This document shows, piece by piece, positions 1 through 64,000 of a stretch of DNA of 64,000 nt (its first letter is position 1; the number at the start of each line of letters is the position of its first letter). Origin of the DNA: Aurantimonas marina (GTDB lineage Bacteria > Pseudomonadota > Alphaproteobacteria > Rhizobiales > Rhizobiaceae); assembly GCF_017183135.1 (NCBI RefSeq), contig NZ_JADDXW010000002.1:62001-126000 (forward strand). Reading direction: 5' to 3'. The notes beneath the pieces are model-generated. The model had not been told where the DNA came from. It did no database searches and saw only the letters and a list, made by a program, of their open reading frames with translations. A program made the position numbers and the translations under genes.

Positions 1-41
1 GGGATGCCGCCCGGCCTTACGTGTGATTCCCGGAGACCGTC

Positions 42-623
42 ATGGCATCCATGCCCACAGATAACGACCCGAGCCCGACGGTCCGGGCCGAAGCGCCGAG
101 CCCGCTCACCGATCAACCGATCGACCTGTCGGACCTTCGCTGGAGCGACGGACTGATCCTGTTCGTTTTCTGGCTGTTGGCGTTCGTCGTTTTTCTGCAG
201 TTCTTCACCCGCTACGTACTCAACGATTCCCTCGGCTGGACCGAGGAGATCGCCCGGTTCCTGCTGATCGCCGTAACCTTCATCGGCTCGGTCATGGCGG
301 CGCGCAAACAAAGCCACATCGCCGTCGAGCTCATCTATCGCTATCTGCCGCGTCCCGTCCGGTTCGCGCTGCAGATCTTCGTCGATGGCGTCAGCCTCGC
401 CTTCTATGTGGCCATGGGCTGGTTCTGTACGCAGCTCGCCCAGCGCACGCAGCAGATGATGGTCTCGATCGACGTGCCGAAATCGCTGGTTTATTGGGGC
501 GTCGCCATCTGCTTCGGTTTCATGGCGATCTACGCCCTCGTGGCGCTGGTGGGGCATCTCAAGACCGGCACCAGCCGGCTGATCGACCCGGAGCGTTTCG
601 CGCCGACGACAGCGGGCCTTTGA
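42..623 (+). CDS. dctQ: TRAP transporter small permease (DctQ family)
   Basis: A 193-residue membrane protein, the small (Q) subunit of a TRAP-type secondary importer that works with a periplasmic binding protein. About four hydrophobic segments follow a 50-residue Pro/Asp-rich N-terminus. The stretch with WTEEIARF followed by a hydrophobic helix is the family hallmark. The ATG at 42 has a GGAGA six bases upstream, so it is preferred over the ATG at 51. The large permease follows 100 bp downstream. The binding protein gene would be expected to the left, outside the window. Substrate not predictable here. Confidence 0.9.
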   Translation: MASMPTDNDPSPTVRAEAPSPLTDQPIDLSDLRWSDGLILFVFWLLAFVVFLQFFTRYVLNDSLGWTEEIARFLLIAVTFIGSVMAARKQSHIAVELIYRYLPRPVRFALQIFVDGVSLAFYVAMGWFCTQLAQRTQQMMVSIDVPKSLVYWGVAICFGFMAIYALVALVGHLKTGTSRLIDPERFAPTTAGL

Positions 624-723
624 CGCTGGTGCCGAACGCACCCACTCTCGTCATCCTTTCCGCGACCGCGGCCGGCGCTTCCCGGCGGATTTCGGTCGCT
701 TGTCCTGAATCTGGCCGGTCCCG

Positions 724-2004
724 ATGCTGCTGATCTCCCTCTTCGTCCTCGTGCTGGTCCTGATCATGGTGGGTGTGCCCGTGGCGATCGCGCTCGCCGG
801 CTCCTCGGCGATGTTCATCCTGATCGAGGGCCGGGTGCCCGACGTGGTGGTGATCCACCGCATGATCAACGGCGTGGATTCCTTTCCGCTGCTGGCCATC
901 CCCTTCTTCATCCTTGCCGGCAATCTGATGAACACCGCCGGCATCACCGAGCGGATCTTCGATTTCGCCAAGTCGATCTTCGGCTGGATGCGCGGCGGCC
1001 TGGGCCACGTCAATGTCGGCGCTTCGGTGATCTTCGCCGGCATGTCCGGCGCGGCGGTGGCCGACGCCGGCGGCCTCGGCGCGATCGAGATCAAGGCGAT
1101 GCGCGACGCCAATTACGACCCCGGCTTTGCCGTCGGCATCACCGCCGCCTCCTCGACCATCGGGCCGATCATCCCGCCCTCGCTGCCGATGGTCATCTAC
1201 GGCGTCGTCGCCGGTGCCTCGATCGGTCAGCTTTTCGCCGCCGGCTTCGTGCCCGGCTTGCTGATGGCCGTATCGCTGATGGTGATGATCGCGCTCTACG
1301 CCCGCTGGCGGAAATATCCGATCGACCAGCCCTTCCGGTTCGCGATCCTCGGCTCCACCTTCAAGCGCGCCTTCCTGTCGCTGCTGACGCCACTCATCAT
1401 CGTCGGCGGCATCCTCTCGGGCGCCTTCACGCCGACGGAAGCTGCGATCGCGGCTTGCGCCTGGGCGATGATCCTCGGTCTGTTCGTCTACCGGACGCTG
1501 ACGCTGAAGCGGTTCCTGCGGGTCTCCTTCGACACGATCGAGACGACGTCGGTCGTCTTGTTCATCGTCGCCGCCGCCTCGATCTTCGCCTGGATCCTGA
1601 CCTCGAATCGGGCGCCGGAGCAATTCGCCGCACTCATCCTGACGATCTCCGATAACCCGTGGATCGTGCTGCTGCTGATCAACCTGATCCTGCTGGTCGT
1701 CGGCTGCTTTCTCGAAACCGTGGCGGCGATCACCATCCTGACGCCGGTGCTGTTGCCAATCGCCATCAAGATGGGAATCGACCCGGTGCATTTTGGGGTG
1801 ATCATGGTGCTGAACCTGATGATCGGGCTTTTGACGCCACCGATCGGAATGGTTCTCTATGTTCTATCAAGGGTTTCCGGGGTTCCGTTCGAACGCTGTG
1901 TGACCGCGACCGCGCCCTTCCTGGTGCCCCTGTTCTTGGTTCTGATCCTGATCACCTTCGTGCCGGCCCTGACCATGTGGCTGCCGACGCTGATCTATCG
2001 CTGA
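724..2004 (+). CDS. dctM: TRAP transporter large permease (DctM family)
   Basis: A 426-residue polytopic membrane protein with the usual DctM length and layout of about 12 hydrophobic helices. Family features include MSGAAVADAGGLG near residue 120 and PPSLPMVIYG near residue 155. It forms the Na+-coupled transport channel with the small permease encoded just upstream. No clear Shine-Dalgarno precedes the ATG, suggesting coupling to dctQ translation. The last 53 bases overlap, on the opposite strand, the 3' end of the LysR gene. Confidence 0.93.
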   Translation: MLLISLFVLVLVLIMVGVPVAIALAGSSAMFILIEGRVPDVVVIHRMINGVDSFPLLAIPFFILAGNLMNTAGITERIFDFAKSIFGWMRGGLGHVNVGASVIFAGMSGAAVADAGGLGAIEIKAMRDANYDPGFAVGITAASSTIGPIIPPSLPMVIYGVVAGASIGQLFAAGFVPGLLMAVSLMVMIALYARWRKYPIDQPFRFAILGSTFKRAFLSLLTPLIIVGGILSGAFTPTEAAIAACAWAMILGLFVYRTLTLKRFLRVSFDTIETTSVVLFIVAAASIFAWILTSNRAPEQFAALILTISDNPWIVLLLINLILLVVGCFLETVAAITILTPVLLPIAIKMGIDPVHFGVIMVLNLMIGLLTPPIGMVLYVLSRVSGVPFERCVTATAPFLVPLFLVLILITFVPALTMWLPTLIYR

Positions 2005-2950
2005 CGAGGCGAAGCGCCGGCCGTTCGCGCTGCCAAACGGCGCGGACGGTGTCGATGAAGGCCTGGGTGATGTCGCTGGTTCGCCGGTTCCTCGGCGAGA
2101 GCAGCTCGAACGCGCAGATATAGCCGATCTCGGCCGGTCGGATGGCGCGCAGTTCGCCCGCCTCGACCTCCTGACGGGCATAGTGATCCGGCAACAGGCC
2201 GATGAAGCGGCCGGAGCGGATGAGGATCAGCTGCGGCTCGATCTGGTACACCGTCGCCTCCACCCGCCAGTCGATCTGGCGCAGTGAATCCTCGTCCCGC
2301 CAATAGCCGCGATGCACGAAAGGCAGAGCGGCGAGCCGCACATCGGTCAGTTCGGCGTCCGGCGTGAGGAAATCCGGGTGATTGCGGCCGCAGTAGAGGC
2401 TGTGCCGCTCCTCGTAGAGGCGATCGTATTCGATCCCCTCGATGCGGTTGCGATAGCTGCCGATGGCGCAGTGATAGAGCCCATCCGCCACCTTCTGTTG
2501 CATGTCCTGCGGTCGTTCCTGCACCAGCACGAGCTTCACCTGAGGGGCGATCTGGCCGAATTCGGCGACCACGTCGGCCAGCCGATTGGCCGGATCGCTG
2601 GCGATGGCGTCGAGGATGCCGATCCGCAACTCGCCCTTCAACTCGCCCCGGACCGAGGCGACGTCGGCGGTGAAATCCTGCAAGGCCTTTTCGAGCTGGC
2701 GCGCCGATTCATAGGCCGCACGCCCCTTTTCCGTCAGGCGAAAGCCGCCACGGCCGCGTTGGCAGAGCGTGAAGCCAAGCCGCTGCTCGAGCGCCGTCAT
2801 GTGATTGCTGATCGTCGACTGGCTGATATTCAGCTCGGTCTCGGCAGCGGCGAAACCGCCGTTGCGGACGACCGCGTCGAAGACCTTGAGCAATCGCAGG
2901 TCACTCCCAGAAACACGCACGACCGCCCGCCTCACATTGATGTTTGCCAA
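1952..2950 (-). CDS. LysR-type transcriptional regulator
   Basis: A 332-residue regulator with an N-terminal winged helix-turn-helix (about residues 15-75; FAAAETELNISQSTISNHM is the classic LysR helix pair) and a C-terminal effector-binding domain of two periplasmic-binding-like lobes. It is divergent from the aminotransferase-ureohydrolase fusion across a 108-bp gap, the usual arrangement for a LysR protein controlling its neighbour. An inverted repeat in that gap (3000-3023) fits a LysR site. It is convergent with and overlaps dctM by 53 bp. The effector is unknown; a guanidino compound or an arginine derivative is an inference from the neighbours. Confidence 0.9.
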   Translation of the reverse strand: MANINVRRAVVRVSGSDLRLLKVFDAVVRNGGFAAAETELNISQSTISNHMTALEQRLGFTLCQRGRGGFRLTEKGRAAYESARQLEKALQDFTADVASVRGELKGELRIGILDAIASDPANRLADVVAEFGQIAPQVKLVLVQERPQDMQQKVADGLYHCAIGSYRNRIEGIEYDRLYEERHSLYCGRNHPDFLTPDAELTDVRLAALPFVHRGYWRDEDSLRQIDWRVEATVYQIEPQLILIRSGRFIGLLPDHYARQEVEAGELRAIRPAEIGYICAFELLSPRNRRTSDITQAFIDTVRAVWQRERPALRLVSDRSASAATWSGPARR

Positions 2951-2999
2951 TGTTAGGATTGATAGTGCGGTATGTCATGGCGCGTCTAGCCCCCTTCAA

Positions 3000-3023
3000 A
3001 TGCTTAGCGAGAAGGCGAAGCAT
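3000..3023. promoter_or_regulatory. Candidate LysR operator in the divergent promoter region
   Basis: A perfect 6-bp dyad (ATGCTT, 12-base spacer, AAGCAT) lies between the divergent LysR gene and the fusion gene, 36 bp before the latter. Size and AT-containing ends fit the T-N11-A type of LysR site. No experimental support. Confidence 0.4.
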
Positions 3024-3058
3024 CTTGTTGGGGAAACTTTGGGCAATTCCGGGAGGAT

Positions 3059-5347
3059 TTGACGCTGGCTGAGCACGAAGGCGGTGACACCCCGCCACGC
3101 TTGAACCCGCTGCTTGGCGCGGTCACCGCGCCGCCGATCGCACGCGCCGGCCGCTGGATCGAATCCTATAACGGTGCCCACGGCGCAATGATCGATTGCA
3201 GCCAAGCCGTTCCCGATCATGCCCCGCCGGCCGAATTCGCCGAGCGCCTCGCAGCGGCGGCAGCCTCACCGGCGGCGGCGCGCTACGGCGATATCCTCGG
3301 CGACAGGGCGTTGCGCGAAGCCTATGCCGCCCACGTCTCCGGCCTTTATGGCGGCGAGATTGCCGCATCCCGCATCGCCATCACGGCCGGTTGCAACCAG
3401 GCCTTCTTCGCGGCGATGCTGGGCGTCGCCAAGGCCGGCGACGCGGTAATCCTGCCCGCCCCCTGGTACTTCAACCATAAGATGACGCTGGAGATGCTCG
3501 GCATCGAGGCGCGAGCACTGCCGTTACAAGCGGAAACCGGCTTTCTGCCCTGCCCCCGTGAGGTCGAGGCGCTGATCGATGATCGCTGCCGCGCCCTCGT
3601 GCTCGTCTCGCCGAACAATCCGACCGGCGCCGTCTACCCGCCCGAGCTGTTGACCGAACTGTTGGACGTCTGCGTCCGTCGCGGGCTCACGATCGTGCTC
3701 GACGAGACCTATCGCGACTTCCTGGCTCCCGAGAGCGGCGCACCGCATCGCCTGTTTGACACTGCTGCCGCGCGCGAACACCTCGTGAGCCTCTATTCCT
3801 TCTCCAAATCCTACGCGATCCCCGGCCACCGGGTCGGCGCGATGATCGCCGGGCCAGCCTTCATCGAGCAGATGGAGAAAATCATCGACTGCGTGCAGAT
3901 CTGCGCGCCCCGCCCAGCGCAGGCCGCCCTGCCCTCGGCGATCCCGGCGCTGGCCGACTGGCGGGAGAAAAACCGCAACGAGATCGCGAAACGCGCCGAT
4001 GTCTTCCGGGCCGAACTCGGCGGGCTCGACGGCTGGGCGCTCGACCAGATCGGCGCTTATTTCGCCTATGTCCGGCATCCCTGTCGCGGCCTGTCGGCGG
4101 AGTCGGTCGCCGAGGCGCTGATGCGAGAGCTTGGCGTGCTGGTACTGCCGGGCAGCTTCTTCGGCCCCGGCCAGGAAGACAACCTGCGGATTGCCTTCGC
4201 CAATGTCCCGGTGGACCATATCCGCGAACTGGCGCGCCGGTTGGCGCTCGGTCTTGCCGGCGGCTTTCGGGCGAACGACCAACCCATGCAACGAGGACAG
4301 CCCATGGATAGCGAAAAACTCGATGCACTGCGCCAGCGCTTTGCCGGCGACAATGAACGGACCATCTACGACGCCGGCTTCGCGGCCATCGCGGCCAAGC
4401 TGTTCGACCCCAGGGGGACGCGCGTCGCGCCCTATGCCGGCCTGCCGACGCTGCTCGACATTCCCCACCGCACCGTCAACTGGTCGGCGCCGGATCTTGC
4501 CGGCCTCGACGTCGCGTTGATCGGCATGCCGATGGACCTCGGCGTCACGAACCGCAATGGCAGTCGTTTCGGCCCGCGGGCGATCCGCGCAATGGAACGG
4601 GTCGGCCCCTACAATCATGTCCTCAAGACGATGCCGGCCGCCGACCTCCTGGTCGCCGACATCGGCGATGTGCCGTTTCGCAGCCGCTTCGATCTCGCGA
4701 CGTCGCACGAGGACATCGAGCGCACCATCGCCGCGATCGTCTCCGCCGGAGTTATCCCGCTCTCGGTTGGCGGCGATCATTCGATCACGCTGCCAATCCT
4801 GCGCGCCATCGGCCGCGACCGGCCGGTCGGCATGATCCATATCGACGCCCATTGCGACACCTCGGGGCCGTTCGACGGCTGCAAGTTCCATCATGGCGGC
4901 CCGTTCCGCCAAGCCGTTCTCGATGGCGTGCTCGACCCGCAGCGCTGCATCCAGATCGGCATCAGGGGCTCGTCGGAATATCTGTGGGAGTTCTCCTTCG
5001 AGGCCGGCATGACCGTCATCCACGCCGAGGAAATTCCGGCGATGGGCATCGATGCCGTGATCGCCAAGGCGCGCGCGGTCGCCGGTGACGGCCCGGTCTA
5101 TGTGTCCTTCGACATCGACAGCCTCGACCCCGCCTTCGCGCCGGGAACCGGAACGCCGGAGATCGGCGGCCTGACCACCCGCGAGGCGCAGGCGATCCTG
5201 CGTGGTCTCGCCGGGATCAACATGGTCGGCGGCGACCTGGTCGAGGTCGCGCCGCAATATGACGCGACCACCAATACCGCCCATGCCGGAGCGCAGATGC
5301 TGTTCGAGCTTCTGAGCCTCGTGCCCTTCACCCCCGGACGCCGCTGA
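3059..5347 (+). CDS. Fusion: PLP aminotransferase (class I/II) plus agmatinase/guanidinobutyrase-type ureohydrolase
   Basis: One uninterrupted 762-codon frame encodes two complete enzymes. Residues 1 to about 400 are a fold-type-I aminotransferase with VSPNNPTG, the LDETYRDF aspartate and the PLP lysine K250 in SFSKSYAIPGHR. Residues 416-762 are an arginase/agmatinase-family Mn hydrolase with all metal motifs (GGDHS, DAHCD, FDIDSLDP). Such hydrolases split guanidino compounds into an amine plus urea. The two are normally separate genes. At residue 416 there is an ATG (4304) preceded by GAGGACAG, so the hydrolase could also be made alone, and the fusion may come from loss of one stop codon. 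The start is uncertain: TTG at 3059 is only 2 bases from GGGAGG, and CTG at 3065 is better spaced. Confidence 0.88.
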   Translation: MTLAEHEGGDTPPRLNPLLGAVTAPPIARAGRWIESYNGAHGAMIDCSQAVPDHAPPAEFAERLAAAAASPAAARYGDILGDRALREAYAAHVSGLYGGEIAASRIAITAGCNQAFFAAMLGVAKAGDAVILPAPWYFNHKMTLEMLGIEARALPLQAETGFLPCPREVEALIDDRCRALVLVSPNNPTGAVYPPELLTELLDVCVRRGLTIVLDETYRDFLAPESGAPHRLFDTAAAREHLVSLYSFSKSYAIPGHRVGAMIAGPAFIEQMEKIIDCVQICAPRPAQAALPSAIPALADWREKNRNEIAKRADVFRAELGGLDGWALDQIGAYFAYVRHPCRGLSAESVAEALMRELGVLVLPGSFFGPGQEDNLRIAFANVPVDHIRELARRLALGLAGGFRANDQPMQRGQPMDSEKLDALRQRFAGDNERTIYDAGFAAIAAKLFDPRGTRVAPYAGLPTLLDIPHRTVNWSAPDLAGLDVALIGMPMDLGVTNRNGSRFGPRAIRAMERVGPYNHVLKTMPAADLLVADIGDVPFRSRFDLATSHEDIERTIAAIVSAGVIPLSVGGDHSITLPILRAIGRDRPVGMIHIDAHCDTSGPFDGCKFHHGGPFRQAVLDGVLDPQRCIQIGIRGSSEYLWEFSFEAGMTVIHAEEIPAMGIDAVIAKARAVAGDGPVYVSFDIDSLDPAFAPGTGTPEIGGLTTREAQAILRGLAGINMVGGDLVEVAPQYDATTNTAHAGAQMLFELLSLVPFTPGRR

Positions 5348-5394
5348 CGGCTCCGTCTCACCCCCACTGGCAGACCCAACAACGGAGACAGGAA

Positions 5395-6483
5395 ATGACG
5401 ACACGATCCCCGATCCTGATCAATCGCCGCACGCTCCTCGCCGGAGCGACAATGGCCGGCGCGAGTCTGGCCATGCCCTCCATCCTTCGGGCGCAGGAAA
5501 AGTCTTTGAAGATCGGCGTTTACGGCGGTTACTTCAAAGATTCGTTCGATGAAAACATTTTCCCGGCCTTCACCGAGAAAACCGGCATCGCGGTGGAAAG
5601 CATCGCCGAGCCGACCGGTGAAGCCTGGCTCGTCCAGCTCGAACAGGCTGCCCGCGCCGGCGCCGCGCCCGCCGACGTTTCGATGATGTCGCAGGTGTCG
5701 ATGCGAAAAGGGCTATCGACCGAACTCTGGGCGCCGCTCGATACCGCGAAGATCACCCGCGCCGGCGACGTGCTGCCGCCGTTCACGGTCAAATATCCGG
5801 ACGGCCGCGTCGCCGGCATCGGCGCCGTGGCCTGGTACATCACCCTCGTTACCAACACCGACACCTATCCTGACGCGCCGGAGAGCTGGCAGGCTTTCTG
5901 GGACCCGGCCAACAAGGAAAAGCTCGGGCTGCTCGCCCTGGTATCCAACTCGTTCCTGCTGGAAGTGACGGCGAAGACCTTTTTCGGCGGCACCGACATC
6001 CTCGACACCGAGGAGGGCATCCTGAAGGTCATGGACAAGCTCGCCGAGCTGAAGCCAAACGTTCAGCTCTGGTATCGCGACGAGGCGCAATTCGAGCAGG
6101 CGCTGAAGTCGGGCGAAATCCCCATGGGCCAATATTATCACGACGTCACCGGCCTTGCCGCCGCCGACGGGTTCCCGGTCCGCTCCACCTTCCCGAAGGA
6201 AGGCGGCATCTCCGATTCCGGCTGCTGGGCGGTGACCAAGGCGTCGGAGAAGCTCGATCTCGCCCATGAGTTCATCGACTACATGACCCAGCCGGAGATC
6301 CAGGCGCTGCTCGCCCGCAAGGTCGGCACCGCCCCGGTGATCAAGCGGGAACTGCTCGACCTTTCCGACGAGGAATTTTCGGCGGTCTCCTCCGAGATCG
6401 ATCCGATCGTGCCGCGCTATGATCTCTATGTCGACAAGGCCGACTGGCTGAACCAGAAATGGACCGAGCTGATCGTCGGCTGA
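5395..6483 (+). CDS. ABC transporter substrate-binding protein, PotD/spermidine-putrescine type
   Basis: A 362-residue periplasmic binding protein of the polyamine/opine/iron family. The N-terminus carries a twin-arginine-like signal (NRRTLLAGATMAG, cleavage near the Ala-Gln at about residue 32), as often seen in alphaproteobacterial PotD paralogues. The ATG has a strong GGAGACAGGAA upstream. It follows the fusion gene by 47 bp and precedes the ATPase and two permeases, so it should deliver substrate to that importer. A polyamine or guanidino substrate is inferred from the ureohydrolase next door. Confidence 0.88.
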   Translation: MTTRSPILINRRTLLAGATMAGASLAMPSILRAQEKSLKIGVYGGYFKDSFDENIFPAFTEKTGIAVESIAEPTGEAWLVQLEQAARAGAAPADVSMMSQVSMRKGLSTELWAPLDTAKITRAGDVLPPFTVKYPDGRVAGIGAVAWYITLVTNTDTYPDAPESWQAFWDPANKEKLGLLALVSNSFLLEVTAKTFFGGTDILDTEEGILKVMDKLAELKPNVQLWYRDEAQFEQALKSGEIPMGQYYHDVTGLAAADGFPVRSTFPKEGGISDSGCWAVTKASEKLDLAHEFIDYMTQPEIQALLARKVGTAPVIKRELLDLSDEEFSAVSSEIDPIVPRYDLYVDKADWLNQKWTELIVG

Positions 6484-6502
6484 GCCTCGCCCTCGCGAAA
6501 TC

Positions 6503-6529
6503 GGCCGGTCGCCTTGGCGGCGACCGGCC
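6503..6529 (+). other. Perfect intercistronic hairpin
   Basis: An 11-bp perfect inverted repeat (GGCCGGTCGCC and its complement) around a 5-base loop sits between the binding-protein gene and the ATPase gene. There is no T tract, so it is unlikely to terminate. Such hairpins after a binding-protein gene commonly stabilise its mRNA and raise its level relative to the downstream membrane components. Confidence 0.65.
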
Positions 6530-6548
6530 CCGTTACCGGACACATGCG

Positions 6549-7592
6549 ATGAGCGGCCTCGAACTCGTCAACGTCACAAAGCGCTACGGCTCGGTTCTCG
6601 CGGTCGACGACGCCGTGCTGAACGTGCCGGCGGGCAGCTTCGTCTGTCTGCTCGGCCCGTCCGGCTGCGGCAAGACCACGCTGATGCGGATCGTCGCCGG
6701 ACTGGAAACGCCGAGCGCCGGCGACGTGCGCTTCGACGGCGAGGCGATCGGCGACCGGCCCGTGCACAAGCGCGACTTCGGAATGGTGTTCCAGTCGCTG
6801 GCGCTGTTTCCGCATCTGACCGTCGGCGAGAACATCGCCTATCCCCTCAAGATCCGCAGCCGGGGCAAGGCGGAGCGCGAGGCGCGGGTCGCCGAACTGC
6901 TCGACATGGTGCGGCTCCCCGGCGTCGCCGACCGGGCGGTGTCGCAGCTCTCCGGCGGCCAGCGCCAGCGCGTGGCGATCGCCCGCGCGCTCGCCGTGTC
7001 GCCGAAGCTGTTCCTCCTCGACGAGCCCTTGTCGGCGCTCGACGCCAAGCTGCGCGAGGCGATGCAAGTGGAACTGCGCCAGCTGCAGCAGCGCCTCGGC
7101 GTGACCACCATCGTCGTCACCCACGACCAGCGCGAGGCGATGACGATGGCCGACAAGATCGTCGTCATGAAGGGCGGACGCATCCTGCAGATGGACCGGC
7201 CGATCGACATCTATCGCCGGCCGGTCGATCCCTTCGTCGCCGACTTCCTCGGCCAGACCAATCTTCTGACCGCCTCGGCCGAGGCCGGTACGGTGCATGT
7301 CGCCGGCGCCGCGATCCCCGGTCTCGCGCTGCCGGCCGGCCGGAACGCGGCCGAAATCTCCGTGCGGCCCGAGGACGTCTCGGTGCGGCCCGAAGGCGAG
7401 GCGCCGATCGCGGCGAGCGTCGAATTCGTCCGCGACATGGGCTCGGCGGTGGAGGTTTATCTTGCCACCGCCGCCGGCCGGATCATCGCGCAAAGGCCCG
7501 CCGGCAGCGACGGGCTCGCCGTCGGCGACAAAGTCTCTCTCGGCCTCGATCCGGCATCCGTCGTCGTCTTTCCCGAAGGCGGGCGCCCGTGA
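6549..7592 (+). CDS. ABC transporter ATP-binding protein (PotA-like)
   Basis: A 347-residue ATPase energising the importer. Walker A GPSGCGKTT is near residue 37, the Q loop is at FQSLALFPH, the signature LSGGQRQRVAIARAL is near residue 135, Walker B LFLLDEPLSALD follows, and the switch is VTHDQ. A C-terminal TOBE-like region (about residues 270-347) is typical of the spermidine/maltose subfamily. An upstream in-frame start at 6459 would overlap the previous gene and add 30 unalignable residues, so the ATG at 6549 is chosen. It ends in a 4-bp overlap with the next gene. Confidence 0.93.
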   Translation: MSGLELVNVTKRYGSVLAVDDAVLNVPAGSFVCLLGPSGCGKTTLMRIVAGLETPSAGDVRFDGEAIGDRPVHKRDFGMVFQSLALFPHLTVGENIAYPLKIRSRGKAEREARVAELLDMVRLPGVADRAVSQLSGGQRQRVAIARALAVSPKLFLLDEPLSALDAKLREAMQVELRQLQQRLGVTTIVVTHDQREAMTMADKIVVMKGGRILQMDRPIDIYRRPVDPFVADFLGQTNLLTASAEAGTVHVAGAAIPGLALPAGRNAAEISVRPEDVSVRPEGEAPIAASVEFVRDMGSAVEVYLATAAGRIIAQRPAGSDGLAVGDKVSLGLDPASVVVFPEGGRP

Positions 7593-8449
7593 GCGCGGCG
7601 GCGACCGCAGGCAAACGTGCGCGCGACCAACTTCCGCTGGTCTTTCCGGCGCTGATGCTGTTCGCCTTCTTCGTGGTGCCCTTCGGGCTGATGATCGCGG
7701 TGTCGTTCTTCGAGCGGGTGCAGGGCGGCTTCTACGTACCGGTCTTCACCACCGCGAACTATGCCCGCTTCCTCAGCCTGTTCTTCGGTGAAATTCTCCT
7801 GTTTTCTCTCGGGCTGTCGGCGATGGTTTCGGCGATCTGCCTGACCGTCGGCGCCCCCTTCACCTATCTTCTCACCAGGCTATCCCGACGCCGACAGGTG
7901 CCGTGGCTGGTGGCGATGCTCGCCGTCCTGTCGCTGTCGGAGGTGATCATCGGTTTCGCCTGGTCGACGCTGCTCAGCCGTACGGCCGGAGTTTCCAATC
8001 TTCTGGCGGCGATCGGATTGATGGATGGTCCCGAAGCCTGGAGCCCGAGTTTCGGCGCGGTCCTTGCCGGCATGGTCTATCAGGCGCTGCCCTATGCCGT
8101 GCTGGTGCTCTACCCGTCCTTCTCCCGCCTCGATCCCTCACTCGCCGAAGCCGCGCGCACCCTCGGCGCCTCGCCGATCCGCTCATTCCTGACGGTCATC
8201 CTGCCGGCGATGCGCACGACGCTGATCGCCACCTTCATCATCGTTTTCGTCTTCGCCCTCGGCGCCTATCTGCTGCCGCAGCTGCTCGGCCGGCCGCAGC
8301 ACTGGACCCTGTCGGTGCTGATCACCGATCAGGCGATCTACCAGTCCAACATGCCGTTCGCGGCGGCAATGGCGGTGTTCCTCGTCATCGCCAGCCTGCT
8401 GCTCGTGCTGCTGACCACAGTGCTCGGCCACAAGGGGAAACCGGCATGA
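7589..8449 (+). CDS. ABC transporter permease (PotB-like)
   Basis: A 286-residue inner-membrane permease with six hydrophobic segments. The EAA loop reads EAARTLGASPIRSFLTVILP, the contact site for the ATPase. It starts with GTG overlapping the stop of the ATPase gene by 4 bp and overlaps the second permease by 4 bp, so all four importer genes are translationally coupled. It is the first of two permeases forming a heterodimeric channel. Confidence 0.92.
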   Translation: MSAAATAGKRARDQLPLVFPALMLFAFFVVPFGLMIAVSFFERVQGGFYVPVFTTANYARFLSLFFGEILLFSLGLSAMVSAICLTVGAPFTYLLTRLSRRRQVPWLVAMLAVLSLSEVIIGFAWSTLLSRTAGVSNLLAAIGLMDGPEAWSPSFGAVLAGMVYQALPYAVLVLYPSFSRLDPSLAEAARTLGASPIRSFLTVILPAMRTTLIATFIIVFVFALGAYLLPQLLGRPQHWTLSVLITDQAIYQSNMPFAAAMAVFLVIASLLLVLLTTVLGHKGKPA

Positions 8450-9252
8450 GCGAGCGACTTTTTACCCGGTTCTTCCTCTTCCTCGTCGCGCTGTTTCTCG
8501 CCGGCCCGCTGGTCGTCATCGCCGGCGTGTCGGTCAACGAAAAGCGCAGCCTGACCTTTCCGCCCGAAGGCTTTTCGCTGGATTGGTACGCCCAGATCTT
8601 CACCGATGATGGCTGGCGCGACGCCCTGACGACATCGGTCCTGATCGCCCTCGGCGCGGCGACGCTCTCCGTCCTCATCGCCCTGCCGATCGCCTATGCG
8701 CTGTGGAAACGCGTCAGCCTCGTCGGCCGGCTGATCCAGACCCTCGGCATCTCGCCCTTCGTGCTGCCACCGGTGATCACTGCGCTCGGCGCGCTGAGCT
8801 TTTGGGCAACGGTCGGCTCCTACGGCGCCTGGTACAGCGTCGTGATCTCCCACGCGATCTTCTTCACCAGCCTGCCGCTGGTGACGCTGTCGCTGGGCTT
8901 TTCGACCATTGACCGGGAAGTGACCGAGGCGGCGCGCACCATGGGCGCCGACGAGCGCATCATCCTGACGACGATCGTGCTGCCGATGATCGCGCCCTAT
9001 ATCGTCTCCGGCTTCGCCTTCGCCTTCGTCCTGTCGCTGAACGAATATATCGTCGCCTACATGACCGTCGGCTTCACGATGGAGACCGTGCCGATCAAGA
9101 TCTTCAACGCGCTGCGCTACGGCTACACGCCGACCATGGCGAGCGTCTCGATCCTGTTCGTCGGGGTCGCGGTGGCGGTCTTCTGCCTCGTCGCGCGCTT
9201 CGGCGACCTGCCGCGCCTGCTCGGCGCCTGGAGCGCGGGCGACGAGACATGA
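8446..9252 (+). CDS. ABC transporter permease (PotC-like)
   Basis: A 268-residue permease with six hydrophobic segments and the EAA loop EAARTMGADERIILTTIVLP near residue 165. It is the partner of the preceding permease. It starts inside the ATGA overlap and overlaps the following amidohydrolase gene by another ATGA, placing that enzyme firmly in the same operon. Confidence 0.92.
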   Translation: MSERLFTRFFLFLVALFLAGPLVVIAGVSVNEKRSLTFPPEGFSLDWYAQIFTDDGWRDALTTSVLIALGAATLSVLIALPIAYALWKRVSLVGRLIQTLGISPFVLPPVITALGALSFWATVGSYGAWYSVVISHAIFFTSLPLVTLSLGFSTIDREVTEAARTMGADERIILTTIVLPMIAPYIVSGFAFAFVLSLNEYIVAYMTVGFTMETVPIKIFNALRYGYTPTMASVSILFVGVAVAVFCLVARFGDLPRLLGAWSAGDET

Positions 9253-10025
9253 GGGTCGCGGCGTTCCAGCTCGCCGCCAGCGGCGAGGCCTCTTCCGCCC
9301 GGCTCGCGGCGATCGAAGCCCATGTCGCCGAGGCGAAACAAGCGGGCGCAACGCTCGCGGTGTTTCCTGAACTCGCCCTGCCCGGCTACGGCGCCGGCGA
9401 AGCGATCAAGGACGAGGCGCGGGCGCGTGGCGACGACGATTTGGCGGCCCTCGCCCGTCTTGCCGCCCAGAGCGATGTCGCCATCGTCTCCGGCATCGCA
9501 CTCCAACGCGACGGCGCGATCGTCAACGCCGCGGTACTTTTGCGTCCCGGCGAGGAACCGGTCGTCTACGCCAAGCGCCAGCTTTATAGCGACTATGAAA
9601 AGGCCCTGTTCCGCCCTGGCGAGATGCCTCCCCCCATCGTCGACATCGGCGGGATGAAGGCCGGCCTGCTGGTCTGTTTCGACGTCGAGTTTCCCGAACA
9701 TGTCCGCGATCTCGCCAAGCGTGGCGCCGAGATCGTGCTGGTGCCGACGGCACTGCCGAGGAGCCCGGCGGCACACTTCATCGCCCGCAACGTGATCCCG
9801 GTGCGGGCCTTCGAGAACCAGGTCTTCGTCGTCTATGCGGATTGGTGCGGGGCGGACGAGCGCTTCGCCTATCAGGGCCTGTCCTCGATCGCCGCGCCCG
9901 ACGGCAGCCGCCTCGCCGAGGCCGGCGACAGCGAACCGGCGATGCTGATCGCCGACATCGATCCCGGCGCCTTCACGGCCAGCAAAGAGCAAAACCCCTA
10001 TCTCGACGAGTTGCGGGCGGTCTGA
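9249..10025 (+). CDS. Nitrilase-superfamily carbon-nitrogen hydrolase
   Basis: A 258-residue cytosolic amidohydrolase with the complete Glu-Lys-Cys triad: E41 in FPELALPGYG, K109 in YAKRQL, and C143 in LVCFDVEFPE. Family members include N-carbamoylputrescine amidase and 4-guanidinobutyramide amidase. Coupled to a polyamine-type importer and an operon containing a ureohydrolase, an amide or carbamoyl derivative in arginine/guanidino catabolism is a reasonable inferred substrate. It is the last gene of the operon and is convergent with the small secreted-protein gene 16 bp away. Confidence 0.88.
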   Translation: MRVAAFQLAASGEASSARLAAIEAHVAEAKQAGATLAVFPELALPGYGAGEAIKDEARARGDDDLAALARLAAQSDVAIVSGIALQRDGAIVNAAVLLRPGEEPVVYAKRQLYSDYEKALFRPGEMPPPIVDIGGMKAGLLVCFDVEFPEHVRDLAKRGAEIVLVPTALPRSPAAHFIARNVIPVRAFENQVFVVYADWCGADERFAYQGLSSIAAPDGSRLAEAGDSEPAMLIADIDPGAFTASKEQNPYLDELRAV

Positions 10026-10041
10026 GGTGGGTCGCGCGGTC

Positions 10042-10377
10042 CTACCAGGCGCAGATTTTCGTGTTCGTCTCGGCGTTCGCCCAGCAGGCGGGATCGTCCC
10101 GCTCGCGCACATAGGTGCCGGCGAGCGGGATGTTGCGATTGCCGAGATTGACGAAGCCGGAGGCGTAGCCGGGGCTGTCGACCAGGAGGATGTAGGTGAC
10201 CCCCGGTCCCTCGATGGTGAAGCTTCCGGCCGAATCCGTCATCTCGAAATCGCAGGCGTAATACCCATCGTCGGTCGAGAAGCACTTCGCCGGCTTGGCC
10301 TCGACACCCGTAGCGAAAACGACGAAGGCGAGCGCCGCAAGGCCGCCCGCGCTCTTCAATGCCCTATTCGATACCAT
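10042..10377 (-). CDS. Small secreted hypothetical protein
   Basis: A 111-residue protein with a clear Sec signal peptide (hydrophobic LKSAGGLAALAFVVFATG, cleavage after about VEA). The mature part has four Cys (CF, CDF, CWAN, CAW), probably disulfide bonded, ending in KICAW. I do not recognise the family. It is convergent with the amidohydrolase gene and upstream of no evident operon. Confidence 0.6.
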   Translation of the reverse strand: MVSNRALKSAGGLAALAFVVFATGVEAKPAKCFSTDDGYYACDFEMTDSAGSFTIEGPGVTYILLVDSPGYASGFVNLGNRNIPLAGTYVRERDDPACWANAETNTKICAW

Positions 10378-10516
10378 GGACCGCCTCCCAGCGAACCGGC
10401 CCCGTCATGTGGCCGCATCGCTGGAGATTAGCACGGGGCCCGTGCCGCAGGGAGAGGCCCGCAAGCAAATGCGCGCCTCTCGCGACGGCCGAAACAGGCC
10501 GCCGTTCCCTTGCGAT

Positions 10517-12166
10517 CTACCGCGTCAGGCGCTTGTAGGTCGGACGCTTCGGGTTGACCGATTCTGGGCCCAGGCGACGGATCTTGTCCTGCTCGTAATC
10601 CTCGAAATTGCCCTCGAACCACTCGACGTGGCTGTCGCCCTCGAAGGCGAGGATGTGGGTCGCCAGCCGGTCGAGGAACATGCGATCATGGCTGATCACC
10701 ACGGCGCAGCCGGCATATTCCTCCAGCGCGTCCTCCAATGCCGTGAGCGTCTCGGTGTCGAGATCGTTGGTCGGCTCGTCGAGCAGGATGACGTTGGCGC
10801 CCGACTTCAGCATCTTGGCAAGATGCACCCGGTTGCGCTGGCCGCCCGAGAGGGTGCCGACCTTCTGCTGCTGGTCCGGCCCCTTGAAGTTGAAGTTGCC
10901 GACATAGGCGCGCGAGTTCATCTCGTATTTGCCGAGCTTCATGATGTCGACGCCGCCCGAGACCTCTTCCCAGACCGTCTTGTTGGGGGCCAGATCGTCG
11001 CGGCTCTGGTCGACATAGCCGAGATCGACCGTTTCGCCGACATCGATTTTGCCGCTGTCGGGCTCTTCCTGGCCGGTGATCATCTTGAACAGGGTCGACT
11101 TGCCGGCGCCGTTCGGCCCGATGATGCCGACGATGCCGCCGGCCGGCAGCTTGAACGAAAGGTTTTCGATCAGCACCCGGTCGCCATAGCTCTTGGTCAG
11201 GTTCTCGACCTCGATCACCCGGTTGCCGAGCCGCTCGCCGGTCGGAATGACGATCCTGCCGTCGGCCGGCTTGCGCTTCTCGGCGATCTCGACCAGTTCG
11301 TTATAGGCCTTGATACGCGCCTTCGACTTCGTCTGCCGCGCCTTGGCGCCCTGCTGGATCCATTCGCGCTCGCGCGTCAGCGCCCGCATGCGGGCGTCGT
11401 CCTCCCGGCCCTCCTGCTTCATCCGCTTGGCCTTCTTCTCCAGATAGCTGGAGTAGTTGCCCTCGTAGGGCATGCCGCGGCCGCGATCGAGTTCGAGAAT
11501 CCAGCCGGTGACGTTGTCGAGGAAGTAGCGATCATGGGTGACCATGAGCACCGAGCCCTCATACTCGCGCAGGTGCTTTTCGAGCCAGAGGATGGTCTCG
11601 GCGTCGAGATGGTTGGTCGGCTCGTCGAGCAACAGGATGTCCGGTTTCGACAGGAGCAGCTGGCAGAGCGCCACGCGGCGCTTCTCGCCGCCGGACAGCG
11701 GCGCGATCTCGGCATCGCCCGGCGGGCAGCGCAGGGCGTCCATCGCCATCTCGACCTGATTTTCCAGATCCCAGAGGTTCTGCGCGTCGATGATGTCCTG
11801 GAGCTTCGCCCCCTCCTCCGCCGTTTCGTCGGAGTAGTTCATCATCAGTTCGTTGTAGCGCTCAAGAACCGCCTTCTTGTCGGCGACGCCCTCCATGACA
11901 TTCTCGAAAACGGTCTTCGTCTCGTCGAGATGCGGCTCCTGCGGCAAATAGCCGACGGTGGCGCCTTCAGCCGCCCAGGCCTCGCCGGTGAACTCCTTGT
12001 CCTGGCCCGCCATGATCTTCAGCAGCGTCGATTTACCCGAGCCGTTCGGGCCGAGAATGCCGATCTTGGCATCGGGATAGAAGGACAGATGAATGTTTTC
12101 CAGGACCTTCTTGTTGCCGTAGGCCTTGGTAAGTCCGGACATGTGATAGATGAACTGGCGTGCCAT
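10517..12166 (-). CDS. ettA: ABC-F translation factor EttA (energy-dependent translational throttle)
   Basis: A 549-residue cytosolic ATPase with two ABC domains and no membrane part. Walker A motifs are GPNGSGKST (first half) and GPNGAGKST (second half); signatures are LSGGEKRRVALC and LSGGQRNRVHLAKML. The charged linker between domains (EGREDDARMRALTREREW) fits the P-site tRNA interaction motif of ABC-F proteins. EttA binds the ribosomal E site and gates the first elongation cycle by ADP/ATP ratio. The frame remains open upstream, but similarity begins at MARQFIYHM, so 12166 is the start. Confidence 0.93.
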   Translation of the reverse strand: MARQFIYHMSGLTKAYGNKKVLENIHLSFYPDAKIGILGPNGSGKSTLLKIMAGQDKEFTGEAWAAEGATVGYLPQEPHLDETKTVFENVMEGVADKKAVLERYNELMMNYSDETAEEGAKLQDIIDAQNLWDLENQVEMAMDALRCPPGDAEIAPLSGGEKRRVALCQLLLSKPDILLLDEPTNHLDAETILWLEKHLREYEGSVLMVTHDRYFLDNVTGWILELDRGRGMPYEGNYSSYLEKKAKRMKQEGREDDARMRALTREREWIQQGAKARQTKSKARIKAYNELVEIAEKRKPADGRIVIPTGERLGNRVIEVENLTKSYGDRVLIENLSFKLPAGGIVGIIGPNGAGKSTLFKMITGQEEPDSGKIDVGETVDLGYVDQSRDDLAPNKTVWEEVSGGVDIMKLGKYEMNSRAYVGNFNFKGPDQQQKVGTLSGGQRNRVHLAKMLKSGANVILLDEPTNDLDTETLTALEDALEEYAGCAVVISHDRMFLDRLATHILAFEGDSHVEWFEGNFEDYEQDKIRRLGPESVNPKRPTYKRLTR

Positions 12167-12318
12167 GGCGCGCTGCCGCTCCGTATGATGTTGGGAAAAG
12201 AGAAGTTGCGCCGTACCTAATCCATCGGGCGCGCCGGGGCAACGGGCGCGGATTGCATCATCATCGTCGCGATGCTCGATCCCGGGTTCCGGCCGCGATC
12301 CAGATGCGCGCCTGTCCG

Positions 12319-13323
12319 CTATACGTCGCGGTCCCCAGAAGGGGCCGGTTTCGGAACGGCGGTCTCCGTGATCGCCGGAGCCGATTGCAGAAACTTGAGC
12401 AACCGCCCGTCGATGGCGACGAGGCCGAGGCCGATCAGCCCCATGCCGAGAAAATGGCGGGAATCGAGCCGCTCGCCCAACACCAGGGCGCCGAGGACGA
12501 TAGCGCTGCCCGGAATCAGGAAGGTGACGAGCAGCAGATTGGTCGCCCCCGCCGTCGCCAGAATCCGGAAATAGATCACGTAGGCGAGCGCCGTCGACAG
12601 TGCGGCAACGCCGAGGATCCCGCCGATTGTCGGCAGGCCCGGCATCGACAGCGTCCACGGCCGATCCACGACGAGCGCCAGCGGGATGAGCAGGAGCGTC
12701 GAAGCCGTCACCTGCCCTGTGGCCGTCGCCAGCGGCGCGACGCCCATGCGCTTGAACCGCCGGCCGAAGATTCCCGCGACCGCATAGGACAAAGCCGCCG
12801 CCAGACAGGCCAATTGCGCCAGCACCGCCGCGCCGAGACCTTCCAACGCCGCCGGCCCGATCATTACCGCGACACCGCCGAGCCCGGCGACGACACCGGC
12901 CAAGCGCTTGCCGGTCAGTTTCTCGTCATCGGTCAGGACATGCGCCACGAGCACCGTGAACAGCGGCGTCGTGGCGTTGAGGATGGCCGCGAGGCCCGCG
13001 GCGATCTGGGTCTGGCCCCAGACGAACAGGCTGAACGGCACGGCATTGTTGATGAAGCCCATGACAAGGAAGGCGGCCCAGACGCGCGGCTCCCTCGGCA
13101 TCTTGACGCCGAGCAGCCGCAGCGCGGCGAACAGGATCACGCTGGCGAGGCCCACCCGCGTGACGACGATGGTGAAGGGCGGCAGCTCCTTCACCGCGAC
13201 TTCGGTGAAGAAGAACGATCCGCCCCACAGCACCGACAGAGTGAGCAGCATGCCCCACTCGCCCAGCGTCATCGAGCGGTGGATTGCCGCGGCGGGCGCT
13301 AAGCTATCGGTCTGGCGGCGCAT
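12319..13323 (-). CDS. EamA/DMT-family transporter
   Basis: A 334-residue drug/metabolite superfamily protein with ten predicted hydrophobic helices in two EamA repeats (first repeat WGGSFFFTEVAVKELPPF, second starting near SYAVAGIFGRRF). Such proteins usually export amino acids or metabolites; the substrate cannot be predicted. The start may be 13323 or the ATG 17 codons later (MTLGEWG). It stands alone between ettA and the RNase T2 gene. Confidence 0.85.
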   Translation of the reverse strand: MRRQTDSLAPAAAIHRSMTLGEWGMLLTLSVLWGGSFFFTEVAVKELPPFTIVVTRVGLASVILFAALRLLGVKMPREPRVWAAFLVMGFINNAVPFSLFVWGQTQIAAGLAAILNATTPLFTVLVAHVLTDDEKLTGKRLAGVVAGLGGVAVMIGPAALEGLGAAVLAQLACLAAALSYAVAGIFGRRFKRMGVAPLATATGQVTASTLLLIPLALVVDRPWTLSMPGLPTIGGILGVAALSTALAYVIYFRILATAGATNLLLVTFLIPGSAIVLGALVLGERLDSRHFLGMGLIGLGLVAIDGRLLKFLQSAPAITETAVPKPAPSGDRDV

Positions 13324-13405
13324 GATGAAATCGGCTCCGGAAGTGTCGAAGCCGGACCCTATGAGGTCCTGCCGACGACCACGACCCGATTTCTGGGCCG
13401 CTCCG

Positions 13406-14473
13406 CTATTGCCATCCGGCCGCGTCGATTACCCCACCCCGGCAACCGCCGCGCGCCGGCTCGGCCGCGCGGATCGACTCGCCGAGATCGCTTCGGGGCG
13501 TGACCGTGCCCGCCAGATTGATGCGCAGCTCCATGACGATCCGCCTGTCGCCATCACGCGCGCAGGCGATCAGGACGCGGCGGCCGGCGCCCTTGCCGAA
13601 AGCCGCGTCGAAGATGGCGCGGATCGCCGGGGCGTCGAGATATGTGCCGACGTTTGTCGCGAACAGCCGGCCGACGGGCGACGCGTTGAGCTTGCCGATC
13701 AGCGCGACCGCGTCGGTGAAATATTTCTCGGCGTCCGCCCCGTAGCAGCTGCCGTGCTTGATCCATTGGTGGCGGTCGAGATCGGCCTTGGTCCCCGGCA
13801 TGACGGCATCAAGCGCCCGCCGCGTCGCGCCACTCAGTTGCGGCTCCGGTAACGCGCTCCAGTCGCTGGCCCGGTCCCTGGCGACGATACCTGCCGCCAC
13901 GCCGCAATATTCGTTCCCACGGGGTTGTGGCCAGAGCCCGTGCAGCACGAAGCCGCCATCCTCGCCGCCGTCCCGGCAATCGCGTGCTCGCGGCGAAGTC
14001 TCACAGAACGCAGCGTGCCAACTCGCGGCCAGAACCGCACGACCCGCGCCCGAGCGCTGACGGCCGGCGGGCGGCGGCGAAGCACTGTCCGACGCCGTTT
14101 CGACGCGAACACGCCCCAGCGCCTCGGCCAGCGCGGCGGCGCCGCGGCCTGTTTCGGCAGGCGGATTCTTGCGCGCGGCGGCCGAGACGCCATCCGCGGC
14201 CTCGATGCGGCCACAGCCCACGGCGACCCAGCGGCGCGGCGGCTCGGCGTCCTCTATCTCGATAAAGTAGTGCGTCGCCGCCTCCGAATTGCGGCCGATC
14301 AGGACGTATGCGACGCCCGGCTCCGTCGCGATGCCACCAGGATTGGTCTGTTGGCGGATCGATTGCAGCGCCGGGCAGCGCGCCTCGGCGACGAAGCGGC
14401 CGGTCATCGGCACCTGCGCAAAGGCGGACGGGGCGGCGAGCAGGAGCGCGGCAAGCAGGCAAAAGCGATTCAT
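13406..14473 (-). CDS. Secreted ribonuclease T2-family protein
   Basis: A 355-residue protein with a signal peptide (MNRFCLLAALLLAAPSAFAQ) and an RNase T2 domain in the C-terminal two thirds. Active-site segment CAS I is FVLHGLWPQ with its catalytic His; CAS II is HQWIKHGSCYG with His, Lys and His. RNase T2 enzymes cleave RNA through 2',3'-cyclic phosphates in periplasm or outside the cell. The acidic residue usually following the first His of CAS II (H-E) is Gln here. The roughly 110-residue segment before the domain is not recognised. Confidence 0.87.
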   Translation of the reverse strand: MNRFCLLAALLLAAPSAFAQVPMTGRFVAEARCPALQSIRQQTNPGGIATEPGVAYVLIGRNSEAATHYFIEIEDAEPPRRWVAVGCGRIEAADGVSAAARKNPPAETGRGAAALAEALGRVRVETASDSASPPPAGRQRSGAGRAVLAASWHAAFCETSPRARDCRDGGEDGGFVLHGLWPQPRGNEYCGVAAGIVARDRASDWSALPEPQLSGATRRALDAVMPGTKADLDRHQWIKHGSCYGADAEKYFTDAVALIGKLNASPVGRLFATNVGTYLDAPAIRAIFDAAFGKGAGRRVLIACARDGDRRIVMELRINLAGTVTPRSDLGESIRAAEPARGGCRGGVIDAAGWQ

Positions 14474-14652
14474 GGGCTTTCGATACGTCAGAGCGGCGGC
14501 GGGCGAAAGACCGCCGGGCAATCGGGGCGAACCGACGACCGTTTCAAGGGGTTTGGGCCAATGCGTCTTCGCGCTATACCGATGCTCGGTGAGCGTGGAA
14601 GAACGTCACCCGGCTGGCCATCCCGTTGGTCGCCACAGACGAGGATGCGACG

Positions 14653-15594
14653 TTGTTCGATCACCGGGAAACCATCGACAGCCGATCCGGCGCGGCGGTT
14701 CACGTCTACAGCCGCAAGGCACAGGGACACGCGCGCGGCATCGTCCTGATCCACCACGGTCTTGCCGAACATGCAGGCCGCTACGGCCGCTTCGCCGCCG
14801 AACTGGCCGGGCTCGGCTTTCACGTCTTCGCCCATGATCACCGTGGCCACGGCTCGACCAGCGCGTCCGACGCGCCCTTCCGCACATTTGCCCGTCGCCA
14901 TGGCGCCGACAGGGTGCTCACCGACTGCCGGGCGGTCCATACCCATGCCCTTGGCCGTTATGCCGGCCTGCCGGTGGTGGTCTTCGGCCATTCGATGGGC
15001 GGGCTGATCGCCCTGAACTACGCTGAAACCTACGGCCGCGACCTCGCCGGCACCGCCGTGTGGAACGCCAATTTCCAGACCGGATTGCAGGAACGCGTCG
15101 GCCGGCTGGCGCTGAAGGCCGAAAAGGCGCTGAAGGGCTCGGACGTTCCGAGCGCGCTGCTCCAGCGCGCCACCTTCGACGCCTGGGGCAAGGCGATCGA
15201 GCCACGCCGCACCATGTTCGACTGGCTGTCGCATGATGACGCCGCGGTCGATGCCTATATCGCCGACCCGCTCTGCGGCTTTTCGCCGACCTTGTCGATG
15301 ATGGAGGATGTGATGACGCTGATCTTCCAGGGCGGTTCGCAGGCCGGGCTCGACATGCTGCCACCAGCGCTGCCGATGCACCTCCTCGGCGGCACCGCCG
15401 ATCCGGTGACCGACAAGGGCGAAGCCATTCGGTGGCTGGCCGGGCACCTGCGCCATGCCGGCTCCCGCGACGTCACGGTCGAGATCATCGAGGGCGCCCG
15501 GCACGAAACGCTGCATGAATTGCCCGCCTATCGCGAGCCCGCCCTCGCCGGTTTCATGGACTGGCTCGATCGCATCATTCCGGTGGCGGCCTGA
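14653..15594 (+). CDS. Alpha/beta hydrolase (monoacylglycerol lipase-like)
   Basis: A serine hydrolase of about 313 residues. The oxyanion region is IHHGLAEHAGRY and the nucleophile elbow is GHSMGG; the acid is in LLGGTADPVT and the His in EGARHETLHE. The pattern matches monoglyceride lipase/lysophospholipase-like enzymes, which act on acylglycerols or lysophospholipids. TTG at 14653 has GAGGA eight bases upstream; TTG at 14626 is an alternative start adding nine residues. Confidence 0.88.
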   Translation: MFDHRETIDSRSGAAVHVYSRKAQGHARGIVLIHHGLAEHAGRYGRFAAELAGLGFHVFAHDHRGHGSTSASDAPFRTFARRHGADRVLTDCRAVHTHALGRYAGLPVVVFGHSMGGLIALNYAETYGRDLAGTAVWNANFQTGLQERVGRLALKAEKALKGSDVPSALLQRATFDAWGKAIEPRRTMFDWLSHDDAAVDAYIADPLCGFSPTLSMMEDVMTLIFQGGSQAGLDMLPPALPMHLLGGTADPVTDKGEAIRWLAGHLRHAGSRDVTVEIIEGARHETLHELPAYREPALAGFMDWLDRIIPVAA

Positions 15595-15691
15595 GCAGCG
15601 ACGCCCGATCAGGGTTTTCTGCCACGACCATGGGATGGCGGGGAACGACTGCGCGGTCCAGCGCTTTTCGTTGCAGTTGATGAGGGAATCG

Positions 15692-16135
15692 ATGGAGCAG
15701 TTCTTCGAGGCGGATGCATTCTGGACGGCGGCCGAGCAAGCTGGGCGATTGATCATGGCCGCGCTCTTTGCCGGGGTGATCGGCTTCGAGCGGGAGAGCA
15801 AGGACCATCCCGCCGGCTTGCGGACCCACATGCTGGTCGGCATCGGCGCCTGCCTGTTCACGCTGCTGATGACGCTGCTGATCGGCCGCTTCGAGGGCGA
15901 CGACGTGCGTGCCGACCCGGTGCGCGTCGTCGAGGCGATCACCAGCGGTGTGGCATTTCTCGCGGCCGGCGTGATCATCCAGGCGCGCGGTCGCGTGCAT
16001 GGGCTGACCACCGGCGCCTCGCTCTGGCTGGCCGGCGCCATAGGTCTGGGTGCCGGTCTGGGCGAGTATCTTCTATCCTTCATCGCAGTGGTGCTGACGC
16101 TTGTCGTCTTGCGGGTGATCAAGGCGTTCGAGTAG
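15692..16135 (+). CDS. MgtC/SapB-family membrane protein
   Basis: A 147-residue membrane protein with four hydrophobic helices and the family signature GFERESKDHPAGLRTHMLV (R-E-x(5)-A-G-L-R-T-H). It lacks the C-terminal ACT-like domain of full MgtC, so it matches the short MgtC/SapB group; the function there is uncertain, often linked to Mg2+ or acid stress. The start at 15692 is supported by GAGGGA four bases upstream. A strong terminator lies downstream. Confidence 0.85.
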   Translation: MEQFFEADAFWTAAEQAGRLIMAALFAGVIGFERESKDHPAGLRTHMLVGIGACLFTLLMTLLIGRFEGDDVRADPVRVVEAITSGVAFLAAGVIIQARGRVHGLTTGASLWLAGAIGLGAGLGEYLLSFIAVVLTLVVLRVIKAFE

Positions 16136-16404
16136 GCGGCGCTCAGGGCGATCCGCCCCATTTGCATAGCTCGGCGGTCGGCCAAGTCCGAATTTTCCTG
16201 GCTCGGAGCAGAAAGTTCCCGGCATTTCGCCAACCGGATAGGCAAGCCATGCACTCGAAACATGGCTGGCATGTCCAAACATCTCTGGTTTTGCATCTGA
16301 CAACGGCTATTTAACCAGTAGGTCGCTGGCGGGCGATACCTCCTCCCTTCGCTCCGCTTCGACTGTTTCCTCCCAGGATTTTCCAATGGAAGATCCTTCT
16401 TTCG

Positions 16405-16434
16405 GCCGGGTTCTCGCGAGCCCGGCTTTTTTTT
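16405..16434 (+). terminator. Rho-independent terminator after mgtC-like gene
   Basis: GCCGGG and CCCGGC arms around a 10-base loop, followed by eight T residues. Confidence 0.8.
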
Positions 16435-16440
16435 GCGCCG

Positions 16441-16483
16441 GCCGCCAAAACAAGACGGGCGCTCCCTTTTCGAGACCGCCCGT
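16441..16483 (-). terminator. Terminator after aspartate aminotransferase
   Basis: Read on the minus strand, a 7-bp stem (ACGGGCG/CGCCCGT at 16477-16483 and 16455-16461) with an AAAAGGGAG loop is followed by a short T run. It lies 26 bp after the gene's stop. Confidence 0.6.
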
Positions 16484-16508
16484 AGATCGATGGCACCTGT
16501 CGAGTGCC

Positions 16509-17729
<1,221 letters not shown>

Positions 17730-17888
17730 TCAGACCATAGGGAAGGCTCCCGCAGGAGCGCGCGGACCCTAATCGCAGACGTTTTGCATCGCAAGCCGGC
17801 GGTCAAGCGCCATGCGAAACAAACAGCCGTCGCCTTTCTTGGGGAAAGCCCACTCTTGGGGATAGCCCACTGGTGCGGCGCGGCCTGA

Positions 17889-19064
17889 CTACCGCAGCGG
17901 CATTTGAAAGGTAAATCGGGTCTCCGCCGAATCGGATGAGGCCGTCAACGTTCCGCCGTGGGCCCGCGCGATCTCCGACGCGATATAGAGACCGAGACCA
18001 AGGCCTTGCTGGCTAGGCCGGGTTGCCGCCCGAAAGAACGGCTGGAACAGATCGGCAAGCGCCTCCTTCGGGATGGGTTCGCCGGAATTCGACACCCAGA
18101 GCCGAAAGTGATCCGCATCGCTCGACGCTCCCACCCGCACCGCTCCACCGTCGGCCCCATGGGTCAACGCGTTGCCCAGCAAGTTCGACAGCAGCTGGGA
18201 CAGGCGCGCGCGATCACACCGGAGAGGACCGGTAAAGGAGACATCCGTTTCGATCGGGGTGTCGGGATGGGTCGCTCGCAGTTCCTCCACGACCTGGATG
18301 AGAACCGGCTCGAGAGGCCCGCAATCGTCCACCTCTAGGGTCAGTCCTCCCCCCAGGCGGCCGCGGGCGAAATCGAGGAGATTGTCGATCAAGCCCTGCA
18401 TTCTGAGAACGCTGCCCTGAATCAGATTCAAGATGTTGAGGGCCTTCGGCTCCAGCGACGTCTTCAGCAACATCTTCGTTCCGGCATCAATCGAGGCGAC
18501 CGGGTTGCGCAAATCGTGACCGAGCACCGCGATGAACTGCTCCCGAAGTTCGGAAATCTTGCGTTCGCCCATCAAGCTGGCCTCGCTCGCGGCCAGGCGC
18601 TCGCCGGCATCCAGATGAAAGGCGATGAGCTCGGCGAACAGCTTGAACATGCCGATCGTCTCTGGATTCTTCAGACGCGCCGGACGCGGATCGATCGCGC
18701 AGAGCGTCCCGAAAAACTCCCCGTCGGCCCTGACAATCGGCATCGAGATGTAACTGCGGAAACCATACATGGCCGGAGTCGGATGCCCGCAATAGGCCTC
18801 GTCCTGCGGTACGTCGTCGATGACGACCGGTTCGCGGCTCTCCTCAACCTCCCGGCAGATCGTGGTCTCGACCTTCAACTCGCCGCCGGTCGGAAGACCG
18901 AAGTCGATCCGGTCGAGCACGGCACAGTTGATCCACCGATCGCGAGTGACGCGGGCGACCGTGGCAAATCCCATACCGGTCGTGCGGCAGATGACATCAA
19001 GGATCGTGGGGACCGCAGCAATGCGACCAACCGAATCGATATCGGCTTGAAACTCATCCCTCAA
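17889..19064 (-). CDS. Cytosolic sensor histidine kinase with GAF domain
   Basis: A 391-residue kinase without membrane segments. Residues 1 to about 160 form a GAF sensor (IDDVPQDEAYCGHP, FRSYISMPIVRADGEFFGTLCAID). The phosphoacceptor box is LGHDLRNPVASIDAG near residue 180, and the ATPase domain has SNSGEPIPKEALADLFQPFF and GLGLGLYIASEIARAHGG. This resembles bacteriophytochrome-like or HWE-unrelated GAF-HisKA kinases. No response regulator gene adjoins it, so its partner is elsewhere. Confidence 0.9.
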   Translation of the reverse strand: MRDEFQADIDSVGRIAAVPTILDVICRTTGMGFATVARVTRDRWINCAVLDRIDFGLPTGGELKVETTICREVEESREPVVIDDVPQDEAYCGHPTPAMYGFRSYISMPIVRADGEFFGTLCAIDPRPARLKNPETIGMFKLFAELIAFHLDAGERLAASEASLMGERKISELREQFIAVLGHDLRNPVASIDAGTKMLLKTSLEPKALNILNLIQGSVLRMQGLIDNLLDFARGRLGGGLTLEVDDCGPLEPVLIQVVEELRATHPDTPIETDVSFTGPLRCDRARLSQLLSNLLGNALTHGADGGAVRVGASSDADHFRLWVSNSGEPIPKEALADLFQPFFRAATRPSQQGLGLGLYIASEIARAHGGTLTASSDSAETRFTFQMPLR

Positions 19065-19103
19065 AGGCGTTCATTCTCCGATGACTGCTTCACGAGGCTG
19101 ATG

Positions 19104-19430
19104 CTACCAGACACCCCCCACTGAGGCACGGAAAATCAAGCGTGGATGACTGGTCTCGTGCCACGCACGCTGGCGGCCGGTACGGCCGTCAGGAATCCGC
19201 CGGCATCGGCCATTGAAGCCGCGGCCGACCAGCCCGCCGATTCCCCAGAACAATGCCAGCAGGATAAGCGCGACGACGATGTTCGGCAGCAACTTCTCGA
19301 AGCCGAGCACCCAGTCTTCGATCTCGCCGAGGGCGAAGGCAGGGTCGACTTCGACCGCTTGCTCGACGGTCTCAGGCGCCGTCGCGGGACCCGCGCTGGA
19401 TCTATTTTCCTGCGCGAACGCCTCGAACAC
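19104..19430 (-). pseudogene. Remnant of an MscS-type mechanosensitive channel gene
   Basis: The 108-codon frame begins like an MscS homologue N-terminus: a secretion/TM1-like region with LGFEKLLPNIVVALILLALFWGIGGLVGRG, then loses similarity and turns into Arg-rich sequence before its stop. The pore-forming TM3 and the cytoplasmic beta domain that define MscS are absent. I read this as a 3'-truncated, frameshifted fragment between the kinase and sodC. Confidence 0.5.
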
Positions 19431-19514
19431 GGTCTTGCCCTCAATGGTCGGCTGGCAAAAAGTAAGCGGCCGCCGGCCCTCCGACGCCCGCTTTATTCCT
19501 AGCTTTCCTCGCGC

Positions 19515-20036
19515 TTATTTCGGTGGCGCGATGACACCGCAGGCGACCCGGTCGCCCGCATCGCCCGATGGCTGCGAGATGTAGTCGTCGGCGCCACCGT
19601 GAACGATCAGCGCCGAGCCCTCCTCGTCGGCAAGCGGTGCCTCGCCGCCTTCGACCGCCACCATCGCGTTGAATGTCTCGAACTTGGCGGCGCCGCCGGT
19701 AACGGTGAAATTCGGCATGTCGCCGGCATGAGGGCCATTTCCAGAGAGATAGCCGTGATCCGCCTCGCCGGGATTGTAGTGCCCGCCTGCGGATTTGAAA
19801 TCGCCTTCGCAAACGCCTGTCTCGTGGATGTGAAAGCCGTGCTGGCCGTCGGACAGCCCCGAAAGTTCCGCGTTGAGCAGGATGCCAAGAGGTGTCGAAG
19901 TAACCTCGACCGTCCCGAGCGATGCGCCGTCAGGGCCATTCAGTTCGACGGTCATCGGCGCTGTGCCTGATGAATCCTGAGCAAAGGCGGGCGCCGCGAG
20001 GAGCGCGACTGCAAGGGTCGTGGTGATAAAGCGCAT
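19515..20036 (-). CDS. sodC: Periplasmic Cu,Zn superoxide dismutase
   Basis: A 173-residue exported enzyme that dismutates superoxide in the periplasm. It has a signal peptide ending at AFAQ. Metal ligands are visible in HGFHIHETG, GGHYNPGEADHGY, ADLP-like GDMPNFTV, and the C-terminal SALIVHGGADDY; the disulfide Cys are in GVCEGDF and RVACGVI. Upstream extension of the frame to 20135 lacks a signal peptide, so 20036 is the start. Confidence 0.93.
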   Translation of the reverse strand: MRFITTTLAVALLAAPAFAQDSSGTAPMTVELNGPDGASLGTVEVTSTPLGILLNAELSGLSDGQHGFHIHETGVCEGDFKSAGGHYNPGEADHGYLSGNGPHAGDMPNFTVTGGAAKFETFNAMVAVEGGEAPLADEEGSALIVHGGADDYISQPSGDAGDRVACGVIAPPK

Positions 20037-20072
20037 GATGTATCTCCCTGAAAGTGTGATTGACAATACGAC

Positions 20073-20513
20073 TTGCGGGTCACCCTCGCATCTCGCGGCT
20101 GCGTCCGCTGGCAAGACGGTCCATTCGACTTGCAACGGACGCGCCTTGCGATCGTTCCCCCGGCAAAATCGCCGCTCTCTGAAGCCCTGCCGTTTTACGA
20201 GGACATGCCGGCCGCCCTCCTCGCCCGCCTCGACGTGGCCGTCCTCGCCGATCGCAACGTTACCCGGGTCGATGACGGCGGTCGGCCGGACTACCGCCGC
20301 TATGTCGCACGAACCGCGATCCTGCGTTTCCCCGACACGATAGACGCCGAGGCCATTCCTGGCGATGGCGGCACGCGGCTGCGGCTCTATTCGCGCTCGC
20401 TCCTCGGCAAAAGCGATCTCGGCGCCAACGCCGAACGGCTGGAGGGCTGGAGGGCTGGGTCGGATTCCTGCGGTAAGATTGCGTACAATTTCGCCGAATT
20501 ACGCAAGACTTGA
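20073..20513 (+). pseudogene. DUF1499-like gene with a frameshifted 3' end
   Basis: The frame carries the DUF1499 core: TAILRFPDTIDAEAIP then LRLYSRSLLGKSDLGANAERLEGW. Immediately after, an 8-bp unit GGCTGGAG occurs in tandem (20437-20452, with a third imperfect copy to 20460). Removing one unit restores a normal ending (GWVGFLR then TAA), whereas the present frame runs on 18 out-of-frame residues. The 5' end is unclear and overlaps the sodC promoter region. Function of DUF1499 proteins is unknown. Confidence 0.5.
20479..20506. promoter_or_regulatory. Inverted repeat upstream of the GntR gene
   Basis: TTGCGT (20479-20484) and ACGCAA (20501-20506) with inner AATT copies form a dyad just before a TTGACA box. 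A candidate operator for the adjacent GntR regulator. Confidence 0.35.
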
Positions 20514-20538
20514 CAGCGATTTTTGCCAGATGATACGA
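20510..20538 (+). promoter_or_regulatory. Candidate sigma-70 promoter for the GntR/TTT operon
   Basis: TTGACA at 20510-20515, a 17-base spacer, and ATACGA at 20533-20538. The adjacent dyad suggests control. Confidence 0.4.
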
Positions 20539-20572
20539 ATATTGCGACACATTAAACGCTATTTTCGTGTAA

Positions 20573-21298
20573 GTGCTGACAAATAGGGGGCTCGGCTTGT
20601 CGAGACAATCCGATCTTGCCGCCGAGAGGATCGAGGAACTCATCATGAGCGGTGAGTTCGCTCTGGGCGCGCATATCAACGAATTCGCGTTGTCGGCGCG
20701 GCTGGGCGTCGGTCGGGCCGCCATTCGCGAGGCATGCCACGCCCTTGTCCGGGTGGGCCTCGTCAGGATCGTTCCCAATCAGGGGGCCTTCGTCAAAGAC
20801 CTCACCCTGCTGGAAATCACCCAGATCTTTGACATCCGCTCGAGCCTCGGCCGCCTGGCAGGGCGGCAGGCGGCCCTATTGATCGACGCCGCAGGTCTTT
20901 CCCGTCTGCGTGGACTGATCCAGGAGATGGACAAGGTCGCCCTCGAGCGCGACTCGGAGCGCTATGTCGCGCTGAATCTCGATTTTCACGACGCCCTCTA
21001 CAAGGTCAGTCGCAACGAGCGACTTGCCGAACTCGACCGCGCGCTCGGCAAGGAGCTGCGCATCTACCGTCGCCATGGACTCGCCTTCGGCGGCGGCCTC
21101 GCCGTTTCCAATCAGGAGCATCGCGAGATCATGACAGCCATCGAGCAGGGGGATTGCGAGATGGCCGGCGCCCATCTCGAAAAACACATCCGCAGCGGCA
21201 AGGAGCGCTTCCTGAACGCCATGTCCGCGACAGGAAAGCTGGTGCTGCAGTCCGACACACGCGCCGCCGACCCGGCCAAAACGAAGAAGAAAGCCTGA
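20573..21298 (+). CDS. GntR-family regulator, FadR/FCD subfamily
   Basis: A 241-residue repressor-type regulator. The winged helix (about residues 15-75) contains LSARLGVGRAAIREACHALVRVGLV, and the FCD effector domain carries the metal-ligand pattern LDFHDALYK, SNQEHREIM and GAHLEKHI. These regulators commonly sense sugar acids or other organic acids, in keeping with the dehydratase and transporter downstream. Start GTG 20573 has no SD; TTG at 20597 with AGGGGG six bases upstream is a good alternative. Confidence 0.88.
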   Translation: MLTNRGLGLSRQSDLAAERIEELIMSGEFALGAHINEFALSARLGVGRAAIREACHALVRVGLVRIVPNQGAFVKDLTLLEITQIFDIRSSLGRLAGRQAALLIDAAGLSRLRGLIQEMDKVALERDSERYVALNLDFHDALYKVSRNERLAELDRALGKELRIYRRHGLAFGGGLAVSNQEHREIMTAIEQGDCEMAGAHLEKHIRSGKERFLNAMSATGKLVLQSDTRAADPAKTKKKA

Positions 21299-21304
21299 TC
21301 ACCG

Positions 21305-22483
21305 ATGAAGATAACCAAAGTCGAATGTCTGACTGTCCACCCGGGTTGGCGCAAGAACCTGATTTTCGTGAGGGTCGAGACCGATGCGGGCATCGTCGGC
21401 TGGGGAGAAGCCTATAGTCAATACGACAGGGACCGCGCCATAGCGGCCCAAGTGGAAGAACTCGGCCGCTATGTGGTCGGTCGGGACCCGTTTCAGATCC
21501 GCCATATCTGCCAGGTCGCCTTCGACGATTACGCCCAACGTCGCGCCTCGCTGGAGTTCCACTGCGCCGTGTCGGGCATCGAACAGGCCCTCTGGGACAT
21601 CGTCGGCAAGGCGACGGAGCAACCCGTCTACAACCTGCTGGGCGGCAAGACCCGCGAGCGCATCCGCGTCTACGCCAACGGCTGGGGCTACAAGCTGCGA
21701 GAGGTGGCCGATTATGCCCGTGCCGCCGAAAAGGTGGTCGAAAGCGGCTTCACGGCGATGAAGCTCGACCCGCTGCCTCGACCATGGCGCACCTTCATTC
21801 CGAGGCAGCACATTCGTCAGTCGGTGGACATCATACGCGGGATCCGCGATGCGGTCGGTCCCGACGTGGATATTCTGCTCGACATTCATCGTCGGCTCGC
21901 GCCGATGCACGCCATCGAGCTGGCCAATGCCCTCGCTGAATTCGAACCGTACTGGTTTGAAGAGCCTTGCCAATCTGAGAACATCCAGGCGCTAGCGGAA
22001 GTGCGAGCCAGTTCGCCGATCCCGACTGTGACCGGCGAAGCGCTCTACGGTCGGGCTGGCTTCCGGCCGGTACTTCGCGAGCGTGCCGTCGATATCATCA
22101 ACCCCGACGTCGCCAACTGCGGCGGGATCTTGGAATTGATGTACATCGCGGCCGCCGCGGAAACGGAGATGATCGCCTGTTCGCCACATAACTACAATTC
22201 CACGACGCTGGCGCTTTCGGCCACCGTGCATGCCTCGGCCTGCATGCCGAACTTCATTATCACCGAATATTTCATTCCGTTCGAGGAACTCGGTGCGAAG
22301 CTCTGTAGCAACCCGCTCAAGCCGGTTGACGGTTACATCACCCTGCCGGACGGACCCGGCTTGGGTCTCGACGTCAATGAGGAAGCGGTTCGCTCGATGC
22401 CCGGCAAGCCTTTCCCCAAGCGCGACCTGCCGCTGCCGGAGAACGAAGGGCCGCGCAACACCGCATTGTCGAAGGCATTCTGA
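21305..22483 (+). CDS. Enolase-superfamily sugar-acid dehydratase (mandelate racemase/MLE family)
   Basis: A 392-residue enzyme with the N-terminal capping domain and C-terminal barrel of the enolase superfamily. Active-site groups: MKLDPL, metal ligands DIHRR (Asp-x-His, as in acid-sugar dehydratases such as galactonate or mannonate dehydratase), EEP, GEALYGR, and the catalytic SPHNYNS. It should dehydrate a sugar acid to a 2-keto-3-deoxy acid. The exact substrate cannot be read from sequence. It lies six bases after the GntR gene and ten bases before the transporter. Confidence 0.85.
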   Translation: MKITKVECLTVHPGWRKNLIFVRVETDAGIVGWGEAYSQYDRDRAIAAQVEELGRYVVGRDPFQIRHICQVAFDDYAQRRASLEFHCAVSGIEQALWDIVGKATEQPVYNLLGGKTRERIRVYANGWGYKLREVADYARAAEKVVESGFTAMKLDPLPRPWRTFIPRQHIRQSVDIIRGIRDAVGPDVDILLDIHRRLAPMHAIELANALAEFEPYWFEEPCQSENIQALAEVRASSPIPTVTGEALYGRAGFRPVLRERAVDIINPDVANCGGILELMYIAAAAETEMIACSPHNYNSTTLALSATVHASACMPNFIITEYFIPFEELGAKLCSNPLKPVDGYITLPDGPGLGLDVNEEAVRSMPGKPFPKRDLPLPENEGPRNTALSKAF

Positions 22484-22493
22484 GGAGGAGAAA

Positions 22494-23459
22494 ATGCAAG
22501 CTATGAAAACCCTGATCGCCGCCGCATCGCTGTCGGCCATGGCGCTGGTCCAGGCGCCTGCCGCCCAGGCCCAGGCCTATCCCGAAGACGATATTCGCTT
22601 CGTCGTCTGGTCATCCGCGGGCTCGCCGCTCGACACGATGATGCGTCAGCTCGGCCGTCAATTGAGCGAGGAGCTTGGCGTCGAAGTGCCGGTCGAAAAC
22701 CGCAAAGGCGGCTCGGGCGCGGTCGCCATGTCTTACGTCATGACCCAGCCTGCCGACGGCTACACGGTGCTCTCGACGACGGCGAGCATGACGTTCACGA
22801 TGGCCAAGGGCAAAATTCCGTTCACGCCAGACGACTTTACCGTGCTGCGGGCCTTGCAGGCAGAACCGTCGGCCGTCGCGGTGCGCGCCGACAGCGACCT
22901 GCGGGACATGAAGGACTTCGTCAAATACCTGCAGGAAAATCCCAACGGCCTGCGGATTGGCGGTTACGCATCCGCCGGATTCCACCAGTTCGTCTTCTAT
23001 CGCCTCCAGCAGGAAGCCGATTTCGAGGCGGCATGGGTGCCTTTCGACGGCGGCAACGAAGCCGCCATTGCCTTGCTCGGCGGGCATATCGACGCTGCGG
23101 TTCTGACCCCGAGTTCGGCCAAGGCCCAACTTGCGAACGGCGACTTCCGGCTGCTCGGAATCTCCACCGAGAGTCGCGACCGGTATTTTCCCGACACTCC
23201 GACCTTCAAGGAACAGGGGTATGACGTCGTGGAATCGATCTGGCGCGGTGTGATGGTGCGCGAAGGAACGCCTCAGGAAGCGACCGGGCGGCTGATCGAG
23301 GCGATCGCGGCCGTTGAGGAAACCACGGAGTGGCAGGAGTTCATGGAGAAGAACATGCAGTCCTCCCTCGACCTTGATCAGGAGGAAATGCAGATGCAGG
23401 TGCGCAAGGAGGTCGCATCCCGCCGCGCCTTCCTCAAGGACAACGGATTCGCCAATTGA
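22494..23459 (+). CDS. tctC: Tripartite tricarboxylate transporter substrate-binding protein (TctC family)
   Basis: A 321-residue exported binding protein (Bug family) with a Sec signal ending near AAQAQA and a family-typical start of mature sequence (IRFVVWSSAGSPLDTMMRQLG). It delivers an organic acid to TctAB. A strong AGGAGGAG lies just before the ATG. A carboxylated sugar substrate is inferred from the dehydratase in the same operon. Confidence 0.9.
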   Translation: MQAMKTLIAAASLSAMALVQAPAAQAQAYPEDDIRFVVWSSAGSPLDTMMRQLGRQLSEELGVEVPVENRKGGSGAVAMSYVMTQPADGYTVLSTTASMTFTMAKGKIPFTPDDFTVLRALQAEPSAVAVRADSDLRDMKDFVKYLQENPNGLRIGGYASAGFHQFVFYRLQQEADFEAAWVPFDGGNEAAIALLGGHIDAAVLTPSSAKAQLANGDFRLLGISTESRDRYFPDTPTFKEQGYDVVESIWRGVMVREGTPQEATGRLIEAIAAVEETTEWQEFMEKNMQSSLDLDQEEMQMQVRKEVASRRAFLKDNGFAN

Positions 23460-23929
23460 GCGATCCAGCCTATGAACAGCATCAGCGCCGCGGGCCGGCG
23501 CTGATGCTGTATGGGACAATCGGGACCGCACTGATCCTGATCGTCGTGGCGATCACCATGATCGTCGTTGCGGGCAGTTATCCGAAACCCGCCACGTTGG
23601 GGGCACCGGGACCGGCGCGGCTGCCGATCATCTTCGGAACCCTTCTCGTGATGCTCTCGGGGGGGCTGATCGCGCGCAGCTTCCTCGGCCCGCGTGAGCC
23701 CGAACTGACGCTTCAGGGCATGCCGCGTGCGCTGGCCCTGGCCGCGGGCACCGCGATCTGCATCTATCTCTGGAGCTTTCTGAATTTCTTGGTGCTTTTT
23801 ATCCCGGCGACACTGCTCGGGGTGCGCCTGCTGGGCACAGGCTGGACCGGAGCGATCGTAGCGGCAATCGTCATTCCCGGCTCCGCCTACACACTCTTCG
23901 GGCTGCTGCTCGACGTTCCCTTCCCCTAA
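23456..23929 (+). CDS. tctB: Tripartite tricarboxylate transporter small permease (TctB family)
   Basis: A 157-residue membrane protein with four hydrophobic helices, the usual TctB size and layout. It starts with TTG inside a 4-bp overlap (TTGA) with tctC and is followed by tctA after 21 bp. Confidence 0.85.
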   Translation: MSDPAYEQHQRRGPALMLYGTIGTALILIVVAITMIVVAGSYPKPATLGAPGPARLPIIFGTLLVMLSGGLIARSFLGPREPELTLQGMPRALALAAGTAICIYLWSFLNFLVLFIPATLLGVRLLGTGWTGAIVAAIVIPGSAYTLFGLLLDVPFP

Positions 23930-23950
23930 CCGTCGGCCGGATCGAACATC

Positions 23951-25441
23951 ATGCAGGATCTACTGCTCGGCATCGAGGCCGTCTTCACCTGGCAAGGGCT
24001 GTTGGCGATCTTCATAGGCACCGCCCTCGGCATCGTCGTCGGAGCCCTGCCCGGTCTCGGTCCGTCTCTCGGTGTCGCGCTTCTTATACCGGCAACGTTC
24101 AGCCTGTCGCCCTCCGTCGGCTTCAACCTGCTCGTTTCACTGTATATCGCTGCGGAATACGGAGGTTCGATATCCGCGATCCTCATCGGAACACCAGGGA
24201 CGGCAGCGGCCACCGCCACCGTAGTGGACGGCTACCCGATGAACCGGCAAGGCCGAGGCGCCTTGGCGCTACAGACCTCGCTTACCGCCTCGACCTTCGG
24301 CGGGATCGTCGGTGCGATCGCGCTGATCGTCTTTTCCCAGCCGCTCGTTGTCTTTGTGCTGCAATTCGGGCCGCCGGAATACTTCGCGTTGGGATTGTTC
24401 GGCCTGACGCTGATCGCGAGTTTGAGCGGGGATACCATTCTCAAAGGCTTGGCGGCAGGCATCATCGGCCTCTTGCTCGCCGTGGTCGGCGTGGACCCGA
24501 TCTCGGGCACACCGCGCTACACGGGTTCCTTTTTCGAACTGTATGAAGGCATTCCCTTTCTGGTCGTGCTCATCGGAGTCTTCGCTCTGGCGGAAGCCTT
24601 TACGCTGGCGGAACGGGATGACACGCACAAGGAAGCCCGCATCAGCGACTCGGGCGAGAAGCTTGGATTGCGTGGAGCAACTTCGATGCTGCCGACATTC
24701 CTGCGCGGCTCGGCGATCGGCACTGTCGTTGGCGCGATCCCGGGCGCCGGAGCCAACATCGCCGGTTGGCTCGCCTATGATCAGGAACGCCGCTGGTCCG
24801 ACAAGCCGAAAACCTTCGGCAAGGGCCAGATCAAGGGAGTCGCGGCACCGGAAGCAGCCAACAGTGCCTCTGTTGGTGGCGCGCTGATGCCCCTCCTCAC
24901 CCTGGGCCTTCCCGGCAGCCCCACGACCGCCGTGCTGATCGGCGCGCTCATCATTCACGGGCTGCAACCCGGTCCGAGACTTTTCGCCGAGAACCCGGAC
25001 GTGGTTTACGGCCTGTTCGTGGGAATGCTGGTCGCCTTCCCGATGCTGTTTGTGCTCGGGACCGCGGCCATGCCTCTCTGGCGCAAGGTCCTCGCCCTAC
25101 GGAATTCCGTCCTTGCCGTCGGCATCGTCATGCTCTCACTGGTCGGCACGTACGCCCTGCGCAACCTGATGTTCGACGTATGGCTGGCGCTCCTCTTCGG
25201 GATCGTCGGCTACTTGCTGAAGAAGTTGCGATTCCCGATGGCGCCGCTTGTTCTGGCAATGGTGCTGGGCGCCATCGTGGAATCGAACTATGCGCGCTCC
25301 CTGATCATGTCGCAGGGCTCACACGGAATTTTCTTCGAGCGGCCGCTCAGCATCGCCCTCATTCTGATCGCGGCGACTGCTCTTGTCTGGCCCCTTGTTT
25401 CGCTCGTCATCAGACGATGGCGGGCAGCTGGCGCGGCGTAG
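23951..25441 (+). CDS. tctA: Tripartite tricarboxylate transporter large permease (TctA family)
   Basis: A 496-residue polytopic permease. The family motif GTALGIVVGALPGLGPSLGVALLIP near residue 20 and its internal repeat AIGTVVGAIPGAGANIAGWLAY near residue 255 are present, along with the GAxxPLLTLGLPGSPTTAVL segment. It forms the channel for TctC-delivered substrate and ends the operon. Confidence 0.93.
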   Translation: MQDLLLGIEAVFTWQGLLAIFIGTALGIVVGALPGLGPSLGVALLIPATFSLSPSVGFNLLVSLYIAAEYGGSISAILIGTPGTAAATATVVDGYPMNRQGRGALALQTSLTASTFGGIVGAIALIVFSQPLVVFVLQFGPPEYFALGLFGLTLIASLSGDTILKGLAAGIIGLLLAVVGVDPISGTPRYTGSFFELYEGIPFLVVLIGVFALAEAFTLAERDDTHKEARISDSGEKLGLRGATSMLPTFLRGSAIGTVVGAIPGAGANIAGWLAYDQERRWSDKPKTFGKGQIKGVAAPEAANSASVGGALMPLLTLGLPGSPTTAVLIGALIIHGLQPGPRLFAENPDVVYGLFVGMLVAFPMLFVLGTAAMPLWRKVLALRNSVLAVGIVMLSLVGTYALRNLMFDVWLALLFGIVGYLLKKLRFPMAPLVLAMVLGAIVESNYARSLIMSQGSHGIFFERPLSIALILIAATALVWPLVSLVIRRWRAAGAA

Positions 25442-25552
25442 GGCCTTACCCGCCATCCAGCTGCGTCGGACGCCTTGCACCCCCGGCCGGCCCTTGCGTT
25501 CGCTTCCTCCAGACGCTAGCCCGACCGAACCGCAATCTGACCCGCCTTGCCG

Positions 25553-26452
25553 ATGTCCCGCCTTCGCGCCAATCTGTTGCTGCTGCTCGCCGGTGCCGTC
25601 TGGGGCATGGGCTTCGTCGCGCAGTCGACGGCGATGGAAGACGTCGGCCCATGGACCTTCACCGCGGCGAAATTCGCCCTCGCCACCATGGCCGTCCTGC
25701 CCTTCGCCCTGCGCGAATCCGCCCGCGCCAGGTCCCCGCTTCCGAGGGGTGCCCCGGTCGGCTTCGTCGTCATCGGCGTCATGCTGTTCCTCGCCTCGAT
25801 CCTCCAGCAGATCGGCATCGTCACCACCTCGGTCACCAATGCCGGCTTCCTCACCGGTCTTTATGTCGTCTTCACGCCATTCCTCGCCCTCGTCATCTTG
25901 CGCCATCGCGCCCATTGGGTGGTCTGGCCTTCGGCGATCGCGGCCTTCATCGGCATCATGCTGCTTGGCGGCGGCAGCGTTTCGGCGCTGAATTCCGGCG
26001 ATCTCCTGATGATCGTCTGCGCCGTGTTCTGGGCGCTGCAGATCCTCCTCGTCGGGATCTTCGCCGGCCCCAGCGGCCGGCCCTACGCGCTGTCGGCGGT
26101 GCAATTCGCCGTGACGGCAGCCCTCGCCGGCCTGGGCGCGCTGATCCTCGAGGCCCCGCCCCTTGCCTCGCTCTTTGCCGCCTGGCCGGAGATCGTCTAC
26201 GGTGGCGTGTTCTCGTCCGGGCTCGCCTTCACGCTCCAGACCATCGGCCAGCGCCATACGACCGCGCCCCAGGCGGCGATCTTCCTCTCCTCCGAAGCGC
26301 TGTTCGCGGCCCTCTTCGGCGTGATTCTTTTGGGCGAGCGGATCGCCGCGATCGGGCTTCTCGGCTGCGCGCTGATCTTCGCGGCGATTCTCGCGGTCGA
26401 GCTGGTGCCGATGTATCGGCCCGCCCGGCCGTCGGCGCGCGAGCCAGTCTGA
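25553..26452 (+). CDS. EamA/DMT-family transporter
   Basis: A 299-residue protein with ten hydrophobic helices in two EamA repeats (WGMGFVAQSTAMEDVGPWTF and, in the second half, LQTIGQRHTTAPQAAIFLSSEALFA). Probable metabolite exporter, substrate unknown. No SD is visible at the ATG 25553; a TTG six bases earlier is possible. Followed after 59 bp by a thioesterase gene, perhaps co-transcribed. Confidence 0.85.
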   Translation: MSRLRANLLLLLAGAVWGMGFVAQSTAMEDVGPWTFTAAKFALATMAVLPFALRESARARSPLPRGAPVGFVVIGVMLFLASILQQIGIVTTSVTNAGFLTGLYVVFTPFLALVILRHRAHWVVWPSAIAAFIGIMLLGGGSVSALNSGDLLMIVCAVFWALQILLVGIFAGPSGRPYALSAVQFAVTAALAGLGALILEAPPLASLFAAWPEIVYGGVFSSGLAFTLQTIGQRHTTAPQAAIFLSSEALFAALFGVILLGERIAAIGLLGCALIFAAILAVELVPMYRPARPSAREPV

Positions 26453-26511
26453 CCCAACTGCCAAACCTACCGGCTTCTGCTATGCAAGGCGGACGTGACG
26501 ACGGGGAGACG

Positions 26512-26916
26512 ATGATGGACGAGACCGACGTGATGCCGCGGGGTGATCTTACGGTACGCATTCCGGCCATGCCGGCCGACGCCAACGCCAATGGCGACAT
26601 CTTCGGCGGCTGGGTGATGTCGCAGATGGATCTGGCCGCCGGCATCCGTGCCGCCGAGCGGGCTCGCGGCCGGGTCGCGACGATCGCCGTCAACGCGCTG
26701 ACCTTCAAGAAACCGGTGAAGATCGGCGACACGCTCTGCGTCTATTCCTCGATCGAGAAGGTCGGCCGCACCTCGATCACGCTGGCCATCGAGGCCTGGA
26801 CCAAGGCCCGCGCCTCGAACGAGCGGACGAAGGTGACCGAAGGCACCTTCGTCATGGTGGCGATCGACGAGAACGGCCGCCCGGTGGCGATCGCGGCGGA
26901 GACACTGGCTGAGTGA
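26512..26916 (+). CDS. Acyl-CoA thioesterase (YciA/hotdog family)
   Basis: A 134-residue hotdog-fold thioesterase. ANANGDIFGGWVMSQMDLAAG is the YciA catalytic segment with the Asn/Asp/Gly pattern, and VNALTFKKPVKIGDTL the following strand. Such enzymes hydrolyse a range of acyl-CoAs in the cytosol. The ATG pair at 26512/26515 follows GGGGAG. Confidence 0.9.
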   Translation: MMDETDVMPRGDLTVRIPAMPADANANGDIFGGWVMSQMDLAAGIRAAERARGRVATIAVNALTFKKPVKIGDTLCVYSSIEKVGRTSITLAIEAWTKARASNERTKVTEGTFVMVAIDENGRPVAIAAETLAE

Positions 26917-26994
26917 GGCTCTTGTTCCGGCGGTCCCCCGCGCCGGGCTCGGAGGAGCATGCCGCCGTCGGAGCCGTTGCCGGAGCCGGCTGTC

Positions 26995-27843
26995 TCAATC
27001 CTTTGGGAAGTCGGTCGCTTCGCCGGTGGCGCGCCATTCCTCGATCTCCGCCAGCCGCGCCTTCAGCCGCTGGGTAACCTGGTCGACGCCCCAGGCGCCG
27101 AGTACGAGATGGCGCGGTGGCGCGGCGTGCTCGGTCAGCGCGATCATCGCCTCCGCCGCGCGCACCGGATCACCGGGCTGGGCGCCACTTCCCCCGCTGG
27201 TGCCCTGCATGCGTTTGCCCGCCGTGTCGGCGTAGTCGGCGATCTGGTTCGGCGTCTGCTTTAGCGAACGGCCAGCCCAGTCGGTGCGGAACGGCCCGGG
27301 CTCGATGGCGACCACCTTGATGCCGAGCGGCGCCACTTCGTCGGCCAGCGCGTCGGTGAAGCCTTCGACCGCGTGCTTGGTAGCGGCATAATAGCCCGAG
27401 CCCGGGAAGCCGATGAAACCGGCGACCGACGAGATGTTGAGAATGTGACCGCCGCGCTGTTCGCGCATACCGGGCAGTACGGCGCGCGTCAGTGCGAACA
27501 GGCCGAAGGCATTGGCCTCGAACATGTCGCGAATTTCGCTATCGACGCCCTCCTCGATTGCGGCCTGGTAGCCGTAGCCGGCATTGTTGACGAGCACATC
27601 GATCCGTCCGAAGCGCTCCTTTGCGGCCGTCACCGCCGCGGCGATGTCATCGGGCTTGGTCACGTCGAGCGAAACGGCCAGGGCGCGATCCTCCGCGCCA
27701 TCCACGAGATCGGCGACGCGCGCCTTGTCGCGCGAGGTGACGACAGCCCGCCAGCCGCGCTTGAGAACGGCTTCGGCGAGTTCGCGGCCGAAACCGGTCG
27801 AGCATCCCGATATGAACCAGACGGGCGTGGATTCTGTGGTCAT
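26995..27843 (-). CDS. Short-chain dehydrogenase/reductase
   Basis: A 282-residue classical SDR. The cofactor motif is SGCSTGFG (TGxxxGxG variant with Ser first), NNAGYG is intact, and the catalytic triad is S in NISSVAG with YYAATKHA. The length and C-terminal extension fit the YusZ/RhlG-like group often annotated as oxidoreductase SDR. A frame extension to 27972 is not supported. Confidence 0.9.
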   Translation of the reverse strand: MTTESTPVWFISGCSTGFGRELAEAVLKRGWRAVVTSRDKARVADLVDGAEDRALAVSLDVTKPDDIAAAVTAAKERFGRIDVLVNNAGYGYQAAIEEGVDSEIRDMFEANAFGLFALTRAVLPGMREQRGGHILNISSVAGFIGFPGSGYYAATKHAVEGFTDALADEVAPLGIKVVAIEPGPFRTDWAGRSLKQTPNQIADYADTAGKRMQGTSGGSGAQPGDPVRAAEAMIALTEHAAPPRHLVLGAWGVDQVTQRLKARLAEIEEWRATGEATDFPKD

Positions 27844-28077
27844 GATCTGCCTTCCAATCTCGGCGGAGCGCCGCTTTCGGCGCAGGGCGATGGCAGCCGC
27901 AACATAAGTCTGACGGCGGAACGGACAAGGCGGACGCTCCGGTGGCCGAGGAAGAACAGGGCCAATTCGCACGCCAGGGCTTTCCAGCAGCTCCCCGGGC
28001 CTGCCGATCGGCGGCTGCTCGGCATCGCCTTCGTCCTCGTAGCAGCGATTGCTCTTGTGTGGCCACGATTTGGGGGG

Positions 28078-28788
28078 TCATGACGTCGAGCCTACGGCCA
28101 CGCGTGCCGCGCCCGCCTCCAGCTTGTCCGCCAGCCGCCTGCGGGAACGGGCCCAGGCCCGACTGAAGGGCGTTTCGCCCCGCTCCGCCCGTCCCGCGGC
28201 CCGACGCAAGCCGTCCGGCAAGCCGGCTGGCACGCGCATCGACGCCCCCCGCCCCATCATCCTTCTCATCGCGTCCTCCGGCACCGGCATTTCCGAATAC
28301 TCCGCCTCGGGCAGCCGGATCGCGAGTTCGTGGATATGCGAGTATCCGGTCAATAGCAGAAACCGCTGTCCGCCCTGCCGTTCCATCGCCGCGAGCGTGT
28401 TGCGGAACATGCGATCCTCGCGTTCCACATGACGGTCGCACCAATCATCGATGCCGCGGACCGGCATGCCCCTTTCGACCGCCAGATGGGCACAATAGGC
28501 CATATCGGCCGGCCCATCCGCCAGCCAGTCCCGCGCGAGATAGTCCTCCCGCATTTCCAGTAGAAGACAATCGGGATCAAAGCCGTCGATCAGCCCCGCG
28601 AGGTCTGAGATGGGAAACTGGCGGGAGATGAAATGTGCGTTGTGAATCGTCCCGGCCATATAGAGGAGCCTGTCGGCGGCAGGATTGCGAAACTGTCGGA
28701 TGTGACGAAATTTCGCCTTCGCCGGCCACAGGCTGAAGGCGACAAGCGATGCGACTTCATGGATGATTGGACTCAACGCGATACCCAT
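28078..28788 (-). CDS. TraB/Tiki-like putative metallopeptidase in the RiPP cluster
   Basis: A 236-residue protein (start 28788; an ATG at 28842 would add 18 residues). It shows the spaced motifs of the TraB/GumN/Tiki superfamily: AGTIHNAHF (GxxH-type), LLLEMRED with a conserved Glu, and a second His segment in LTGYSHIHEL. Characterised Tiki proteins are metal-dependent proteases. No signal peptide is evident. It overlaps the preceding gene by 32 bases and is the last gene of the radical SAM operon; a role in leader removal or self-protection is inference. The C-terminal 70 residues are Arg/Ala-rich. Confidence 0.5.
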   Translation of the reverse strand: MGIALSPIIHEVASLVAFSLWPAKAKFRHIRQFRNPAADRLLYMAGTIHNAHFISRQFPISDLAGLIDGFDPDCLLLEMREDYLARDWLADGPADMAYCAHLAVERGMPVRGIDDWCDRHVEREDRMFRNTLAAMERQGGQRFLLLTGYSHIHELAIRLPEAEYSEMPVPEDAMRRMMGRGASMRVPAGLPDGLRRAAGRAERGETPFSRAWARSRRRLADKLEAGAARVAVGSTS

Positions 28789-29692
28789 CGGCGCTTTTCG
28801 GTTTGAAATAGATATCGTGCTTGCGGCCGTTTGACGCGACATAGGTCACTTCGTGCGAACCGGGAGGAAACTCCGACGCTGTGGCCGACAGGGCGGCCTC
28901 GATCTGCGGCAGTGTCGCCACGACGGTTCGAAAGTCCGGACGCAGCCAGCACCGGTCTGCCGACACGACGTTGAGGTTCACCTTCCAGGACGGTAGCCCC
29001 GGCGCTTTGCCGGCATCGGTATAGAGATGGGCCTCCCCGCACCATTTGGCATCCACCGCCTGCCACAGAAATCCCATGGCCGCACTCTCGCGTGAGTTCA
29101 GGAAGGCCGCGATCGCGTCTACCGACGTTCGCGGAACCCGGAAGTACAATTTGGCACGCGCCTCGCCGGCAGCGTCGACGTTCCAGCCGATCATGCTTGG
29201 CCAGGCACCGGTGAAGTGATCCATGAGCGCCCTGGCGGCGGTGAGCGTCGATGACGTCAACATCGCTCCCAGAACACCGACCGTGGCGGCGGACAAGGTC
29301 TCGAAATAGGCCCAGGGATTCAGATAGATTTTCAGCTGCCTCCCGGACGCGCCGGCCCCGGCGCCGATCCAGCGCGTGAAACTTCCCTGGAACGACGCTC
29401 GCCGGTCCAGACCATCGACCATACGGCCGAGCTCCCGAAAAGCCGTCGGCAGGGGCATGAAGGCCTGTAGTGCCAGACCGGACTGGCCAACGGACTGTGT
29501 AGCCGCAAGATCGTGGATGAAACGGACCGCGCCGACCTGTCCGCCGGCGAGACTGACCGACCATTCGAACGGCAGATGATCGTGGGTGATGCCGGAGCGC
29601 TCGCTCGCCCCACCGCATGTCTCGCGGACGTAGGAGCGATGGACATGGCCGAACAGCGCGGTCAGCGCCGCCATGTCGGCGTCGGCGTTCAT
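28757..29692 (-). CDS. Unrecognised RiPP-cluster enzyme, possibly ABBA-fold prenyltransferase
   Basis: A 311-residue soluble protein without signal peptide. I could not assign a family with certainty. Its strands resemble the alternating pattern of ABBA (DMATS/cyanobactin F-type) prenyltransferases: an early DHLPFEWSVSL followed by GAVRFIHDL, then LKIYLNPWAYF, MIGWNVD with AKLYFRVP, WKVNLNVV and HDIYFKP, giving the evenly spaced Lys/Tyr on strands that bind diphosphate in that fold. It starts in a 4-bp ATGA overlap with the second radical SAM gene and its size fits F-type enzymes (about 300 residues). Confidence 0.5.
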   Translation of the reverse strand: MNADADMAALTALFGHVHRSYVRETCGGASERSGITHDHLPFEWSVSLAGGQVGAVRFIHDLAATQSVGQSGLALQAFMPLPTAFRELGRMVDGLDRRASFQGSFTRWIGAGAGASGRQLKIYLNPWAYFETLSAATVGVLGAMLTSSTLTAARALMDHFTGAWPSMIGWNVDAAGEARAKLYFRVPRTSVDAIAAFLNSRESAAMGFLWQAVDAKWCGEAHLYTDAGKAPGLPSWKVNLNVVSADRCWLRPDFRTVVATLPQIEAALSATASEFPPGSHEVTYVASNGRKHDIYFKPKSADGYRVESNHP

Positions 29693-30633
29693 TGCACCGC
29701 GTGGGCGCGTTCGACACTGGGACTTCGCAGGCAGGCATGGCAGGCATCGCATTCGAACACCCGGGAATGCGCGGCACGTTGCCGCTTCAAATTCTCCACC
29801 CAGGCGTTCCGCCGGGAAAGCAACCGCGACAGATCGTCATTTCGCAGGCTTCCAATGGCATTTTTCACCTCCGCGACCCCGGCCGTCTGGCAGCAGAGCG
29901 CGACCGATCCGTCCCAATCCACGAACAGGCTATGCCCGGCAAGATACCCGCACGGGGCGGCATCACGCTGTTCTCCACGGCCGATGATCGCATCGCCAAG
30001 CGAAATATGGAATGGCCGCCCCCGCGCCCTGTTCTGTTGAACCCACCGCTTGATCTCATGCAGGCGGCGCGGGTCCATGCCGATCCCGGCTTTACCCGTA
30101 TCCGCGGTCTGGATCAGAGGGACGAAATGGATACGCTCCGCGCCCGAGCGATCGCGCAAGGCGTCGTACATCTCCGCGTCGAGCGACATCTGATCCGTCA
30201 TCGTGAATTGCGCATAGGTGCTGACGCCAAGGCCGGAGAGCAACCGCGCCGTCGTCATCACCCGGTCGAAGGTTCCCGGCCCGCGGATCGCATCATGCGC
30301 GGGCGCCGTGACGCCGTCGAAGCTCAACGTCACATGGTGCGGAATATGGCGGCTGCAGGCTTCCAGCAGCGGGTCGAGCAAGGTGCCGTTGGTGGTGATC
30401 GAATAGGCCAGCGACAGCGCCGCGCATTCCTCCACGACGGCGTTGAGATGGGGGTAAAGGGTCGGCTCCCCACCCGAAAACGAGACCCCGACGACGCCGA
30501 GGCACCGGGCCTCGACGAGCAGCTCCTTGCAGAGCGCCAGATCGAGATCCCGGTTGAAGTGCCGATGTTGCAGGCAATGGGCGCATTTCAGGTTGCAACG
30601 GGCCGTCAACAGAACGCCCAGATGCCTGATCAT
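29689..30633 (-). CDS. Radical SAM protein with SPASM/twitch-type C-terminus (second)
   Basis: A 314-residue radical SAM enzyme. The [4Fe-4S]-SAM motif CNLKCAHC is at residues 13-20, with SFSGGEPTL as the GGE motif. The C-terminal region has CGYLAGHSLFVDWDGSVALCC and a CDACHAC cluster, fitting an auxiliary iron-sulfur centre. It starts in an ATGA overlap with the upstream radical SAM gene and overlaps the next gene by 4 bp, so the three are translationally coupled. Probable peptide-modifying enzyme acting on the precursor encoded upstream; the reaction type is unknown. Confidence 0.87.
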   Translation of the reverse strand: MIRHLGVLLTARCNLKCAHCLQHRHFNRDLDLALCKELLVEARCLGVVGVSFSGGEPTLYPHLNAVVEECAALSLAYSITTNGTLLDPLLEACSRHIPHHVTLSFDGVTAPAHDAIRGPGTFDRVMTTARLLSGLGVSTYAQFTMTDQMSLDAEMYDALRDRSGAERIHFVPLIQTADTGKAGIGMDPRRLHEIKRWVQQNRARGRPFHISLGDAIIGRGEQRDAAPCGYLAGHSLFVDWDGSVALCCQTAGVAEVKNAIGSLRNDDLSRLLSRRNAWVENLKRQRAAHSRVFECDACHACLRSPSVERAHAVQ

Positions 30634-31844
30634 GGTATGTCGGCGGCGCGCGGCGGGTTGGCCATGACGAGCGCCTTCATCCGCGGCTCCAGCGCCTCCC
30701 AGTCGGGCTGCTCGCCGGGCGCGACATGGTCGTTCAGCCACTCCGCGATCAGGCACATGTAATTTGTCGGATGATACCCGGTCTTGCCGGGCAGCGGACA
30801 GGGATTGCAGGACAGGCCGTTGAATTCACAGCGATTGCAGGGAATCTGGTGCTTGTAGAGTACGGCGTTGTCGGGCTTTTGCACCGTTTCGTGGAAGCCG
30901 TTGAAGCGCTCGCTCGCGGTCAGGCTGTCGAGCGCGCCCTCCCTGATGTTGACCCGTTCGAACCGGGTATCCACGCCCTGCGACGCCGCGAGTTGACAGG
31001 GGCTGATGTCGCCATCGGGACCGACATGGACGTTGTCGTGGACGGCAGGGCAGCCGAAGGGCAACGGCGCGAGTTTCTCGGCCGCGTATTTGCGGTGGAA
31101 CTGATAGACCTTCGGCTTGGCCGGCACGTCGATCTGGATGTCGGGATAGTCGATGACGCAGTCCAGCAAGGTCACCAGCGCGCGAAACTGCGCGACGTTG
31201 TCAGCCGCCAGCCTTTCGTAATTCTGCAGGGCATCGCCCGTCGCGGAAAGATTGGTGACCTTCAGCCCGCCCGCGCCGATCCGACGGCATAGATCGACCA
31301 TGTCCCTGGCCCTGTCGGCCCATGCCGAGGTGATCACCGCCTGGATCTGGATCAGCGGATACTCCTGATTCCGTTCCTTTTTCGCGGCTGCGAGTTTTCC
31401 GACGAAAGAGCAGGTCTTGGCGAAGGTCCCGGCGCCTCGCATCAATTCGTGCGACCAGACGTCGGGACCGTCCAGGCTGACAACGACCTTGCGAACTCCC
31501 GTCTCGAATATCTTGTCGATATACTTTTGATCTTGCCGGATGCCGTTCGTATTGAACGAAATATTGAGCCCGGCATCGGCGGAAACCTGCAGGATTGTGA
31601 GGAAGTCCTTTCGGATCGTCGGCTCGCCGCCGAGATAATGAACGGACTCGACCCCGCGCGCCGCGGCTTCCCGGATGCTGGCGAGAAATTCCTCGGTCGA
31701 CAGATCGCGGATGGTGTCGTCGCGCAAACTTTCGCCCACGCAGCAGTGCGCGCAGGCCAGGTTGCACTTCGAATTGACGTCCCACCGCAGCAGTTTGGGA
31801 ACCGTCGAGCGGCGATAGGCCTCGGTTCTGGACTGACTGGGCAT
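30630..31844 (-). CDS. Radical SAM/SPASM peptide maturase (first)
   Basis: A 404-residue enzyme. CNLACAHC at residues 27-34 binds the catalytic cluster, and YLGGEPT is the GGE motif. The SPASM domain has FGCPAVHDN, GPDGDISPC, then CNRCEFNGLSCNPC and a last Cys in NYMC, enough for two auxiliary clusters. Such enzymes form thioether or carbon-carbon bonds in RiPP precursors. GGAGAGG precedes the ATG at 31844. The precursor gene lies 516 bp upstream on the same strand. Confidence 0.9.
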   Translation of the reverse strand: MPSQSRTEAYRRSTVPKLLRWDVNSKCNLACAHCCVGESLRDDTIRDLSTEEFLASIREAAARGVESVHYLGGEPTIRKDFLTILQVSADAGLNISFNTNGIRQDQKYIDKIFETGVRKVVVSLDGPDVWSHELMRGAGTFAKTCSFVGKLAAAKKERNQEYPLIQIQAVITSAWADRARDMVDLCRRIGAGGLKVTNLSATGDALQNYERLAADNVAQFRALVTLLDCVIDYPDIQIDVPAKPKVYQFHRKYAAEKLAPLPFGCPAVHDNVHVGPDGDISPCQLAASQGVDTRFERVNIREGALDSLTASERFNGFHETVQKPDNAVLYKHQIPCNRCEFNGLSCNPCPLPGKTGYHPTNYMCLIAEWLNDHVAPGEQPDWEALEPRMKALVMANPPRAADIP

Positions 31845-32360
31845 GATCCTCTCCGCGCTTTGGCGATGGCGATCCACCGATGAGTTGACAATCGGACGAT
31901 CTCAAGAGCGTCCGCCCGAGGGAATTTCGGTCATCGTCTTCGGTCATGGTCACGGCGTCGGCACGGATCGTAGCGGCGCTGCCGCCGTGCTGACGCTCGA
32001 ACTGCCCTGGAAGCCCCGGTCCGCCGATCGCCCCGCGCCGGATAGCACAGAAAGGCCGATCAACAGGTCTTCAGGCCTGCCGTTCGCCGAACGCGTATAC
32101 GTAGCCGTATCTCCGGTCACCGTTCGCCGCTCTCCGGCGACCAGGGTCCGATTCCTATCCCCTGACCGTCGAATTATCCATCGGCTAGCCCGAAACGTTG
32201 CTAGGATCGTCGGTACCCTCCGCGTGGATCACCCTCTGCGTGGATCACTGCGGCGAACCGAAAAACAGCACTGCGTTCCTATCGTCGTCCGATGCTCCCG
32301 CCCCGGCCACGCGGCCGGAGCCAATCGTCTGGACTTAGCGGAATGCTTGGGAGAACAGGT
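31845..32360 (-). other. Leader region between precursor and maturase genes
   Basis: No convincing gene; an open frame on the plus strand here has atypical composition. It contains a tandem pair of 16-bp repeats (32216-32247) and a GC-rich hairpin (CCGGCC, ACGC, GGCCGG at 32303-32318) that on the minus strand lies about 43 bases after the precursor stop. A hairpin there could limit read-through so that the peptide outnumbers its enzymes. Confidence 0.45.
32216..32247. repeat. Tandem 16-bp direct repeat
   Basis: Two adjacent copies of CCCTCNGCGTGGATCA differing at one base, in the gap between the precursor and maturase genes. Confidence 0.7.
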
Positions 32361-32591
32361 CTAGCAGTTCACACCGCCGCAGCCTGCACCCCAGGCCTCG
32401 GCCGGCCCGCCGCCGTCCGGCATATCCTTCAGCTTCGCTACCTTGGCATCAATATCCAGCATCAGCGCGATGGCGTCGTCTTTCACGCCCATGGACGACA
32501 GCATCTCTTTCTTCTGCGAATCATCCAGTTCACGCACGCTACTGAAATCTTTCGGGATCTTCATGTTTCGCGTAATCTTGAAACCGGGCAT
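32361..32591 (-). CDS. Putative RiPP precursor peptide
   Basis: A 76-residue peptide with no signal sequence. Residues 1 to about 58 are a charged, helical-looking leader; the last 17 residues are Gly-rich with one Trp (W67) and two Cys (C71, C76), ending AWGAGCGGVNC. A leader plus short Gly/Cys core next to two radical SAM/SPASM genes is the standard RiPP arrangement. AAGGAG sits seven bases before the ATG and a sigma-70-like promoter lies upstream. The core does not match a named precursor family that I know. A small protein of other function cannot be excluded. Confidence 0.72.
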   Translation of the reverse strand: MPGFKITRNMKIPKDFSSVRELDDSQKKEMLSSMGVKDDAIALMLDIDAKVAKLKDMPDGGGPAEAWGAGCGGVNC

Positions 32592-32984
32592 CTGACAGCT
32601 CCTTGCTTCGTTGGACAAAAGGATAGTGCGGCCGGGAGATCGTTTAGTCAATGCAGACGCAACGTCGTTTTTACATGTCCCTAGGTCATGATGGATGTGC
32701 GGCGATCGACCCCCAAGCCCTTGTCCGCCTCCCACCTAGGGGGCAATGCGCCTTTACCTCCGGCGCCCGCAGTCGGGAGCCTTCATCCCGGAGCACGGGC
32801 CGGGACGCATCGTCCGACCCGCTGACACGGAACCTGCCCGCCATTGGCGTGACGTCTTGACGCATGGTGGCGATGCCCTTTCTTCCGCCGGACCCGACGG
32901 CCGGCGCGACGTCGCTTGCCACTTGCGGATATGGTCGAACCCAGCCTGCACTCGGACGACCACGAACGGAGAATCCGAGGGATC
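32592..32984. other. Intergenic region upstream of the RiPP precursor
   Basis: Contains the divergent start regions of the precursor gene and yrhK-like gene. Apart from the promoter listed separately no gene or repeat is supported. Confidence 0.5.
32623..32651 (-). promoter_or_regulatory. Candidate promoter of the RiPP cluster
   Basis: Read on the minus strand: TTGACT (32651-32646), a 17-base spacer, CACTAT (32628-32623), about 30 bases before the precursor ATG. Confidence 0.45.
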
Positions 32985-33209
32985 ATGCTGCGAACGCTCG
33001 TCAACGATTATTTCTACATCCATCTCGGCATCGGCCTTGCCGGCAATCTTCTGTTCGTCATTGGCTCCATCCTGTTCTTCAAGGCGTTCGAAGCCTGGTA
33101 TACCGTGGCTGTCTGGATGTTCGTCGGCGGGTCGTCGGGCATGTTCCTCGGCTCGCTCGGACAGTTGTTCAAGACCATTTACGAAGCCGAGGAACGACGG
33201 CGCGACTGA
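32985..33209 (+). CDS. YrhK-like small membrane protein
   Basis: A 74-residue protein with two hydrophobic helices. GNLLFVIGSILFF followed by a second helix containing WMFVGGSSGMFLGS matches the YrhK domain layout. Function unknown. The ATG at 32985 has GAGG six bases upstream. Confidence 0.65.
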   Translation: MLRTLVNDYFYIHLGIGLAGNLLFVIGSILFFKAFEAWYTVAVWMFVGGSSGMFLGSLGQLFKTIYEAEERRRD

Positions 33210-33241
33210 TCCGACGGTCACGCCTTGCCCGTCCCCCTTCC

Positions 33242-34411
33242 CTATTTGCACACACCGCGCCGCCGGTTCTTGGCATCGAGGTGCAGATGGTCGGCATGGG
33301 CGCGGTTGTAGCCGGGGCCGAGCACCGTGCCGAAATAGCGGCAACCCGACTGCCGCACGCTCTTCTGGAATCCCTTCTGGCGGAACGAGAAGAAGCCCTT
33401 CTTCTCCACGTCGAAGGTGCTGCCGTCAGCGAATTTGAAGCCGCGCACGTCGAGTGCGTTGCCGCTGGCGTGCTCGCTGATCGTGCGTGAGCCGGCGATG
33501 CGCGAGCAGCGGTAGGACGATGCGTTGAGGACGGCCGTCGGTCGGGTCCACAGCCGCCAGCGGGCGGCCGGTTTGACCTCGTCCTCGACCCATTGGGAGA
33601 TGCGCGCCGCCGCCGGGCAGTTCAGCGTTGCCGCCGGCTGCATTCGCACGCCCTTGGCGATCTCCAGCACCTTGACCGGATAGGGGATGCCGCAACCGGC
33701 GCTTTTGCCGACCGGCGCCACGTCGACGAATTTGACGCCCATCTGACGCAAGGCCTTGCGGCACATCGCCTCCGATCGCGGCATCGCGGTGTAGCCACTC
33801 GGCGTTTCCTGTTCGAGGCGGCCACGCTCCGGCACCGTCGCTTGCGGCCGCGCGGGTTGCCGCTGGCCGCCAAGCGAGGCCACGATGCCCCGATGCGGTA
33901 CCAATTGCGGCGAAGGAGCGTCCCGGGATGCCGTCTCCGGTGAAGGAATCGCGCCCGGCGCGACGCGCTTGAGGCCTTGCCAGGGATCTTCGATGGATTC
34001 GACCGCGCCGAAGCGCGCGGGATCGGCGTCGACCTCGGACGGTGCGTCGAGCGGAGGCAGGGCGGCCGGATAGGCCGGGGCGGCAGGCGTCTGGGGCGTG
34101 GCGGGCGCGATGGATGCGGCACCGGCGGCGCGGGGCGGGCTTCGTCCTAGGAGATCGTCGAGCAGCACTCGGTCGTCGGCGGGTTGCGCCATCTGAGCGG
34201 GCGCCGGCGATAGAGATTGGAAATTCGGAACGTCCTGTCTGCCCATACCGGGCACGCTCGGCGTATACGTCTCGCCGGCAGCCGGCAAAGGGCCGCCCCA
34301 GATCATGGTGCCGCTTCCGCTTTGGGCCCAAGCGCCGGAGGAAAGGCTCGCCGCCGCGAAACAAACGGCGGCGAGCGCAGACCTGCGCCATCCGCTTTTA
34401 CGCAATACCAT
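33242..34411 (-). CDS. Extensin-like family protein (secreted)
   Basis: A 389-residue exported protein with a signal peptide ending near SSGAWAQ. A Pro/Ala-rich middle (about residues 60-200) separates it from a C-terminal extensin-like domain with four Cys (MCRKALRQMG, SAGCGIP, ATLNCP, YRCSRIAG), RTISEHASGNALDVRGF and HADHLHLD. The last two carry H/D residues typical of peptidase-M15-like folds. Common in Hyphomicrobiales, and probably a cell-envelope enzyme. Confidence 0.85.
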   Translation of the reverse strand: MVLRKSGWRRSALAAVCFAAASLSSGAWAQSGSGTMIWGGPLPAAGETYTPSVPGMGRQDVPNFQSLSPAPAQMAQPADDRVLLDDLLGRSPPRAAGAASIAPATPQTPAAPAYPAALPPLDAPSEVDADPARFGAVESIEDPWQGLKRVAPGAIPSPETASRDAPSPQLVPHRGIVASLGGQRQPARPQATVPERGRLEQETPSGYTAMPRSEAMCRKALRQMGVKFVDVAPVGKSAGCGIPYPVKVLEIAKGVRMQPAATLNCPAAARISQWVEDEVKPAARWRLWTRPTAVLNASSYRCSRIAGSRTISEHASGNALDVRGFKFADGSTFDVEKKGFFSFRQKGFQKSVRQSGCRYFGTVLGPGYNRAHADHLHLDAKNRRRGVCK

Positions 34412-35239
34412 GCGATGGCCTTTCGTCTTCCGCGAAACTCGAGCGGGACGAGGAAAAGCTACCGGCGTTTGGTAAGCGAAGGATGAACGGGATTCGGAAA
34501 ATGTCGCTTCCCGCCAGACGGGGCGATCAGCCCGGCAACGTATGCGGCACGGCGCCCCGGGTCGGATGCAACGGCGCGGCGCGGGCGGGCGGAGATGCCG
34601 CGCCAGTGAACAAAAGGGCTGCCGCCAGCCACCCGACCGCCGCTTTGCGGGGGTGCAGTCCGAGCGCCACAGGCGCCGAATTTCCGTGAGCGTCTCGCGA
34701 CGCTTCGCCAACCACACGGATCTGCCACATCGGTGCGCCGGAAACGATCCGGCCGGCCGGGAAACCGGCAGCGTGTCGCGAATGGATCGAGGGGAGCGAG
34801 TCGTCCTTCATGACCCGAGAGTCGCGCATCGGCTCTGAACCGAACATGAACGAACGGCGGCGCAACGAAACACGGGGCTGGGACCCGGGCCGCAACGAAG
34901 CAGACCCGCCAGCCGGCGCCGCCCACCCGTTCACGCAGTCGGCGGACGTCCGCTCGCGGAAAGTCGACGGGATCGCCGCGACCTTCGTGAGCCCCGGAAC
35001 CACGGCTTGGGTATCTTCGCAGTAGCGAGAGGAATTCGGCGGCGCGGCAACGACGAGCGGCTGATTCTTTTCGTTGACAGCTACGGAAGCTTGCGGTTGT
35101 ATCAAGATGATACACTTCGGTTGACGCAATAGCCAATCTTGTATTTTGTCGATGCGAGAATGAAAAAATCTGTTGATATCCGTCGGCTTTGATTTAATAC
35201 TTAACTCGCGCAATATCAAAATGTCAGGAGGCGTAAAAA
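34412..35239. other. Long intergenic region
   Basis: Several open frames on the minus strand here lack credible starts or domain-like composition. One minus-strand stretch near 34580-34650 encodes a signal-peptide-like hydrophobic run (GWLAAALLFTGAASPPARA) before a stop at 34527, possibly a decayed small secreted protein. From about 35070 the DNA is markedly AT-richer and holds the promoter of the next gene. Confidence 0.4.
35074..35114 (+). promoter_or_regulatory. Promoter with overlapping palindromic operator
   Basis: TTGACA (35074-35079), a 17-base spacer and TTGTAT (35097-35102) form a near-consensus promoter. A perfect 7-bp dyad TGTATCA-AGA-TGATACA (35098-35114) overlaps the -10 box, as expected for a repressor site. 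It precedes the small secreted-protein gene at 35240 by about 125 bases. Confidence 0.55.
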
Positions 35240-35545
35240 ATGCGTATGTTTCTGATTTCCGTTGCCGCTGCGGTCAGCACGCTGGCGTTGTCGGCTAGCG
35301 TCGACGCGAAGACGTTCACGCGAAAGGTCGTCGAAAACAACGACAAGTGCTATTTGGTCGAGTATATTCCTTCGACCTACATCTATAACACGAAGGGCAA
35401 GAAAGTGAGCGGCGAAAGCCGCAGCTGGGTCGGGAACATCGCCGATGGTGCCGTGATCATCAAGCGACGCAATCCGGCCGTCTACATCCAGACCCGCAAA
35501 TTGCTCGAGCAGGATCATTATACGCTCGTCTCGCAGGGCTGCTGA
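35240..35545 (+). CDS. Small secreted hypothetical protein
   Basis: A 101-residue protein with a signal peptide (FLISVAAAVSTLALSASVDA) and a mature part with two Cys (DKCYLVEYIP and the C-terminal QGC), probably disulfide bonded. Strong GGAGG before the ATG. Own promoter and terminator, so it is a monocistronic, possibly abundant envelope protein. Family not recognised. Confidence 0.7.
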   Translation: MRMFLISVAAAVSTLALSASVDAKTFTRKVVENNDKCYLVEYIPSTYIYNTKGKKVSGESRSWVGNIADGAVIIKRRNPAVYIQTRKLLEQDHYTLVSQGC

Positions 35546-35551
35546 CGTTTC

Positions 35552-35593
35552 GGAGAGGGAGCCCCCGGGCCTCCTCTCCTTCCTTTCCTTTCG
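35552..35593 (+). terminator. Terminator after small secreted protein
   Basis: A long GGAGAGG/CCTCTCC hairpin (35552-35579) with further pairing inside, followed by a T-rich tract. Confidence 0.65.
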
Positions 35594-35613
35594 CGCGCAT
35601 CGGTTGGAGATGA

Positions 35614-36057
35614 ATGATGGCCATCGGGCTGCTGACTCTCATGGCGGGACTGGCGATACCTTTCGCATCCCCGGATATCGACGCCGATCCGCTGCCTATA
35701 ACTGCCGATCTGAGCATCGCCTTCGAGTTTGTGGAGAGCGACGGCGGCTACGATCTCAACGCCCTCGTCAGCGACCGGGTGAGTGAAGATGTCAGGACGA
35801 TCCCGCTCGACAGCTGTGCCACGATCGACATCGGTGTCGGCGGCGAAACCCTCTTCGGCGAGCCCGTGGCATGCGACGATGAACGCTATGTCTTCGATCT
35901 GGTGGGTCGCCACGTCATCGTCAGCGGCGTCAAACGCAATCATGCGCTAAGGGATGTCGAGCCCGGCTACGTCATCCTGAACGGCGTTCCTCTGCTCGTC
36001 GAAGATGAGGAGCCCGTCGTCGAGCCGGCTCCCCCGCCGGCCTGGCAATTTCCCTGA
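35614..36057 (+). CDS. Secreted hypothetical protein, paralogue of the next gene
   Basis: A 147-residue exported protein with a short hydrophobic N-terminus and a Pro-rich C-terminal tail. The central part (FEFVESDGGYDLNALVSDR to YVILNGVPLLVE) aligns over about 95 residues with the neighbouring lipoprotein, including two conserved Cys (DSCATID, VACDDERY). Function unknown. Start at either of two consecutive ATGs. Confidence 0.65.
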   Translation: MMAIGLLTLMAGLAIPFASPDIDADPLPITADLSIAFEFVESDGGYDLNALVSDRVSEDVRTIPLDSCATIDIGVGGETLFGEPVACDDERYVFDLVGRHVIVSGVKRNHALRDVEPGYVILNGVPLLVEDEEPVVEPAPPPAWQFP

Positions 36058-36117
36058 TTCCAATCCGAAGGCTTTCGTTTTTCCCTCTCCAATCCGCTCA
36101 AGATCGGCAGGTGTGCG

Positions 36118-36747
36118 ATGATCAGAACGCTTCTCAATCCAGCGGAATCTTCAGATGAACGGATTCGAGGTGCCGCGCGCGCACGCTCCTGCGGGACGAT
36201 CCTGTTGTTGGCCGCCCTTATCCCGCTCGTCGCCGCATGCCAGTTCGCCAGGCCGGACGCCCAGGCGCGTCTGTCACTGAAGAACGACCGTGTCGCGGCA
36301 GTACAGGCTCGCCCCGCCATTCCCTTCGGTTACGCCGTGCGAGCCGCCTCGCCGCGATCGACAACCGCAGTCAGCCTCCACTTCGAGTTGGTGGAGCAGA
36401 AGCACGGCTACGATCTGAACGCGGTCGTCCTCGACCGCTCGACGGGCTCGCTGCGCACTGCGAAGATCCGGCGCTGCGACACCGTCGATCTCGACGCCTT
36501 CGACGCGAGCAGCCGCAGCCTTTTCGCCACGCCTGTGCTCTGCGACGGCCGCTCCTATTCCTTCGACATGCTCGGCGAGCGAATTGCCGTCGTCGGCCCC
36601 CGCCGCAACTACATTCTGCAGGGCCTGCCGCCCGGGCGTGTGGTGCTCAACGGCGTGCCGGTGCTGGTCGAGCCGCGCGGGCATCGCCATCCGGCGCCCG
36701 GCCGGCGGGACCGGTCCAGCCGACAGATTCCCTTCACCATTCAGTAA
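36118..36747 (+). CDS. Putative lipoprotein, paralogue of the preceding gene
   Basis: A 209-residue protein with a long N-region, a hydrophobic run and a lipobox-like LVAAC near residue 41. Its domain (FELVEQKHGYDLNAVVLDR to GRVVLNGVPVLVE) is homologous to the upstream gene, with the same two Cys (RRCDTVD, VLCDGRSY). The pair arose by tandem duplication and diverged, one becoming lipid-anchored. Function unknown. Confidence 0.65.
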   Translation: MIRTLLNPAESSDERIRGAARARSCGTILLLAALIPLVAACQFARPDAQARLSLKNDRVAAVQARPAIPFGYAVRAASPRSTTAVSLHFELVEQKHGYDLNAVVLDRSTGSLRTAKIRRCDTVDLDAFDASSRSLFATPVLCDGRSYSFDMLGERIAVVGPRRNYILQGLPPGRVVLNGVPVLVEPRGHRHPAPGRRDRSSRQIPFTIQ

Positions 36748-37304
36748 CAGCGGCGGCCTCGGCTTTTCCGTCCGCCTGCCTTCACCACATCCTGTGCGCC
36801 GAAAGGGCGACCGAGACCGGGGCGTGACCGCGTTCGTAGCGGACCCTCCCTCTGCGCCCTGCGCGGATCGCAGCTTTTGCCCGATCCGGACGGGGTCTCT
36901 GCCTGATCGCTCGAACCTGCGTCGAACGCCACCGCTGACCCGCCTGTCAGGGTCGCGCACGCTCGCCCGCATTCATCCGGACCATCCTGACTCCCGTCAG
37001 CCTGGTATGCGCGCGTCCCTCTTGGCTCGCGGACATTTCGGCTCGCAGACACACGCCGCAGGTACCTCCGGTCGGCCCTGGCCCTGGCCCTGGACTCCAG
37101 GTCTTTGCCTTCGTCATGACTTATTTAGGGTTAAAGCGGCGCATGAAATTGTCTTCAATCCCGAATCACAGTACTAACCACCCGATCGAAAAAATTCGAT
37201 TTAATACCGGCAAGCATTTAAATATTTGCAATTATTTTTCTATTTTTGGCGTTTTCTATACGTAACATAAATTGGATTTGATGCGTTCCAAGATTGAGCT
37301 CACC
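36748..37304. other. Intergenic region, AT-rich at its right end
   Basis: No supported gene. A short CCCTGG microrepeat occurs near 37076-37092. From about 37120 the DNA becomes AT-rich and probably contains the promoter of the next lipoprotein gene. Confidence 0.4.
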
Positions 37305-37736
37305 ATGCTTTACCGTCCCGCTATTAGTCTTGCGCTCGTGCTGACACTCACAGGATGCGCCGCCGTCCCAACGCGGTGCTACGTCACCATCACGGAGTCG
37401 GGTCAGCCGAGCGCGGAGGCCTGCGAGAGCGGATCGCATCTGCGTGTCCGGCCGATCACCCCCGAGAATGCGGCCTATTACGCGCCACCCTATATCCTCG
37501 CCGCGCTGGCGAACGAGGGCTATGTGAGCATGCCGACGGCCGACGTCGGCGACGGACTGCCGATCACGATGCAGCAGGGCGAACCGGTCTTCGCGATCGA
37601 TGATGAAATCGTCTACGATGGCGCCGCCGACGATCGCCTTCCGGTCTTTTCCCTCTCCATCCCCGCTTTGTCGGTCGAGTTCAGCCTGCCGCGCAACGAA
37701 GCCGCGTCGCAGGCGCAATCCCGACCGACGAGTTGA
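37305..37736 (+). CDS. Putative lipoprotein
   Basis: A 143-residue protein with a lipoprotein signal (RPAISLALVLTLTGC). After the lipid-attached Cys come about 120 residues with RPITPENAAYYAPPYILAALANEG and FAIDDEIVYDG. Not recognised. ATG at 37281 is an alternative start. Confidence 0.6.
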   Translation: MLYRPAISLALVLTLTGCAAVPTRCYVTITESGQPSAEACESGSHLRVRPITPENAAYYAPPYILAALANEGYVSMPTADVGDGLPITMQQGEPVFAIDDEIVYDGAADDRLPVFSLSIPALSVEFSLPRNEAASQAQSRPTS

Positions 37737-37867
37737 GCCCTCGGCGTCTGACAAGCTGAAGCATCGCCGGCCCGCCGGCTCTGCCGATCCCGCTGCCGTG
37801 CATTCGCCGGCCGATCCCTTGCGTCGCCCGCTTTCAACTCGCCGTCATGGTCTCTATATGTTCCGCC

Positions 37868-40800
37868 ATGGCTTCCCGACCCAAACCGACCCGCCCGCGC
37901 CCGCCCGCTAACCCCGCTGACGAGCCGCCCTTCGATCCCGGCGCCCCGGCTCGGCGCGGACCGCTGCAGGATTTCGCCGACGCCGCCGAACCCGTGCGGC
38001 GGACCGGCTTCGCGGAAGCCCCGCAGGCTTCCTTCGAGGGCGAACCGGCCGGCCCGCTCTCCGGCTGGGCCGACGAGATCGCGCAGGCCGCCACCGTTGA
38101 CGCCGAGCGCCAGGCGGACGCCGACGTCGCGCCCGACAAGCGGCGCGGAGCGCCGGAGGCGCGACAGGGAACCGAGAAAACCGACCATGGGCGCAAGCCC
38201 GCTGGCGTGAACGCGAAAAGCAAACCGCCAAAGCCCGGCAAGACCGCGCGCGGCACCTCGATGGGGACCACAAGCGATCCCAGGCAGCGCGCCGCCGCCG
38301 GGCTCAATCCGGTCGCCGGCCTCGATGTCTCGCTGGAGGACGCCGCGTCGCTGCCCGAAGGCGGCGTCACCGCCACCGTCGACGCGCTGACCAAGCTGAT
38401 CTCCGAGGGCAACCCGCTGCTCAAGAACGGCGAGATCTGGGTGCCGCACCGCCCGGCCCGGCCGGACAAGTCCGAGGGCGGCGTCCATTTCCGCATCGCC
38501 TCGGATTACGTGCCGAAGGGCGACCAGCCGACGGCGATCGCCGACCTCGTCTCCGGCATTTCCGATCACGACCAGACCCAGGTGTTGCTCGGCGTCACCG
38601 GCTCCGGCAAGACCTTCACCGTCGCCAACGTCATCGAGAAGACCCAGCGCCCGGCCCTGGTGCTCGCCCCCAACAAGACCCTGGCGGCGCAGCTCTACGG
38701 CGAGTTCAAGAACTTCTTCCCCGACAACGCCGTGGAGTATTTCGTCTCCTATTACGACTACTACCAGCCCGAGGCCTATGTGCCGCGCTCGGACACCTAT
38801 ATCGAGAAGGAATCGTCGATCAACGAGCAGATCGACCGGATGCGCCACGCCGCCACGCGAGCCCTCCTGGAACGCGACGACGTCATCATCGTCGCCTCGG
38901 TGTCCTGCATCTACGGTATCGGCTCGGTCGAGACCTATACGGCGATGACCTTCCAGATGGCCATCGGCGACCGCCTCGACCAGCGCCAGCTCCTCGCCGA
39001 CCTCGTCGCCCAGCAATACAAGCGCCGCGACATGGACTTTCAACGCGGGAGCTTCCGGGTCAGGGGCGACACGATCGAGATATTCCCCGCCCATCTGGAA
39101 GACCGCGCCTGGCGCATTTCGCTGTTCGGCGACGAGATCGAGACGATCCAGGAGTTCGACCCGCTCACCGGCCAGAAGACCGACGACCTCAAGTCCGTCA
39201 AGATCTACGCCAACTCCCACTATGTCACGCCGCGCCCGACCCTCAACCAGGCGGTGAAGTCGATCAAGGAAGAGCTGCGCCACCGCCTGGTCGAGCTGGA
39301 AAAGGCCGGCCGCCTGCTCGAGGCCCAGCGGCTGGAACAGCGTACCCGCTTCGACATCGAGATGATCGAGGCCACCGGTTCCTGCCCGGGGATCGAGAAC
39401 TATTCGCGCTATCTCACCGGCCGCCAGCCCGGTCACCCGCCGCCGACCCTGTTCGAATATCTGCCCGACAACGCGCTGGTCTTCATCGACGAATCCCACG
39501 TCACCGTGCCGCAGATCGGCGCCATGTATCGCGGCGATTTCCGCCGCAAGGCGACGCTGGCCGAATACGGTTTTCGGCTACCCTCCTGCATGGACAACAG
39601 ACCTCTCAGATTTGAAGAATGGAACGCCATGCGGCCGCAGACCGTCGCGGTCTCGGCCACCCCCGGTTCCTGGGAAATGGAGGAGGCCGGCGGCGTCTTC
39701 GCCGAGCAGGTGATCCGCCCCACCGGCCTGATCGACCCGCCGGTGGAGATCCGCCCGGCCCGCTCCCAGGTCGACGACCTCATCGGCGAAATCCGCGAGG
39801 TCGTCGCCAAAGGCTACCGGGTGCTGTGCACCGTCCTGACCAAGCGCATGGCCGAGGACCTCACCGAATATCTGCACGAGCAGGGCATTCGCGTGCGCTA
39901 CATGCATTCCGACATCGACACGCTGGAGCGCATCGAGATCATCCGCGATCTGCGCCTCGGCGCCTTCGACGTGCTGGTCGGCATCAATCTGCTGCGCGAG
40001 GGCCTCGACATTCCCGAATGCGGGCTGGTCGCCATTCTCGACGCCGACAAGGAGGGGTTTCTCCGCTCGGAGACCTCGCTGATCCAGACCATCGGCCGCG
40101 CCGCCCGCAATATCGACGGCAAGGTCATCCTCTATGCCGACCGCACCACCGGCTCGATGGAGCGGGCGATCGCCGAGACCAATCGCCGCCGCGAAAAGCA
40201 GGAGGCCTACAACACCGAAAACGGCATCACGCCGGAATCGGTGAAGGCGCATATCGCCGACATTCTCGATTCCTACTACGAAAAGGACCATGTCCGCGTC
40301 GATGTCGGCCCGGGCGCCAAGGAAGGCGCCCTCGTCGGCAACAACCTCAAGAGCCATCTCCAGCATCTGGAAAAGCAGATGCGCGACGCCGCCGCCGATC
40401 TCGACTTCGAAACCGCCGCGCGGCTTCGCGACGAGATCAAGCGCCTGCAGGCCAAGGAGCTGGAATTCGGACCCGATCTGGGCCGTGGCGGCCTGCCGGG
40501 CGAAGGCGCCGACGCGGACGCTGCTTCTTCTCCCCATGGGGGAGAAGGTCCCGGCAGGGGGATGAGGGGCGGCAAACGCGGCGCCTCGGATCGGGTCGAC
40601 GCCGACGACACCCTCGCCGCCGCCGCCGCCTTCGAGGAGGAGTCCATCTCGCCGGTCACCGGCCGCTCCAAATACGGCCGCAAGACCAAGCGCGACCGCG
40701 CGCCCGCCGGCGGCGAACGCTTCGGCCCGCGCGGCGAACCGCTCAAACCCCGGGGCAACCCGGACGCCGCGCGAGGCCAGCCGAGCGCGATCAGCGGGTC

Positions 40801-41371
40801 CGGGCGAGAAATCCCCTCGGCGCGACGCCCGGCGCCGCTGGCTCGGGACGCCTCGGAAAAGAGCACCGAACCGAGCGAAGCGAGGCAAGCCCGACCGGGC
40901 GTCGTGCCTGATGGCACGCCCCCGCGGAGCCGCGGCGAAGCCGCTGGCGTGAGCGAGAGCCAACCGTCCTACTTCCAGAAACCCTCGCTGGACGACATGG
41001 GCCCCGGTACCGACGCGGCCGTGCCCGACCGCCCGGAGCGCCGTGGCGAAGGCTACTTCCGCAAGAACAGCCTCGACGAAATGACCGTCGGCCGCACCGA
41101 AAAGCCGCTGGGCAAGAGGCGTGGAGCGCCGGAGGCGCGACCGGGACAAGAGAAAACCCCGCCGCCGAAGAAGCCGAAGCCGGACGTGACGGGCTCGGCC
41201 CCCACCTCCCCCTTGTGGGGAGGTCCGAGCGAAGCGAGGGGCGGGGGTACCTCCGACGACTCCCCCGCCCCGATCCGGCGCGAGCGCATCGGTCGCGGCA
41301 GCTACGAGGACCCGACGGAGGAAAAACGCCGCAAGCGCCGGCCCGGCAAGACCGGCCGGCCGGGGCGGTAG
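37868..41371 (+). CDS. uvrB: Excinuclease ABC subunit B with unusually long N- and C-terminal extensions
   Basis: The damage-binding helicase of nucleotide excision repair, 1167 residues against about 670 for E. coli UvrB. The conserved core begins near residue 210 ([18 protein letters not shown]) with Walker [11 protein letters not shown], the beta-hairpin [12 protein letters not shown], motif [13 protein letters not shown], and helicase motifs up to [13 protein letters not shown] domain ([28 protein letters not shown]) follows near residue 850. The first 200 and last 300 residues are low-complexity Pro/Arg/Gly-rich and include translated copies of intergenic palindromic repeats. ATG 37847 is an alternative start. 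Confidence 0.93.
40525..40568. repeat. Palindromic repeat inside the uvrB reading frame
   Basis: TTCTTCTCCCCATGGGGGAGAA followed by GGTCCCGGCAGGGGGATGAGGGG is a typical intergenic palindrome of Hyphomicrobiales genomes, here translated within the UvrB C-terminal extension. Confidence 0.6.
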
Positions 41372-41418
41372 GCGGCGGACACTCCTACGTCCCAGAACAG
41401 CGCGCCATCCCCTCCGCT

Positions 41419-41565
41419 TCGTCATCCTCGGCCGCAGGCCGGGGATCCATGCCAAGCCGGTGCCCCCGCCAAACCGCCTCCGGAAACGCACACAGCCCCT
41501 CCGCCACCGAAGCGGACCCGACGCCCGCAGAGGCATGGATCCCCGCGCAAGCGCGAGGATGACGA
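41419..41565. repeat. MITE-like element, copy A
   Basis: 147 bp bounded by imperfect inverted repeats of about 34 bp (TCGTCATCCTCG... and ...CGAGGATGACGA, each continuing into GGGGATCCATGCC or its complement). Nearly identical to the copy at 42203-42349. Confidence 0.75.
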
Positions 41566-41661
41566 AGCGTCGAAGGCCGACACCCTTTCCTGCACCGACG
41601 CGTCTCTTCGGAGCCAACGGCGGCCCTTGACGCCCACCCCGCCGCACCGCACCGTTTCACC

Positions 41662-41949
41662 ATGGCCGGACACGTCTACATCATGGCGAGCCAGAAAAGC
41701 GGCACGCTCTACATCGGCGTGACGTCCGATCTTTCCCGCCGCGTCCATGAACACAAGAGCGAGGCGGTTAAGGGCTTCACCAGCCGCTACGGCTGCAAGC
41801 GGCTGGTCTGGTACGAGGAACATTTCGACATCCGCGACGCCATCGCCCGGGAAAAGGCGCTGAAGAAATGGCCCCGCGCGAAAAAGGTCGCGCTGATCGA
41901 GACGATGAACCCGGACTGGTCAGAACTCTATCCCGGCCTGTGGTGGTAG
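41662..41949 (+). CDS. GIY-YIG domain endonuclease-like protein
   Basis: A 95-residue single-domain protein of the small GIY-YIG (YhbQ/UPF0213-like) group: VYIMASQKSGTLYIGVTSDLSRRVHEHK with the two motif tyrosines, catalytic Arg in SRRVHEH, and the later Glu in REKALKKW. The cellular role of this group is unknown. It sits between direct copies of the MITE-like sequence. Confidence 0.88.
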   Translation: MAGHVYIMASQKSGTLYIGVTSDLSRRVHEHKSEAVKGFTSRYGCKRLVWYEEHFDIRDAIAREKALKKWPRAKKVALIETMNPDWSELYPGLWW

Positions 41950-41967
41950 CATCGCACCGGCACCGGT

Positions 41968-42098
41968 CCAGAACGCCGCGCCATCCCCTCCGCTTCGTCA
42001 TCCTCGGCCGCAGGCCGGGGATCCATGCCAAGCCAGTGCCCCCGCCAAACCGCCTCCGGAAACGCGCACAGCCCCTCCGTCACCGGATCGGACTCCAT
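41968..42098. repeat. MITE-like element, partial copy B
   Basis: Matches the left part of copies A and C, from a shared CCAGAACGCCGCGCC flank through the left inverted repeat (from 41995) to about 42098, where similarity is lost. The right inverted repeat is missing. Confidence 0.7.
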
Positions 42099-42202
42099 AC
42101 CCGCGGGCCACGTCTCCGCCCGGCAGCGCGCCCTCCCTCCGCGTCGTCATCCCCGGCCGCAGGTCGCTGCCCAACGTCGGAACGCCGCACCATCCCGCCG
42201 CT

Positions 42203-42349
42203 TCGTCATCCTCGGCCGCAGGCCGGGGATCCATGCCAAGCCGGTACCGCCGCCAAACCGCCTCCGGAAACGCACACAGCCCCTCCGCCACCGAAGCGGA
42301 CCCGACGCCCGCAGAGGCATGGATCCCCGCGCAAGCGCGAGGATGACGA
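42203..42349. repeat. MITE-like element, copy C
   Basis: 147 bp, same length and ends as copy A with only a few substitutions. A further degenerate fragment of the left end precedes it at about 42137-42165. Confidence 0.75.
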
Positions 42350-42442
42350 GGCGGAGAAGTCCGCTCACCAACCACCAACGCCCGTGGTAGAAAAACCGTC
42401 CCACCGCGCCTATTCTCAGACCAAACTGGCATGGGAGCGATC

Positions 42443-42643
42443 ATGACCCGACTTGAACAGATCGAACAGGACGTCGCCGGTCTGTCCTCCGACGAGTTGG
42501 CCCGGTTTCGCGACTGGTTCGACGCCTACGCCGCCGAGCGCTTCGACGCGGCGCTCGCGGCGGACGCCGAGGCCGGCCGGCTCGATGCCCTCGCCGACGC
42601 CGCGCTGGAGGATTTCCGCGCCGGCCGGACCCGCCGCCTTTGA
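42443..42643 (+). CDS. Antitoxin-like small protein
   Basis: A 66-residue acidic, Ala-rich helical protein (EQDVAGLSSDELARFRDWF, then LADAALEDFRAG). Its composition and its 4-bp overlap with a RelE-fold toxin gene mark it as the antitoxin. The ATG at 42443 follows GGGAGCG. Confidence 0.75.
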   Translation: MTRLEQIEQDVAGLSSDELARFRDWFDAYAAERFDAALAADAEAGRLDALADAALEDFRAGRTRRL

Positions 42644-42897
42644 TCCATCACGCGACGCCGGCCTTCTGGAGTGCCTATGACGGCCTGCCGCAGCCGGTGC
42701 GCGCCTTGGCGGACCGCAACTTCGCGCTCCTCAAGCGGGACGCGCGGCATCCGTCACTGCGTTTCAAGCCCGCCGGCCGGTTCTGGTCGGCGCGGGTCGG
42801 CTTGCGCTACCGCGCCTTGGCGGTCGTCGAGGGTGACGCCTGCATCTGGTTCTGGATCGGCAGCCACGCGGAGTACGACCGTTTGCTCCGGGGCTGA
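42640..42897 (+). CDS. RelE/HigB-type toxin-like protein
   Basis: An 85-residue protein with the short RelE-fold pattern (FWSAYDGLPQPVRALADRNFALLKRD, LRFKPAGRFWSARVGLRYRALAV, FWIGSHAEYDRLL). Related toxins are ribosome-dependent mRNA interferases. It starts with TTG in the TTGA overlap with the antitoxin gene. Its stop codon coincides with the beginning of a duplicated uvrB segment. Confidence 0.82.
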   Translation: MIHHATPAFWSAYDGLPQPVRALADRNFALLKRDARHPSLRFKPAGRFWSARVGLRYRALAVVEGDACIWFWIGSHAEYDRLLRG

Positions 42898-43087
42898 CCG
42901 TCGGCCGCACGGAAAAGCAGCTGGGCAAGAGGCGTGGAGCGCCGGCGCGCGACCGGGACAAGGGGAAACCCCGCCGCAGAAGAAGCCGAAGCCGGACCTG
43001 ACGGGCTCGGCCCCTACCTCCCCCCTTGTGGGGAGGTCCGGGCAAAGCGAGGGGTGGGGGTGAATCGAGCGCCAACCGGGGCGGTAG
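42895..43087 (+). pseudogene. Duplicated, internally deleted 3' end of uvrB
   Basis: From 42895 the DNA repeats uvrB from 41082 (TGACCGTCGGCCGCAC onward) through the GKRRGAP region, the palindromic GTGGGGAGGTCCG block, and ends at the same GGGGCGGTAG stop context. About 95 bp near the 3' end are missing and several substitutions and indels have accumulated, so it is not coding. Confidence 0.8.
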
Positions 43088-43104
43088 ATCACGCCCCCCG
43101 CCTG

Positions 43105-43183
43105 GCAGCGCGCCGTCCCCTCCGCCGCGTCATTCTAGGCCGCAGGCCGGGGATCCATGCCAAGCCGTTGCCGCCGCTCTGCC
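43105..43183. repeat. MITE-like element, partial copy D
   Basis: CCGCAGGCCGGGGATCCATG with flanks matches the left end of copies A to C. It follows the duplicated uvrB end just as copy A follows the true uvrB end. Confidence 0.65.
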
Positions 43184-43300
43184 AGAGAATATGCACCGTT
43201 CCTCAGTGGAAACGAGCCCCTGCGTTCGATACTTTTCGATGGCAGACTCCCATTCTACACATTACGATTGTTGCATTCACGAAATTTTAAGAGCTGGGAC

Positions 43301-44767
43301 ATGGGGAAATCGAAAATGAAGCACACACCTTTGCGCGACCTAAAACGCAAAGGGAAAAAGATCGAATCACCTTTCAACAAACTTCGCGGGGTGACTGGGC
43401 TTAGCTATTCGAGCTGGAAAGATAAGCGCCTATTAAACTGCCTTTGGCTATGCCTAATTCGAACTAAACTGAATCAGCGCTCTTTTGTCTGCTTATGTCA
43501 CCAAATTGCAGATCGCCTCCATCGGCTTTCGGTCCATGGGAAGGTCGAAGTATTTGTTACACACCAGCGACTCGCCTCTCTAGATTACGATATATTTCGT
43601 TGGCTCATGGAACCCCTCACTCACGTCAGCCTGAAAGATACTCTTCGTCCGCTACTCCTTGTCGAGACCCTACCTGATCTTGAGCACTGGCGTCGATTCT
43701 TGCAAACAGATCCTGAGGAGGCCGATGATTTCAATGCGCTAGGTCAAGCCGTATGGACATGCTTCGATCACCACTCCCAAGAAGCAACCGACGTGCGCTG
43801 GGCCAAGGTCGTATCCTTCTTGGCAGCGGACAAGTTGCGCCTGCCCAGCGAGCAGTCTGTAAGACGCATCACCGAATACCCAGACTTTGATGACCAGACA
43901 GCCGCGCGACCCTCAATCCGTGCCCTGGAGATAATGTTCGGCGACAGAACTGGCAGCGGAGATCCAGTCGACGGGGATTTCGATGCCGAACCGTCATGGG
44001 TGTTTTTCCTCCGACGCACTCCTTGTATCTTGAGCGATAGGGGGAAATTGGACCATGACGTAGATACGAAAGCGGTGAAGAGTGCGATTTCTCTATACGG
44101 ATCGATATCGGATCATTACCATTCGTGTATAAAAACTACGGGTATAGATCCTCGCCTAGAGGCATCATTTGGCCTAGTTCTTTTTGCGACATCGCTATAC
44201 GTTGAAATAAACTCAAGCTCAATACATCGACTCTCTGCGTCTCGAATTGCCCTTCGGACTATTGTAGAGTGTTTTATTAACTTATCGTATCTTTCAAAGG
44301 AAGACAACGAAACGATTTGGCTGCAATTCCGAAATTATGGCATCGGGAAAGCAAAACTCGCGTTCCTAAAGAACGTTGACGAGGATAAAACACCAGATTT
44401 TATCGATGTTGAGAAGTTAGAATTCTTTGCCAACGAGGATTATTGGCAGGAATTTATAGACATAGATTTAGGTTCTTGGAGTTCTAAAACCCTTCGAGAT
44501 ATCGCGGTTGCTTCGAGCGTTAAAGATGTATACGATAAGCACTACGATGTTTTGAGTGCATTTTCACATGGAAATTGGCTGGCTGTAAGGCATGTTGTTT
44601 TCGATACTTGCCTGAACCCGCTCCACCGATTTCACCGTGTACCGCATACTCCGTACATGGACATGCGTTCAGCGACGAATGACATGGGCGGTCTCGTCAA
44701 TCGGATGGTCGACACGTTGAACACTCTCTATCCCGGTATCCGGGCTCGCCTTGACCGGCCCGCATAA
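43301..44767 (+). CDS. DUF5677-like protein of low GC content
   Basis: A 488-residue soluble protein. The C-terminal half (ALRTIVECFINLSYLSKEDNE, FRNYGIGKAKL, then DVYDKHYDVLSAFSHGNW) is an all-helical domain resembling DUF5677, with conserved Glu and His residues. The N-terminal half is not recognised. Codon use and GC are clearly lower than in the neighbours, suggesting recent transfer. ATG 43316 (after GGGGAA) is an alternative start. Isolated genes of this type are often found in genomic islands; a defence role is only a possibility. Confidence 0.65.
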   Translation: MGKSKMKHTPLRDLKRKGKKIESPFNKLRGVTGLSYSSWKDKRLLNCLWLCLIRTKLNQRSFVCLCHQIADRLHRLSVHGKVEVFVTHQRLASLDYDIFRWLMEPLTHVSLKDTLRPLLLVETLPDLEHWRRFLQTDPEEADDFNALGQAVWTCFDHHSQEATDVRWAKVVSFLAADKLRLPSEQSVRRITEYPDFDDQTAARPSIRALEIMFGDRTGSGDPVDGDFDAEPSWVFFLRRTPCILSDRGKLDHDVDTKAVKSAISLYGSISDHYHSCIKTTGIDPRLEASFGLVLFATSLYVEINSSSIHRLSASRIALRTIVECFINLSYLSKEDNETIWLQFRNYGIGKAKLAFLKNVDEDKTPDFIDVEKLEFFANEDYWQEFIDIDLGSWSSKTLRDIAVASSVKDVYDKHYDVLSAFSHGNWLAVRHVVFDTCLNPLHRFHRVPHTPYMDMRSATNDMGGLVNRMVDTLNTLYPGIRARLDRPA

Positions 44768-45210
44768 TCCGCCCACCGCTTACTGCCGGAGACTCGCTCC
44801 GGGTTCTAAAAGGGCGAATCTGGTATCGGCCAGCAGAGTTTCGAAGCGGTGATCTGCAACTGCTTTGTCTGCATGGTCGGTCTCCGACGCGGACATCGTA
44901 GCACCCCTCCCCCCAAAAAAATTCTCCCCACCCTGTCCGCCTCCCGCATACTCTGATCACCGCCGGCCCACGGATGGGCACGAATGATCACCGGGATCGT
45001 TCGGGGGCCAGCGGGCGGTGTCCGCGACGGGACTTCTTCCGGAGAAGTGCCCGGCCCGGACGACCCTTTGCTCCGCCGGACCGTCCCCCACTAATGAGGG
45101 GTCTGCGGATCGGTCCGCTTGAGGCCCCGCAAGGGCCGAAGAGCCGGCAGCGCATGGGAGCCCACTCAAGGCAAGGGCGCCCGTGTCGAAGGGTTGGTCA
45201 AACGCCGCGC

Positions 45211-45270
45211 GGGATGCCGGAGGCGGACCGTATGACGTAAAACAGTCGGAGGGTTCGCCTCCGGCGTCCC
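45211..45270. repeat. 19-bp stem, 22-base loop inverted repeat
   Basis: GGGATGCCGGAGGCGGACC (45211-45229) pairs fully with 45252-45270 if two G-U pairs are allowed. No T tract follows. Confidence 0.7.
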
Positions 45271-45274
45271 GCCG

Positions 45275-45294
45275 CTCGTCTCGTTCGAGACGAG
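45275..45294. repeat. Perfect 9-bp inverted repeat
   Basis: CTCGTCTCG, TT, CGAGACGAG. Lies four bases after the larger hairpin. Confidence 0.7.
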
Positions 45295-45360
45295 ACGGCA
45301 ACAGGGGCCCGTCAGTGAGCGGCGAAGCCGCGAAACTTAAGGACGGGACAAAGAATCGCT

Positions 45361-45496
45361 GGCCCCTCAGCGAGCCGCAAGGCGAAGCTTAAGGACGGGA
45401 CAGAGAGTTTTGCCCCGCCCTTAAGTGGAAAGCCACTGGCGGGGCTCAGGGGCCCCTCAGCGAGCCGCAAGGCGAAGCTTAAGGAGGGGACAAAGA
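45361..45496. repeat. Direct repeats of about 46 bp with an intervening hairpin
   Basis: Copies at 45361-45406 and 45451-45496 are almost identical (GGCCCCTCAGCGAGCCGCAA and following). A diverged third copy precedes at 45304-45354. Between the two good copies lies a hairpin (GCCCCGCC... to GGCGGGGC, 45412-45445). Confidence 0.75.
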
Positions 45497-45559
45497 CCTT
45501 CATCACCCGGCCGCGAAAAACGCGGCGCGGGAGTGTTGTCGCACGTCTGGAGGAAAGCC

Positions 45560-46162
45560 ATGCCGAAGCGCCCCGCCCCCGCCCCACCGGCCGACGAACC
45601 GCCGACGCCGGAGGAGATCGCCGCCAGCCAGGCAATGGCCCGCGAACACATGGAGATCGTCCGCCGCGCGCTGCTGCGGGCCGGCTGGCGGCAGGGACCG
45701 CGCCGCCAGAATCTGCGGAGCGTCTGGCAGGCGATCGCGGCGGGCACGGCGTCACAGGCGCCCGGACACAGCGACGCCCGCATCCTCGCCGGCATCGCCC
45801 AGCGCATCACCCCGCGTTGCCGGCGGCCGGAATGCCGGCGCGCCTTCACCTGTCGCCACGGGACGCGGGCGGACGAGAAGGCGTCCGGCGGGTTTCCGCC
45901 CTGTTTCGCCGCGCTGCCGCAAGTGCTGCGGATTTCGCTGCATTTCGCCCTGGCGCGGCTGTGCGATCCCGCGGCGTTCCGCGACGGTCCGCTGGCCCAT
46001 CAGGAGGAAGCGATGCTGCGCGCCGCGCAACAGGAACTGGCCGAGCCGGTGGCGCCAGAACCTGAGACCGTCGCCTCGCGAACCGCGCGGCCCGAGCCGG
46101 ACGGGATCGGGCTTGCGCCATCGCCGCGTCCGGCCCAGCCGCGCATCGTCACGCTGGACTAG
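45560..46162 (+). CDS. Hypothetical protein
   Basis: A 200-residue protein starting after GGAGG. The N-terminal 20 residues are Pro/Ala-rich; EEIAASQAMAREHMEIVRRALLRAGW is helical. Two CxxC-like pairs occur around PRCRRPECRRAFTCRHG, possibly a small zinc-binding site. Family not recognised. Its gene follows the hairpin-dense region. Confidence 0.6.
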   Translation: MPKRPAPAPPADEPPTPEEIAASQAMAREHMEIVRRALLRAGWRQGPRRQNLRSVWQAIAAGTASQAPGHSDARILAGIAQRITPRCRRPECRRAFTCRHGTRADEKASGGFPPCFAALPQVLRISLHFALARLCDPAAFRDGPLAHQEEAMLRAAQQELAEPVAPEPETVASRTARPEPDGIGLAPSPRPAQPRIVTLD

Positions 46163-46167
46163 GGCTT

Positions 46168-46299
46168 TCAGCGCGGCACGGCGCCGTCCATCATCTCGGC
46201 CTGGCGGCTCCAGCTGGCGCTCTTCACGCCGTCGGGCGTCGCGGCGCAGGCACCCAGGGCGAGCGCGAGGAGAAGGATGGCGGGGACGAGGCGGTGCAT
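46168..46299 (-). CDS. Very small lipoprotein
   Basis: A 43-residue frame on the minus strand: a positively charged start, a hydrophobic run and the lipobox LALGAC, leaving a mature peptide of only 26 residues (with SASWSRQAEMMDGAVPR at the end). Size and design recall entericidin-like lipoproteins, but there is no diagnostic similarity. Convergent with the gene ending at 46162. Confidence 0.6.
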   Translation of the reverse strand: MHRLVPAILLLALALGACAATPDGVKSASWSRQAEMMDGAVPR

Positions 46300-46396
46300 G
46301 ACGGTCTCCGGGAGCTCGGCCAGGGCAGCGGGAGCAGCCATGCAAAAGGCCGCCCCGCGAGGCGGAACGGCCTTTCATTGCGCCGCGATTGCAGCC

Positions 46397-47089
46397 TTAT
46401 TTTGTCGTCTGCTCGCCCGACCCGTCGGGATCGCGCTCGGAGCTGTCTTCCGTCGTCCCGGCGGGGCTGGTGTTGCCGCTCGCATCGGTGGTCGTGCCGG
46501 CACCGTCGACCGGGCCGATCTTTTCGAGCGAGCCGTCGGGATCGCGCTCGCTGCTCTCTTCCACCGTTCCGGCGGCGTTGGCATTGCCGCTCGCATCGGT
46601 GGTCGTGCCGGCACCGTCGACCGGGCCGATCTTCTCGAGCGAGCCGTCGGGATCGCGCTCGCTGCTTTCCTCGTTCATCGACGCCATGGTGGCGGTGAAC
46701 GGCATCACGACGGGCTTGCCATCGGCCATGGTCGGTGTGTCCACGTCGGTCGCGCCCTCGCCGAAATCATAGGTGTCGTTGCCGTTGGTCTCGTCATGCA
46801 GCATGACCATGTACTGGCCGTCCGCGGCCAGATCCATATCGGCCTCCACCGCGACGTCGGTGCTCTCGCCGGCCGGGATCGCCACATGGCCGATCGAGCC
46901 CGGAACCACCGGCGCGCCGTCCTTCACCTCGTGCAGAACAAGATAGCCGCCATTGTCCGACGACACCTTGGCGAAGGTCGCGGTCTTGCCTTCGACCTTG
47001 ACGCCGGTGGTGTCGATCATGTTCTCGGCGAATGCGCTCGAGCCGAGCGCCAGAAGCGTCGCGGCGGTCGTCATCAGAAGCTTGTTCAT
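46397..47089 (-). CDS. Secreted protein with DUF7282-like domain and tandem repeats
   Basis: A 230-residue exported protein. A signal peptide (LLMTTAATLLALGSSAFA) is followed by a beta-rich domain of about 110 residues (GGYLVLHEVKDG, GQYMVMLHDETNGNDTYDF) resembling DUF7282. Then come two full copies and a partial third of a 37-residue acidic repeat (EESSERDPDGSLEKIGPVDG and following), nearly identical at the DNA level with a 111-bp period. Probably a periplasmic or surface protein; function unknown. Confidence 0.75.
   Translation of the reverse strand: MNKLLMTTAATLLALGSSAFAENMIDTTGVKVEGKTATFAKVSSDNGGYLVLHEVKDGAPVVPGSIGHVAIPAGESTDVAVEADMDLAADGQYMVMLHDETNGNDTYDFGEGATDVDTPTMADGKPVVMPFTATMASMNEESSERDPDGSLEKIGPVDGAGTTTDASGNANAAGTVEESSERDPDGSLEKIGPVDGAGTTTDASGNTSPAGTTEDSSERDPDGSGEQTTK
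46476..46671. repeat. 111-bp tandem coding repeat
   Basis: Near-identical units with a 111-bp offset inside the secreted-protein gene, for example the block starting at 46476 and again at 46587. A candidate for copy-number variation. Confidence 0.75.
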
Positions 47090-47328
47090 GGGGTGTCCTC
47101 CATTTGTGGATGGGATCGCGAAGCCGCTCCGGTTTACGAAGCATTCGCGATTGGCCGAACAACGGGCGGTTCGGCGGGAGGTTGCATCGAAAGCCGTCAA
47201 TCAAGTGGATGTGAGGGAAGCTCGGCCGGCGGCTGGAAAGGGCCCGGCGACGGCTTTGTCCCGCCGGGCGGATCGGGTAAAGGCGATGCCACGCCACATC
47301 CCGCAAATCTCAGACGGCAAGGACGACA

Positions 47329-47757
47329 ATGACCATCACCCTCGACAAGGCCCGCATCATCATCGCCGAAGCGCTCAAGACCGGCGCCGCGAACGGCTGC
47401 AAGCCGCTGACCGTCGCCGTGCTCGATTCCGGCGGCGCGCTGATCGCGCTGGAGCGCTCCGACGGCTCCTCGCGGATGCGGCCGGACGTCGCCATCGGCA
47501 AGGCCAACGGCGCCATCGCGCTTGGCATCGGCTCGCGGGCGATCTTCAAGCGGGCCGAGGAGCAGCCCTTTTTCGTCCAGGCGATGAACGCGCTCGCCAA
47601 GGGCTCGCTGGTGCCGGTGCCGGGCGGCGTGCTGGTCAAGGGCCAGGGTGGGGCGATCCTCGGGGCCGTCGGCATCACCGGCGACACCTCCGACAATGAC
47701 GAGATCGCCGCCATCGCCGGGATCGAGGCCGCCGGGTTCCAGGCCGATGGCGGGTAA
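47329..47757 (+). CDS. HbpS/GlcG-family protein (DUF336)
   Basis: A 142-residue single-domain protein with the GlcG/HbpS pattern: LTVAVLDSGGALIALERSDGS, then PGGVLVKGQGGAILGAVGITGDTSDNDE. Members bind small ligands such as heme or cobalamin precursors, but the role of most is unknown. No signal peptide. Confidence 0.85.
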   Translation: MTITLDKARIIIAEALKTGAANGCKPLTVAVLDSGGALIALERSDGSSRMRPDVAIGKANGAIALGIGSRAIFKRAEEQPFFVQAMNALAKGSLVPVPGGVLVKGQGGAILGAVGITGDTSDNDEIAAIAGIEAAGFQADGG

Positions 47758-47864
47758 ATCTGAAACCATTTCGCCGCTTCACCAAAGCTTGTGTTGATCG
47801 GGCGCGCGTCGCCGGCCTTGATGGGGCGACACCGTCCATTCGGCACGAGACTGAGGAGATGACG

Positions 47865-48485
47865 ATGGGACGCAACCCCTTCGCACTGGCCGCACTGGCC
47901 GCCGGCGCCCTGATGGCGTTCACGTTGGCGCCCGGCCCGATCGCGGCTCAGACGACCGCGACGGCGATCTTCGCCGGCGGCTGCTTCTGGTGCGTCGAGA
48001 GCGACTTCGACCATGTCGACGGCGTCGTCGAGACCACGTCGGGCTATATCGGCGGCACCAACCAGAACCCGACCTATGAGAACCATCCCGGCCACGTCGA
48101 GGCGGTGAAGATCACCTACGATCCCGCCAAGGTCTCCTACGACGAACTGCTCACCGTGTTCTGGCACTCGGTCGATCCGACCGACGCCGGCGGCCAGTTC
48201 TGCGATCGCGGCCATTCCTATACCACCGCGATCTTCGCCACGGATTCCGAGCAGATCGAAAAGGCCAAGGCTTCCAAGGCCGCGGTGAAGCAGGACCTCG
48301 GCACGGTGGTGACGCCGATCAACACCGCCCCGACCTTCTGGCCGGCGGAGGGCTACCACCAGGATTACTACCAGAAGAATCCGCTGAAATATAAGTACTA
48401 TCGCTTCTCCTGCGGCCGCAACGCGACGATCCGCAAAGTCTGGGGCGACAAGGCCTTCGAGGGCATCAAGGATTCGATGAGCTGA
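47865..48485 (+). CDS. msrA: Exported peptide-methionine (S)-S-oxide reductase
   Basis: A 206-residue enzyme reducing methionine-S-sulfoxide in proteins. The catalytic motif GGCFWC is near residue 40, followed by YIGG and EVVxV-type sequence; QFCDRGHSYTTAIF is typical, and the resolving Cys lies in FSCGRNA. A signal peptide (LAALAAGALMAFTLAPGPIAAQ) predicts a periplasmic location. The ATG at 47865 has GAGGAG at correct spacing; an ATG six bases earlier does not. Confidence 0.92.
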   Translation: MGRNPFALAALAAGALMAFTLAPGPIAAQTTATAIFAGGCFWCVESDFDHVDGVVETTSGYIGGTNQNPTYENHPGHVEAVKITYDPAKVSYDELLTVFWHSVDPTDAGGQFCDRGHSYTTAIFATDSEQIEKAKASKAAVKQDLGTVVTPINTAPTFWPAEGYHQDYYQKNPLKYKYYRFSCGRNATIRKVWGDKAFEGIKDSMS

Positions 48486-48562
48486 GGGGCGGCCGGGACG
48501 GTTTGGAGGGAACCCGCCGCGCCGCCGGCAGTTGGACTCCAGACTTCACACGGGAGACGATC

Positions 48563-49021
48563 ATGACCTTCAGGACCCTGGCGCCACTGTTCGGCGCGGC
48601 CCTCTTTCTCGCCCCCACTCTCGCCCAGGCCGAAGACGACTGGATCGCCAAGCAATCGCCCAAATCCGTCGCTGATACCGTCGCGGCGCTGACGGCGGCG
48701 ATCGAGAAGGCCGGCGCCAAGGTGGCCCTGACCCTCGATCACCAGGCCAACGCGAAATCCGCCGGCATGGAGCTGCCGGCGACGACGGTGGTGATCTTCG
48801 GCAATCCGAAGCTCGGCACGCCGCTGATGCAGGAGAACCGACGGATCGCCCTCGACCTGCCGCAGAAGATGCTGGTCTGGGACGAGGATGGTCAGACCAT
48901 GGTCGGCTATCTCGAGCCGGAGGAACTGGCCGAACGTTACGACATCGACGACGATGCCGAGCCGGTGGAGGCGATGGAAAAGGCGCTCGACAAGCTGTCG
49001 GACGCGGCGATCGCCGAATAG
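48563..49021 (+). CDS. Exported DUF302-domain protein
   Basis: A 152-residue protein with a signal peptide ending at LAQA and a DUF302 domain (SVADTVAALTAAIEKAGAKV, TTVVIFGNPKLGTPLMQENR, LDLPQKMLVWDEDG). Function unknown. Starts 77 bp after msrA, perhaps in the same transcript. Confidence 0.85.
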   Translation: MTFRTLAPLFGAALFLAPTLAQAEDDWIAKQSPKSVADTVAALTAAIEKAGAKVALTLDHQANAKSAGMELPATTVVIFGNPKLGTPLMQENRRIALDLPQKMLVWDEDGQTMVGYLEPEELAERYDIDDDAEPVEAMEKALDKLSDAAIAE

Positions 49022-49031
49022 CGCCGCGCCG

Positions 49032-49706
49032 TCAGCGGTTGAGCGGCTCGATCCAGATCTCGCCGGCCATCACGTTGTCCGGCTGCGACAGCGCATAGAG
49101 CACGGCCCCGGCAATATCGTCCGGGGTCAGCGCGTTCGGCTTGGGCTCGTCGAAGAACGGCGTGTCGACCATGCCGGGCTCAATGAGCGTCACCTTGACG
49201 CCCTTCTCGCGCATTTCCTCGCGCAGATTGTAGCCATAGCCGGTGACGGCCCATTTGGTCGCGCCATAAACCGAGCCGGGCAACACCTTGCGGCCGGCCA
49301 CCGAACCGGTCAGCAGATAATGCCCTTTGGCCGCGACGACGGCGTCGTGGGTCGCCTTCACCGTGAACATCAGGCCGAGAACGTTGGTCAGCACCATCTC
49401 GCGCCAGTTCTCCACGTCGCCGCCCGCGGTGCCGGTGCCCTTGGCGCCGAGCCCGGCATTGGCGAAGACGGCATCGAGCGCACCGAAACGGTCGAGAACG
49501 GCGGCGACCACCGCCTCTTGAGCGGCAAAATCCTGGACGTCGCAGGCAAGCCCGATCGCCTTGTCCTCGCCGAGTTCGGCGACCAGCCCGTCGAGCTTGT
49601 CTTTTGAGCGGGCGGTGAGCGCCACGCGGTAGCCAGCCTTGACGGCGCGGCGAGCGGCGGCCGCGCCGATGCCGGTCGAGGCGCCGGTGATGAGCATGGT
49701 CTTCAT
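49032..49706 (-). CDS. Short-chain dehydrogenase/reductase
   Basis: A 224-residue classical SDR with TGASTGIG cofactor motif, FANAGLG in place of NNAG, and catalytic Ser (LLTGSVAGR) with YGATK. Substrate unknown; the shorter length and ribitol-type C-terminus fit YdfG-like or SDR-type oxidoreductases. Confidence 0.9.
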   Translation of the reverse strand: MKTMLITGASTGIGAAAARRAVKAGYRVALTARSKDKLDGLVAELGEDKAIGLACDVQDFAAQEAVVAAVLDRFGALDAVFANAGLGAKGTGTAGGDVENWREMVLTNVLGLMFTVKATHDAVVAAKGHYLLTGSVAGRKVLPGSVYGATKWAVTGYGYNLREEMREKGVKVTLIEPGMVDTPFFDEPKPNALTPDDIAGAVLYALSQPDNVMAGEIWIEPLNR

Positions 49707-49965
49707 GGAATACTCCTTGATCGTAATTCAGGCGGGCGCCAGTACCGGATGCGGCCGTACCGGGACCCTTATGTGGATCGCGGCCGCCTTCAGGAAAGCC
49801 CGGACATCTCGCGCGGCCACGCGATGCCACCCGAATCGTCGCAGAAAATCGGTTTCGAACGGAACCGTTGACGGCTGGGGCGATTATGCAGGCGACCGCT
49901 TTTCGGTATCAGAGTGGGCTTACGCGCCCGGATGCCGTGCAACCCCTCTCACGAAGGAGACGATC

Positions 49966-50466
49966 ATGGCCAAGAAGGACAAGACCAGGCTGCACACGAG
50001 CAAGAACCCGCTGTCGGAAAACATCCGCGGTTCGATGGTGCAACTGTTGCAGAAGCATCTCGGCACGGCGGTGGATCTGACCTACCAGACCAAGCAGGCC
50101 CACTGGAACGTCAAGGGCATGAACTTCATCGCCGTGCACAAGCTGTTCGACGAGCTGCACGAGGTGACCGAGGCCTATGTCGATGACATCGCCGAACGGC
50201 TGACAGGTCTGGGCGGCCAAGCGCATGGCACGGTGCAGGCAGCGACGGAAAATTCCGTGCTCGCCCCCTACCCGCTCGATCTGGTGAAGTCCGAGGACCA
50301 TCTGAAGCGGCTTGCCGACTCCTACGCCCATTGGAGCGACGAGGTGCAGAAGGGCATCGAGGAGGCGTCCGAGGCCGGCGACGCGCTGACCGAGGATCTG
50401 TTGACCGAAGTCGGACGCGGCCTCGACAAGTCGCTGTATTTCCTGGAGAGCCACTTCCAAGCGTAA
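49966..50466 (+). CDS. dps: Dps-family DNA-protecting ferritin-like protein
   Basis: A 166-residue helical protein that stores iron and protects DNA in starvation or oxidative stress. The ferroxidase-site segment is KQAHWNVKGMNFIAVHKLFDELHE, with the His and Asp/Glu ligands. It starts with MAKKDKTRLHTSKN, a Lys-rich tail that often binds DNA. GAAGGAG lies eight bases upstream of the ATG. Confidence 0.93.
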   Translation: MAKKDKTRLHTSKNPLSENIRGSMVQLLQKHLGTAVDLTYQTKQAHWNVKGMNFIAVHKLFDELHEVTEAYVDDIAERLTGLGGQAHGTVQAATENSVLAPYPLDLVKSEDHLKRLADSYAHWSDEVQKGIEEASEAGDALTEDLLTEVGRGLDKSLYFLESHFQA

Positions 50467-50498
50467 GGTGCCCGCTGGCGCAACGCCGGACAAGAAAA

Positions 50499-50524
50499 AA
50501 GGCGGCCCTGAGGGTCGCCTTTTT
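50499..50524. terminator. Bidirectional terminator between dps and transaldolase
   Basis: AAAGGCGGCCC, TGA, GGGTCGCCTTTTT: a stem flanked by A and T runs, so it can serve both convergent genes. Confidence 0.85.
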
Positions 50525-50552
50525 CGTTGCGCCATAGGGTGTCGAGCGTCTC

Positions 50553-51206
50553 TTACGCGATCGTCTGGCCGGTCTTCTTCCAGTCGGCGAGAAAGGCCTC
50601 GAGACCCTTGTCGGTCAACGGATGCTTGACCAGGCCCTTGAGCGTCGCCGGCGGCACGGTGGCAACGTCCGCGCCGATCAGCGCCGCCTCGCGCACATGG
50701 TTCATGGTGCGCACCGAAGCCGCCAGGATCTCGGTGTCGAAGCCGTAATTGTCGTAGATCCGGCGGATGTCGGCGATCAGCGCCATGCCGTCGAGATTGA
50801 TGTCGTCGAGCCGGCCGATGAAGGGCGAGATGAAGGTCGCCCCGGCCTTGGCGGCGAGCAGCGCCTGCACCGCCGAGAAGCACAGCGTCACATTGACCAG
50901 AAAACCCTCGCCGGTCAGCGCCTTGCAGGCCTTCAGGCCATCCAGCGTCAGCGGCACCTTGATGCAGACATTGTCGGCGATTTCAGCGAGGATCTTGCCC
51001 TCGCGGATCATGGCGTCGGTCTCGGTGGCGGTGACCTCGGCCGAGACCGGGCCGTCGACGACGGCGCAGATTTCGGCGACCACTTCCTTCATCGGCCGGT
51101 TCGCCTTCATGATCAGCGAGGGGTTGGTGGTCACCCCGTCGAGTAGCCCGGTCGCCTGCAGTTCCTTAATCTCGGTGATGTCGGCGGTGTCGACGAAGAA
51201 TTTCAT
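50553..51206 (-). CDS. fsa: Transaldolase / fructose-6-phosphate aldolase-type (TalC/FSA)
   Basis: A 217-residue short transaldolase-family enzyme. [22 protein letters not shown] and the Schiff-base lysine in NVCIKVPLT are present. Bacterial enzymes of this length act in the non-oxidative pentose phosphate pathway or as F6P aldolase. In other Hyphomicrobiales this gene is, as far as I recall, close to priA; here about 5.5 kb of accessory DNA separates them. Confidence 0.92.
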
Positions 51207-51411
51207 GGCGCCCTCTTTGGGTTCGGTTCGCAATCTGCCGCGTCTTAGCAGGAGTTTGGTGGGGGAGGCTATATGGGAGATGTTCCGGACGGAAATGCAA
51301 AATATGGTCCAGCCGATATTCGAGCAGATCGCACGGACGGGCTATTTCAACGCTGTTCGACTCTTTTCGAAAGTACCAAGCCGAAGTTACGATGGACCAA
51401 TCTTCCGACGC

Positions 51412-52365
51412 TCATTCGATCGTGATGCGGTTGGGGATGGTGGCCGCGCTTGGAAACAGAGAGATCAATTCGTCAGTGACATAATAGCGGCGGGGCTTTT
51501 TAGCGCTCCCGCGGTCAAGCGCTTTGGCGTCGTGGAGAGCCACAACAGCTAACTGGAACAGCGAAACGGAGCGCGGAAACTTGCCCTTTTGCGCTTCCAT
51601 GAACTGCCGGATCGTGTCCACGGGCGTTGCATATTGAGATCGTAGGTCGCGACGAATTGCGCTGTAGATGTTCTCGCCCAGGCGCCTGCCGTTACTCGGA
51701 CGCATTTCAGCAGGAATAACGCCGTCTTTTACCAGCTGATCGATCATGGCAGTCACGCTGCTACTCGCGGTCATCTCGCGGCGTTTAACGACTTTTACCG
51801 AGCGTGAGTTCGTGCGAAATCGTGATAGGTTGCGATCAATTGATTCAATTTGAGCAATCAGCTCTGCGGCAAGTCGACCGGCCCGCGCGTCATATACGCC
51901 TGCCTTATAGACCTGTGGGTGGGTGATTTTCGACCACGCATGCTGCAAAATTGTGCGGATCTGAACTTCGACGGTGATCCGATCGATACCGGTTCCGAGC
52001 CCGAGCTTATCCTCGAGTCGGCAATATACCCGGGTACTGTCGAAGTCGAAGATGCGTTCATCCTGTAGCGTTGTCCCGGACTTAACCGAGAGAACGTCAA
52101 AGGCTTTTCTTAGGAACCTACGAACATCCTCTTCTTGACCGAGCGTATCGATCACCACAGCGAAGGCGATGGCATCGTCGATACTATCGAGGTCGGCATA
52201 CCGCCCGGTTTCCAATTTATCACGGAGCGATTCCATCATCTTGGCTCGTCCTACGAGTAGGAAGCCACGTCGCTTACAATAGTCCTCGAGAATAACCCTT
52301 GCGCCGGTTTCCACTGCATGGAGCGTACTCTGTCGCTCAGCGAAGGCCTGTTCAAGCGTCTTCAC
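51412..52365 (-). CDS. RelA/SpoT-domain protein paired with DUF262
   Basis: A 317-residue protein with a (p)ppGpp-synthetase-like domain: GRAKMMESLRDK (G-R-x-K-x(3)-S-x(3)-K) and VEVQIRTILQHAWSKITH. The D-D-x-x-G-x-R segment reads DDAIAFAVV, so the usual Arg is lost and activity may differ. The C-terminal 120 residues are unassigned. It starts with GTG one base after the stop of the DUF262 gene, so they are coupled. GC is below the local average. Probably a defence or stress module; toxic alarmone synthetases are a known precedent. Confidence 0.8.
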   Translation of the reverse strand: MKTLEQAFAERQSTLHAVETGARVILEDYCKRRGFLLVGRAKMMESLRDKLETGRYADLDSIDDAIAFAVVIDTLGQEEDVRRFLRKAFDVLSVKSGTTLQDERIFDFDSTRVYCRLEDKLGLGTGIDRITVEVQIRTILQHAWSKITHPQVYKAGVYDARAGRLAAELIAQIESIDRNLSRFRTNSRSVKVVKRREMTASSSVTAMIDQLVKDGVIPAEMRPSNGRRLGENIYSAIRRDLRSQYATPVDTIRQFMEAQKGKFPRSVSLFQLAVVALHDAKALDRGSAKKPRRYYVTDELISLFPSAATIPNRITIE

Positions 52366-52366
52366 T

Positions 52367-53413
52367 TCAGAGCCCCGTTAGAATCGCCTTAATGATATTG
52401 ATACGAGTGCGGCGCGGTCCAGAATCATTAGATGCAGCGCGGGCAGCGTCCAGATAGCGGCTTTCGTCGGTGATCTGATCGGCCCCCGCTTCACCGCGCT
52501 CCACTCCGCGCAAATTGTTTAACCAAGCAGTGAGATTCGCCGCAGCGTCCGCCGGACTCGGACAATTCCCCTCCCGCTGCAGCTCAACTACCGCAGCAAA
52601 GAGTGAATAAAAATCGGCTTGATTACGCAGGCGGCTTGTGAGAATCGCGTTCGCGCCCGGCCCATCCACGATCTGCGCGATGAAGCGGATTGCCGCTTGG
52701 AAAGCGGCAACTGTTGCAGCCTGACCAGCCCACTCCTCCTCCCGTTCACCAAAGGCTTTGTCGAGGTCGGCCTGCGATAAGGATCGCTCACCGTTCTCAA
52801 TAAACAGGAGCATCACCGCGACGTTTTCGACATCCTTCATCTGTCGCATAGATTGCGGTGCGATGTTGGGGAATCGCGATGGAAGTATTTCCTCAATTTC
52901 CCCTGCCAATCTTTCTGTTTCACTAATGAAAATACCAGAAAAAATTGCATGACGCAGCTCTTGCTGAGTGAGTTTCGCCACGTTCTTGTTGATTCGGTTA
53001 AATATATCATTGATAACCGCCTCATTTTCCTGCTCGATGAATTCGACAGAAAAGGCGTAACGCCAGACATTTAGCTTAACATTGTCGTCGAGAGCACTAA
53101 ATGATTGCCCACGCAGAGCCATTCCGGGATGCTCTTCGCTGACCATGATTTTGTCACTTACGAAATCAAACAAAGTTGTAAGGCGCTGCTTTCCATCAAC
53201 AACTTTATACAAAAAAGATCCGTCTGGCTTGATCTCTTCGTAAAGAAATACGGCTGGGCATGGATAATTAAGAAGGACCGTTGTTATGAAGTCGCTACGG
53301 AATCGTTCTGGCCACACGCTCCTACGCTGGTAGGGAGGCGACAAGTCGAGCTGATCGCGCTTCCATAAGTCGTGAAGCCAACTGAAGGGACGAAATTCGG
53401 CTCGGCGTTGCAT
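52367..53413 (-). CDS. DUF262-domain protein (GmrSD-type ParB-like nuclease fold)
   Basis: A 348-residue protein. The N-terminal DUF262 domain has PPYQRRSVW and VVDGKQRLTTL, the DGxQR motif of the ParB/sulfiredoxin-like fold that provides NTPase or nuclease activity in type IV restriction enzymes such as GmrSD. No C-terminal DUF1524 HNH domain is present. AAGGAG precedes the ATG. The RelA/SpoT-domain gene follows directly, and the pair lies in a stretch with toxin-antitoxin genes, suggesting a two-gene defence unit. Confidence 0.85.
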   Translation of the reverse strand: MQRRAEFRPFSWLHDLWKRDQLDLSPPYQRRSVWPERFRSDFITTVLLNYPCPAVFLYEEIKPDGSFLYKVVDGKQRLTTLFDFVSDKIMVSEEHPGMALRGQSFSALDDNVKLNVWRYAFSVEFIEQENEAVINDIFNRINKNVAKLTQQELRHAIFSGIFISETERLAGEIEEILPSRFPNIAPQSMRQMKDVENVAVMLLFIENGERSLSQADLDKAFGEREEEWAGQAATVAAFQAAIRFIAQIVDGPGANAILTSRLRNQADFYSLFAAVVELQREGNCPSPADAAANLTAWLNNLRGVERGEAGADQITDESRYLDAARAASNDSGPRRTRINIIKAILTGL

Positions 53414-53477
53414 TCTAATGCTCCTTAATACCTATGGTTAGAACACGGGCAGCTTAGGAGGCAAGCAAGGCTGCTGA

Positions 53478-53526
53478 GGTCTTCAAGCCGTGCCGGTCCT
53501 CGTCCTACTACCCGCCGAGAGGCCCG
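53478..53526 (+). pseudogene. Relic of priA 5' end (first)
   Basis: Shares a 16-base exact match (53488-53503 with 56747-56762) and further similarity with the priA start. Its frame reads VPVLVLLPAERP against VPVLVPLPAERP in PriA. No start codon or further priA sequence remains. Confidence 0.6.
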
Positions 53527-53538
53527 CGTTCGCATCTC

Positions 53539-53811
53539 TCATTCATTGAAGAGATCGGCGTGCGTGCCCGTGCGGGCCAGTTGGAGTTCGTCGCCGACAA
53601 CACGGTATATCAGCAGCCAGTCGGCCTCGAGATGGGCGTCTCGATAGCTTTTCCATTCGCCCTTCAGCGGATGATCCTGATAGCGCGTGGGCAAATCCTT
53701 GCCGGCGAGCAAAAGTCCCAACAGATCACGCAGCTTGAAAAGGTCCTTGCCGCGTTTGTCGACCCGCTTCACGTCACGGCGAAACTGGCTAGAGCGGACC
53801 GGAGTCAGCAC
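53539..53811 (-). CDS. YafQ-family toxin (RelE superfamily)
   Basis: A 90-residue mRNA-interferase-type toxin. LPTRYQDHPLKGEWKSYRDAHLEADWLLIYRV and the C-terminal RTGTHADLF contain the catalytic His/Asp set of YafQ. GTG at 53811 lies one base after the antitoxin stop and is preferred over TTG 53823. Confidence 0.9.
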   Translation of the reverse strand: MLTPVRSSQFRRDVKRVDKRGKDLFKLRDLLGLLLAGKDLPTRYQDHPLKGEWKSYRDAHLEADWLLIYRVVGDELQLARTGTHADLFNE

Positions 53812-53812
53812 C

Positions 53813-54070
53813 TTAGAGGCCAAGGTCCTCGAACAGATCGTCGGCGGAGGCGAAACGCTTGCCCTCGCCCTGTTCCAGCTCGGTCATGGCCTTGCGCGTG
53901 GTCGCGTTGGGCACCTTCACCTGGAAGGGAAACTCCTTGTCGGCGGCCACGCGCACCAAAAGCAGGCGGATCGCGTCGGAGACGGACAGGCCCATCGCGG
54001 CCAAGGCTTCCGTTGCCTCGGCCTTCGTCGCTGCATCAATTCGGGCACGAACAACACTATCGGTCGCCAT
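53813..54070 (-). CDS. RelB/DinJ-family antitoxin
   Basis: An 85-residue antitoxin with a ribbon-helix-helix N-terminus (VVRARIDAATKAEATEALAAMGLSVSDAIRLLL) and an acidic C-terminal toxin-binding tail. Pairs with the YafQ-like toxin downstream; such complexes repress their own promoter. Confidence 0.88.
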   Translation of the reverse strand: MATDSVVRARIDAATKAEATEALAAMGLSVSDAIRLLLVRVAADKEFPFQVKVPNATTRKAMTELEQGEGKRFASADDLFEDLGL

Positions 54071-54227
54071 CTGACAATTCTCCCCGCGAACGACCACAAT
54101 GTAGCTACGCTTCACCGCTATCGCAAGCGCCGCTGCTTTCGCGCCGCCCATCCGATTCCCGTAAACTCACTCAAACCTCGGCGATTCGCTTCGCCGGCCG
54201 CCGATCCGCCCTCGCCCGGAGCCTCTT

Positions 54228-54290
54228 TTGTCCCAAACCGGCCAGCTCTTCGAAACGCGTGTCGTGCCGGTCCTCGTCCCGCTTCCGGGC
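54228..54290 (+). pseudogene. Relic of priA 5' end (second)
   Basis: A TTG start and 20 codons nearly identical in meaning to the real priA start (SQTGQLFETRVVPVLVPLP), with the upstream CGCCCGGAGCC also shared. It then runs into the end of the SulP gene at 54299. Exact 17-base match at 54237-54253 with 56722-56738. Confidence 0.75.
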
Positions 54291-54298
54291 CAACCGGA

Positions 54299-56011
54299 TT
54301 ACCCGATGACCCGGCGAACCGTCGTCACGGCTTTGTCGATGGATGGCTCGTAACTCGCCAGCGGCGGCTTGATTCCGTGCAGGAAGAGCTCCTTGCGAAT
54401 TTCATGCGAGGTGCCGGTCAGCACGACTTTCACACCCCGCCGGGCGGCCTTGCGGGCCAGCCCCTCCAGTGTGTTGGCGGCGGTGGAATCGAGAAAGGGA
54501 ACCGCCTTGAAATCGATGATCAAGGCGCGATGCGTGTCGGCGATGCGGTCCAGCACCGAGCCGATCGATGCCGCCGCGCCGAAGAAGAACGCCCCCGAGA
54601 TCCGGTAGACGACCACGTCGGGGTCCATCGCCGCCGTCTCGTCGTAAGGCGAGCGGCCGTCATTGGCATCATCGGCCCGGTCCTCGGCGACAAACGCTCC
54701 GTGCGTCGCGATCACCGTCGTTTTCGACATGCGGTGAATGAACAGGACCGAACCGAGCGCGAAGCCGACGACGATCGCTTCCGTCAAATCGCGGAAGATC
54801 GTCAAAAGGAAGGTCGCCAGGAGAACCGCGGCATCGCCGCGCGAGGCCCGCAGCAGCGTCGCGAAGGCATGTTTTTCGATCATGTTCCAGGCCACGACAG
54901 CCAGAACGCCGGCGAGGCTGGCCAGAGGAATGTAGCTCGCGAGCGGCGCTGCAACCAGAACGAAGAGGAGAAGAAAGACGGCATGCAGCATGCCCGCGAC
55001 AGGTCCGTGCGCGCCGGCGCGCACATTGGTGGCGGTGCGGGCGATCGTGCCGGTGACGCAAATGCCGCCGAAGATGCCCGAGGCGACGTTGGCCACGCCT
55101 TGCGCGACCAATTCGCAGTTCGATCGATGACGGCGACCCGTCATCCCGTCCGCCACGACCGCCGACAGCAAGGACTCGATGGAGCCGAGGAGCGTGAACG
55201 CCACGGCGCTCGGCAGCACGGCCTGGATTTTGGCGAGCGTGAATGCCGGCAATGACGGCAGTGGTAGGGTGCTGGGAATGCCTCCGAAGGCGGTGCCGAT
55301 CGTCGACACCGGAAGATGCGAGAAAGCGGTTGCGGCAGCGGCGGCGCTCACCGCGATCAGCATCCCCGGCCAATGCGGGCGGGCGCGTTTCAGGCCGGTG
55401 ATGACGACGATGGTTGCGGCGGACAGCGCGATCGCCGCGGCGTTGACGCTCGGCAGACCGGCCCAGATGACGGGCAGTTTCTCCAGCAGCGGCCCGGGCT
55501 CGTCGCCCAGTGTGAGACCGAGAAGCTCCTTGATCTGGCTGGCGAAGATGATCACGGCAATGCCGGCCGTGAAGCCGACAGTGACAGGATACGGAATGAA
55601 CTTGATGTAGGTGCCGAACCGCAGCAAGCCCACCGCCATCAGCATCACGCCGGACAGGATCGTGGCCAGGAGCAGCCCGTCCATACCATGCAGTTGGACG
55701 GTCGTCGCCACCAGCACGATGAACGCCCCGGCGGGACCGCCGACCTGAAAGCGGCTGCCGCCGAGGGCCGAGACCAGAAAGCCGCCGATGATCGCCGTAT
55801 AGAGCCCCTGCGCCGGCGTCGCACCCGAGGCGATGGCGATCGCCATCGATAATGGCAGCGCGACGATCGCCACCGTCAGGCCGGCGATGGCGTCGGATCG
55901 GAACTGCGAAAGGCCGTATCCCTCGCGCAGGACGGTGATGAGTTTGGGCGTGAAGAGCGCGACAAAGCTCGGGTTGGATGTCGCGGTCCGAATTGAGGGT
56001 TTCATGTCCAT
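54299..56011 (-). CDS. SulP-family anion transporter with STAS domain
   Basis: A 570-residue inner-membrane transporter for sulfate, bicarbonate or similar anions. About 12-14 hydrophobic helices cover residues 25-420, with the family segment GLYTAIIGGFLVSALGGSRFQVGGPAGAF; a cytosolic STAS domain (IDFKAVPFLDSTAANTLEGL) closes the protein. The small XRE regulator gene upstream is a frequent partner in alphaproteobacteria. Substrate not predictable. Confidence 0.92.
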   Translation of the reverse strand: MDMKPSIRTATSNPSFVALFTPKLITVLREGYGLSQFRSDAIAGLTVAIVALPLSMAIAIASGATPAQGLYTAIIGGFLVSALGGSRFQVGGPAGAFIVLVATTVQLHGMDGLLLATILSGVMLMAVGLLRFGTYIKFIPYPVTVGFTAGIAVIIFASQIKELLGLTLGDEPGPLLEKLPVIWAGLPSVNAAAIALSAATIVVITGLKRARPHWPGMLIAVSAAAAATAFSHLPVSTIGTAFGGIPSTLPLPSLPAFTLAKIQAVLPSAVAFTLLGSIESLLSAVVADGMTGRRHRSNCELVAQGVANVASGIFGGICVTGTIARTATNVRAGAHGPVAGMLHAVFLLLFVLVAAPLASYIPLASLAGVLAVVAWNMIEKHAFATLLRASRGDAAVLLATFLLTIFRDLTEAIVVGFALGSVLFIHRMSKTTVIATHGAFVAEDRADDANDGRSPYDETAAMDPDVVVYRISGAFFFGAAASIGSVLDRIADTHRALIIDFKAVPFLDSTAANTLEGLARKAARRGVKVVLTGTSHEIRKELFLHGIKPPLASYEPSIDKAVTTVRRVIG

Positions 56012-56088
56012 GATGTCCGGCGGCCTTGGGAAAAGGCGGCGGGATCGTCGGCATCAGTCGTCGGTCGCCGTCGCGTTTATTGCTCGTG

Positions 56089-56349
56089 TCAGCTTCGCGG
56101 TTTCGGCACCTTCAGCCGAACCCCCCGGCCCGACGAAACACTCTGTGCGTTTTCGCCGATCAACTCGATTCCGGCGCGGTCGAGCGCCTCGACGACCTTC
56201 GTCAGACTCTCGACGACACCGCGAACATTGCCCTGGCTGGCCTCCATCCGCTGGATGGTGGGCACCGATACGCCGGCGCGTTCGGCCAATGTCTTCTGAT
56301 CGATGCCCAGAAGCGCCCGGGCGGCGCGTAGTTGTGAGGCCGTGATCAT
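56089..56349 (-). CDS. XRE-family helix-turn-helix regulator
   Basis: An 86-residue DNA-binding protein with the Cro/C1 helix-turn-helix ARALLGIDQKTLAERAGVSVPTIQRMEA and a short C-terminal part. It is 77 bp upstream of the SulP gene in the same direction and probably controls it. Confidence 0.88.
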   Translation of the reverse strand: MITASQLRAARALLGIDQKTLAERAGVSVPTIQRMEASQGNVRGVVESLTKVVEALDRAGIELIGENAQSVSSGRGVRLKVPKPRS

Positions 56350-56712
56350 GAATCATTCTGCCGAGGCTCGGATAGGTAAATCGATATCTACACAAGGCAC
56401 ACTGATATATCAAGTATCGTTACTGCCGCTTCATATGCTAATCGACGGCCTCCCCGGCGCCCACGACAGAAGCGCACTCGATTTGCGGTAAACGGAGCGC
56501 GAAATACCGCTGATGGCATGCGGCGGAGAACCTGCGCATCATCGCTGCCCCAAGGCCGCGGACCTGAGCAATCTGGTCCGCGGCTGCCGCCAGAGCGCAG
56601 CATCGCTTTCCGCCATCCGTCCGACTTCGTAGACTTGCCGTTCCGAGTGCGATTCGGTTTCGCTCGTCGCAAGCCGCCAGATCCCTCCCCTGCCCTCCGC
56701 CCGGAGCCCCTC
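56350..56712. other. Intergenic region upstream of priA
   Basis: AT-richer on its left with GATATC (56383-56388) and GATATATC (56404-56411), possibly the XRE operator. The right half is similar to sequence at 54165-54230 upstream of the second priA relic. No gene is supported. Confidence 0.45.
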
Positions 56713-58905
56713 TTGTCTCAGACCGGCCAGCTCTTCGAGACACGTACCGTGCCGGTCCTCGTGCCACTGCCGGCGGAGCGGCCCTATTCCTATGCCGTGC
56801 CGGACGGGATGGAGGTCGCGCCGGGGTCGATCGTGCAGGTGCCGCTCGGCCCCCGGCAGGTGGCGGGCGTCGTCTGGGACGGGGCCACCGACCGGGTCGA
56901 CGCCAAGAAGCTCCGGCCGATCACCCGCGTCTTCGACTGCCCGCCGCTCGACGCCACGATGCGGCGCTTCGTCGACTGGGTCGCCGATTACACGCTGTCG
57001 CCGCCGGGGCTGGTGGTGCGCATGGCGCTGAGGGCGCCGGCGGCGTTCGACCCGGAGCCCTGGATCGAGGGGATCGAGGCGACGGGCGCCCTCCCCGACC
57101 GCATGACGAGCGCGCGCGAGCGGGTGCTTGCGGCCGCGCAGGAGGCGCCGGCCTGGTCGCGCTCGGGCCTGGCCCATGCGGTGGGCGTGACGCCCTCGGT
57201 GGTCGACGGGCTGATCAGACAGGGCAGTTTTCGCGGCGTCCGCCTGCCGCCGCCGCCGGCGGTGGCCGCGCCAGACACGGGCTATGGCCGGGCCGAACTC
57301 AACCCCGACCAGCGCGAAGGGGCGGACAGCCTCGCCGCGAGCGTGGCGAAGGGCGGTTTTTCCACGACGCTGCTTGAGGGCGTCACCGGCTCGGGCAAGA
57401 CGGAGGTCTATTTCGAGGCGGTGGCGCGCGCCCTCGACGCGGGCCGGCAGGTGCTGATCCTGTTGCCCGAGATCGCGCTGACCCAGAGCTTCATCGACCG
57501 GTTCCACGCCCGCTTCGGCGCGCCGCCGGCCGAATGGCACTCCGACGTCGCGCCGCGCCAGCGCGAAAAGATCTGGCGGCAGGTGGCGGAAGGAAGGGTG
57601 AAGGTGGTGGCCGGGGCGCGCTCGGCGCTGTTCCTGCCGTTCCAGAATCTCGGCCTGATCGTCGTCGACGAGGAGCACGACCCGGCCTACAAGCAGGAGG
57701 AGCGCACTTTCTATCATGCCCGCGACATGGCGGTGGTGCGCGGCTCGATCGGGAAATTCCCGGTGATCCTCGCCTCGGCGACGCCGTCGGTGGAAACGCG
57801 GGTCAACGCGGCGGCCGGGCGCTACGGCCATGTGCGGCTCGCCGGCCGCTTCGCCGAGGCGGCGATGCCGGACCTGTCGTTGATCGACATGCGCGCTGCT
57901 CCGCCGCCGCGCGGGCGGTTTGTGTCGCCGGTGCTCGGACGGGCGATCGCCGAGACGATCGCGCGGGGCGAACAGGCGCTGTTGTTCCTTAACCGGCGGG
58001 GTTACGCGCCACTCACGCTCTGTCGGGTCTGCGGCCACCGCTTCCAGTGCCCGGACTGCTCGACCTGGCTGGTCGACCACCGGCTGCGCGGCCAGCTGCA
58101 GTGCCACCATTGCGGCTTTTCGATGCCGCGACCCGAGGCCTGTCCGGAATGCGGCATGCTCGATCACCTCGTCGCCTGCGGACCCGGCGTGGAACGAATC
58201 GCCGAGGAGATGCTGACGGATTTTCCCGAGGCGCGGACGATTCTGTTATCCTCCGACCTTCCCGGCGGCGCGAGACGGCTCAGGCGTGAGCTCGACGCCA
58301 TCGCCGAGGGCGAGGCCGACATCGTCATCGGCACGCAGCTGGTCGCCAAGGGGCACCATTTCCCGATGATGACTCTGGTCGGGGCGGTCGACGCCGATCT
58401 GGGGCTCGCCAATGGCGACCCGCGCGCCGCCGAGCGGACCTTTCAGCTCTTGCATCAGGTGACCGGGCGGGCGGGCCGCAGCGGTGGGCGTTCGAGCCGC
58501 GGGCTGATCCAGACCTTCCAGCCGGAGCACCCGGTGATGCAGGCGATCGCGTCGGGCGACGCCAGCCGCTTCTACGAGCGCGAGATCGCCGAGCGCGAGC
58601 GCACCCAACTGCCGCCATTCGGGCGGCTGGCCAGTGTCATCGTCTCGGCGAACAGCCGCAAGGAGGCGGAGGAGCATGCCCGCGCGTGGCGGCGGGCCGC
58701 AGCCGAGGACGTCGACATTGAGGTGCTGGGCCCCGCCGAGGCGCCGCTCGCCGTGCTGCGGGGCCGGCACCGGTTCCGGCTCTTGGTTCACGGGACACGC
58801 CGGTCGCCGATCCAGGCGTTTCTGCGCGCCATGGTCGCGGCGGCACCACGCCCGCGTGGCTCGGTTCAGGTGCAGATCGACGTGGACCCGCAAAGCTTTC
58901 TGTGA
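56713..58905 (+). CDS. priA: Primosomal replication-restart helicase PriA
   Basis: A 730-residue helicase that reloads the replisome at stalled forks. The N-terminal 3'-DNA-binding domain, Walker [16 protein letters not shown] motif II, the zinc cluster (CRVCGHRFQCPDC, CHHCG, CPECG) and QVTGRAGR motif are all intact. TTG at 56713 is chosen because similarity starts at SQTGQLFETRTVPVLVPL; upstream residues are unalignable and the codon is conserved in a duplicated relic. Confidence 0.95.
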   Translation: MSQTGQLFETRTVPVLVPLPAERPYSYAVPDGMEVAPGSIVQVPLGPRQVAGVVWDGATDRVDAKKLRPITRVFDCPPLDATMRRFVDWVADYTLSPPGLVVRMALRAPAAFDPEPWIEGIEATGALPDRMTSARERVLAAAQEAPAWSRSGLAHAVGVTPSVVDGLIRQGSFRGVRLPPPPAVAAPDTGYGRAELNPDQREGADSLAASVAKGGFSTTLLEGVTGSGKTEVYFEAVARALDAGRQVLILLPEIALTQSFIDRFHARFGAPPAEWHSDVAPRQREKIWRQVAEGRVKVVAGARSALFLPFQNLGLIVVDEEHDPAYKQEERTFYHARDMAVVRGSIGKFPVILASATPSVETRVNAAAGRYGHVRLAGRFAEAAMPDLSLIDMRAAPPPRGRFVSPVLGRAIAETIARGEQALLFLNRRGYAPLTLCRVCGHRFQCPDCSTWLVDHRLRGQLQCHHCGFSMPRPEACPECGMLDHLVACGPGVERIAEEMLTDFPEARTILLSSDLPGGARRLRRELDAIAEGEADIVIGTQLVAKGHHFPMMTLVGAVDADLGLANGDPRAAERTFQLLHQVTGRAGRSGGRSSRGLIQTFQPEHPVMQAIASGDASRFYEREIAERERTQLPPFGRLASVIVSANSRKEAEEHARAWRRAAAEDVDIEVLGPAEAPLAVLRGRHRFRLLVHGTRRSPIQAFLRAMVAAAPRPRGSVQVQIDVDPQSFL

Positions 58906-58953
58906 GACATGCTCAGCGAGGGGAAAAGGTGTTAGAGGAGGAAGTCGATCGCA

Positions 58954-59511
58954 ATGCGCTGGAAGCCCGTGGTGATGGGGTTGGTCCTCGGTGTTCTGGC
59001 GAGCGGCCCGGTGCCGGCCCAGGACAAGTCGAATGCGGCCGGATTCCCGCTGGTCTCGCCCTTCGCCTCAGCCACACCCGGACAGACGCCGCCGACCGCC
59101 GCCAACGAGCCGCCGACGGCCCTTTCCATCGGCGTTCTGCACTGGGCTCCGATGGCGAATCGATGCGCCTTCGTCGATCCAGATCGCGCCGACACCGCCG
59201 TGGAAGGGAGCCAGGCCTTCGTCTTCCTGACCATGACCCAGAGCGGCACCGGCACGACGGCCGGACCCGAACGCGGCTACGTGCTGGCCAATGGCCTGGT
59301 GCGCGAACTGGAAAAGGGCAAGACCGCGCCCAACAAGGATGGCCAGGTGGTGACGGTCTGGCGCTCGGCCGGCGAACCACGCATCAACGTCAATGTCGTG
59401 CTGGACGAGTCCCATCAGGAAAATGGCGTCACCCGCTATTCCGGTTCGATGACGCTGTTTTGGGGCGACAAGAAGGAATCGGTGTCGATCGCCGGCCAAT
59501 GCGCGGATTGA
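58954..59511 (+). CDS. Secreted hypothetical protein
   Basis: A 185-residue protein with a signal peptide (VVMGLVLGVLASGPVPA) and one Cys pair (NRCAFVD, GQCAD). Mostly beta-structured in character (FVFLTMTQSGTG, RYSGSMTLFWGDKKESVSI). Family not recognised. It starts 48 bp after priA and is followed by a terminator. Confidence 0.65.
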   Translation: MRWKPVVMGLVLGVLASGPVPAQDKSNAAGFPLVSPFASATPGQTPPTAANEPPTALSIGVLHWAPMANRCAFVDPDRADTAVEGSQAFVFLTMTQSGTGTTAGPERGYVLANGLVRELEKGKTAPNKDGQVVTVWRSAGEPRINVNVVLDESHQENGVTRYSGSMTLFWGDKKESVSIAGQCAD

Positions 59512-59569
59512 TCGAAAACGCGTGACGCCCAGGGCGCACACCGCTGCTGCCACCGTCAGGCGATCGGGC

Positions 59570-59612
59570 GGCACCGGCCGGGGATTGCCCGACATCGGCC
59601 GGTGCCATTTTT
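59570..59612 (+). terminator. Rho-independent terminator
   Basis: Perfect 10-bp arms GGCACCGGCC/GGCCGGTGCC around a 17-base loop, followed by ATTTTT. Confidence 0.75.
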
Positions 59613-59723
59613 CCGCTCGGCTTTCCCGCCGCCGACCCGATGTCTATAAGGTCCGCAAACGATTTGCTCGCCTGGCGCCCCTTGGTCGCCGCTCGCCACT
59701 CATAACATCTTTTGGACATCCCG

Positions 59724-60119
59724 ATGGACTTCGCGCTGCCGCAGACCAATGCCGATATGCTGCCCTTCGCCGTGGCGGCCCTGACGGCGCTGTTCGGTCT
59801 CGTCGCCCTATTCGCGCCGCGAATCACCTTGCGCGCGTTGCGGCTGCAAACCGGCGAGCGCCATCCAGAGGCGGTCGCCGAAGCGCGCGCGACCATTGCG
59901 GGGTTCTGGCTCGGCGTCGGCGTTGTCACTTTGCTGCTTTACAATCAGCCCTTCGTCCAGATGACGCTCGGCGCGGGCTGGCTGTTCACCAGCTTCGGCC
60001 GGTTGGTGTCGATTCTCTCCGACCATGGGTCGACCGCGTACAACTGGCTGATGTTCTTCCTGGCCCTTGCCCTCGCCACGGCGGCGCTCGCTCCGGTGTT
60101 CGGCCTAGTGACGAATTAG
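59724..60119 (+). CDS. Small integral membrane protein (DUF4345-like)
   Basis: A 131-residue protein with four hydrophobic helices (MLPFAVAALTALFGLVALFAP, GFWLGVGVVTLLLY, WLFTSFGRLVSIL, LMFFLALALATAALAPVFGL). The SFGRL segment between helices resembles DUF4345 proteins. Function unknown. The ATG 59724 is preferred to TTG 59712. Confidence 0.6.
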   Translation: MDFALPQTNADMLPFAVAALTALFGLVALFAPRITLRALRLQTGERHPEAVAEARATIAGFWLGVGVVTLLLYNQPFVQMTLGAGWLFTSFGRLVSILSDHGSTAYNWLMFFLALALATAALAPVFGLVTN

Positions 60120-60372
60120 CCGCGTGGAAACAGGCCTGCGGCGCTAAAGGCGAATGGACTCGATTCGGGTCATCGAACGACAAAAGCCGTTGCCCAAGCG
60201 TGTTGTCGCAGGGAATACCCTATGCTAGAGGGTCCCCAGTCTTCGGAGAGGCTCTGGTGGCCCGGTCGCTAGCCCTCCGTCAATCATCTAACGGCTTCAA
60301 GGATTTGGGGCGTTCTCGCTCCAGAGACGCAACGCACGCCTTGAACGAAACGCGAAAGAGAAACGGTCGTCC

Positions 60373-62462
<2,090 letters not shown>

Positions 62463-62532
62463 GTCACGACAACGCGCATGAGCCGCGCCCCTCACCGGGC
62501 GTGGCCGAGCCAGCGGGAGACAGCGCCAAGCC

Positions 62533-64000
<1,468 letters not shown>

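Follow-up and report, generated by a model that had tools for sequence, protein, structure and literature searches.

What is made by the five-gene cassette encoded between positions 28078 and 32591 on the minus strand of the window (the whole stretch of 64,000 nt that was analysed)? The original prediction envisaged a peptide natural-product pathway comprising a small leader-plus-core peptide, two radical SAM proteins, a possible ABBA-type prenyltransferase and a TraB/Tiki-like protein. All frames are found as placed there (Table 1), and recomputing the overlaps at the three enzyme–enzyme junctions yields the same values (4, 4 and 32 bp). The cassette probably represents a RiPP pathway, in which the two radical SAM/SPASM enzymes would alter the precursor, which would also be prenylated on Trp67 and freed of its leader.

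Table 1 Features of the cassette and their positions in the window
Feature	Position	Strand	Remarks
Conserved upstream block	32592..32660	-	TTGACTAA...CGCACTATC; from 3-genome alignment
Precursor peptide, 76 aa	32361..32591	-	Leader ~1-59; invariant tail 59-76 = DGGGPAEAWGAGCGGVNC
Precursor-rSAM1 gap, 516 bp	31845..32360	-	Contains dispersed repeat
rSAM1, 404 aa	30630..31844	-	CX3CX2C at 27-34; auxiliary-cluster-type Cys 265, 283, 336, 339, 346, 349, 364
rSAM2, 314 aa	29689..30633	-	CX3CX2C at 13-20; auxiliary-cluster-type Cys 228, 247, 248, 295, 298, 301
DMATS/ABBA-like prenyltransferase (P0004), predicted, 311 aa	28757..29692	-	Profile comparison and common residues
TIKI-like protein (P0005), 236 aa	28078..28788	-	Motif: GTIH 46-49, E78, GYSH 148-151; candidate leader peptidase

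The gap between the precursor and rSAM1 genes measures 516 bp in the window versus 114 bp in the orthologous locus of an uncultured Aurantimonas. By eye, the conserved upstream block resembles a promoter whose spacer is long; an AGGAG ribosome site is located shortly 5' of the precursor ATG. Its -35-like motif occurs only once in the window; a standard promoter scan (standard spacing) predicted no promoter at this block, and an Rfam scan of the window gave no match. As stated before, the cassette encodes no transporter (Pfam, five proteins). Their Pfam matches include no PqqD/RRE-type domain, and no immunity gene is recognised in the cassette. The left neighbour of the cassette, judged from its sequence, is a short-chain dehydrogenase.

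The small precursor frame is real. All five genes recur in identical order and at the same place in two further Aurantimonas assemblies, which argues against a chance grouping and provides the co-occurrence that the original prediction had proposed to check; the precursor frame is kept in both of these enzyme-carrying relatives, and all five frames are intact in the three genomes. Among the pairwise differences between the three precursors, the amino-acid-changing share amounts to 1/13, 4.5/31 and 5/34 (path averages), compared with a neutral share of 78.5 % (binomial P 1e-7 to 4e-15, the three pairs being non-independent). The precursor displays the lowest dN/dS of the cassette (0.019–0.026), followed by rSAM1 (0.06–0.07) and rSAM2 (0.13–0.15), while the genes of the TIKI-like protein (0.24–0.31) and the prenyltransferase-like protein (0.30–0.36) change fastest. 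An encoded leader–core precursor beside maturases, the hallmark of RiPPs, is thus present, and its frame is under purifying selection in 3/3 cassettes. A decaying or chance assembly without function, as might be suspected from the absence of the cassette in 6/8 genomes of the genus, is extremely improbable, because the selection data show purifying constraint (dN/dS 0.02–0.36 across the five intact genes); moreover, dS of the enzyme genes lies within the range of most flanking genes.

Residues 59–76 of the precursor are unchanged in all three genomes and end in CGGVNC. The only aromatic residues of the peptide are F4, F16 and W67, with neither Tyr nor His present; Trp67, its sole indole, is located in the invariant tail together with two cysteines (Cys71 and Cys76). 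Since leader and tail are nearly changeless, a fast-evolving bacteriocin is disfavoured, and the product may rather have a fixed partner; it could be, for example, a signalling or cofactor-like molecule or a metal or redox ligand. Such extreme conservation points to a defined target and not to an arms race. The two invariant cysteines and the C-terminal CGGVNC would also suit a metal-binding (chalkophore-like) peptide whose Cys-Gly-Gly region is modified by the radical enzymes. This is very unlikely, however, since the five proteins include no MNIO (DUF692), TonB receptor or metal exporter, and the prenyltransferase-like protein would have no obvious role.

Within the genus, precursor and rSAM1 are jointly present in two and jointly absent in six of eight genomes. 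In these six, the cassette is missing between its flanks, which lie 0.02–0.8 kb apart; the flank comparison was repeated for four of the six cassette-free genomes. Since all three cassettes belong to one genus, independent recurrence is lacking.

Outside Aurantimonas, neither the rSAM1 type nor the prenyltransferase type was found in the genome samples searched. Radical SAM homologues lacking the small gene, which would have spoken against the original prediction, did not appear for rSAM1: its profile (E ≤ 1e-20) matched 1/199 family genomes, namely the window itself, and a search with rSAM1 (P0002) of 299 phylum genomes (E ≤ 1e-25) likewise returned the window only. The same holds for P0004 in 199 family and 385 class genomes, and for 95 class genomes searched with a DMATS profile built from nine rows. 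A PF11991 search of the 385 class genomes gave no match in the controls and missed even the window's own gene, and is uninformative. In 347 order genomes, the P0004 profile retrieved the window and nine weak matches (E 0.0016–0.0073). Reading of all nine frames revealed, among others, five succinate-CoA ligase alpha subunits and one radical SAM protein, and the nine were judged to be chance matches. The scan of genome contigs used two exact 7-residue patterns (QDQKYID and MCLIAEW) and therefore detects close relatives only; the third locus it yielded is a Clostridia stretch with 27 % identity over residues 17–128. P0004 had no match in viral contigs and none at E ≤ 0.01 in phages; the viral contigs contained nine loci for query A1 and one for A3 (24–33 % identity over part of the query). 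The precursor (P0001) was searched for outside the genus in plasmids, where it had no match at E ≤ 1; P0005 had none at E ≤ 10 and P0004 none at 1e-5, the best of three P0004 matches at E 7–8 being a Streptomyces Trp-DMAT. Plasmid records matching rSAM1 (368) and rSAM2 (P0003; 184) all share less than 60 % identity, the best among the matches listed reaching 26–28 % and 28–30 %, respectively; they are often annotated as pqqE, peaB or radical SAM.

Pfam Radical_SAM matches both enzymes (E 5.2e-20 and 6.9e-19), and SPASM matches rSAM2 above the cut-off (24.6 versus 21.5 bits) and rSAM1 just below it (20.7 bits). The CX3CX2C motifs and the auxiliary-cluster-type cysteines (the latter noted in the original prediction) are complete and invariant in the three orthologues of each enzyme. 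In the NCBIfam comparison (best 25 of 78 families for rSAM1 and best 25 of 70 for rSAM2), no curated maturase family passed its cut-off. The top curated relatives of rSAM1 are heme b synthase AhbD, the mycofactocin maturase (90.1 of 265 bits) and PqqE (89.9 of 381.35 bits), all far below their cut-offs, as is StsB (65.8 of 625 bits), one of the sactipeptide/ranthipeptide maturase subfamilies. The best family for rSAM2 is ScmF (79.8 bits, far below the 400-bit cut-off), and PapB, of the same maturase group as StsB, also remains below (52.4 of 340 bits). Weak matches of both proteins to viperin were rejected as indicating a defence role, because they reflect the common radical SAM core. The relatives of rSAM1 raise the alternative that a small redox cofactor derives from the peptide, comparable to PqqA/PQQ or MftA/mycofactocin, with radical changes near Trp67 or the Cys end, excision of the unit and subsequent prenylation by the DMATS-like enzyme. 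The tail invariant in three genomes, as expected for a cofactor, and the absence of a transporter from the five proteins agree with this route. It is nevertheless unlikely in view of the low rSAM1 scores, the patchy distribution inside one genus and the lack of PqqD-like or dehydrogenase matches in the five proteins; the neighbouring short-chain dehydrogenase is kept by genome G846, which is devoid of the cassette.

Profile comparison shows P0004 to be remotely related to the tryptophan dimethylallyltransferases (DMATS/ABBA) of bacteria, which upholds the ABBA-type prenyltransferase considered possible before. The profile of its three orthologues aligns with that of six bacterial DMATS over residues 29–198 (hhalign probability 95.8, E 6.8e-9), as compared to a probability of 0.15 in the single control (TIKI-like profile). 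D38, P41, E43, K121, P126, L141, K181, Y183 and Y295 of P0004 are identical in the six bacterial DMATS proteins, and E43, K121, K181, Y183 and Y295 in 9/9 aligned sequences; the match of Y295, outside the hhalign span, depends on the MAFFT alignment alone. Conserved acidic and Lys/Tyr residues on the barrel strands are functional residues of DMATS/ABBA enzymes. With an E limit of 1, Pfam Trp_DMAT matches all three orthologues (lowest E 2.8e-5) and Filamin one of the three (E 0.065), no further family being matched. Because the curated cut-offs are missed (24.1 versus 25 bits for PF11991; 21 of 163.85 bits for NCBIfam DMATS, TIGR03429), P0004 is filed as a remote relative and not as a full member. 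Comparison of P0004 and its profile by sequence with solved structures gave no prenyltransferase match; with E 0.0025 and 0.11, respectively, the top hit was a tape measure protein of a phage. Two AlphaFold models are of very low confidence (pLDDT 36 for P0004, and 38) and too poor to use; with the former, Foldseek found no match at E ≤ 0.001, aspartate kinases being the best hits and histidine prenyltransferase 9iia ranking 18 and 29 (E ~1, nearly full length).

The DMATS-like enzyme could also act on free indole or a free amino acid, the radical SAM pair and the peptide then giving a separate, unprenylated product. Accordingly, two fetched bacterial DMATS genes adjoin a tryptophanase gene, another is located near genes for a P450 and an FAD oxidoreductase, and P0004 and the TIKI-like protein belong to the fastest-changing genes. 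Yet the P0004 gene overlaps its cassette neighbours in 3/3 genomes, and the precursor possesses exactly one indole, inside the invariant tail, rendering such a separation decidedly unlikely.

The TraB/Tiki label of the protein encoded last stands at the level of motifs: two GxxH and an acidic residue (GxxH...E...GxxH) are invariant in 3/3 orthologues, whereas the profile tests were negative, with no Pfam match to TraB_PrgY_gumN (PF01963) at E ≤ 10 in any of the three and an hhalign probability of 0.3 against 14 GumN proteins. The motif, chosen after seeing the sequence, also occurs in 364 of 200,000 shuffles of P0005, and its GxxH spacing is 102 residues versus 233–236 in GumN.

The conserved precursor and the five genes kept together strongly suggest, at the level of sequence, that the product is a RiPP, in support of the pathway type originally proposed. 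In the favoured RiPP pathway, the leader (50–60 residues) would be bound and the radical SAM/SPASM pair would act on the invariant tail GGGPAEAWGAGCGGVNC, where family chemistry makes thioether or C–C cross-links using Cys71 and/or Cys76 the likeliest outcome. The DMATS-like enzyme, considering its remote homology, may attach a prenyl group to Trp67. The TIKI-like protein might then remove the leader, the weakest step, and the product would be exported through a transporter encoded elsewhere or stay intracellular. A tail with one Trp and two Cys makes the division of labour among the enzymes readily assignable. The cassette possibly represents a new RiPP class; more specifically, it is plausible, though less likely than not, that the radical SAM/SPASM pair and a prenyltransferase of the DMATS branch act on one Trp/Cys tail to form a cross-linked prenyl-tryptophan peptide, with a compact TIKI-type peptidase removing the leader. 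Consistent with the earlier view that the combination fits no familiar class, no report pairing radical SAM/SPASM with a DMATS/ABBA prenyltransferase was found among the open-licence PMC papers listed, judged mostly by titles and abstracts. If true, radical cross-linking and indole prenylation would be joined in one four-enzyme set, and the DMATS branch, mainly associated with alkaloid-type pathways, would extend to a ribosomal peptide.

Among known systems, sactipeptide and ranthipeptide pathways likewise combine a leader and Cys-containing core with radical SAM/SPASM enzymes; the present cassette differs by its prenyltransferase-like gene and by matching no curated maturase family above cut-off (best 25 of 78 families for rSAM1, of 70 for rSAM2). 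Two radical SAM enzymes are described for thuricin CD (PMC12093266), and ScmE/ScmF of SynChlorMet are also radical SAM/SPASM enzymes of one cassette (rSAM2–ScmF, 79.8 bits versus the 400 cut-off). For graspetide loci of ATP-grasp branch 2, PMC8939145 reports SPASM enzymes with Tiki/TraB peptidases as suggested leader cutters; in contrast, no ATP-grasp ligase is among the five proteins here, and the TIKI-like resemblance is at motif level only. Bacterial DMATS encoded on Streptomyces and Calothrix plasmids share profile similarity and common residues with P0004, differing from it in identity (16–21 %), in length (362–390 residues in four full frames versus 311) and in context, where no radical SAM gene is annotated in those inspected. 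Peptide prenyltransferases of cyanobactin and lanthipeptide pathways include KgpF and LimF, soluble enzymes acting on side chains of ribosomal peptides (PMC11002830), and MppC, an ABBA enzyme that geranylates one Trp of a lanthipeptide in a leader-requiring manner (PMC12715784). The cassette enzyme, however, is closest by profile to DMATS (Trp_DMAT), and its partners are two radical SAM/SPASM enzymes instead of cyanobactin proteases or a lanthionine synthetase.

In the window's genome (4.03 Mb in 66 contigs), the five genes of the cassette are arranged with the precursor gene upstream, separated by 516 bp from rSAM1; the overlaps of 4, 4 and 32 bp noted between the enzyme genes are borne out by the frame coordinates. 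The gap between precursor and rSAM1 contains a dispersed-repeat piece (31958-32298, best part 32232-32298) with copies elsewhere in the window genome, in Aurantimonas marianensis LRZ36 and in the cassette-free genome G846 (67-86 % identity). In the uncultured Aurantimonas isolate 3-561 this gap is short and devoid of the repeat. A further repeat in the window (46418-46666) consists of 2.2 copies of a 111-bp unit (37 codons' length; 91 % match).

Genes of the cassette and its left neighbour (window coordinates)
Feature	Position	Strand	Basis
Precursor	32591-32361	minus	
rSAM1	31844-30630	minus	
rSAM2	30633-29689	minus	
Prenyltransferase-like	29692-28757	minus	
TIKI-like	28788-28078	minus	
Left neighbour, short-chain dehydrogenase	26995-27870		frame reading

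Limits of the cassette can be set at 27982-32993, since G846 joins the counterparts of 26458-27981 and 32994-36747 with 93 intervening bases. In the other five cassette-free genomes of the genus, a thioesterase-like gene (to about 26900; flank genes are named from frame reading alone) is located 0.02-0.8 kb from 32985 or 33242; the flank comparison was repeated for three cassette-free genomes (G137, G845 and G849). Because the left neighbour is also unaligned in these five, the exact site is visible only in G846. Of this dehydrogenase-like gene, 287-291 codons align in G846 and the uncultured Aurantimonas, and only 47 codons, directly at the cassette edge, in A. marianensis.

In the small gene, 72 of the 76 columns, including all of residues 59-76, show no variation among the three carriers. 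Pairwise substitutions fall mostly at third codon positions (10/13, 26/31 and 28/34) with dN/dS of 0.019-0.026; judged by sequence comparison, the frame is a gene. Conservation upstream is confined to the block TTGACTAA...CGCACTATC and a ribosome site, AGGAG; the sequence around them varies. A search of two carriers turned up a single copy of the gene in either genome. Trp67 is the sole indole of the peptide, which contains neither Tyr nor His.

Assignment of the two adjacent enzymes as radical SAM proteins with auxiliary-cluster cysteines holds, as CX3CX2C and auxiliary-type cysteines are invariant in both proteins across the three genomes. The set in rSAM1 (C265, C283, C336, C339, C346, C349 and C364) has the appearance of a complete SPASM domain, that of rSAM2 is shorter. 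Among the best 25 families for each protein, no curated cut-off was reached.

The 311-residue protein, originally suggested to be a possible ABBA-type prenyltransferase, matches Pfam Trp_DMAT (E 2.8e-5; at E<=1 in all three orthologues) and NCBIfam DMATS (E 1.7e-4, residues 30-96), but misses both curated cut-offs. Profile-profile alignment (hhalign) of the three orthologues with six bacterial DMATS proteins (two of eight were dropped) yielded a probability of 95.8 and an E of 6.8e-9 for this one comparison (residues 29-198), versus a probability of 0.15 in a single control. Invariant in the nine aligned sequences are D38, P41, E43, K121, P126, L141, K181, Y183 and Y295; in the DMATS family, the PxE glutamate binds the indole NH and K/Y pairs bind the diphosphate. 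Sequence searches against solved structures retrieved no prenyltransferase (best match a tape measure protein, with E 0.0025 for the single sequence and 0.11 for the profile). In a model of very low confidence, strand pairs (105-126, 164-186, 220-242 and 280-298) alternate with helices, an order that would fit an ABBA protein; Foldseek found nothing significant with it, a histidine prenyltransferase ranking 18th and 29th with E near 1. Among 72,556 plasmids, tblastn gave three matches at E<=10, the best (E 7) being a Streptomyces tryptophan dimethylallyltransferase family protein. On its sequence profile, the protein is called a remote relative of DMATS/ABBA prenyltransferases.

Separately, a DMATS-like gene annotated as hypothetical (L048:5938-7026, plasmid4 of Calothrix sp. 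NIES-4101), 28.7 % identical to a Streptomyces one, lies near genes annotated as dimethylaniline monooxygenase and SDR. At locus L046 (genome G939), the prenyltransferase profile matched by chance inside a 509-aa frame reading as a radical SAM protein.

The TraB/Tiki-like label of the last protein is upheld in part: all three orthologues share GTIH, Glu with three hydrophobic residues, and GYSH without variation, a combination resembling the His/Glu set that TIKI enzymes carry (PMC6254334), but Pfam, solved structures and GumN all gave negative results in profile tests. The order of the motif, which was picked after sighting, is kept by 13 of 14 GumN proteins, and 364 of 200,000 shuffles show it as well; the GxxH-to-GxxH spacing is 102, compared with 233-236 in GumN. 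DUF5694 matches weakly in all three orthologues (best E 0.006).

Cassettes are known from Aurantimonas alone (two of eight genus genomes plus isolate 3-561), as seen in samples of 95 to 385 genomes each, all inside the window's phylum and drawn from a much larger set, and in one insensitive scan of 84,980 genomes. This sampling would miss a relative in Actinomycetota or Cyanobacteriota, the phyla that supplied the DMATS genes for the comparison. No rSAM1 homologue was found at E<=1e-20 among 198 other family genomes. Among the carriers, dS values of rSAM1 (0.32-0.41), rSAM2 (0.23-0.36), the prenyltransferase-like (0.26-0.40), the TIKI-like (0.29-0.35) and the short precursor gene (0.30-1.24), compared with those of flanking genes (0.26-0.38, 0.32-0.58 and 0.19-0.33; 0.03 for one short frame of 38 codons), make inheritance with the chromosome since the carriers' common ancestor most likely. 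Since cassette-free G846 is about as close to the window (0.21-0.30) as the carriers are, it may have lost the cassette or may have branched off earlier.

With respect to chemistry, we infer prenylation, cross-linking, leader recognition and cleavage. A DMATS-like enzyme acting on the precursor would most simply prenylate Trp67, it being the only indole in a peptide lacking Tyr and His, and Cys71 and Cys76 would be natural partners for radical cross-links. As no PqqD-type domain is among the Pfam matches of the cassette proteins, the leader would be recognised without one, and may be cut near DGGG by the TIKI-like protein.

In the open-licence PMC literature, covered mostly by titles and abstracts, no description of a radical SAM/SPASM and a DMATS-type enzyme acting on one peptide was found. 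Prenyltransferases are described to act on cyanobactins and at least one lanthipeptide (PMC12715784, PMC11002830), in the latter on one Trp and leader-dependently (PMC12715784). In a survey of graspetides, prenyltransferases are mentioned for some clusters and, separately, a SPASM protein for group 14 (PMC13097080), and SPASM enzymes together with Tiki/TraB peptidases are reported from ATP-grasp loci (PMC8939145).
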